DNA from: a virus
Reading direction: 5' to 3' (one strand)
IMG/VR virus record: IMGVR_UViG_3300017757_000076
Coordinates: 1 to 30,310 of that record
DNA: 30,310 bases
Within the stretch, counting starts at the first letter, position 1, and every line of letters begins with the position of its first letter. A program made the position numbers and the translations under genes. Positions 1 to 30,310 of the stretch are shown here, in pieces. The notes under the pieces were generated by a model that was given only the letters and a program-made list of their open reading frames with translations, was not told the DNA's origin and did no database searches.

Positions 1-944
1 ATAGCGTTAAAGAGCTTCCATGCGAAGTTCATGACTATATTTTTGACGATATAAATGTTAACCAACAATCAAAAATTTGGGCGTTTAGCAATACAGAATT
101 TAGCGAAGTTTGGTGGTTTTATCCGTCTGCAAATAGCTTAGAGATAGACAGATATGTTGCATACGATTTATTGGAGGGTCACTGGCTAATTGGCAATCTG
201 TCAAGAACAGGCGGCGTTTCTAGAGGTGTATTTAGAACGCCAGTTTTAAGCGGTGAATATACTGAGAATATAACTTATAATGTAACTGTAGCTGCAAGTG
301 GTGGTGGCAATAAGTATTTTATATCAGATCATTCTGGTGCAGCCCCAACACTTACATTAAGAAAAGGAAACACTTATCGGTTTGACCAATCTGATAATTC
401 TAATATCGGGCATCCATTCCAGTTTTCTACAACGTCAAACGGTACGCATGGCGGTGGTTCTGCTTATAGCACAAATGTCGTAACAACAGGATCGCCAGGG
501 AGCCCAGGAGCTTACACAGAAATAACAGTCACAGATAGCACTCCTTCAACACTTTATTATTATTGCAGTAACCATAGCGGAATGGGTGGAACAGCAAACG
601 TGATAGAGCCTGTTTTAGTTTGGAACCACGAACAGGGTTTAAATTATGATAGCGGTTCAATTTTTTGTGAAACAGGACCGATTTCGATTGGAAAAGGTGA
701 TCAAGTTGCGAAAATCACCGACATTATCCCCGATGAGAAAACACAGGGCGATGTAGATTTAAAATTTAAAACACGATTTTATCCAAATGATACGGAGACA
801 ACCCACGGACCATTTAATCCAAGCAACCCAACTTCAGTAAGATTTACTGGTAGACAATTAAGAATGCGAGTTGAGGGTGACCAGGCTACTGCGTGGCGCG
901 TTGGAACTATGAGACTTGAAACTAAGGCTGGAGGTAGAAGGTAG
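1..944 (+). CDS. P22 gp10-like tail stabilisation protein with inserted cupredoxin-like domain (5' partial)
   Basis: The reading frame is open from base 3, so the gene starts outside the window and about 314 C-terminal residues are visible. The pieces VWWFYPSANSLEIDRYVAYD, ETGPISIG, TQGDVDLKFKTRFYPND and SVRFTGRQLRMRVEGD fit the phage stabilisation family (P22 gp10), a tail accessory factor that plugs the portal-adaptor and carries the tail needle. P22 gp10 is about 470 residues, so roughly half of the core is missing. Between FRTPVLSGEY and VLVWNHEQG lies a foreign block (about 267-605) ending in YYYCSNHSGMGG, which resembles a type-1 copper (cupredoxin) loop. The next gene starts directly after the stop. 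Family assignment is firm; the role of the insert is inferred. Confidence 0.82.
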   Translation, partial: SVKELPCEVHDYIFDDINVNQQSKIWAFSNTEFSEVWWFYPSANSLEIDRYVAYDLLEGHWLIGNLSRTGGVSRGVFRTPVLSGEYTENITYNVTVAASGGGNKYFISDHSGAAPTLTLRKGNTYRFDQSDNSNIGHPFQFSTTSNGTHGGGSAYSTNVVTTGSPGSPGAYTEITVTDSTPSTLYYYCSNHSGMGGTANVIEPVLVWNHEQGLNYDSGSIFCETGPISIGKGDQVAKITDIIPDEKTQGDVDLKFKTRFYPNDTETTHGPFNPSNPTSVRFTGRQLRMRVEGDQATAWRVGTMRLETKAGGRR

Positions 945-1292
945 ATGCCGGTCACACCTCCACCAATTGGCCTCGATATGCGACAGTGGGGCAGAGATTT
1001 AAATTTATTTTTGACTAGAAATTTAGGTAAATTATTTTTTAAGACTTCTGACGATAACCCATCCGTCGATGGTGTTTTTTTATGGGACGATGTTAATAGT
1101 TACCCGATAGTAAGCCACAATAATGCTTTTAGACAAATTGCTATGAAGCACGCGACGCCCCCGGCAAATACAGGATCCGCTGGCGACGTTACCGGGATGA
1201 TTAGCTGGGATACAAACTACATTTATGTTTGTGTAGGCAATTATAACGGGTCTTCAGTTATCTGGAAGCGAGTGGCTCTTTCTACATGGTAA
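945..1292 (+). CDS. Small virion-associated protein, unknown function
   Basis: Protein of 115 residues whose ATG follows the tail-gene stop without a gap, so translation is probably coupled. The C-terminal half (GDVTGMISWDTNYIYVCVGN, then a WKRVALSTW ending) is a pattern I recall from many marine phage proteins located beside tail genes. The many aromatic and beta-prone residues suggest a small beta-structured tail or head-surface protein. There is no signal peptide, membrane segment or catalytic motif. Position inside the late cluster supports a structural role, but this is inference from context. Confidence 0.72.
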   Translation: MPVTPPPIGLDMRQWGRDLNLFLTRNLGKLFFKTSDDNPSVDGVFLWDDVNSYPIVSHNNAFRQIAMKHATPPANTGSAGDVTGMISWDTNYIYVCVGNYNGSSVIWKRVALSTW

Positions 1293-1311
1293 ATGGTGGG
1301 GTGGATAAATA

Positions 1312-1758
1312 TTGAATAATGTTGTAGAATTCCCATTAGAGAAGGCCACGATAACTATTGAGCCTATGGTAGATAATGTAGAGGCGTCTGTCCAAAAAGT
1401 CTTACCATTACTGCAAAGCTCTATAAAGGCAAATGAGCGTAATGTCTCTATGGAGGATGTAGTCGCTGATATATTCGAAGGCCGTAGCCTTATTTGGGGC
1501 GTATATTTAAAGGACACGCTAATTGCGGCTTTTACTACAAGCGTCGTAAAGCACCCTAACAGAAACACACTATTTATTGAATTTATGGGTGGAGCCGATA
1601 TGAAAATTTGGATGAATGCAGCCTTAAACGCTTTGAAAAAGGTTGCAAAAGAAGGTAAATTAGATGCAATAGAAGCAGACGGACGTATAGGTTTCTCTAA
1701 GTTTGCAAAAGCAAACGGATTTAAAGAAACATATCGTCACTTTGAGATGGAGTTTTAA
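1312..1758 (+). CDS. GNAT-like acetyltransferase-fold protein, T7 gp13-like
   Basis: Protein of 148 residues starting at TTG; no ATG lies in frame upstream, and the next in-frame ATG would remove about 18 residues. GGTGGGGTGG lies shortly upstream as a possible ribosome site. The pattern is LIWGVYLKDTLIAAFTT, then LFIEFMGGADMKIW, then LDAIEADGRIGFSKFAKANG, ending in KETYRHFEMEF. This matches small GNAT-fold proteins found beside ejection-protein genes in T7-like and marine podoviruses. I see no classic acetyl-CoA loop, so it may be structural rather than enzymatic. The family likeness is recalled and activity is not claimed. Confidence 0.65.
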   Translation: MNNVVEFPLEKATITIEPMVDNVEASVQKVLPLLQSSIKANERNVSMEDVVADIFEGRSLIWGVYLKDTLIAAFTTSVVKHPNRNTLFIEFMGGADMKIWMNAALNALKKVAKEGKLDAIEADGRIGFSKFAKANGFKETYRHFEMEF

Positions 1759-1759
1759 A

Positions 1760-2575
1760 ATGGGCAGTAAGAGCCAAACTAGTACAATGGATCCTATGCA
1801 GGAAAGTTACATTGAAGACATTATCAGACCTGGAGCTGATAAAATAGCTGATATGGAATTTGAGCAGTTTACCGGCGACAGAGTGGCTGGCTTAACTCAA
1901 CTTCAAAAAGATGCACTAGGCGGTTACGGTGCACTAAGTCTTCCGTCTGAATTAGCCGAGGCTTCTGGCGTTTATCGAGGTATAGCAAATAGGACGCCAC
2001 AAGAGCGCATGGCTATGCTTGGCAATATACAGGACCAAATGGCTCCTATGCTTAATAGGCAGTTTGCACAGCAGGGCGTAGGCACTGAGGCTCAGGCTAT
2101 AAAGGCAAATGCATTTGGCGACAGGAGAGACGTATACGAGGGTGAGCGACAGGCTGCACTAGACGCCCGGGCGTATGACTTAGCCAGTAGACAATTAGGG
2201 GCAGAGGACCAGTCTGCAATGAGATCTGCTAGTGCACTCGCCGCAAGCGGTTTGCAGGGCCTACAGTCAACGAGAGACATACTAGGGGCGCAAATGGCAG
2301 CCGGGGAGACTGAGAGAGCCTTAACTCAGGCAGATCTAGACGCCGCATACAATGATTATTTAGCTGAAATGCAATTCCCATTGACACAGTTTGGAGTGTT
2401 GAGTGGAGGAGCCCAGGCGTTTCCTGCCGGGATTGGTACTACGACTACTAGAGATCCTATGGGGACATTCGGAATGGGTCTACAGGCGCTTGGCGGCCTT
2501 GGCATGGGCGGTATGGGCCCGTTTGCAGCTTTTGCTGGATCTGGAATAACTAAAAACCCATTCGGAGTTGGCTAA
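1760..2575 (+). CDS. Internal virion / DNA-ejection protein candidate
   Basis: The chosen ATG lies one base after the preceding stop and gives 271 residues; an upstream TTG in the same frame would overlap the GNAT-like gene and is not needed. The protein is rich in Ala, Gly, Gln and Met, starts MGSKSQTSTMDPMQ, has a helical middle (DARAYDLASRQLGAEDQSA) and ends in a Gly-Met tract (GMGLQALGGLGMGGMG). Such Ala/Gly-rich helical proteins between the tail genes and large internal proteins are typical of podovirus pilot proteins that leave the capsid with the DNA. No enzymatic motif is visible. Its stop shares one base with the next start (TAATG). Confidence 0.65.
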   Translation: MGSKSQTSTMDPMQESYIEDIIRPGADKIADMEFEQFTGDRVAGLTQLQKDALGGYGALSLPSELAEASGVYRGIANRTPQERMAMLGNIQDQMAPMLNRQFAQQGVGTEAQAIKANAFGDRRDVYEGERQAALDARAYDLASRQLGAEDQSAMRSASALAASGLQGLQSTRDILGAQMAAGETERALTQADLDAAYNDYLAEMQFPLTQFGVLSGGAQAFPAGIGTTTTRDPMGTFGMGLQALGGLGMGGMGPFAAFAGSGITKNPFGVG

Positions 2576-3690
2576 TGGAATATTCTCTTACAGCAGATGA
2601 TATCTTAAAATTAGAAGCCTTAAACTTTTATCAAAACCCAAATGATAAGCCTATGGCTGGTGAACTTGCCACAATGGAAGAGATGGTATCCCTTGGTGTA
2701 AATACAGTAGATCCTGAGCTGGAAGTAAGAAATGTAGAGCCAGAAATTACCCCGGTTGCAGCTAATGGTGCTGGTGGCGGTGCTGGTGGTGCAGGAGCTG
2801 GTGGTGCAGGAGCTGGTGGCGCAGGAGCTGGTGTCACTGGAATGAACCCTCAGATGCAGCAGCTTCTAGAGCTAATGAAGCAGCAGTCAGAGGCGTCTAT
2901 GAAGCCAGCCAGCCAAAACTACACAGCGGATCAAAAGCGTATGCTGGCTTTTGCCGGGATAGCCGACGCCGGGCGTGCCTTACAGGGTAAAGAGGGAACA
3001 GCCGTTGCAGGATTAATGACTAATTTTACAGATAGAGCTGACCAGCAAAGAAAAACTGCAAATGCCCTAGCTCAGAGAAATATGATTGGCTCTATGATGG
3101 GTGGTATGGGAAATGCTGCCACATTAAATGATCCAGATCAAATACGATCTACAATTTCAAATTTGACAAATATGTTGGCCGTCAGCCCATCTATGGAGCC
3201 ATTTATAAAGCTTCAAGTTGATAACCTTTATAAAAGACTTGAGGAAATTGAAACTTTAGAAGAGGGAGCATCCTCTGCATCAACCAGCTTGGATTTAATT
3301 GATGCTCTTTTAGAGCAAGATTTAGGTCAAGTCGCAGGAGTTAAAGGGTTCTTTAACAGTATTTTTTCAGAGTATGGGTTAGCTCCAAAATATACCAACA
3401 TAAATAGTTTAGTGGATCAGTTAGACGGTTTAAACTTTTTAGAAATTTTTCAGAAATTAAAAGGTGGCGGCCAGATTACTGAAAACGAAACTAAACAAGG
3501 TAAGGCAGCGCAAAGTAGAATTAGATCTGTTCTTGAGGGCAGAGGTAGTGAGGCAGATATAAGAGCCGCTATTAAAGAGGTTCAGTTATACTTTGATGAC
3601 GCTATAAAGAAAAACCCAACATATGAAAAAGCTGAAAAAGACACTCAAGATCTTAGAGATAAATGGCTCAACCCCCCTAATAATGGCTAG
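2575..3690 (+). CDS. Putative internal virion protein with Gly-Ala hinge
   Basis: Protein of 371 residues, coupled to the previous gene by TAATG. The N-terminal 60 residues are acidic. They are followed by a low-complexity Gly-Ala tract (about residues 65-86) encoded by a 15-bp tandem repeat at 2785-2829, and then a mainly helical region (MQQLLELMKQQSEASMKPA; later KRLEEIETLEEGASS). The flexible hinge between two helical parts would suit a protein that must unfold to pass through the portal. I recognise no domain or catalytic residues. Its place between two other candidate ejection proteins supports a virion role by inference. Confidence 0.62.
   Translation: MEYSLTADDILKLEALNFYQNPNDKPMAGELATMEEMVSLGVNTVDPELEVRNVEPEITPVAANGAGGGAGGAGAGGAGAGGAGAGVTGMNPQMQQLLELMKQQSEASMKPASQNYTADQKRMLAFAGIADAGRALQGKEGTAVAGLMTNFTDRADQQRKTANALAQRNMIGSMMGGMGNAATLNDPDQIRSTISNLTNMLAVSPSMEPFIKLQVDNLYKRLEEIETLEEGASSASTSLDLIDALLEQDLGQVAGVKGFFNSIFSEYGLAPKYTNINSLVDQLDGLNFLEIFQKLKGGGQITENETKQGKAAQSRIRSVLEGRGSEADIRAAIKEVQLYFDDAIKKNPTYEKAEKDTQDLRDKWLNPPNNG
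2785..2829 (+). repeat. 15-bp tandem repeat, three units, coding for Gly-Ala hinge
   Basis: Three adjacent copies of GGTGGTGCAGGAGCT (the third has GGC for the second GGT) encode Gly-Gly-Ala-Gly-Ala; a degenerate partial unit precedes them. The unit length keeps the frame, so copy-number change by slippage would lengthen or shorten the hinge without breaking the gene. Confidence 0.9.
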
Positions 3691-3697
3691 TAGATAA

Positions 3698-5425
3698 ATG
3701 GCAGATAGACAAAAAGTACAAGCTAAATTAGATCAAGTAAAAAAGTCTCAAGAAGAGTTTGGGACTATGATCAGAAACGCGCTTAACGCCAACACACCCG
3801 AGGGTGATGCTGACGCCGCAACAATGGACGCGGAATTTGAGAAGTTAGAAGTTGAAAAATTAAGACTTGAGGCGATGCTGGAAGTCGACCCGGGAGAGGA
3901 TATACTTAGATCTCTACCGAAGGCCGGAGCTGGCGCAGGAGCAGCCTTAGACTTCGTTGCTAACTTACTGCCTATGGCTCAGGAGTTTGGCGTTGATCAA
4001 GCCGTAAATCTTATGAGAACTCTGGGTGTAGAGGGTGAGAAGTTAGACTACTATTCAGATATTATGAAAGATTTCGGTAAATTATTTGGTCCGGCTGGCC
4101 TATTGCCAAAAAATCCCCCAAGTTTTAGACAGGGTATTGCAGACGTAACAGGCGGAGCTACTGAGTATAAGCCTCAAACTGTCCCCGGCGAATATTTTGG
4201 AACGATAGCGGAATTTGCTGGAGGCGCAGCGGCACTACCAATCGGAGGACCAGTTAGATCTATAGTGCAGAGTTTGGTCCCGGCGTTGGGAAGTGAAACA
4301 GCCGGTCAGACTGCTAGAAATTATGCGCCTGAGTATGAAGAGCTGGCAAGGTTTGCGGCGGCATTAGCCACTCCAGTAGTAGCCAGCTCTATCACGCAGC
4401 CAATTAGTAGAAGAATGACACTTGGCCCTCCCGATCAAATTTATGCTAATGTACCGGGCTCACAGAGAGCTCAGAACGTAGATCTATTAAAAGAAATGGG
4501 AATGAAAGACATTAGCGCCGGGCAGCAAGTGGGATCTGCAACTCTGCAAAAATTAGAGGATGTGGTCGAGCCTACACTTAGCCAGAAAACAGACTTAACA
4601 AAAATGGTACTGCAAAGAGCCGGGATTGAAGACGGCGTGGCAACTCCTAATGTAATTGACAAAAGAGCTAAAGAACTTGGTAAAGTTTTTGATGATGCAG
4701 AGGCGTCTGTAAAAGAAGGCTTTGAAATAAGTGAAGGCGAAAAACTTTTAACTTTATTTGATGATGCAAATGAAATGCTTTCTCAAGGTAAAATCGTTGG
4801 AAAAACTAAAAAAATAATAGATGCATTCTCTGATAACTCAGTATCAGGAGAAGCTGTTTCTGTAGCACAACTTAAATTAGCTAGATTTGATTTGCAAAAA
4901 GTTATGCAGTCATCTCTTAAAAATCAAGATCAGGTAAACTACAACTTAGCCAATGACGTCTTAGAAGTTGTTGACGATATGATCGAGCGTAACGTTTTAA
5001 AGTATAATCCAAAACTTTTGCCTACATTACAAAAAACACGTACCGATTACAGGGCTCTGCTAACGGCTGAGAGGGCAGTGTCAGGCAAGGGGCAGGATGC
5101 AGCCAGCGGCTTAATTACGCCAAATTCATTAGATACCGCCGTCAAGGTTAGAGAGGGCGTAACAGCCACCACCAGGCTTAGAGGCACAGACGTGGCCGAC
5201 ATATCAAGGGCAGCGTCAGAAGTACTCTCACCGCTGCCTACAGTGTCTGCCGCCGGGCGTAGAGACATTGGCGGCATAGCTCAAAGCGTAAAAGACTTTA
5301 TCCCGGGATATATTGCCAGAAGCCAGCAGGACTTACTCCCCATGTCTTCACAGGATGCCATATCTAAAATTATGCAAGAACAGCTACTTAGATCGACTGG
5401 TGGACTTCTTACAATACCCGACTAA
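3698..5425 (+). CDS. Large internal virion protein, probable DNA-ejection protein
   Basis: Protein of 575 residues beginning 7 bases after the preceding stop. The N-terminus is a charged helix (residues 1-70). A Gly/Ala-rich apolar part follows (AGAGAALDFVANLLPMAQ; then EYFGTIAEFAGGAAALPIG and LARFAAALATPVVASS), which could insert in membranes. The C-terminal half is long and helical with regular heptads. No lysozyme, transglycosylase or protease motif is visible. Size, composition and place at the end of the tail cluster fit the large ejected proteins of P22-like or T7-like phages (such as P22 gp16). Function is inferred from context; I recognise no specific family. Confidence 0.66.
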   Translation: MADRQKVQAKLDQVKKSQEEFGTMIRNALNANTPEGDADAATMDAEFEKLEVEKLRLEAMLEVDPGEDILRSLPKAGAGAGAALDFVANLLPMAQEFGVDQAVNLMRTLGVEGEKLDYYSDIMKDFGKLFGPAGLLPKNPPSFRQGIADVTGGATEYKPQTVPGEYFGTIAEFAGGAAALPIGGPVRSIVQSLVPALGSETAGQTARNYAPEYEELARFAAALATPVVASSITQPISRRMTLGPPDQIYANVPGSQRAQNVDLLKEMGMKDISAGQQVGSATLQKLEDVVEPTLSQKTDLTKMVLQRAGIEDGVATPNVIDKRAKELGKVFDDAEASVKEGFEISEGEKLLTLFDDANEMLSQGKIVGKTKKIIDAFSDNSVSGEAVSVAQLKLARFDLQKVMQSSLKNQDQVNYNLANDVLEVVDDMIERNVLKYNPKLLPTLQKTRTDYRALLTAERAVSGKGQDAASGLITPNSLDTAVKVREGVTATTRLRGTDVADISRAASEVLSPLPTVSAAGRRDIGGIAQSVKDFIPGYIARSQQDLLPMSSQDAISKIMQEQLLRSTGGLLTIPD

Positions 5426-5592
5426 GTTTTAGATTTACTTGTCTTTTTTGCCTGGGATTGGTCTAGCTTTTTATCGAGATCTATAATTAACTCAGCGGCT
5501 TGTTCACAAAATTTAAATAAAGCAACTGGATTAGGCACTCTGTGCGGTAAAGATAATCTTTCAACTAGTTCTTTTTGTTCTATTGTAAGCAT
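5422..5592 (-). CDS. Small hypothetical protein convergent to the late operon
   Basis: Protein of 56 residues on the minus strand; its last bases overlap the end of the large ejection protein gene tail to tail. I chose the ATG at 5592 because GGAGGG lies five bases upstream; the in-frame ATG at 5604 would put this ribosome site inside the gene. The sequence starts MLTIEQKELVERLSLPHRVP and ends in a Lys/Ser tail (KKTSKSKT), and looks like an all-helical small protein. No known domain was recognised. It is read against the late operon. Confidence 0.5.
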   Translation of the reverse strand: MLTIEQKELVERLSLPHRVPNPVALFKFCEQAAELIIDLDKKLDQSQAKKTSKSKT

Positions 5593-5708
5593 GGTTCCCT
5601 CCATTTTTATACATTTTAAATCAGTTAAAGTTGTAATGCAAATTGCTTCGTGTTATCAGTCAATTACCGCAGTTAATGTTTCGACATATTTACTGTTCTC
5701 CCAAACTA

Positions 5709-5741
5709 AGCCCCACTGCTCTCTCGTGGGGCTTTTTTTTT
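5709..5741 (+). terminator. Rho-independent terminator of the tail/ejection operon
   Basis: AGCCCCAC and GTGGGGCT form a perfect 8-bp stem around a 9-base loop, followed directly by nine T. It lies about 280 bases after the last virion gene on the plus strand and before the early operon, so it likely ends late transcription. Confidence 0.9.
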
Positions 5742-5756
5742 CTTGCCTTTATTTTG

Positions 5757-5775
5757 TGTTAACTTTATGTATGCA
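5757..5775 (+). promoter_or_regulatory. Operator-like element, copy A, with adjacent palindrome
   Basis: TGTTAACTTTATGTATGCA matches 15 of 19 bases of the perfect palindrome at 9109-9127 read on the minus strand. A second palindrome, CATAAAT-AA-ATTTATG (5777-5792), follows and may include a -10 region. Both lie just upstream of the ribosome site (GGAGAA) of the gene at 5803, so this is probably the regulated promoter of the small plus-strand operon. Confidence 0.5.
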
Positions 5776-5802
5776 CCATAAATAAATTTATGGAGAACTA
5801 AT

Positions 5803-5958
5803 ATGAATGAAGAAGTTAAAACAATTCTACTGAGATTGCGAAGAAAAGTTGAAATAGTTAGGGATGACCAAAAACGTACTGGAAGCCACAATGTCCACCA
5901 CAGTAATGAGACGCTGACCTTACTTGATATGTTGGAAAGGAAGCTCAGTGAAAAGTAA
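5803..5958 (+). CDS. Small hypothetical protein, 51 residues
   Basis: An ATG preceded by GGAGAA opens a 51-residue frame starting MNEEVKTILLRLRRKVEIVR and ending LTLLDMLERKLSEK. It is strongly helical and charged, with a central HNVHHSNE segment. It overlaps the start of the next gene, which fits translational coupling in a short operon. No domain was recognised. It is the first gene after the late terminator and operator-like site A, so it is likely expressed early. It is easily missed because of its length. Confidence 0.6.
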   Translation: MNEEVKTILLRLRRKVEIVRDDQKRTGSHNVHHSNETLTLLDMLERKLSEK

Positions 5959-6247
5959 TCTAATGATTCAAATGTACGAAAATGCTTATCGCCGGGCTTG
6001 GTTAGAATTGCGTAAAAAAGAGCGTAAAGATAAAAGAGAGCAGCGCAATTCATATCAGTCTTATAAGATTATAAACGATTTAGACGTAAAAGAAGAGCCT
6101 GAGATAATATTAAAACTTTCTGATAAAGCCAAAAAAGTTAATCTACTTTTAAAAAAAGGTCTTACACCAAAAGAGTGTGGTCAGGTGCTAGGTTGTTCGA
6201 GGCAGGCAGTAGTACAGGTGAAAAGCAGATACGGGTTACCTAGGTAA
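5948..6247 (+). CDS. Small helix-turn-helix DNA-binding protein
   Basis: The GTG at 5948, with GGAAAGG upstream, overlaps the previous gene by 11 bases and gives 99 residues; an ATG at 5963 is possible. The N-terminal half is very basic (RRAWLELRKKERKDKREQR). The C-terminal 33 residues, LLKKGLTPKECGQVLGCSRQ then AVVQVKSRYGLPR, form a clear helix-turn-helix of the sigma-region-4 / resolvase type. It probably binds DNA as a transcription regulator. Being encoded just downstream of operator-like site A makes it a candidate for the factor that reads the shared palindromes; this is inference. Confidence 0.66.
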   Translation: MKSNLMIQMYENAYRRAWLELRKKERKDKREQRNSYQSYKIINDLDVKEEPEIILKLSDKAKKVNLLLKKGLTPKECGQVLGCSRQAVVQVKSRYGLPR

Positions 6248-6309
6248 TTCGTGCGACGGCGATTTTGTGTTATAGTACACCCAGAGTATTACAACTTCGC
6301 CGTCGCGAA
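6248..6309. repeat. Inverted repeat (10 bp perfect, extended 13 bp with bulge)
   Basis: GCGACGGCGA (6253-6262) is repeated inverted as TCGCCGTCGC (6297-6306). Both arms extend outward by TTCG/CGAA-type bases with a two-base bulge on the left. The 34-base spacer holds TTATAGTAC, a possible -10 region. The element sits between the HTH gene and the next small gene and could be an operator pair or an RNA hairpin; no T-run follows it. Confidence 0.6.
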
Positions 6310-6340
6310 CTTCTATCTAACAGAAAGAGTGGTTGAAACA

Positions 6341-6559
6341 ATGGAATATATTACTGGACTTTTTATTTATTATGTTGTGGCGAATACAAATGTTTTTACC
6401 GTGATTTGGTATGAAAGCGAAAAGATGTGTCTAGAGGCAATGATAGACAACGGTCCACTTTACATACAATTAGACGCAGAGGCGATGCTCTGCAAAAAAA
6501 CAGACAAAATGAGTAAGGGTGTACCTAGGCCGAAGATACGGCCCGAGGGTGATACCTAG
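6341..6559 (+). CDS. Small hypothetical protein, Cys-containing
   Basis: The frame is open from further upstream, but that part spans the inverted repeat, so I place the start at the ATG at 6341, giving 72 residues. The sequence has apolar strands (GLFIYYVVANTNVFTVIWY), a helix (ESEKMCLEAMIDNG), a strand with DAEAMLCKK and a Pro-rich basic tail. The layout resembles small phage proteins with an N-terminal strand and paired Cys, like the one at 7769-7942. Its stop overlaps the stop of the endolysin gene, convergent. Function unknown. Confidence 0.5.
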   Translation: MEYITGLFIYYVVANTNVFTVIWYESEKMCLEAMIDNGPLYIQLDAEAMLCKKTDKMSKGVPRPKIRPEGDT

Positions 6560-7029
6560 TCTATTTTCTCAAAATGAGGACCGTCCATAAATGGTCTTCG
6601 TGACTGAGAACGTCTAAGGTCTATGTATGCATTCATAGCCTCTTCCATTGTGCCTTCCCACTTACGAATATCCATTGGGTATTTAGCCTGGGGTGTGCCC
6701 CATGAAGCTCCCCAACAAATAGGAACGCCTACTTGTATGGCTGCCTCTTTCATGGCGTCTGCTACATCATCATATACATTGAGCTCCCAGCAAGCTCGTC
6801 CGTTGACGTATGCCATAAGATCGACGGCCTTACCCTCTAAATGTTTAGACTTTAGCGTTTGACTGGCCCCAGAGGCTACGAGCTCCTTCTGTTGTTCGAG
6901 GGTTCTCATGCCTTGAATAACTCCAAAGTCTACTTTTGATAATGTAATAGCCATTTTAACTACGGACTGTAGATCCTCGTCTACACCCTCTAGTCTGTCC
7001 AGGCTGCGTCTGCTTAACTTAAAACTCAT
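6556..7029 (-). CDS. Endolysin, M15-family L-alanyl-D-glutamate / D,D-peptidase
   Basis: Protein of 157 residues. The zinc-peptidase signature of the M15 family (VanY, T5 endolysin) is present: SKHLEGKAVDL supplies His63 and Asp70, and DGPHFE near the C-terminus supplies His152. The upstream SRRSLDRLEGVDEDLQSVVK and IQGMRTLEQQKELV are also typical for phage M15 endolysins. It should cut peptide cross-links of peptidoglycan at the end of infection. There is no signal peptide, so it needs the holin encoded just upstream; the two genes overlap by four bases (ATGA). The length matches compact single-domain endolysins. Confidence 0.92.
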   Translation of the reverse strand: MSFKLSRRSLDRLEGVDEDLQSVVKMAITLSKVDFGVIQGMRTLEQQKELVASGASQTLKSKHLEGKAVDLMAYVNGRACWELNVYDDVADAMKEAAIQVGVPICWGASWGTPQAKYPMDIRKWEGTMEEAMNAYIDLRRSQSRRPFMDGPHFEKID

Positions 7030-7367
7030 TTATTAAATCCTTTCATTGTACGTATTCCAAAACTTGCAGCTATTGAAGCGTACATTGCCCAACTAAACCA
7101 CTGGGGTGCAGCCTGTAAATTTTCAAAGCCCTGCTTCATGTAAGGCTGTAGCCAAGGCACGAAGCTTCCTAGCACAATTGCGATAAAACAAAGCGTCCAA
7201 GCCTCGTCTTTCCAACTGTCAGAACTGGCCTCAATTGCTGCCTGTTCCCAGCTAATTTCACCGGTGGCAAGTTTCATTTTTGTTTCTGCTTCAGCTTGTT
7301 TTATCTTGGCCTTGCTATCAATAAATGTTGTGGCTAAGTTTGCTACGCTGGAAAGTATACCTATCAT
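7026..7367 (-). CDS. Holin, 3-TM type (GTA/phage holin family)
   Basis: Protein of 113 residues. The N-terminus is amphipathic (MIGILSSVANLATTFIDSKA), a charged helix follows (AKIKQAEAETKMKLATG), the sequence ISWEQAAIEASSDSWKDEAW precedes a membrane segment (about 56-73), and another membrane segment covers 90-106, before a short basic tail. This is the layout of the three-TM holin family found in gene-transfer agents and many marine phages. It would open the inner membrane so the endolysin can act. It overlaps both neighbours by four bases, a tight lysis operon. Confidence 0.86.
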   Translation of the reverse strand: MIGILSSVANLATTFIDSKAKIKQAEAETKMKLATGEISWEQAAIEASSDSWKDEAWTLCFIAIVLGSFVPWLQPYMKQGFENLQAAPQWFSWAMYASIAASFGIRTMKGFNK

Positions 7368-7678
7368 TTTTTATTCCCCATGTTTGTGAAGCCAAAGTAA
7401 GCGCCGACGAGAGCCGAGACACTGACAATATATATATTTGCAATGTCAGCAATTAATTCAGCGGCTGTATTAAACCCAGCTATAGAAGCCGCAACAATGC
7501 CAAGCGGATAGAAAATGAGGCCACTTATAGCCACCCACGTCATTTTTAACTGGGCGTTGCGCTTGTGGTCCATGTCTTCAATTTCTCTTTTTTTATTATC
7601 TAAGAGTAATTCACGCTCGTCAGGGTCGATTTTTCCGTTGCCGTTTAAGTCCCAAGCTTCCTTCTCTTCCTTGTCCAT
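7364..7678 (-). CDS. EF-hand membrane protein of the lysis cassette
   Basis: Protein of 104 residues. Residues 10-21, DLNGNGKIDPDE, form a canonical EF-hand calcium loop with Asp, Asn, Asn, Asp and Glu at positions 1, 3, 5, 9 and 12. A charged helix follows (ERELLLDNKKREIEDMDHKR), then two membrane segments (about 47-67 and 77-97). With the loop at the very N-terminus and two membrane helices, it could be a second holin, an antiholin or a calcium-responsive regulator of lysis. The gene overlaps the holin by four bases. Calcium binding is predicted from the motif; the role is inference. Confidence 0.75.
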   Translation of the reverse strand: MDKEEKEAWDLNGNGKIDPDERELLLDNKKREIEDMDHKRNAQLKMTWVAISGLIFYPLGIVAASIAGFNTAAELIADIANIYIVSVSALVGAYFGFTNMGNKK

Positions 7679-7796
7679 AAAGATAACCTTTCACTAATCT
7701 GGAACTGTGGCTAAGTATTAACAGTTTACCGTTTTTATCATAAGCTGCAAACTTGCCATTTCTCTTCTCTATTGTTGCGGATTTACGGCGAGGCAC
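7620..7796 (-). CDS. Possible small basic protein (uncertain)
   Basis: A minus-strand frame from GTG at 7796 gives 58 residues: PRRKSATIEKRNGKFAAYD, then KNGKLLILSHSSRLVKGYLY. This looks like a beta-hairpin protein rather than random translation. It fills the otherwise empty gap between the gene at 7769-7942 and the EF-hand gene, and overlaps both. Against it: the start is a GTG without a clear ribosome site, and the last 19 residues lie inside the EF-hand gene. The protein-like stretch also continues upstream of the GTG to a TAA, so a real start or a frameshift may be hidden. Low confidence. Confidence 0.3.
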   Translation of the reverse strand: MPRRKSATIEKRNGKFAAYDKNGKLLILSHSSRLVKGYLYGQGREGSLGLKRQRKNRP

Positions 7797-7942
7797 GCTA
7801 AAGCCATACTTGAATGAATTACCATAATCTTAGCTTTTTCTTTTTCGATTTTGCAACTCTCAAGATCCCCATAAGAGCCAATTTGGTAATACCTGAGGTT
7901 GTCAGTGTTTACAAAATGTAAAAATATTAGAACGTAAATCAT
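7769..7942 (-). CDS. Small conserved-type hypothetical protein, 57 residues
   Basis: The ATG at 7942 overlaps the TGA of the preceding minus-strand gene (ATGA), as for its neighbours. The frame reads MIYVLIFLHFVNTDNLRYYQ, then IGSYGDLESCKIEKEKAKIM and ends ACLAVNPQQ. The pattern of one apolar strand, a YYQIGSY strand, a charged helix with Cys, and a final ACLAV strand is one I recall from short proteins in marine phage genomes. The two Cys could pair if the protein is exported; the apolar N-terminus could act as a weak signal or anchor. Function unknown. Confidence 0.62.
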   Translation of the reverse strand: MIYVLIFLHFVNTDNLRYYQIGSYGDLESCKIEKEKAKIMVIHSSMALACLAVNPQQ

Positions 7943-8406
7943 GGAAAATAATCCCTTAAATTTAGCCAGCCCATGTAGTGGAGGTAGCCGGTGCAGCCTA
8001 CAAAAGTAACAACCAGAAGTACAGCTATCCCTACTACAGTAATCATTAACTCTTGGTTCGCTATTTGGTCTCTTCTAGCCTGAGCCTCAGCCTCACGTTT
8101 TTCTTGCAAAACTTCCCGGCGTATTTTTAAAAGTGTCTGCCAATGAGAGGGCCCCAAACCCGACTGCCTGGGATCACAAATAAAAGCTTTGAGCTGCTCC
8201 TCAGCGTCGGCGGCGGCCCTAAGTTTTGCAAATCGGTCCATACTAATTTTATTTACGTCTGAGCTGGTAATGCCTTTTTTCTGCAACTTTTTCTTTGCAT
8301 TGTCGGTAGCGTCAAAAAATTGCCCAAGCTGCTTACTCAAGCCAGCGAGAGACTGGCCGGTACTAATACCTAATTTTATAGTGGTAAGCAGGCTGATGGG
8401 GTCCAT
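7939..8406 (-). CDS. Lysis-cassette protein with C-terminal membrane anchor
   Basis: Protein of 155 residues starting MDPISLLTTIKLGISTGQSL, an opening I recall from small proteins in cyanophage and other marine phage genomes. A long helical, charged part with heptads covers residues 30-115 (AEAQARRDQIANQE), followed by one membrane segment at about 120-141 and a short tail. C-terminal anchoring with a cytoplasmic coiled coil differs from a normal i-spanin, whose anchor is N-terminal. It starts one base after the preceding gene's stop. Membrane topology is predicted; a role in lysis or entry is inferred from the operon. Confidence 0.68.
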   Translation of the reverse strand: MDPISLLTTIKLGISTGQSLAGLSKQLGQFFDATDNAKKKLQKKGITSSDVNKISMDRFAKLRAAADAEEQLKAFICDPRQSGLGPSHWQTLLKIRREVLQEKREAEAQARRDQIANQELMITVVGIAVLLVVTFVGCTGYLHYMGWLNLRDYFP

Positions 8407-8407
8407 A

Positions 8408-8797
8408 TTAAATACCGTCTTTACGGGTAAATTCTACAGTGTTTTCTAAGATTGATATGCGAGATTGCAGCTTCACAATAGCCATCATATGGGACGCCAT
8501 AGATCCTACGTCCTCGTGTATTTGGTCAATTTCTGCATATAGAGAACTATCCTCATCTTCCATATCCTCGTAAATTTCTACAAGAATGTCTGTTATCTCT
8601 TCGATGTTTTCACTATTTTGCTCCACATCTCGAATAAGATTAGTCCTGTCAGCGGCGCTGTTAGACGCCGTGAGCACAGCAATGTCCTCCGTGAGTGCTT
8701 CAATGGTGGCAGCCTGTTGGCTCACCCACCACACGCCTCCGGCGAGCTGCATGGCTAATACACCCACAAGGGCTATAGGCAGACGCATATTTTCCAT
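8408..8797 (-). CDS. Membrane-anchored coiled-coil protein, i-spanin candidate
   Basis: Protein of 129 residues with an N-terminal membrane segment (about residues 5-26, LPIALVGVLAMQLAGGVWWV), then a long acidic coiled coil (IEALTEDIAVLTAS; EDMEDEDSSLYAEIDQIHED; LQSRISILENTVEF). This is the layout of inner-membrane spanins and also of T7 gp18.5-like proteins. No lipobox partner (o-spanin) was found next to it or in another frame, so the spanin idea is open. GAGGTG lies five bases before the ATG, which shares its A with the previous stop. Confidence 0.7.
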   Translation of the reverse strand: MENMRLPIALVGVLAMQLAGGVWWVSQQAATIEALTEDIAVLTASNSAADRTNLIRDVEQNSENIEEITDILVEIYEDMEDEDSSLYAEIDQIHEDVGSMASHMMAIVKLQSRISILENTVEFTRKDGI

Positions 8798-9030
8798 TAT
8801 TTCACCTCAAAAATTCTATCTAATTTTGCTTCAAGTTTATCTAATCTATCAATAACTCTTCCGACATCTATTTCCTGTCTGTGTAAACTAACATATTCAC
8901 GGGCAAGCTCTTCGCGTGTTCGGTTCAATAAAATAGTAACTCTGCGTAGCTCCCCGTGCTGATAGCGTATCCACCAAACTCCAAGGGCCATTGCAGAGCC
9001 TAAAACCATGTCAACTATATTTATCTCCAT
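8797..9030 (-). CDS. Small membrane-anchored coiled-coil protein, first gene of the lysis operon
   Basis: Protein of 77 residues: an N-terminal membrane segment (VDMVLGSAMALGVWWIRYQH) followed by a basic then alternating charged helix (REELAREYVSLHRQEIDVGR; DRLDKLEAKLDRIFEVK). It resembles its neighbour at 8408-8797 in layout, including the GVWW motif at the membrane border, so the two may be partners or diverged copies. CGGAGCC upstream may serve as ribosome site. As first gene of the minus operon it follows the palindromic operator B. Exact function unknown. Confidence 0.68.
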   Translation of the reverse strand: MEINIVDMVLGSAMALGVWWIRYQHGELRRVTILLNRTREELAREYVSLHRQEIDVGRVIDRLDKLEAKLDRIFEVK

Positions 9031-9084
9031 AAAGGCTCCGTTTTCTACTTCTTAACATATTTTAAAAATAATTAAAATAAATGC

Positions 9085-9134
9085 TTTATAGGGGTTGATA
9101 TTTGTAGGTGTTAACATTAAGTTAACAGTATAGA
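9085..9134. promoter_or_regulatory. Divergent promoter region with perfect 19-bp palindromic operator (copy B)
   Basis: TGTTAACATTAAGTTAACA (9109-9127) is a perfect inverted repeat (7-bp arms, 5-bp centre). On the minus strand TTAACA and TATAAA (9085-9090) are 18 bases apart, a fair promoter for the lysis operon. On the plus strand TATAGA (9129-9134) could be the -10 of the early operon, whose start is preceded by AAAGGAG. A protein bound at the palindrome would cover both promoters. Confidence 0.6.
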
Positions 9135-9152
9135 GTTTTAAAGGAGAAAAAA

Positions 9153-9416
9153 ATGTTACTTTTACCAGAATTTTTAACAGTAGGTGATGATCTACAAAAT
9201 TTGTCATTTGATACTGCCAAAGACAATATTTTAAAGTTTGCTCCAACTACTGAGGGCGATTTATTAGCTGCATTGGAGTATTGTCGTTCTTTATATAATG
9301 ATCATTCAGATGATGAATATGATCTAGAATGTTTTTGTGAGGATCATTTAACAGAGATTGTTTCTTACAATAAAATCTTTTCTTCATTCTCTCCATTATT
9401 TAAGGGGTGTGCATAA
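9153..9416 (+). CDS. Hypothetical early protein, acidic, Cys-containing
   Basis: Protein of 87 residues preceded by AAAGGAG. It is acidic and helical, with LLAALEYCRSLYNDHSDDEY followed by a cluster containing three Cys or His (LECFCEDHLTEI). No family was recognised. It is the first gene of the plus early operon, right after the operator palindrome, a place where many phages encode short host-takeover proteins; that role is inference only. Its stop overlaps the next start (TAATG). Confidence 0.62.
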   Translation: MLLLPEFLTVGDDLQNLSFDTAKDNILKFAPTTEGDLLAALEYCRSLYNDHSDDEYDLECFCEDHLTEIVSYNKIFSSFSPLFKGCA

Positions 9417-9595
9417 TGCAGGAATATCATTTTCAGTTAGAAAGCGACTACGGAGTTACCTTCGGCGTGATCGAAGCGCAGAACGAAGAAGAGTTCTATA
9501 AAATTCTTAAAGAGGATTATAAGCAAGACATTGGCGCTGATGGTGCTTTTGACTGCCCAATTACTGGTGATGAAAAACCATTAATGTGGGGTTAA
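9416..9595 (+). CDS. Small hypothetical early protein
   Basis: The ATG at 9416 overlaps the preceding stop and gives 59 residues; an in-frame GTG nine bases upstream is less likely because the overlapping ATG has the coupling geometry seen elsewhere in the window. The sequence (EYHFQLESDYGVTFGVIEAQ, NEEEFYKILKEDYKQDIGAD) suggests a small alpha-beta fold with an acidic surface. Function unknown. A stable GC hairpin follows its stop. Confidence 0.58.
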   Translation: MQEYHFQLESDYGVTFGVIEAQNEEEFYKILKEDYKQDIGADGAFDCPITGDEKPLMWG

Positions 9596-9600
9596 TCAAC

Positions 9601-9616
9601 GGGGGCTACGGCCCCC
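9601..9616 (+). terminator. GC-rich hairpin, possible attenuator
   Basis: GGGGGC-TACG-GCCCCC forms a perfect 6-bp stem with a TACG tetraloop just after the stop at 9595. No T-run follows, so it may stabilise the upstream mRNA or give weak attenuation before the gene at 9682. Confidence 0.55.
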
Positions 9617-9681
9617 AGCCTTGCAAGGGTTGTGAAACTAATATCAAGATGTTAACAGGTTGCTTACAAATGGAGGTACTA

Positions 9682-9870
9682 ATGCAGACACAAAAAATAA
9701 AAAAGCGCCAGCGAAAGCTTAAAGGCTACAGGCTGGAGAGTGAGTTAAGTGATCACATTTCATTTGAGGCAAGTAAACTTGGCATCTCTGATAATGATTA
9801 CGTCCGGGGTATATTCGCCAAAGATGCAAAAGCTAAAGGGAAGAAGTTGAAGTATGATTATTGGCATTGA
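9682..9870 (+). CDS. Ribbon-helix-helix-like small DNA-binding protein
   Basis: I chose the ATG at 9682 because TGGAGG lies directly upstream; an ATG at 9586 in the same frame would read through the hairpin at 9601. The product has 62 residues. The N-terminus is basic (MQTQKIKKRQRKLKGYRL), followed by ESELSDHISFEASKLGISDN and YVRGIFAKDAK, which fits a ribbon-helix-helix (CopG/Arc-like) layout of one strand and two helices. It may be a small repressor. It overlaps the following nuclease gene by 17 bases. A degenerate copy of the palindromic operator (9650-9668) lies upstream. Confidence 0.55.
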   Translation: MQTQKIKKRQRKLKGYRLESELSDHISFEASKLGISDNDYVRGIFAKDAKAKGKKLKYDYWH

Positions 9871-10315
9871 TTGCGGTTATAAAACCGGGGGTGTTGGATT
9901 AGTATCCCTGGAGGGATGGGCTGAGGTTCACGACTTACCCACATACGACGAGGGTGGCGTGGACGTGAGGGCTCTCACTGACATTCTCTACAGTGTCGAT
10001 AAGGTTAAACACATTTACGTCGAGAGACAGCATTCTATGCCTAAGCAGGGCGTCGTCTCGACATTTAAAATAGGTTACGCATTTGGACAGATAACAAGCA
10101 CTTGTGCACTATCCCGGATACCGTTCTCAATTATCAGCGCAAACTCTTGGAAGCGTTCGCTAAATTTACCGAGAGACAAGGACGCGAGTAGGCGGCTGGC
10201 ACAGCAGTGGTATCCTGATCTCGCGTCTCAATTAACAAGAAAAAAAGATGAGCACCGGGCTGAGGCCCTACTCATTGCTAATTATGGGAGTAAACAAATT
10301 GACTATCATTCCTAA
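9854..10315 (+). CDS. RuvC-like Holliday-junction resolvase / RNase H-fold nuclease
   Basis: Protein of 153 residues with the RNase H-fold layout of RuvC-type resolvases. Asp6 lies in MIIGIDCGYKTGGVGLV, Glu57 in the strand HIYVERQHSMPKQGVVST, and the C-terminal acidic pair in KKDEHRAEALLIA (Asp132, Glu137). SANSWKRSLNL before the last helix is also common in phage RuvC-like proteins. It should cut branched DNA formed during recombination-dependent replication and clear junctions before packaging. It is followed one base later by the RecE-like exonuclease, so the two probably work together. Confidence 0.85.
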   Translation: MIIGIDCGYKTGGVGLVSLEGWAEVHDLPTYDEGGVDVRALTDILYSVDKVKHIYVERQHSMPKQGVVSTFKIGYAFGQITSTCALSRIPFSIISANSWKRSLNLPRDKDASRRLAQQWYPDLASQLTRKKDEHRAEALLIANYGSKQIDYHS

Positions 10316-10316
10316 C

Positions 10317-11099
10317 ATGGAAAACGAAAAGTATCACTTAGAGCCGTCACTCAGCGCCTCTGGTGCAAAGACAATAGCCATGAAGAGCCTAGCTCACTAC
10401 AAGTATGCAGAGCAAAAGACTTCTCAGGCATTCGACTTAGGCACGGCTACTCACACGCTCTGCCTAGAGCCTCACAGATCCAACACTGTCTGGTGTGGAC
10501 CTGAGACGCGCCGGGGTAAGGCTTGGACCGAGAGAAGAGAAGAGGCAGTGGCTGCCGGGGCAATTCTATTGACCGAGGCAGAGTATAAGCAAGCCCATGA
10601 CATGGCTAAGGCCGTGTGGGCCAACGAAGAGGCGGCCAAGATATTATCGGGAGATATTATGATTGAGCCCAGCATTTTCGTAAAGGATGAGGTCAGGAAT
10701 GCTAACCTACGGTGTAGGCCCGATGCGTGGCGAAAAGATATTGCCGCAATAATAGATTTAAAGACGACGATAGACCCATCCCCTGCCGGGTTCGCTACTC
10801 AGGCCGGGAAACTTGGCTACCACATACAGGATCAATTTTATCGTATGTGTATGGCCTTGGAGGGTCACGAGATTGACAGGTTTGTATTTATAGCCGTCGA
10901 TAAGAATGGACCGCCCTATACTGTGGGCGTCTACGAGCTCGACGAGCGATCTCTGCAAGAGGGCAGGGCCGCCGTCGAATACGCGCTGGACAGATTTGTC
11001 TGGGCGCAAAAAACTGGGTTATGGCCGTATGACTATGGGGAGTTACAAACAATCCAAATACCGCCGTATACCTTTAAATTCACTGAAGAGCAAAAATAG
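10317..11099 (+). CDS. RecE/exonuclease VIII-like PD-(D/E)XK nuclease
   Basis: Start at the ATG at 10317, one base after the preceding stop; a longer frame from 10248 would overlap the resolvase. The 260-residue product opens with YHLEPSLSASGAKTIAMKSL, typical of the exonuclease VIII family, and GTATHTLCLEP carries the conserved His46. The core is RCRPDAWRKDIAAIIDLKTT (Asp136, Asp147, Lys149), and YHIQDQFYRM gives the Gln-xxx-Tyr motif. It should degrade one strand of dsDNA 5'-3' to leave single-stranded tails. No Rad52-like annealing protein is recognisable nearby. Confidence 0.9.
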   Translation: MENEKYHLEPSLSASGAKTIAMKSLAHYKYAEQKTSQAFDLGTATHTLCLEPHRSNTVWCGPETRRGKAWTERREEAVAAGAILLTEAEYKQAHDMAKAVWANEEAAKILSGDIMIEPSIFVKDEVRNANLRCRPDAWRKDIAAIIDLKTTIDPSPAGFATQAGKLGYHIQDQFYRMCMALEGHEIDRFVFIAVDKNGPPYTVGVYELDERSLQEGRAAVEYALDRFVWAQKTGLWPYDYGELQTIQIPPYTFKFTEEQK

Positions 11100-11112
11100 T
11101 CAGGAGACGCAT

Positions 11113-11697
11113 ATGCCAATTAAATTTGAAAGTGAAACAACCTCTGATATGTCTTACATCAGAGTAAATCTACCACAGAATAAGTGGACGATTAAAACGC
11201 CTGAGGGCGACATTGAAGATATTGATATGGGAACTGGAATTGCCATTGATATTAAAAATGTTGTTTTAGGGTGGCTACACATTGACGTGGGAATAAGGGA
11301 GTTCCTTCCCTGGCCGTCACCGGGTCAGCAAGTAGAAAAGCCTGAGGGTGGGCCACATAAGAAGGGCTTTGAGGTTTATTGCTGGGCCAATGGCCGTGCG
11401 GCACAGTTTAGTAATAATAGTTATGGTGCAAACCAGTTTATCGCTAAACTATATAATCAAGTAGAAGAAGATCCAAACTTTGCGACTAAAATTCCAGTCG
11501 TGCAAGTTACTACGTCAACTCCTGTTGTGATAGGTAAGGGAACCTCTTACGACGTAGGATTTAACATAGCTAAATGGATTGACCGTCCCACCGGTGAGGC
11601 TAAGGCTGTAGATCCACAGCCAATCGCTGCCTCGAGTTATGAGGCCCCGGCTGCACCGTCTGCTCCGGCTACCGAGAAGAAAGATTTCGGTTTCTAA
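11113..11697 (+). CDS. SSB-like or annealing-partner candidate
   Basis: ATG at 11113 with CAGGAG upstream, 194 residues. The first 140 residues are beta-rich (MSYIRVNLPQNKWTIKTPEG; GFEVYCWANGRAAQFSNNSY; IPVVQVTTSTPVVIG). A flexible Ala/Pro linker follows (SYEAPAAPSAPATEKK) and the end is KDFGF. A beta-barrel core, a Pro/Ala linker and a short tip ending in Phe recall bacterial and phage SSB proteins, whose tips end in DIPF-like residues. The position between exonuclease and primase-helicase supports ssDNA binding. No canonical OB-fold signature could be proven by eye; this is an inference. Confidence 0.6.
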   Translation: MPIKFESETTSDMSYIRVNLPQNKWTIKTPEGDIEDIDMGTGIAIDIKNVVLGWLHIDVGIREFLPWPSPGQQVEKPEGGPHKKGFEVYCWANGRAAQFSNNSYGANQFIAKLYNQVEEDPNFATKIPVVQVTTSTPVVIGKGTSYDVGFNIAKWIDRPTGEAKAVDPQPIAASSYEAPAAPSAPATEKKDFGF

Positions 11698-11705
11698 AAA
11701 CGATG

Positions 11706-11727
11706 GCCCCGGTGAAATACCCGGGGC
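11706..11727 (+). terminator. Hairpin between SSB-like and primase-helicase genes
   Basis: GCCCCGG and CCGGGGC form a perfect 7-bp stem around TGAAATAC, directly after the stop at 11697. TATTCCC follows rather than a T-run, so partial termination or mRNA stabilisation is more likely than full termination. Confidence 0.55.
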
Positions 11728-11775
11728 TATTCCCAGGATTAAAGTCAATAAAATTAATAAATTAAGGGAGAAAAA

Positions 11776-13977
11776 ATGTCTGAAGCATACTTTCAAAAGG
11801 TAAAGGAGAGTGCCGTCAGCGACGTCACACTTACTTTAAAGGGCGGCAGAAACGAGACACTCAATAAGGCTGCGTATGCGCTGGGCAGGCACGCACACTT
11901 GGCCCCGTCTAACATAGATTTAGCCATTATGGAATTACACACGGCTGCAAAGTCAGTCGGCCTACACGACTTAGAGATCAAGGCCACAATAGGATCCGGG
12001 TTTAAGCGTGGCGGTGACAACCCAAAAATTTTAGAAAATTCAGATACAACTCCTTACACGGTATCTGAGTTCGACAGATTAATTGGGCGATTAGCCAGTA
12101 ACGAAATGCTGGTACGAGATCAGGAGACAAGAAAAGATAAAATCAAAAAGGCTAAGGAGGCGTGGGATAGAGCCGTACCGATAAGCCGGGATAATAAGGA
12201 CGCAGTGCGCCCGGCGCTTTTATATCTCAACTCACGGGGCCTGAGAGCGTCTACAGCATCGAATGTAGCGCGATTTAGCCCTAATGTATATGACGGGCCA
12301 GCAATCATATTTTCGGCGCTTAGTTCGAATGGAGAAGTGCAGGGCATACAGGCCGTGCTTTTAACGCCGGAGGGAAAGAAACGTATACACAATGGTATAT
12401 CCAAATATAGCCGAGGCGTAATAGCCGGTAATGTCATGCGTATTGGAGACGAGCACGACGGGGCTGCAATCATTATGGTTGAGGGCCCGGAGGATGCACT
12501 GTCAATACACCAGGCCACAAAAGACAAAGTAGAGGCTGCTATCGTGTGTACATTTGGTAAGGCCGGAATGCAGTCTTACAATGTACCTAGAGCCTCAGAC
12601 GTAACGATATGCGCCGATCCCGACTTAGATGTAGACAAGTGTGCAGACGTCCTAAGTGGCGACGGTAGCACGTCTGTGTACGTCGTCAGGTTTAACGAGC
12701 TGGGCGTTGAGAACGTCGTCGATGCAAACGACTACCTACAGGAAGTAGGCGAGGATAAGCTTCGAGAGGCGCTGACACTGGCAAAGCCGGTAGCGCAAGT
12801 GAAACAGGAGAGCATCGAGGCCGAGAGGCAGTGGCCGACGCCATACGATCCCATTGACCCGGCGAAGATCCCAGCGAGGCGTTGGATCTATGGCCGTCAC
12901 TACATTCGTTCTAATGTGTCGGTGTTGGCGTCTGCTGGTGGCATTGGTAAGACTTCCATGCAGACAATTGAGGCACTGTCGATTGCGACGGGGCAGTCTC
13001 TGATCGAGGACGAAGTCCACGAGAGGTGCAACGTTTGGCTCATTAACCTCGAGGATCCTCTGGAGGAAATGCAGCGACGGGTGGCGGCTGCAATGATGCA
13101 CTACGGCGTCAAGGGAAAAGACATAAAAGGTAAACTATTTCTCGACGCCGGGAGAGATCTAAAAATTATATTCGCAAAACAATCCCGGGACGGGCTCGAC
13201 GTAGACGAGGAGCTCAGGGATTACATGGCCGATAAGATAGAGCAAAACAATATTGGTATGGTATTTGTAGATCCGTGGGTGGGCGCAAATCAAATAAACG
13301 AAAATGACAACGTGGCAATGAATGCGGCGATAGCCAGCGTCAGGGCGATTGCAGATAAGACGGATTGCGCTTTTGTGTTGACGCATCACATACGTAAAAT
13401 GCACGGCGACGACGCGACGGTGGATAGTGTCCGGGGCGCAGGGTCACTCATAGGAGCCGCGAGGGCTGCGAGAGTTATTAACAAAGTAAGTCAGGAGGAC
13501 GCGCTGAAATTGGGCGTCAGTGAGCAGGAGAGCCTGGGTATATTTCGTGTTGACGACGGCAAGGCTAACTTGGCTCCGCCAGCAGAGAAGGCCGTGTACA
13601 GGCGCATGGAGGGCGTGCAACTTCCCAATGGGGAATATGTCGGCGTGGCAGTGGCGTTTAAAATGCCTGACTTGTTCGATGGCGTGACAGTTAAAGATGC
13701 AATGAAGGCGCAGAGAGTAGTCGGTGAGGCGCTGGAAAATGAGGATCCGTACAGAGAAAACATCCGGGCTAATATGTGGGTAGGAAATGCAGTGGCACAA
13801 GTTTTAGACTTGGACACGGAAAAGAAACACGAGAAGGCAAAAATTCGTGCTATAGTTAAGCAGTGGCTGGCGACTGACGTTTTAAGGTTGGAGCCAGTCT
13901 ACGATAAAAGGCAGGGGAGAGACGTAACAGTCGTCGGCGTCGGCGCATGGATAACAGGAGAAGAGGCAGGACTATGA
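11776..13977 (+). CDS. Bifunctional Toprim primase - RepA-like (AAA_25) helicase
   Basis: Protein of 733 residues; AAGGGAG lies upstream of the ATG. An N-terminal helical region (1-140) is followed by a Toprim primase core: MVEGPEDALS (Glu236) and ICADPDLD (Asp281, Asp283). No zinc ribbon of the DnaG/T7 type is visible. The C-terminal RecA-like helicase has Walker A ASAGGIGKTS (385-394), Walker B IGMVFVDPWVG (Asp499) and sensor FVLTHHIRK. The protein should unwind DNA and make RNA primers at the fork. The phage must recruit a host polymerase because none is encoded here. Its TGA overlaps the next ATG. Confidence 0.93.
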   Translation: MSEAYFQKVKESAVSDVTLTLKGGRNETLNKAAYALGRHAHLAPSNIDLAIMELHTAAKSVGLHDLEIKATIGSGFKRGGDNPKILENSDTTPYTVSEFDRLIGRLASNEMLVRDQETRKDKIKKAKEAWDRAVPISRDNKDAVRPALLYLNSRGLRASTASNVARFSPNVYDGPAIIFSALSSNGEVQGIQAVLLTPEGKKRIHNGISKYSRGVIAGNVMRIGDEHDGAAIIMVEGPEDALSIHQATKDKVEAAIVCTFGKAGMQSYNVPRASDVTICADPDLDVDKCADVLSGDGSTSVYVVRFNELGVENVVDANDYLQEVGEDKLREALTLAKPVAQVKQESIEAERQWPTPYDPIDPAKIPARRWIYGRHYIRSNVSVLASAGGIGKTSMQTIEALSIATGQSLIEDEVHERCNVWLINLEDPLEEMQRRVAAAMMHYGVKGKDIKGKLFLDAGRDLKIIFAKQSRDGLDVDEELRDYMADKIEQNNIGMVFVDPWVGANQINENDNVAMNAAIASVRAIADKTDCAFVLTHHIRKMHGDDATVDSVRGAGSLIGAARAARVINKVSQEDALKLGVSEQESLGIFRVDDGKANLAPPAEKAVYRRMEGVQLPNGEYVGVAVAFKMPDLFDGVTVKDAMKAQRVVGEALENEDPYRENIRANMWVGNAVAQVLDLDTEKKHEKAKIRAIVKQWLATDVLRLEPVYDKRQGRDVTVVGVGAWITGEEAGL

Positions 13978-14195
13978 ATAAAAAAGAATATGAAGTAATC
14001 GCCAGGCTTGTATATGACGATGACACTGAAATCTACGAAATTGAGTGGAACCATAGCAACCCGAAGACTGCTGACATATTTGTCAATAAGAGCAGGAGTG
14101 AGGCGATGAGAGCCTGCGACGATGGAATTGCGGATCTCACATACTTCAGATTATTACTTGAGGAAGTGGAGAGGAGTGCTCCGACTTTACACTGA
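13974..14195 (+). CDS. Small hypothetical protein downstream of primase-helicase
   Basis: The ATG at 13974 overlaps the primase-helicase stop (ATGA) and gives 73 residues. The product is acidic with an N-terminal strand pair (YEVIARLVYDDDTEIYEIEW) and two helices (SRSEAMRACDDGIADLTYFR). No family was recognised. Its coupling to the primase-helicase suggests a helper role in replication, but that is inference. The candidate origin block starts directly after its stop. Confidence 0.6.
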   Translation: MNKKEYEVIARLVYDDDTEIYEIEWNHSNPKTADIFVNKSRSEAMRACDDGIADLTYFRLLLEEVERSAPTLH

Positions 14196-14352
14196 TTAGG
14201 CGTTTCCTCAGTCCGAAATTGCGACTGAGGAAGAGTGCTTACACTGAGGAGAAAACACCGCAAAACCCTTCCTCCTTAGTTATACGTATATATATACGTA
14301 ACTAAGGAGGGAGTGAGGCGGATATATAAAACGACTGAGGAGAATAGTTGTC
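14196..14352. other. Candidate replication origin / structured iteron region
   Basis: This 157-bp gap has six copies of an octamer ACT[G/A]AGGA: direct at 14224, 14243, 14301 and 14334, inverted at 14205 and 14273. Two pairs form hairpins: TTCCTCAGTC/GACTGAGGAA (14204-14232) and CCTCCTTAGTTA/TAACTAAGGAGG (14271-14310), the latter around an AT-rich core with the palindrome CGTATATATATACG. It follows the replication operon directly. Repeats, strand-opening AT core and location suit an origin or a primase/helicase loading site; an RNA regulator or operator array is the alternative. The last copy also supplies the ribosome site of the next gene. Confidence 0.5.
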
Positions 14353-14964
14353 ATGGTAGTGAAAAAGAAAAGTAAACGTGTTACATTAGCTGAAGCAAAG
14401 AGAAAGGGACGTGATGTACTTGGTAGACCTGAGGGCGGCGCTCCGCTTATTAAAGCAGAAGTCTGGGGCCAGCTTAAACCGCTGGATTATATTGCCCGGG
14501 AAAAAGTTAATAAGTGGGGTGATACATTGCCTACGTTCGTGCCGCCAGAAATGGCTGGACGTTTTGAGGCTGCTTACGAGGCACTAGGTTACGCCGTAGA
14601 GGCTAACGATGTCATGGCTACTAATCAAATCGCCGGGCAACTTATGAGGGCTTGGGAAGTATTGGAGAAGACTGCAATTGAGGCCGGGCATAAACCTCCG
14701 GCTGAGGATTGTTATTGCGTCGAGCTCGAGGGCGGTAGGATCGTATGTATTGCATCTAAGAATGCTCACATACTACGTGAGAAGTACAAGGACTGGATAG
14801 TTTACAGTTTCGAGGATGTTGCTAGAATATTATCTAATGATTTTACGGCTAAATTTTTGGAGGCTGCTTACGATAGTTTTCCAAAGGCAGAAATAACAAC
14901 CGTCATTAGGGATGGCGTGGATAAATCAATCGACTGGTCAATAGGGGATGAGATACCGTGGTAA
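14353..14964 (+). CDS. Hypothetical protein, conserved-looking phage type
   Basis: Protein of 203 residues; ACTGAGGAGA of the repeat block serves as ribosome site ten bases upstream. The N-terminus is basic (MVVKKKSKRVTLAEAKRKGR), the middle is helical (AGRFEAAYEALGYAVEANDV; QIAGQLMRAWEVLEKTAIEA), then a strand-rich part follows (DCYCVELEGGRIVCIASKNA; DWIVYSFEDVARILSND). It has no membrane segment and I recognise no family. Being read from the repeat region towards terminase, it may be middle- or late-expressed. It overlaps a possible GTG start of the next gene. Confidence 0.68.
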   Translation: MVVKKKSKRVTLAEAKRKGRDVLGRPEGGAPLIKAEVWGQLKPLDYIAREKVNKWGDTLPTFVPPEMAGRFEAAYEALGYAVEANDVMATNQIAGQLMRAWEVLEKTAIEAGHKPPAEDCYCVELEGGRIVCIASKNAHILREKYKDWIVYSFEDVARILSNDFTAKFLEAAYDSFPKAEITTVIRDGVDKSIDWSIGDEIPW

Positions 14965-14966
14965 AA

Positions 14967-15236
14967 ATGGATAGAGACGAAATATTAAAGGAAGCCATGA
15001 AGGTCATTAATAATGATCGCAATGCTGATTATGGAGACGCTCGAGAAAACTTTGAGAATACTGCGAAGTTATGGTCAGCTTACACTGGCTACGAAATAGG
15101 TCACATCGATGTGGCTGTAATGATGGTGTTGCTTAAAATATCTAGGATTAGGGTATCGCCTGATAAGGCAGATCATTGGGTGGATATTTGTGGGTATTCA
15201 GCTTTGGCCGGGGAGATAGGATCAGATGGTAGGTAA
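14967..15236 (+). CDS. DUF6378-like protein
   Basis: I chose the ATG at 14967 (89 residues); a GTG at 14958 would add three residues and overlap the previous stop. The sequence DRDEILKEAMKVINNDRNAD, YGDARENFENTAKLWSAYTG and PDKADHWVDICGYSALAGE match the small helical family I know as DUF6378, frequent in phages and built like the all-alpha NTP pyrophosphatases or MazG-like helices. A conserved His/Asp pattern in DHWVDICGY is typical. Nucleotide hydrolysis is possible but not shown. The gene overlaps terminase small subunit by 11 bases. Confidence 0.75.
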   Translation: MDRDEILKEAMKVINNDRNADYGDARENFENTAKLWSAYTGYEIGHIDVAVMMVLLKISRIRVSPDKADHWVDICGYSALAGEIGSDGR

Positions 15237-15660
15237 AGTTGGTAAGGCTAAAATTTCTGTAATAGAAAAGATGGGAGAGGATGAGGTGCTTGATAGAATA
15301 TCTACAGGCACTTCAGTCAGATCTCTTATGAAAGAGTTTGATGTTGGCTATAAGCTATTCGCTGTGTGGCTAGACGCTGTCGAAGGCAGGAGAGGCAGAT
15401 ATGACCAGGCATTATCAGAAGCCGGGAATTATTATGCAGAGCGTGCAGTTGACACAGCTCAGAACGCGCAGCCTGAGGATGTTAATGTATCGAGATTGAA
15501 AGTTGATACTGATAAATGGATAGCAAGTAAGCTTAATCATAAATATGATACGAGACAAAGGGACGTGGCAATAAACATAAGTGTTAATGATTTGCACGCG
15601 CAAGCAGCTCAATTACTTGGCGATGTTATCGAAGGCGAAGCTGAGGAAGTTGAACCGTGA
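15226..15660 (+). CDS. Terminase small subunit
   Basis: Protein of 144 residues directly before the large terminase gene. A helix-turn-helix lies near the N-terminus (LDRISTGTSVRSLMKEFDVG YKLFAVWL). The C-terminal part AERAVDTAQNAQPEDVNVSR then LKVDTDKWIASKLNHKYDTR matches the oligomerisation region of phage small terminases (the D-T-RKWLASKL-type motif), and the acidic tail follows. It should recognise the packaging site and load the large subunit. The start overlaps the previous gene. A 248-bp non-coding gap separates it from the large subunit. Confidence 0.82.
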   Translation: MVGKVGKAKISVIEKMGEDEVLDRISTGTSVRSLMKEFDVGYKLFAVWLDAVEGRRGRYDQALSEAGNYYAERAVDTAQNAQPEDVNVSRLKVDTDKWIASKLNHKYDTRQRDVAINISVNDLHAQAAQLLGDVIEGEAEEVEP

Positions 15661-15908
15661 TTTCGCAGACTAGGTCACAATCGCGTGTGCGCGTGCGCGT
15701 GTCAAAAGTCGGCAAAAATGTCAACTTTCATGCATTATTGATGTCGTTTTCGTGCATTTCGGGAGGGCGTTTTCGCTAAGTCATTGATTACATTACATAA
15801 TAAAATTAACATAATAACTATTATGCGAAAACAATTTTTAGCCCCCCCTTACTTTTTGTTCGCGCCCCGGCTTTTGCAACCACCCCATCACAGATAGAGA
15901 CATAGAAA
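15661..15908. other. Non-coding region between terminase genes; possible packaging site
   Basis: No gene is supported here. It contains an alternating CG/TG tract (15682-15701), CGTTTTCG twice (15745-15752, 15768-15775), an inverted near copy (GCGAAAAC, 15825-15832), two TGCATT boxes near 15731 and 15754, an AT-rich stretch (15788-15840) with a weak promoter-like TTGATT-17-TAACAT, and a run of seven C (15842-15848). A cos or pac site next to the terminase genes is a reasonable guess; a promoter for the large subunit is another. Confidence 0.4.
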
Positions 15909-17315
15909 ATGAGCAGCAATCCATTTTTAAAATTAATGAAAAGATACCAACACGATCCCGTCAAATTCGCCAGGGAAGTAATAGGCATGGAGCCCGACGA
16001 GTGGCAGTGTGAGCTTTTACAATCCGTCGCTGACCCAAAGATTAGACGTGTCAGTTGCAGATCGGGACACGGCGTGGGGAAATCTTCAGCCGTGGCAATG
16101 GCAGCCATTTGGCACGTATTAATGAGAGTGCCATCGAAGACAGTTGTCACCGCCCCCACCTCTGCACAGCTTTTTGACGCCTGTTTCGCTGAAATGAAAA
16201 ATATTGCAAAACGTCTAAAGCCTCCATTTAACGAGTTACTCGAGATAAAGAGTGATCGCATTGAGCTCAAGAGCGCCCCGGAGAGCACGTTTATATCGTG
16301 TCGGACGTCGAGGCAGGAGCAGCCGGAGGCACTCGCAGGGGTGCACTCACCGAGCACGCTTTTATTGGCTGATGAGAGCAGCGGCATCCCGGAGAGCGTC
16401 TTCGAGGCGGCCAGCGGTTCAATGTCGGGCATTCACTCGACTACCGTATTGACCGGAAACCCCACCCGGAATACTGGCTTTTTTTATGATACGCACAATC
16501 GACTGAAAGAAAATTGGCATACTATGCACGTATCCTGCGTTGACAGTAATCGCGTATCCGAAGACTTCATTAATGACATGAAAAATCGTTACGGAGAAGA
16601 TAGCCCGGCGTACCATGTGCGCGTGCTTGGAAATTTCCCTCCGTCTGAGAGTGACACAGTTGTCCCGGTATCTTTAATTGATCACGCCATGAAAAACGAC
16701 GTAAAGATCCACGAGGACACTGTCTCCATTTGGGCTCTTGATGTTGCCCGGCAGGGGAATGACAGCTCCGTTTTATGTAAGCGCCAGGGCCCGGTAATTC
16801 ACCCACTGACCGTGTGGAACAATTTAGACTTGATGCAATTGACTGGGGCTGTGAAGGCTGAATATGATGCCGTATCTTCGTCTAAGAAGCCCGTCGAGAT
16901 CATTGTCGATAGCGTAGGCTTGGGGGCCGGTGTATTGGATCGACTTAGGGAGCTTGGTCTCCCGGCTCGAGGCTTGAACGTATCTGAGAGATCCGTCCAG
17001 AGGGAGACATACATAAATTTACGCGCAGAGCTCTGGTTTAAGTGTAAGGCTTGGCTGGAGGGTATGGACGTTAAGATACCTCACGATGACAGGCTGTGGG
17101 CGGAGCTGGCAGCTCCCCGGTATCACTTTACCAGCTCAGGCAAGATACAAGTCGAGAGCAAGGAGGCTATGAAAAAGAGAGGCATTAACTCACCCGATAG
17201 AGCTGATGCAGTTTGTCTTTCATTAGCAAATGAAATGACGACTATGGCGTATGGCACGAGCTCCTCAGGTTCATGGAATAAGCCGCTGCGTCGAGAGATC
17301 CTAGGTATTGTATAA
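15909..17315 (+). CDS. Terminase large subunit
   Basis: Protein of 468 residues with both domains. The ATPase has Walker A RSGHGVGKSS (51-60) and Walker B TLLLADESSG (catalytic Glu156), with a C-motif-like TVLTGNPTRN. The RNase H-fold nuclease has Asp278 in IWALDVARQGND, Asp334 in EIIVDSVGLGAGVLDRL and the late acidic site in SPDRADAVCLSLAN. It cuts concatemers and pumps DNA through the portal. Length is usual. The start has only a weak ribosome site (TAGAGACATAG). A bidirectional-looking terminator starts one base after the stop. Confidence 0.95.
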   Translation: MSSNPFLKLMKRYQHDPVKFAREVIGMEPDEWQCELLQSVADPKIRRVSCRSGHGVGKSSAVAMAAIWHVLMRVPSKTVVTAPTSAQLFDACFAEMKNIAKRLKPPFNELLEIKSDRIELKSAPESTFISCRTSRQEQPEALAGVHSPSTLLLADESSGIPESVFEAASGSMSGIHSTTVLTGNPTRNTGFFYDTHNRLKENWHTMHVSCVDSNRVSEDFINDMKNRYGEDSPAYHVRVLGNFPPSESDTVVPVSLIDHAMKNDVKIHEDTVSIWALDVARQGNDSSVLCKRQGPVIHPLTVWNNLDLMQLTGAVKAEYDAVSSSKKPVEIIVDSVGLGAGVLDRLRELGLPARGLNVSERSVQRETYINLRAELWFKCKAWLEGMDVKIPHDDRLWAELAAPRYHFTSSGKIQVESKEAMKKRGINSPDRADAVCLSLANEMTTMAYGTSSSGSWNKPLRREILGIV

Positions 17316-17346
17316 AAAAGGACCAGTTGATCAAACTGGCCCTTTT
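17316..17346 (+). terminator. Rho-independent terminator after terminase
   Basis: AAAAGG-A-CCAGTT, loop GATCA, AACTGG-C-CCTTTT: two paired blocks with one A/C mismatch. The arms supply a T-run on both strands, so it may stop both the terminase transcript and the convergent minus-strand island. The stretch 17347-17441 holds nothing else recognisable. Confidence 0.82.
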
Positions 17347-17441
17347 GCTAGATCACCAAGAAAAGGAGACGAGGCTCTAGCTGCACGCGGTTTGGTGAAA
17401 AATACTTAAAACCACCGGCACTCACGGCTTACCCATTTATT

Positions 17442-17822
17442 TTATCTGTTCCTCAGCTCCTGTATGTATAGGCACTCGTTGCATCTATCCTGCATTTGAC
17501 CCTTTTTAATTCCTTTAGATCTAAGCAGCAAAAAATTTCCGCACGCGCATTTACATACCCACATACTTCCGTTGCAATTTTTCTTCGTATTTAAATCTTT
17601 ACCCAGAACGGTTATGCGTCCATTTTTTTTACCCACCATTTCATTATAGAGTTTTCTCTCGTCGCCCAGCGCCGTGTGATCCGATTTTCTAAAATACATC
17701 GGATCCTTGTAGACGTTTTTAAATTCTTTTTTAGGCGTGAAGTGAGTGCCCTTCGATAAGACTACTCTCGCAGCATTACCGTTAATAGGCGTAAAATATT
17801 TATTAGCTTTACTTGTTACCAT
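17442..17822 (-). CDS. Zinc-finger protein, HNH/homing-associated type
   Basis: I placed the start at the ATG at 17822 because GGGAGAA lies just upstream; an ATG at 17858 would place that site inside the gene. The product has 126 residues. The N-terminal part is basic; the C-terminal part has MWVCKCACGNFLLLRS, then DRCNECLY, giving a C-x-C-x-C ... C-x-x-C cluster likely to hold zinc. GRITVLGKDL before it is common in phage proteins with such a domain that accompany homing endonucleases. It is the last gene of the minus accessory island. DNA binding is inferred. Confidence 0.6.
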   Translation of the reverse strand: MVTSKANKYFTPINGNAARVVLSKGTHFTPKKEFKNVYKDPMYFRKSDHTALGDERKLYNEMVGKKNGRITVLGKDLNTKKNCNGSMWVCKCACGNFLLLRSKGIKKGQMQDRCNECLYIQELRNR

Positions 17823-17876
17823 TACAATTCTCCCGGTTGTATAATTTAACTGTAACATAAAAATTTTGCAAATTTA

Positions 17877-18113
17877 CTAGTCGGTAATATTTTTTTTATT
17901 TAATATTTGGATTGCCTCATTTATTTCTTTATCTGACCCGTCAGTTTCGATAATCCTGCCATCGTTTTTATCATAATATCTTTTGTACTTTGGATGCATA
18001 TATCCATTCCAGTCATTATAAAAACTAAATTGCAAATTTTTCTTCTTCTTATTTTTGGCGACGAGCATCCACTCGTCACCATTGTCAATAAATAGAGCGA
18101 AGGTATTTTTCAT
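17877..18113 (-). CDS. Small hypothetical protein of the accessory island
   Basis: Protein of 78 residues, starting inside the last codons of the upstream HNH gene (ATGA-type overlap). It begins MKNTFALFIDNGDEWMLVAK, has a run of Lys (KNKKKKNLQF), an aromatic middle (YNDWNGYMHPKYKRYYDKND) and an acidic helix at the end. No family was recognised. The AT-rich, Lys/Asn-rich coding differs from the replication genes, which suggests later acquisition together with the neighbouring HNH gene. Confidence 0.55.
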   Translation of the reverse strand: MKNTFALFIDNGDEWMLVAKNKKKKNLQFSFYNDWNGYMHPKYKRYYDKNDGRIIETDGSDKEINEAIQILNKKNITD

Positions 18114-18754
18114 ATTTTAGATCCTTTTCTTAAATTATCCTCAGCCCAAAGCGGTTGCAAATTTTTAAAGTTAAAGCACTTTAGCTGATCTTGTTCCTTT
18201 TCTAAGTTAAAAGAGACGCACGGCTTAATGTGGTCAATGTGCCAATCGCCGTAATTTTCCCATGTCATGCCTTGAGTAAATTGTTTCTCAAGATAATTAC
18301 GCAGTTCTGACACTGAGCATCCGACAAGTCGCATAGTCTTAATTGATTTTTTACCTCCCTGATTTTTTATTGCCTCTCTAACTCTTGCACGTAATGACCC
18401 AGCTATTCTGAATGATATATTATTCCTTGATCTATTTGCGTGGTAATTTCTAAAGTATTCTTTCGGCATTTTTATTCTTTGCACCGATCTTTTTTCTTCT
18501 ATTGTTTTTGCGTGCCAATTTTTACTTGATCTGCATTTAGCTGCTTCTCTAAAATTTTTATCCTCCCTGTATCTTTCAGCTCTTCTTTTATTTTCACTTT
18601 CACGCACTTTTTGATTATTACGAATTTTCCAGTTTTTCTTACCGTCTCTATCCGCACAAATCTGGCTGCAAAATTTCTTTTTCCGTCCTAAAGTAAAAAA
18701 GTTATAACAAGTGTGGTAACTGCAAAGAGCTATCATATCTATCATATCTGTCAT
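18110..18754 (-). CDS. HNH endonuclease
   Basis: Protein of 214 residues; GGAGGT lies upstream of the ATG. An N-terminal zinc-knuckle-like part (CSYHTCYNF, then KKFCSQICADRDGKK) is followed by a basic helical stretch, then the nuclease: GMTWENYGDWHIDHIKPCVS with the HIDH catalytic core, and FNFKNLQPLWAEDNLRKGSK as the final N/H part. This is the standard layout of phage HNH enzymes that act as free-standing homing endonucleases or in packaging. Location downstream of terminase fits either; being antisense and AT-rich favours a mobile gene. Confidence 0.88.
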   Translation of the reverse strand: MTDMIDMIALCSYHTCYNFFTLGRKKKFCSQICADRDGKKNWKIRNNQKVRESENKRRAERYREDKNFREAAKCRSSKNWHAKTIEEKRSVQRIKMPKEYFRNYHANRSRNNISFRIAGSLRARVREAIKNQGGKKSIKTMRLVGCSVSELRNYLEKQFTQGMTWENYGDWHIDHIKPCVSFNLEKEQDQLKCFNFKNLQPLWAEDNLRKGSKI

Positions 18755-18755
18755 A

Positions 18756-19394
18756 TTACGCCACCTCCTTAGCTATTTTCTGGGCAGCCATACGCTGATC
18801 CCAATTTAAGTCACCCTTAAACCCGGCCCTCCATAGGGCGATGCAGACTTTACGAACTACCGGGTCATTACAAAACTTCTCTCGAAGCACGGAGTAAATA
18901 TCCTTGAAGCCGTCACCGTGCGCCTTACGCATATATTTACCCCAGTTCCCCGGGTCACTATAATACAGATTATACTGAACAAAGTGCGAGAGCTCGTGCA
19001 AGACTTGGATCAGATTGCCGTGATCTATGTCGCCCTTTTTGACGTGCATACCGCCACAACTAGGGTTAGCATCGAAGTGACAGTACTCGTTCCAGTAGTA
19101 GTGCCCTGGCTTGATATAGCCCATCTTTTTGAACCTGGCCTTGCTGCCCCGGGATTTACCGCTGATGACGTTTTCAATTTGCCAGTAAGTCGTGCAAATT
19201 ATTATGCTATCAAAACCAGCCCGGCTACAATTGCTCCGTCTGTTAGGAGCCTTAACGACTAGCACGTCGTGTGCCTTTTGCTTTTGCTCCTTAGACATTT
19301 CAAATTTTGTGCCGTCGAGGTAACTCAATGCATCAGCAATGATGTTATGAAAAAACTCTGTTTGGTTCGATAGGCTATTTGGATTATTTGACAT
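18756..19394 (-). CDS. SprT-like zinc metallopeptidase
   Basis: Protein of 212 residues with HELSHFVQ (His133, Glu134, His137) as the HExxH zinc site and AHGDGF (His159) as likely third ligand, as in SprT/Spartan-like proteins (HExxH ... HGxxF). The region before the helix has CSRAGFDSIIICTTYWQ and CGGMHVKKGDIDHG. Spartan-type enzymes cut proteins cross-linked to DNA. A phage copy could clear blocked replication forks or destroy host DNA-bound proteins; this is inference. GGGAGGT precedes the ATG, which shares its A with the previous stop. Confidence 0.8.
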   Translation of the reverse strand: MSNNPNSLSNQTEFFHNIIADALSYLDGTKFEMSKEQKQKAHDVLVVKAPNRRSNCSRAGFDSIIICTTYWQIENVISGKSRGSKARFKKMGYIKPGHYYWNEYCHFDANPSCGGMHVKKGDIDHGNLIQVLHELSHFVQYNLYYSDPGNWGKYMRKAHGDGFKDIYSVLREKFCNDPVVRKVCIALWRAGFKGDLNWDQRMAAQKIAKEVA

Positions 19395-19717
19395 TATGAT
19401 ACCTCCCTTTGAATTATTAAGCCCTTCTTGAGCATTTCCTTAGCCGACGTAGTGTCGCCTCTCTCCAAGTTATCGAGAGCCCAAGCCACCCAGCTTGCAG
19501 CGTGTTTCGATAATAACTCTGGACGCGGCTCCTCACTGATAGGAGATTGCTCTACAGTATCCTGAGTTGATGAGCACGATTTATCGGCACTTAGCCAGTT
19601 GATGAGATCCTGCTTTGAGGTTGGCACTTCAACCTCACGCCAGTCGCGAGGAGCGCCACGTTGGGCGTCCCTCTGTGTTCCAAACCATTGACCGGTGCTA
19701 CTTTGATATAAACGCAT
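19394..19717 (-). CDS. Hypothetical protein, first gene of the accessory operon
   Basis: Protein of 107 residues. It opens MRLYQSSTGQWFGTQRDAQR, a pattern that suggests a small beta-hairpin domain, continues DWREVEVPTSKQDLINWLSA, has a Ser/Pro-rich linker and ends with a helix (WVAWALDNLERGDTTSAKEM). I recall similar short openings in phage genomes but cannot name the family. AAGGAAA precedes the ATG, and the promoter with operator copy C lies directly upstream. It is coupled to the metallopeptidase gene. Confidence 0.6.
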   Translation of the reverse strand: MRLYQSSTGQWFGTQRDAQRGAPRDWREVEVPTSKQDLINWLSADKSCSSTQDTVEQSPISEEPRPELLSKHAASWVAWALDNLERGDTTSAKEMLKKGLIIQREVS

Positions 19718-19750
19718 TTTAAAATTTCCTTTTGGTTAACTTATACTAAG

Positions 19751-19786
19751 ATAGTATGTTATTATTCTGTTAACATCAAGTTAATA
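19751..19786 (-). promoter_or_regulatory. Promoter of the accessory operon with operator copy C
   Basis: On the minus strand TTGATG and TACTAT are separated by exactly 17 bases (19774-19779 and 19751-19756). The -35 box lies inside TGTTAACATCAAGTTAATA (plus strand 19768-19786), which matches 17 of 19 bases of the perfect palindrome at 9109-9127. A bound regulator would block or recruit polymerase here. Confidence 0.65.
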
Positions 19787-19817
19787 ATGCAACTAAATAT
19801 CCAGGGAAATCAATAAC

Positions 19818-20159
19818 TTACGATTTTTTTTCTTCGTAGTGTAAAATGCGATGACAGTTTGCACACAATATTTTGCACTTTGCGGCTTCCTCATACGCAC
19901 GCTTCCACTGCTTGTGGGATACGTAGTGACTGACTTTTGTATCTCCTTTTGCATCCGGGTGGTGAAAATCAATTGCCGCCGGGTGAGAAAAAGCACACTT
20001 CTCACATCTTAATTTTGATTTGAATTCCCACCATTTTTCTCTGTGCTTCTGGACGTGCTTTTTATTACTCGCTAAAACTTTTTCTCTATTTTCGAGATAC
20101 CACTTCATACCGTAAGATCTGCTGTATGTTTTACGTTTATCTTTATCTTTATACGGCAT
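19818..20159 (-). CDS. HNH endonuclease, small
   Basis: I chose the ATG at 20159, six bases after AGGAG; the longer frame from GTG at 20192 would start inside the -10 box. The product has 113 residues. A basic N-terminal helix (KDKDKRKTYSRSYGMKWYLE) precedes the nuclease: LRCEKCAFSHPAAIDFHHPD, then KCKILCANCHRILHYEE. The two CxxC pairs bind structural zinc and the FHH and CHR motifs form the HNH site. It has its own promoter and may be a free-standing homing enzyme. It flanks the accessory operon on the opposite side from the other HNH gene. Confidence 0.86.
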   Translation of the reverse strand: MPYKDKDKRKTYSRSYGMKWYLENREKVLASNKKHVQKHREKWWEFKSKLRCEKCAFSHPAAIDFHHPDAKGDTKVSHYVSHKQWKRAYEEAAKCKILCANCHRILHYEEKKS

Positions 20160-20183
20160 CATTAACTCCTGCTCTTGGCATTG

Positions 20184-20189
20184 ATTATA
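20184..20189 (-). promoter_or_regulatory. -10 box of the small HNH gene
   Basis: On the minus strand TATAAT, preceded by GTG, lies 25-30 bases upstream of the chosen ATG at 20159. The -35 box is weak (TTTCAA or TTCAAT, 17-18 bases upstream). Its position excludes the GTG at 20192 as start codon. Confidence 0.5.
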
Positions 20190-20242
20190 CACTACCTGGG
20201 AAACAAATTGAAAAAAAAGCTTATTAATGGCACAATATATTT

Positions 20243-20314
20243 AGCGGTAGGTTCCCTCTTGCCGTAGAGCCCTAGGAGCTCCCCCGTGTGTCCTCCCACG
20301 CACGGGGTTTATTT
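20243..20314 (+). ncRNA. Candidate small structured RNA ending in a terminator
   Basis: Three hairpins lie in series: CGGTAGG/CTTGCCG (20245-20264), a weaker GAGC/GCTC, and CCCCGTGTG/CGCACGGGG (20282-20307) followed by TTTATTT. Upstream are TTGAAA (20208-20213) and CACAAT (20231-20236) 17 bases apart. A promoter, about 70 bases and a terminator with no reading frame could be a small RNA, or a leader that attenuates the operon at 20363. Confidence 0.4.
20282..20314 (+). terminator. Rho-independent terminator upstream of the 20363 operon
   Basis: A 9-bp stem (one G-T pair) with loop TCCTCCCA followed by TTTATTT. It lies between divergent genes, so on the plus strand it can only end a short leader or small RNA. 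A good -10 box (TATTAT, 20330-20335) follows and could start the operon afresh. Confidence 0.7.
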
Positions 20315-20362
20315 AACTTAAAAATAATGTATTATAGGGCAAACTTATGAAGGAGGCTTATC

Positions 20363-20479
20363 ATGCCAAAAGTCGGCGGTAAAACATACGCATACAATAC
20401 TAAGGGAATGAAGGCTGCAAAGAAGGCAGCTAAAAAGTCAGGAAAAAAAATTAGCTACAATAAAAAGGCTAAAAAGTAA
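20363..20479 (+). CDS. Very small basic protein (38 residues)
   Basis: GGAGG lies seven bases before the ATG. The frame reads MPKVGGKTYAYNTKGMKAAK, then a Lys/Ala tail (KAAKKSGKKISYNKKAKK). I recall short 'MPKVGGK..YT..G' proteins from many marine phage genomes, often near head genes. The strong positive charge suggests nucleic acid binding, possibly packaged with the DNA. The stop overlaps the next start (TAATG). Function unknown. Confidence 0.68.
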   Translation: MPKVGGKTYAYNTKGMKAAKKAAKKSGKKISYNKKAKK

Positions 20480-20649
20480 TGGCCGTAAAGGGAGCTAGAA
20501 AAAAGTCTTCGAGCCCAAAGCCTAAAAATCCAAAACTTTACTCCCGGGTAAAGTCTGAGGCTAAGAAAAAATTTAAAGTCTATCCGTCTGCATATGCAAA
20601 CGGGTGGCTTGTTAGAGAATACAAAAAGCGCGGCGGTACTTATGCCTAA
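20479..20649 (+). CDS. Small basic protein with PSAYANGW motif (DUF5872-like)
   Basis: A 56-residue frame coupled by TAATG to the gene before it. The core is FKVYPSAYANGWLVREYKKR followed by GGTYA, a pattern common in phage and giant-virus small proteins, which I believe is grouped as DUF5872 or close to it. The N-terminal half is Lys/Ser/Pro-rich. In other viruses this motif and the GGLTKWF motif of the next gene can occur close together, so these two proteins may act as a pair. Function unknown; the charge suggests a DNA- or RNA-related role. Confidence 0.68.
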   Translation: MAVKGARKKSSSPKPKNPKLYSRVKSEAKKKFKVYPSAYANGWLVREYKKRGGTYA

Positions 20650-20869
20650 GTCTTCCGGAGGATTAACAAAGTGGTTTAAGCAGGACTGGCGCGATGTTAA
20701 GACTGGTAAAAAGTGTGGACGCACAAAGTCTAAGAAAGATAAGGGTAGGCCGTATCCGGCCTGTCGCCCTGCAAGTCAGGCCAAAACAGCCTCAGCCAAA
20801 AAGGCGGCAAAAAGAAAAACTGGACCGAAGCGCATAAGCTGGAAAACAACGAAGGGGTCTAAAAAATGA
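20642..20869 (+). CDS. Small basic protein with GGLTKWFKQDW motif
   Basis: ATG at 20642 overlaps the previous gene by 8 bases and gives 75 residues; an upstream in-frame ATG at 20594 is discounted because it lies deep in the previous gene. The sequence has SGGLTKWFKQDWRDVKTGKK, then CGRTKSKKDKGRPYPACRP and a Lys/Ala-rich tail. The CGR...YPACRP part, with two Cys, is a widespread signature of short viral proteins often found in marine phages. It is highly basic. The stop overlaps the next start (ATGA). Confidence 0.72.
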   Translation: MPKSSGGLTKWFKQDWRDVKTGKKCGRTKSKKDKGRPYPACRPASQAKTASAKKAAKRKTGPKRISWKTTKGSKK

Positions 20870-21306
20870 CAATTGGTTTGCTAGATGCACTAGCTATGGG
20901 TTTTGGGATGAAAGATAGAACCCAAGAGTATTATGACGCGACAGAGAATAGTATTCGAATGGACCCAACTGGCTCATATAGAAATATGGGCTTTGACCCT
21001 AATGAACAAGCTGACAGATATGCCTCACTCGCCGAGAGCGAGGGATACCCGGTCAGGGGCGGTCCATTTAGACTTGCCGGTGTTCAGATGCGGAGAGATT
21101 TGACTGATGCCTTCGACGGTGGAGGCTTTGGCTACGGAGAAAGTGGTCCCAGATTTGAGGGAGGCCCATCTAGTATTTTTCTAAATTTACTTGGCGTCAG
21201 GCCAATGGGCTACAATCAGCAAGCGTCGCAAGCTCCGCAAATGCCGACAATGCCCCTCCGGGCTCCGATGAGCATATTTAATAATCTACCCCCGGCGCTT
21301 AAATGA
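20866..21306 (+). CDS. Hypothetical protein, possible virion component
   Basis: Protein of 146 residues, coupled to its neighbours on both sides by 4-base overlaps. It is rich in Gly, Met, Pro and Gln (PQMPTMPLRAPMSIFNNLPP at the end) with little predicted helix, and looks partly disordered (FDGGGFGYGESGPRFEGGPS). I recognise no family. Its place in a run of small late genes just before the portal suggests a packaged or accessory protein; this is inference. Confidence 0.55.
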   Translation: MTIGLLDALAMGFGMKDRTQEYYDATENSIRMDPTGSYRNMGFDPNEQADRYASLAESEGYPVRGGPFRLAGVQMRRDLTDAFDGGGFGYGESGPRFEGGPSSIFLNLLGVRPMGYNQQASQAPQMPTMPLRAPMSIFNNLPPALK

Positions 21307-21587
21307 GTAAGGAAAAAGATCCACGACTAGCCCGGGCTGGCGTCAGCGGCTTTAACAAGCCGAAGCGCACGCCCAATCACCCAAAGAAAAGTCACGTCGT
21401 CGTGGCTAAGGAGGGCGAGAAAGTTAAGACAATTCGCTTCGGGCAGCAGGGTGTAAGTGGAGCCGGGAAGTCGCCAAAGACGGCGAAAGACAAGGCGCGT
21501 CGTAAATCTTTTAAGGCGAGACACGCAAAAAACATATCCAAAGGCAAAATGTCAGCAGCCTATTGGGCAAATAAGGAAAAGTGGTGA
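21303..21587 (+). CDS. DUF6321-like basic protein
   Basis: Protein of 94 residues. LARAGVSGFNKPKRTPNHPK, then SHVVVAKEGEKVKTIRFGQQ and SFKARHAKNISKGKMSAAYW match a strongly conserved phage family that I know as DUF6321; nearly every position looks conserved. It is very basic and probably binds nucleic acid. It is often found in phage genomes close to packaging and portal genes. No enzyme motif is known for the family. It overlaps both neighbours (ATGA and TGATG). Confidence 0.8.
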   Translation: MSKEKDPRLARAGVSGFNKPKRTPNHPKKSHVVVAKEGEKVKTIRFGQQGVSGAGKSPKTAKDKARRKSFKARHAKNISKGKMSAAYWANKEKW

Positions 21588-22675
21588 TGGCTAGTATATT
21601 AGATGACGTTTTAAGATTTGCTTTACGGGGAAGATACCCTCAGGTTGTTCCTCCAGTAAAAACTATTGATAAAAATACAGGTAAAATTTTTGATCAAAAA
21701 GTTCCATCTCCCGAGCAAAAAACATTGACTAAAGAAATGGCAAAAATTCAAAAACTTATTAACGAGGGTGAATACGAGCCATTTTTTGACGTATCAAAAA
21801 GATTTGACGTTGATCGAACAAAATATCCTGAGGCTGCCGCACCAAATCAAACCTTAGATATTATGCCAGCCAAGCCTGATACTATCGCAAAATACGAAAA
21901 AATGTATGGTGGTCCTGAGGCTTTTAAAAATTTACAGGAGGCATACCTAAAGGGATTAGATATACCAGATAGCGATAAATGGTATTTTATGGGCCAGCTC
22001 GAAAAAGAATTTATTGATGAGTATGGATCCGGCACTGGCGAGAAAATGTTTAAAAAAATGTTTGCTGATAGCATGGCATCTTGGACCGGAGGTATGGATC
22101 CAACAGCAAATCTCAGAGCTGCTACGTTTGAAAATTTTATGAATTTTAAAAAGTCTGGCTTGCCTGAGGCTGCTAATCAATATCCTTATCCAATTGGAGG
22201 AAGATTTTTATCTACTAATGTAAAACAAGCTCAAAAGTTAAGAAATCAAGGTGGATTAATTGATCCAAAAACAAACCCTAAAAGGTTTAACTTTAGTACA
22301 AATTTCTTAGGCGCTGGAGACAGGTCCACTATGGACGAGCAAATGTCTAGAATTGCATTTGGAGGAAACGTACCAGCCCCGGGGACTTATGGTCTATCCG
22401 AAAAGCCTGTTCATAAATTAGCAGATAAATTTGGCACTGAACCTCGAGAGGCTCAGGGGGTTATGTGGCACGGAGGCACGGGTAAGACGGGCAAACCTAT
22501 GATCCAGTTTGTAAACGAGGCAATTGAGAGAACTAGTAAAATCACCGGCCTGACACCTAAGGAGGTAGTCAAGGGTATGGTAAAGGGAAGCATTCCTGTA
22601 TTCGGCCTCACAGCGGCAGCATCAATGCCTCAGAATATGCAAACGGATCTCTTAAATTATATGCAGAGGCGTTAA
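21587..22675 (+). CDS. Polyvalent-protein-like component, unknown domain
   Basis: ATG at 21587 overlaps the previous stop; 362 residues. Around residues 120-210 the sequence (DKWYFMGQLEKEFIDEYGSG; FADSMASWTGGMDPTANLRA; YPYPIGGRFLS) resembles a domain found in large polyvalent phage proteins (I believe DUF7178 or a relative). The C-terminus (ITGLTPKEVVKGMVKGSIPV then FGLTAAASMP) ends in an apolar helix. No catalytic residues can be named. The next two genes carry methyltransferase and ADP-ribosyltransferase-like domains, which elsewhere occur in one polypeptide, so this looks like the first part of a split polyvalent protein. Confidence 0.6.
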   Translation: MASILDDVLRFALRGRYPQVVPPVKTIDKNTGKIFDQKVPSPEQKTLTKEMAKIQKLINEGEYEPFFDVSKRFDVDRTKYPEAAAPNQTLDIMPAKPDTIAKYEKMYGGPEAFKNLQEAYLKGLDIPDSDKWYFMGQLEKEFIDEYGSGTGEKMFKKMFADSMASWTGGMDPTANLRAATFENFMNFKKSGLPEAANQYPYPIGGRFLSTNVKQAQKLRNQGGLIDPKTNPKRFNFSTNFLGAGDRSTMDEQMSRIAFGGNVPAPGTYGLSEKPVHKLADKFGTEPREAQGVMWHGGTGKTGKPMIQFVNEAIERTSKITGLTPKEVVKGMVKGSIPVFGLTAAASMPQNMQTDLLNYMQRR

Positions 22676-22678
22676 AAT

Positions 22679-23305
22679 ATGACAGGCTCAATATCTGGTA
22701 TACTTGGTCAAATTATAAAGGGCGCTACTAAAAAGCAGAAAAAAGATTTACTTTCCGCTTTAATAGATTTGCCGCCTCTAGAAAATGCCATGAGAACGCA
22801 GATACCAAATACCTTGCCTACTTATTTAAAGGCGCGTCCCCTTTTAGGTGATGGTCAGTCTGGGCTCGACTTTGGAGCCGGATTGGGATTGGGAGCTAAA
22901 AGATTAGGATTTCAGAGTTACGAGCCACTGCCTCAAAAGTCTTTTAAGCCTGACTTTACCAACGCTGGCGATATTCCGTCTAATTATTTTGATATGTTGA
23001 CTAACTTAAATGTTTTAAATGTTGTCCCCAGACCCATACGAGACGATATAGTTGAAAACATTGGTAGAGTTATGAGCCCGGGAGGACGTGGAGTTATAAC
23101 GACTAGGGGCAAGGATGTTATGGATGTTAAGAACCCACGCATGGGCCCAGAGCCTACGTCGGTGATAACTGGCCGGGATACTTATCAAAAAGGTTTTACC
23201 CAACAAGAATTAAGAGATTACTTAAAATTTATTTTAGGTGATAAGTTTGATATAGACAGTATAAATCTAGGCCCGGCTGGGGCTCGAATAAGAAAGAGGC
23301 GTTGA
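22679..23305 (+). CDS. SAM-dependent methyltransferase, polyvalent-protein type
   Basis: Protein of 208 residues. Motif I is LDFGAGLGLGAKRLG (63-77), followed by the acidic residue in YEP (Glu82), the NYFDMLTNLNVLNVVP strand (102-117) and MSPGGRGVITTRG (132-144). The ending GPAGARIRKRR and TYQKGFTQQELRDYL match the methyltransferase domain known from large polyvalent phage proteins. The substrate is unknown; no DNA-methyltransferase catalytic motif (DPPY or PCQ) is seen, so a protein or small-molecule target is likely. It lies 3 bases after the previous gene and 2 before the next. Confidence 0.8.
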   Translation: MTGSISGILGQIIKGATKKQKKDLLSALIDLPPLENAMRTQIPNTLPTYLKARPLLGDGQSGLDFGAGLGLGAKRLGFQSYEPLPQKSFKPDFTNAGDIPSNYFDMLTNLNVLNVVPRPIRDDIVENIGRVMSPGGRGVITTRGKDVMDVKNPRMGPEPTSVITGRDTYQKGFTQQELRDYLKFILGDKFDIDSINLGPAGARIRKRR

Positions 23306-23307
23306 TT

Positions 23308-24498
23308 ATGGCTGTGAAATCTTACCCCGGACCAATGTTTGGACCGTCTTATTCTTTACTGGATCAGATGATGGAAATATCTAGGAGAAATCCTGGAGGA
23401 CCACAATTAATACCTAGAGATACGACTTTTGCAGAGAACATGACTGACCTTCTCACGCCCTATATTGGTAAAGATACGTCAAGAAGAATATTTGGTGGAG
23501 CTAATCCGGGAACCGGATCCGGGGCTTTTGGTCAACCCAAGTCCGGCATTTTGAATTATCTTGATAACGCCGGTTTAGCTAACATCCTACCCTTAACTGC
23601 TGGAGCAATGTCAGGCGGTCAGGCCGTCAAAGATCTTAGAGCTGGTAACTATAGCGACGCCGCAGTAAATACAGGCTTTGCCGGTCTAGATCTTGGGCTA
23701 AGTGGGCTTGGAGCTAAACAGCTATATAAAAATGCACCATTGAGAAATCCTAAAAGACCATTAAAAAATATTACTTTGTCTACAGGCGGTCAATTTGATC
23801 AAAAGCCTAAAGTTGAATACGAGGATGCAGCTCACTTTATGAGAGTAAATGAAATGCTAGGCGATATTATTAAACCACCTTCTTTTACACCTTCAAAGTC
23901 AGCAAAAGCCTCAAGGTTTGATAGATTAGGCGTCCATGTTGGAACTGCTGATCAAGCTAATGATAGATTTAAATTTGCAAGAGATGTAATGGAAAAAGAA
24001 GAGGGTATGACGCTACCTTTAAAAATAAGAACGGACAAGCCATTTGAAATTAAAGATTTGAAAGAATTTGGCATTAAACCAGATTTAAGATTTGACATGA
24101 CAGAAGTTATAGACGGTAAAACAGTTTTAACAGAAGACGGCGTTAAGGAAGTTATGAACGCATACGCTGACGCAAAAAATGTTGATTTGGATACAGGTGT
24201 AGATTTATTTAGAAAAGAACTAACCGATAAAGGATACACTAATATTCCTTATATTAATCTTGTAGAGGGCATGGATAACAGCGCAGGAGGCGTCATGGAA
24301 ACATATTTACGTGGTATTGATGCTCCTTTCACAAAAGAAAACATAAGCAACATTATGTTAGTTGACAGAACTATTAAAGACCCGGCGGTAATAAAGAGCC
24401 GATTTGCAAAATTTAAAGACGTATATGATCCAAATATAATGGCTGGTCTAGCTGGCCTTGGCCTGTTATCGCAAGTAGAAAATGAGGAAGGCGAGTAA
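23308..24498 (+). CDS. ADP-ribosyltransferase-like polyvalent protein
   Basis: I prefer the ATG at 23308 over TTG at 23302; 396 residues. The N-terminal 140 residues are Gly/Ala-rich (GLANILPLTAGAMSGGQAVK). The C-terminal half resembles ART domains of polyvalent phage proteins: GVHVGTADQANDRF (His210), LPLKIRTDKPFEIKDL, then DKGYTNIPYINLVEG, and IMLVDRTIKDPAVIKSRFAK before YDPNIMAGLAG. The last block mirrors the ART ending '...iKSrFakFdp...ilAgl'. If active, it would attach ADP-ribose from NAD to host proteins after ejection, as T4 Alt does. Glu and Tyr of the catalytic triad are not certain. Confidence 0.68.
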   Translation: MAVKSYPGPMFGPSYSLLDQMMEISRRNPGGPQLIPRDTTFAENMTDLLTPYIGKDTSRRIFGGANPGTGSGAFGQPKSGILNYLDNAGLANILPLTAGAMSGGQAVKDLRAGNYSDAAVNTGFAGLDLGLSGLGAKQLYKNAPLRNPKRPLKNITLSTGGQFDQKPKVEYEDAAHFMRVNEMLGDIIKPPSFTPSKSAKASRFDRLGVHVGTADQANDRFKFARDVMEKEEGMTLPLKIRTDKPFEIKDLKEFGIKPDLRFDMTEVIDGKTVLTEDGVKEVMNAYADAKNVDLDTGVDLFRKELTDKGYTNIPYINLVEGMDNSAGGVMETYLRGIDAPFTKENISNIMLVDRTIKDPAVIKSRFAKFKDVYDPNIMAGLAGLGLLSQVENEEGE

Positions 24499-24499
24499 G

Positions 24500-26629
24500 A
24501 TGGAAAATGAAATAAACGAACTCGTGCAAGAGCTGGAAGCTGAACTCGATCCTAACATTATGGACGATGAGGAGCTGAAAGGCATCGTAGGAAAAGAGAT
24601 AGACGACGCAATTGATTTTATTGATAACTGGGTATCTCCGTTACGCGCCACAGCAACTGAATATTATCGAGGCGATCCCTTTGGCAATGAAGAGGCCGGT
24701 AGATCTCAAATTGTAAGTATGGATGTCCGGGATACCGTGCAGGCCATCATGCCATCCTTGATGCGTATTTTTAATTCTACTGAGAATACGGTGGAATACG
24801 CGCCTCAAGGCCCTGAGGACATAGAGGCTGCAAAGCAGGCGACGGATTATGCCCGGTACGTTATCAACAGAGATAACGACGGTTTTTTGCAGATGCACGC
24901 AGCCTTTAAGGATGCGTTAATTCGTAAAGTAGGCGTATTAAAATGCTACTGGGATGATCAGACAAAATTTGAGACGCACGACTGGACCGGGTTAGACGAT
25001 AATGCTCTAGCTGCTCTCATGTCAGACGCTGACGTTGATGTGCAAATACAAGCATCTGAGCCGGTTGGTGAACCTATGATGGATCCGATGACGGGCGAAA
25101 TTTTACCGCCTCCGATGGTGCACTCAGTTAGGGCAACCTACACGCACCCGGACGGGAGAATTAAGATGGAGGCCGTGCCACCTGAGGAGTTCCTAATTTC
25201 ACGGGAAAGTAAGTCATTAGATCAGGCGTCATATATTGGTCATCGTCGAGTTGTGACAGTATCAGAACTTGTGGCTATGGGATACGACTACGACGTCGTA
25301 TCAGACGCCGGGGCAAATTACGACGACATGGAAAGCAATATAGAGCGATACACTAGGAATAAATCTTTAACTAGTGAAATGAGTGAACGTAACGATCCTG
25401 CAATGAAAAAAGTGCTATATGTCGAAAGTTACATAAAAGTAGACTACGACGGAGATGGCATAGCAGAGCTAAGAAAAATTTGCTCTGTAGGAGACGAGAG
25501 CGTCATTTTAATGAACGAGCCGTGTTCAGTCGTTCCATTCGCAGTATTCTGCCCGGACCCAGAGGCACACGACTTTTTTGGAATGAGTGTCGCTGACGCC
25601 GTCATGGATATACAAAAAATTAAATCTTCTATTATGCGTAATACTCTAGACAGTCTTTCAATGTCTATTCACCCACGCATGGCAATTACCGAGGGTATGG
25701 TTAATTTAGACGACGCCATGTCAACTGAAGTTGGGTCCATAATCCGCCAGAGGCAAAACGGAGCCGTTCAAATGCTCAGTATGCCATTTGTCGGCCAACA
25801 GGCATTCCCGGTCTTAAAGTATATGGATGAGCTTAAAGAGGCTCGTACAGGCATCTCTAAAGCCTCAGCAGGGCTCGACGCTGGAGCCTTGCAGTCTTCA
25901 ACGGCGGCAGCCGTTAACGCCACTGTGAGCGCCGCACAGCAACACATAGAACTAATTGCGCGTGTATTTGCCGAGACTGGTATGAAGCAGCTATATAGAA
26001 TTGTTCTACATTTATTAACCACGCACCAAGACGCGCCTCGAATGGTTAGGTTGACTAATAATTTCGTGCCGATAGATCCCCGTACTTGGAATAGTAATAT
26101 GGACGTGTCTGTCCGTGTCGCTCTTGGGCGTGGCACAGACACTGAGCGTATGATGATGCTCAAGCAGATTGGCGAAATGCAAAAAGAAGCAATGCAGACT
26201 ATGGGAGCTGTAAACCCACTGACTGACATTAATAAGCTTTCCAATACACTGAAGGCTATGACTGAGCTTGCCGGGTTTAAGGATACTTCTCAATTCTGGA
26301 GTGACCCGGCGCAATTTAAAGCGCCTCCAAAAGAAGATAAGCCAGATATTAATGAGCAGCTTATTTCCGTTCAAATACAGCAGATACAGGCTGACATTCA
26401 GAAGAAGGCGGCGGAACTTAATTTAGAGCGCGATAAAATGACAATGGAAGATGACCGTAAGAGAGATGAGCTTGACGCCGATTTGTTTGTAAAAGCTGAA
26501 GAAATGAAAGCTAAATACGGAACACAATTAAACGTAGAAAAAATTAGGTCAGAGCTAGCGATAAATCGTGAAGTTATGAAGGCTCAGGCTGAAGTTTTAA
26601 AAGGTGCTGTAGATGATAAAGAAAACTAG
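24500..26629 (+). CDS. Portal protein, P22 gp1-like
   Basis: ATG at 24500, just after the stop at 24498 and preceded by GAGGAAGG; an ATG at 24482 in the frame would overlap the previous gene. The product has 709 residues, close to P22 gp1 (725). Landmarks: MDVRDTVQAIMPSLMRIFNS, TDYARYVINRDNDGFLQMHA, VGVLKCYWDDQT and PCSVVPFAVFCPDPEAHDFF are typical of this portal family. The C-terminal 100 residues are a charged coiled coil, like the barrel helices of P22. It forms the dodecameric DNA channel and the packaging motor dock. Confidence 0.94.
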   Translation: MENEINELVQELEAELDPNIMDDEELKGIVGKEIDDAIDFIDNWVSPLRATATEYYRGDPFGNEEAGRSQIVSMDVRDTVQAIMPSLMRIFNSTENTVEYAPQGPEDIEAAKQATDYARYVINRDNDGFLQMHAAFKDALIRKVGVLKCYWDDQTKFETHDWTGLDDNALAALMSDADVDVQIQASEPVGEPMMDPMTGEILPPPMVHSVRATYTHPDGRIKMEAVPPEEFLISRESKSLDQASYIGHRRVVTVSELVAMGYDYDVVSDAGANYDDMESNIERYTRNKSLTSEMSERNDPAMKKVLYVESYIKVDYDGDGIAELRKICSVGDESVILMNEPCSVVPFAVFCPDPEAHDFFGMSVADAVMDIQKIKSSIMRNTLDSLSMSIHPRMAITEGMVNLDDAMSTEVGSIIRQRQNGAVQMLSMPFVGQQAFPVLKYMDELKEARTGISKASAGLDAGALQSSTAAAVNATVSAAQQHIELIARVFAETGMKQLYRIVLHLLTTHQDAPRMVRLTNNFVPIDPRTWNSNMDVSVRVALGRGTDTERMMMLKQIGEMQKEAMQTMGAVNPLTDINKLSNTLKAMTELAGFKDTSQFWSDPAQFKAPPKEDKPDINEQLISVQIQQIQADIQKKAAELNLERDKMTMEDDRKRDELDADLFVKAEEMKAKYGTQLNVEKIRSELAINREVMKAQAEVLKGAVDDKEN

Positions 26630-26858
26630 ACAGCAAGTCATAGACGACGGGGCGGAGGCTGACAGGCTTCTAGATACAGAATTACCTCGCTTTATGGATG
26701 AGCTGGAAGCAGAGATCTGGGAAGAATTTAAAAAGTCTGACCCCAGTGACAAGGATGGCCGGGAGGTTATTTTTGGTAGAGCGTGTGGCATTGAAAATGT
26801 AAAAACAATGCTTCACAGATTAAAACAAAACGCGACTATTGAAAAAAATAGAAAATAG
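26613..26858 (+). CDS. Small hypothetical protein between portal and scaffold
   Basis: Protein of 81 residues starting inside the last codons of the portal gene (17-base overlap). The sequence is helical and charged (KKTRQQVIDDGAEADRLLDT; MDELEAEIWEEFKKSDPSDK; CGIENVKTMLHRLKQ). Small proteins of this type sit between portal and scaffold genes in several marine podoviruses that I recall. A role in head assembly is inferred from location. No domain can be named. Confidence 0.66.
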   Translation: MIKKTRQQVIDDGAEADRLLDTELPRFMDELEAEIWEEFKKSDPSDKDGREVIFGRACGIENVKTMLHRLKQNATIEKNRK

Positions 26859-26877
26859 CGCATAATGGAGTTAAGCA

Positions 26878-27879
26878 ATGTCAGAAGCCAACAACCCTAA
26901 TGGGACTGATCTGAACACCGCAAGAAATGCAATTAAAGCCTTACTAACGCCCCAAGAGGATACCGTGACGGAGGAACAAGTTGCGCTTGAGACTGAAACT
27001 ACTGAAGCTGAACAATTTGAGGAACAAGTAGAAGAAGTCGAAATGTCCGAGGATACGCAAGTATCTGAAGACGGTCTTGAAGTTGAAGAGGAAGCAGAAG
27101 AATTTGAAGACGCATCTCTGGACATACTTGGACAAGTAGTCGAAGTAGACGGCGAGGAGATAACTGTTGAAGAACTCAGACGCGGAAACCTAAGACAAAG
27201 AGATTATACACGCAAAACTCAAGAGCTCTCTGAATACAAAAAATCAGTAGAAGCTCAAGCAATTGAGATGGAGCGTGAGCGTGCTCAATATGCTCAAATG
27301 CTTCCTGCTTTGCAGGATAGACTAGAGCAACAGGAGCCGGAGCCGGATTGGGACACTCTGTATGATCAGGATCCTAACATGGCAAGGAAGGCAGAACGTG
27401 CTTGGCAGACACAGCAAAAGGAGCGACTAGCTTCTATTGATGCGGTTAAGGCCGAGCGTCAGCGAATGCAACAGGTTGAAGCAGAGCGTAGAGAAAATTA
27501 CCAATTGCAATACCAAGCGCAGCAGCGAGAAATTTTGCCCGACTTAATCCCGGAGTGGCGCGATACAAAAGTTGCATCGAATGAAGCTAAACAGGTTCGA
27601 GACTTTCTCCTTGGGGAAGGATTTTCAGAGCAAGATATTAGCGGATTAAAAAATGCGACACTTGTAAAAGTAGCGAGGAAAGCCATGCTGTATGAAAAAG
27701 GGCAGACTAAAGCGACGGAGGCAAAGACTAAGCCTAAGAAGCCACAGCCCAGAACTCTAAGAGCTGGATCTCGAAACACGCAGCCAAAGCCTAAGACTGA
27801 GCAAAAACAAGCGCTACAACGCGCACGTCAAACTGGCAAAGTGGCTGACGCCGCTGCCGCAATTAAACACTTACTCTAG
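26878..27879 (+). CDS. Scaffolding protein
   Basis: Protein of 333 residues, size and composition as in P22 gp8 (303). The N-terminal third is highly acidic (VEEVEMSEDTQVSEDGLEVE), followed by LGQVVEVDGEEITVEELRRG and NLRQRDYTRKTQELSEYKKS, a motif typical of scaffolds in phages with this capsid type. The C-terminus is basic (KTKPKKPQPRTLRAGSRNTQ), fitting the capsid-binding end. It guides procapsid assembly and leaves afterwards. It lies 19 bases after the previous gene and 9 before the capsid gene. Confidence 0.9.
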   Translation: MSEANNPNGTDLNTARNAIKALLTPQEDTVTEEQVALETETTEAEQFEEQVEEVEMSEDTQVSEDGLEVEEEAEEFEDASLDILGQVVEVDGEEITVEELRRGNLRQRDYTRKTQELSEYKKSVEAQAIEMERERAQYAQMLPALQDRLEQQEPEPDWDTLYDQDPNMARKAERAWQTQQKERLASIDAVKAERQRMQQVEAERRENYQLQYQAQQREILPDLIPEWRDTKVASNEAKQVRDFLLGEGFSEQDISGLKNATLVKVARKAMLYEKGQTKATEAKTKPKKPQPRTLRAGSRNTQPKPKTEQKQALQRARQTGKVADAAAAIKHLL

Positions 27880-27888
27880 GAGGCTGTA

Positions 27889-28851
27889 ATGGCTATAACT
27901 ACCAATACGTTCACATCCTTTGACGCCAAAGGTATTCGTGAGCAATTATCTGACGTAATTTCGTCAATTTCCCCCGAAGAAGTCCCACTGCAAAGTAACC
28001 TTGGAAGCGTCAATGTTTCTAACACATATTTTGAGTGGCAGACTGACTCATTAAACGCTGTTTCAAAAACGCCGAGAGCTGATGGCGATGATGTTGGAAA
28101 CACTTTCGACAGTACATCTGCAACAACTCGCGTCGGTAATTATACGCACATTTTGCGTAGAACAGCTATCGTTGCCGACAACCTATCTGACCAGTCGTTG
28201 GCCGGAAGATCGGATGAAATGGCGATGCAATTGGCGAAGCGAGGACGAGAACTTCGCAGAGACTACGAGGCAGTTTTCACGGATAATAATGCCGCCGTTG
28301 CCGGGAACTCTTCTACACCACGGGAAACCGCTGGCTTAGGTGCATGGATTGCAACTAACGACATTATGGGTACTGCTGGTAGCCCTGCAAGTCCAACTGG
28401 TAACGGAACCGATGCTCGTACTGACGGGACCCAAAGGGTCTTTACTGAGGCTATGTTAAAAAGCGCAATGCAGTTAGCATTTACCGCTGGCGGTAAGCCA
28501 TCAATAATGATGACTGGCCCGTTCAACAAAACCAAAGTATCAGGCTTTGCTGGTATTGCTGCACAGCGCTACATGGCTCCAAGTGATGGTCCAACTACGA
28601 TTATTGGGGCTGCTGACGTTTATTTGAGCGATTTCGGTAGCTTATCCTGTGTAGTTAACCTTTTTCAAAGAGAAAGGGACTGTTTTCTGTTAGACCCAGA
28701 GTTAGCAGAAATCGCTGTTCTACGTCCTATCCAGACCGTTGATCTAGCCAAAACTGGTGACGCAACCAGAAAAATGGTTCTCGGCGAGATGGGCTTACAG
28801 GTTACTAATGAAGCCGGACACGCAGGCGTGTTCGATCTTACAGTATCATAA
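27889..28851 (+). CDS. Major capsid protein, SU10-type HK97 fold
   Basis: Protein of 320 residues; TAGGAGG precedes the ATG. FTSFDAKGIREQLSDVISSI, SPEEVPLQSNLG, TYFEWQTDSLNAVSKTPRAD and RVGNYTHILRRTAIVADNLS match the SU10 major capsid family (HK97 fold). The region MAMQLAKRGRELRRDYEAVF covers the spine helix. The length is usual for the family. It forms the capsid shell. A perfect 10-bp hairpin follows the stop by 6 bases, likely raising mRNA level of the capsid gene over the genes downstream. Confidence 0.93.
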   Translation: MAITTNTFTSFDAKGIREQLSDVISSISPEEVPLQSNLGSVNVSNTYFEWQTDSLNAVSKTPRADGDDVGNTFDSTSATTRVGNYTHILRRTAIVADNLSDQSLAGRSDEMAMQLAKRGRELRRDYEAVFTDNNAAVAGNSSTPRETAGLGAWIATNDIMGTAGSPASPTGNGTDARTDGTQRVFTEAMLKSAMQLAFTAGGKPSIMMTGPFNKTKVSGFAGIAAQRYMAPSDGPTTIIGAADVYLSDFGSLSCVVNLFQRERDCFLLDPELAEIAVLRPIQTVDLAKTGDATRKMVLGEMGLQVTNEAGHAGVFDLTVS

Positions 28852-28857
28852 TAGCTT

Positions 28858-28883
28858 TAGGGGCAGCTTAATTGCTGCCCCTA
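28858..28883 (+). terminator. Perfect hairpin after the capsid gene (attenuator)
   Basis: TAGGGGCAGC and GCTGCCCCTA pair perfectly over 10 bp around TTAATT. CTCCCAGGG follows, not a T-run, so a partial stop or 3' protection of capsid mRNA is likely rather than full termination. Confidence 0.75.
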
Positions 28884-28920
28884 CTCCCAGGGAATAGCCT
28901 TTAAAAAGGAATTATATAAG

Positions 28921-29220
28921 ATGAAAAGATTATGGAGCCATGATCCAGCAACCGGGATTAAAAAGTACTGGCACGTAACTGGCAAGGGTGAGTATGTCGT
29001 TGAGACAGTTATGGACGTTAAGCCAATTGTGGAGGCTAATAAAAAGCAAAGAAATAACATGGATAAGAGACATAAGGACGTCAATAAAGTTGCCTCAATA
29101 CCGCTTCCAATATACTACGAGCTAAAGCGTAAGGGTATCGCTGACGATCCTAAGGCATTATTTAAGTGGCTAAACGATAGCGATAATGCCTGGACCAGAA
29201 CAAGAGAAAGCACGCTATGA
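28921..29220 (+). CDS. Small conserved-type protein between capsid and adaptor
   Basis: Protein of 99 residues. KRLWSHDPATGIKKYWHVTG and GEYVVETVMDVKPIVEANKK, then IPLPIYYELKRKGIADDPKA and LFKWLNDSDNAWTRTR, form a pattern I recall as highly conserved in marine podoviruses just downstream of the capsid gene. Beta-hairpin N-terminus and helical C-terminus. A minor head or connector protein is the likely role, by location. No catalytic motif. Its stop overlaps the adaptor start by four bases. Confidence 0.76.
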   Translation: MKRLWSHDPATGIKKYWHVTGKGEYVVETVMDVKPIVEANKKQRNNMDKRHKDVNKVASIPLPIYYELKRKGIADDPKALFKWLNDSDNAWTRTRESTL

Positions 29221-29837
29221 GTATTGCAAACTATACCGACTTAAAAAGTTCGATAGCAGATTTTTTAAATCGTGATGATCTTACTTCAGTTATTCCTGAT
29301 TTTATAACTCTAGCCGAGGCCGATATGAATAGACGCCTCAGGCACTGGAGAATGGAGACCCGTAAGGTAGCTCTCTTAGATACTCAATACACAGCTTTCC
29401 CACTAGATTTTATCGAGGGCATACGCCTGATGTTGACGGGTACTACAGAATTCAGAATGGAGCTGATAACTCTCAGCGAGTTAATGGACAAAAGATCTCA
29501 AAGTAATGCCTCAGGAACTCCACGATTTTATGCATCTGTCGATGGAGCTTTTGAAGTTTACCCGACGCCAGATCAAGACTACACACTTGAGATGCTTTAC
29601 TACGAAAGAATAGAGGCATTAAGTAGTAGTATTGCAACAAATTGGGTTTTGACTTATTACCCAGATATTTACCTTTATGGGGCTTTAACGCACAGTGCTC
29701 CGTACTTAGGTGAAGACGCCAGGACGAAAGTCTGGGCAGAGTTGTATCAAAACGCGATAAGTGGTACAAACATGGAAGACCAACAGGCCAAGTCTAGCGG
29801 ATCAGGCCACAGAATGAGAATTAGGAGTTTTGGATAA
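29217..29837 (+). CDS. Head-tail adaptor, P22 gp4 / SU10 adaptor-like
   Basis: Protein of 206 residues. IPDFITLAEADMNRRLRHWR, GIRLMLTG, LSELMDKRSQSNASGTPRFY and LEMLYYERIEAL match the adaptor family that extends the portal channel and closes the filled head in podoviruses (P22 gp4, 166 residues). The C-terminal tail (SSGSGHRMRIRSFG) is flexible and would thread between portal subunits. It overlaps the previous gene by 4 bases and abuts the next one directly. Confidence 0.86.
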   Translation: MSIANYTDLKSSIADFLNRDDLTSVIPDFITLAEADMNRRLRHWRMETRKVALLDTQYTAFPLDFIEGIRLMLTGTTEFRMELITLSELMDKRSQSNASGTPRFYASVDGAFEVYPTPDQDYTLEMLYYERIEALSSSIATNWVLTYYPDIYLYGALTHSAPYLGEDARTKVWAELYQNAISGTNMEDQQAKSSGSGHRMRIRSFG

Positions 29838-30269
29838 ATGGCAAGTTTTACTAAAGTAAATGACTTTGTGGTCAATCTGGCGAACGCAATGGATATGAAC
29901 GCTGACACGTTTAAAATTGCATTGTGTGCGACTGATCCCGCATCAGGAACAAGCATCGTAACGGACGGCAATGGTGTTTTGGCAAACGCAACGGAAATCA
30001 GTTATACAAACCTTTCTGATAGAACATTAGCAAACGTAACAAGCACCCAAACAGGCGGCACTTATAAATTATCTGCCGATGATAAAGTGCTTACAGCATC
30101 AGGCGGTTCTGTTGCGGCTTTTAGATATGTTGTTGTTTATAACGATACACCAACCTCCCCTGCCGATCCAATCGTTGGTTATTACGATTATGGCTCATCA
30201 CTTACATTAAATGATGGCGATACGTTTACTATCGATATTGGTACAAACGGCTTATTAACGCTAACATAG
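29838..30269 (+). CDS. Small beta-rich virion protein
   Basis: Protein of 143 residues following the adaptor stop without a gap. The sequence ASFTKVNDFVVNLANAMDMN, then FKIALCATDPASGT, then TNLSDRTLANVTSTQTGGTY and PADPIVGYYDYGSS matches a common marine-phage protein that I recall near head or tail genes. Beta-rich, no Cys cluster, no membrane segment. It is likely a head-decoration, connector or tail component; I cannot say which. The next gene starts 12 bases on. Confidence 0.7.
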   Translation: MASFTKVNDFVVNLANAMDMNADTFKIALCATDPASGTSIVTDGNGVLANATEISYTNLSDRTLANVTSTQTGGTYKLSADDKVLTASGGSVAAFRYVVVYNDTPTSPADPIVGYYDYGSSLTLNDGDTFTIDIGTNGLLTLT

Positions 30270-30281
30270 TAGGAGCGCATC

Positions 30282-30310
30282 ATGGCAAAACTTTTTAACA
30301 GAGCCAAGAT
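30282..30310 (+). CDS. Virion gene start, 3' partial (nine codons)
   Basis: ATG preceded by TAGGAG starts MAKLFNRAK and is cut by the window end. 'MAKLFNRAK' is the usual opening of a marine-phage protein that follows the small beta-rich protein, in phages where the gp10-like gene comes shortly after. Joined directly to base 1 it would stop at once, so part of the genome is missing between the ends. Confidence 0.6.

Follow-up and report, generated by a model that had tools for sequence, protein, structure and literature searches.

A mobile cupredoxin-like domain with a predicted type-1-like copper site in the tail nozzle protein of a short-tailed phage

The tail nozzle protein encoded at the beginning of the window, i.e., the whole stretch of 30,310 nucleotides of viral DNA analysed here (IMG/VR record IMGVR_UViG_3300017757_000076), carries a cupredoxin-like block of 119 residues that is a true insertion in the nozzle, gained or lost repeatedly. 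The inserted domain is a widespread mobile module of marine phages and is not peculiar to the nozzle gene. From its sequence and its modelled fold, in which four residues are placed as the ligands of a type-1 copper site, the insert quite likely binds copper. On balance, we prefer to read the insert as a surface module that can be exchanged, is probably adhesive and bears a predicted type-1-like copper site.

In cells, cupredoxins are known to carry electrons or to form domains of oxidases. What is new here is a cupredoxin that has kept all of its ligands and serves as a mobile module of the virion, found in the tail parts of phages that infect Synechococcus, Prochlorococcus, Pelagibacter and Methylophilales. 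No report of cupredoxin domains in phage structural proteins was found in the literature covered, which included few subscription papers and no bioRxiv preprints.

The nozzle gene and its insertion

The genes and gene parts on which the analysis rests are the following:

3-944, plus strand: tail nozzle protein (P22 gp10/SU10 gp17-like), 3′ part of the gene, 313 aa (phrog_3287, 7.1e-25)
3-254, plus strand: nozzle upstream of the insert (alignment with all orthologues)
255-611, plus strand: cupredoxin-like domain insert, 119 residues (orthologue linkers of 2-5 residues; AF2; Foldseek)
612-944, plus strand: nozzle downstream of the insert (alignment with all orthologues)
24482-26629, plus strand: SU10-type portal protein (PF23899, 5.9e-206)
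27889-28851, plus strand: SU10-type major capsid protein (PF17236, 3.2e-80)
29217-29837, plus strand: SU10-type adaptor (PF24175, 1.9e-33)

Frame +3 is open from position 3 to 944, with the stop codon at 942-944, and its 5′ side is open at the contig end. Since complete nozzle orthologues, such as that of locus L006, have ~615 aa and the contig starts within the gene, the TTG at 171, from which the original prediction had counted its residues, was ruled out as the protein start. In sequence comparisons of the full-length L006 orthologue with solved nozzle chains, the closest relatives were the nozzles of Pseudomonas phage Pa223 (9nwi_Y, 3.3e-20) and Vibrio phage VP1 (8zkm_E, 3.4e-13; also 8zkk_O), while Foldseek matched its model to P22 gp10 (8u10, 1.3e-8) and SU10 (1.9e-12) and further to tail chains of Pam1, P-SCSP1u and T7. 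These sequence and fold matches to solved nozzles place the protein among the P22 gp10/T7 gp12-type nozzles; thus, its earlier description as a gp10-like tail plug was right in kind, with Pa223 and VP1 as its relatives by sequence and P22 gp10 by fold. The portal, capsid and adaptor genes, all of SU10 type, make up a short-tailed-phage gene set in the window. The nozzle is a hexamer sitting on the adaptor both in SU10 (PMC9509320) and in P-SCSP1u (PMC10575957). Past the adaptor region, the contig breaks off at 30282-30310, just after the start of an ORF (MAKLFNRAK); from this and from the contig start inside the nozzle gene, it follows that both ends probably lie close to each other in the genome.

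Presence of the block was followed in 80 nozzle orthologue loci collected using the C-terminal (downstream) flank alone, a sample therefore blind to the insert. An insert of 111-130 residues was found at the site in 34 of these loci, and the remaining 46 presented a linker of only 2-5 residues, so that more than half of the sampled homologues lack the block whose presence among gp10 homologues the original prediction had wished to see checked. The insertion that it had placed at 267-605, with about 110 residues, was thus upheld as such, and its extent was corrected to 255-611. Close pairs of loci revealed that the difference is a clean DNA insertion: between L014 and L018, one with and one without the insert, the left flank is 98.2% identical over 886 bp up to the junction, and in L037 and L044 the flanks on either side of the inserted DNA are 91% and 96% identical. 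When the state of the site was placed on a quick nozzle tree from which the insert had been left out, it switched 10 times; 8 of these changes are required by branches with good support. A single origin of the nozzle insert is unsupported, given at least eight forced changes on this quick tree. The alternative that the block is integral to the nozzle fold and its insertion only apparent is practically untenable and was ruled out, since nothing beyond the single window sequence speaks for it, orthologues without the block are common (46 of 80) and the same domain is present in unrelated tail proteins.

In six loci (L021, L025, L027, L032, L043 and L055), the domain was found also or instead nearer the N-terminus of the nozzle, within a large extension. 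The cupredoxin-like domain is followed in the L021 and L032 extensions by a stretch resembling tail fibres (phrog_9370).

The fold of the insert was predicted with an AF2 model built on 48 relatives, which was all-beta, with nine strands and a mean pLDDT of 94.6. The best 50 neighbours of this model in the PDB were nearly all cupredoxins or enzymes with cupredoxin domains, with a Foldseek probability of ~1.0, and included rusticyanin, copper nitrite reductase (CuNIR), pseudoazurin and two-domain laccases; TM-scores were modest (~0.4-0.56) and identity in the structural alignments was ~20% or less. As judged from the nine predicted strands and these neighbours, the insert is predicted to have the fold of the cupredoxin superfamily, in agreement with what had been proposed from the sequence. 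In the model of the whole L006 nozzle, of medium quality overall (pLDDT 69), a confident insert stands between low-confidence junctions (pLDDT <50 at 369-382 and 512-523), a pattern that fits a tethered domain.

Profile searches with Pfam and NCBIfam returned no model above its cut-off for the insert. For PF00127 (Copper-bind), whose cut-off is 21.2 bits, the insert scored 16.4 and the whole protein 13.6; for the NCBIfam plastocyanin model (TIGR02656), the insert scored 14.6 against a curated cut-off of 87.85 bits; and the amicyanin model (TIGR02657) gave no match to the insert. Membership in these three families was therefore rejected, and the domain should be annotated neither as amicyanin or plastocyanin nor as a PF00127 protein; the likeness to amicyanin and plastocyanin that had been pointed out holds for the fold and for the placing of the ligands, not for family assignment. 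The Ig-like families Big, I-set and FN3 did not match the insert in the profile search either, and a sequence-profile search found no solved structure already containing the domain.

Putative copper ligands

The four predicted ligands correspond to the following codons, with their frequencies in an alignment of 89 copies:

411-413, plus strand: His, predicted N-terminal copper ligand (IGHPF); column 49, His in 88 of 89
564-566, plus strand: Cys, predicted thiolate ligand (YYYC); column 100, Cys in 87 of 89
573-575, plus strand: His, predicted second His ligand; column 103, His in 87 of 89
582-584, plus strand: Met, predicted axial ligand; column 106, Met in 85, Gln in 3 and Tyr in 1 of 89

Counted from the TTG at 171, these residues are His81, Cys132, His135 and Met138, which agrees exactly with the motif and with the number of His81 that had been read from the sequence. 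The spacing of the amicyanin copper loop is Cys-x2-His-x2-Met, as in the insert, and one branch of nozzle inserts presents Cys-x2-His-x3-Met. In the model, His54 lies just ahead of the strand 56-59, Cys105 closes the strand 100-105, and His108 and Met111 are found in the loop preceding the strand 113-118; hence, the type-1 pattern His...Cys-x(n)-His-x(n)-Met/Gln occupies its canonical positions relative to the predicted strands. With rusticyanin, pseudoazurin, plastocyanin and amicyanin, the insert shares the predicted beta barrel, the His ahead of a mid-domain strand, the Cys ending the last-but-one strand and the Cys-x2-His-x(2-3)-Met loop, but these small blue-copper proteins are free electron carriers, whereas the insert is a module inside large virion proteins.

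Among 200,000 shuffled versions of the insert, only 58 contained the pattern H-x(35-70)-C-x2-H-x(2-4)-M, and a chance motif was ruled out by this result together with the conservation of the ligands. The alignment covered 119 columns and 89 copies, free of redundancy and drawn from both viral and cellular contigs; the four ligand columns ranked 2nd, 3rd, 4th and 7th in conservation. The full set was found in 84 copies, with Gln replacing Met in three more, all from marine cellular genomes (L179 and L174 among them), and His-Cys-His-Met was present in all 60 non-redundant viral copies. Some scans used patterns that held parts of the motif, which may have inflated ligand conservation in those scans; the blind nozzle sample is therefore the cleaner test, and both its inserts and the copies found by tblastn in named phages are independent of such patterns. 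In the blind sample, each of the 28 distinct inserts (mean identity 63%) retained all four ligands, and the His and Cys codons of the nozzle inserts changed only synonymously, with CAT and CAC for His and TGC and TGT for Cys all present. Among the named phages, the set was intact in 12 of 13 domain copies, including the diverged ones of P-SCSP2, P-SSM2, HTVC028P and the S-RIM2 baseplate connector. In this way, the presence of four putative type-1 ligands, as originally predicted for one tail protein, was found to extend to most copies of the domain.

A few copies depart from this pattern. Cys and His were both lost in two of the 89 copies (L187 and L189), in which the sequence signal of the domain is retained, and in one copy from S-RIM2 Cys, His and Met are all missing; therefore, the metal is not always needed. 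The exchange of Met for Gln is a known one at the axial copper position, as found in stellacyanins, and both this exchange and the joint loss of Cys and His are ways in which metal sites change.

The strongest rival reading, which we consider unlikely, holds that the domain is a metal-free beta-sandwich, a spacer or adhesin of Ig-like type derived from a cupredoxin, with Cys, His and Met retained for packing. The copies without Cys and His would suit it, but a free Cys and two His would be odd residues to retain for packing, few positions are as invariant as the four ligands while most others vary, and the Met-to-Gln change is a known one for axial copper ligands. Phage tails often carry inserted Ig-like domains that bind no metal (PMC9022992), and such insertions also occur in the SU10 nozzle (PMC9509320), which gives this reading its precedent. 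Indeed, the Ig-like tail domains (Big_1/Big_2, I-set and FN3), described as mobile additions to phage tails, are, like the insert, exposed beta-sandwich modules on varied structural proteins (PMC9022992), but a conserved set of transition-metal ligands is absent from these families, whereas the insert is of the cupredoxin type. SU10 gp17 likewise carries extra beta domains inserted in a beta-propeller nozzle protein, namely four Ig-like domains whose rearrangement lengthens the tail (PMC9509320); the nozzle insert is a single cupredoxin-like domain, and its site is left empty by many relatives.

Spread of the domain beyond the nozzle

When the insert was used in a tblastn search, matches were found in 246 of 50,697 phage records, mostly from Synechococcus and Prochlorococcus phages and also from Pelagibacter and Methylophilales phages. 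The matched proteins are annotated as tail fiber, baseplate wedge tail fiber connector or hypothetical protein, and the domain, now hidden under labels such as 'tail fiber' and 'hypothetical protein', would gain a name. Three tandem cupredoxin-like domains were observed in one tail fibre protein of 801 residues (L126:3998-5065), and a lambda-J-like protein (L150) has one copy close to its C-terminal end. A structural search of BFVD returned 71 matches to the insert at E up to 0.001. Fold matches in that database also included short 'beta-sandwich proteins' from Pithovirus- and Marseillevirus-like uncultured genomes (A0A481Z6J5, A0A481YVH3 and A0A481Z7Q7).

In marine bacterial genomes, the domain was found within large proteins together with Ig-like, cadherin, FG-GAP or RTX domains, with giant carriers in Bacteroidetes and SAR86 (L164:715-12291, L179:2023-6294 and L187:1858-11718). 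This domain company in bacteria and the trade of the domain among unrelated tail proteins suggest a module for adhesion or decoration.

Possible roles of the domain and its metal

In the reading preferred here, a loop of the nozzle carries an extra, exchangeable cupredoxin domain, each with an intact predicted His-Cys-His-Met type-1 copper site. By analogy with the ring of six subunits in the nozzles of solved relatives, up to six such domains per virion might stand out from the nozzle ring on flexible linkers. Since virions assemble in the cytoplasm, which offers little free copper, the domain would probably be made as an apoprotein and take up copper only after lysis. The bound copper would then stiffen the module, which may act as an accessory adhesive or decoration domain aiding the hold of the tail tip on the host envelope, a role pictured like that proposed for Ig-like domains in other phages. 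Whether the domain is adhesive at all is an even call. Among the possible uses of the copper, a structural-only role was rated the likeliest, above those of receptor bait or redox centre, because close relatives manage without the domain. The original prediction had offered a folding module displayed on the tail, a host-adhesion domain or a true copper site, and the findings favour the last two together. A bolder version, in which virions of marine phages bear working type-1 copper centres on nozzles, fibres and connectors and use the copper in host recognition or entry, as a copper parallel to the Trojan horse proposed for iron, with the module exchanged between unrelated tail proteins, seems rather unlikely.

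Somewhat more doubtful than the metal-free reading is a copper Trojan horse, in which copper would serve as bait and the loaded tail domain would be recognised by a periplasmic copper protein or by a receptor for copper or metallophores in the outer membrane of the host. An analogous proposal has been published for iron in tail fibres with HxH motifs, at which iron was seen in T4 gp37 and predicted in phage R22Y (PMC11705849). These fibres resemble the insert in that a transition metal is seen (T4) or predicted (R22Y) in a tail part, but theirs is octahedral iron held by pairs of His in fibre trimers, whereas the site predicted here would hold copper through Cys, His and Met within a folded domain. 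The location of the domain on nozzles and fibres, and carrier phage records from hosts of metal-poor seawater, would agree with a bait; nevertheless, no receptor is known, and the domain is also found in bacterial surface-type proteins and in proteins that need no receptor contact, such as connectors and the nozzle.

It is very improbable that the copper site transfers electrons or senses the redox state of the envelope, for instance by triggering nozzle opening. Type-1 sites do act as electron carriers, and the Met-to-Gln variants would retune the potential, but neither a redox partner nor another redox domain was found in the carrier proteins, and the presence of the domain switches between close relatives, so that nozzle opening cannot generally depend on it.

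If copper is bound as the preferred reading predicts, marine phage particles would be a copper ligand so far uncounted, and the reason for a copper site in the tail could be tested in the cultured phages P-SSM2, S-TIM5, HTVC028P and P-SCSP2. A blue-copper fold in marine cyanophages has a precedent in petE (plastocyanin), listed among cyanophage auxiliary metabolic genes (PMC10436341), but its product is a soluble metabolic protein, whereas the insert lies inside structural proteins.

Elsewhere in the window, three Cys/His-rich ORFs were observed on the minus strand (17442-17858, 18110-18754 and 19818-20192), the last two of which, downstream of the terminase gene, resemble HNH endonucleases by eye. 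An ORF at 6556-7029, also on the minus strand, resembles an endolysin of the M15 peptidase type, likewise as judged by eye only.
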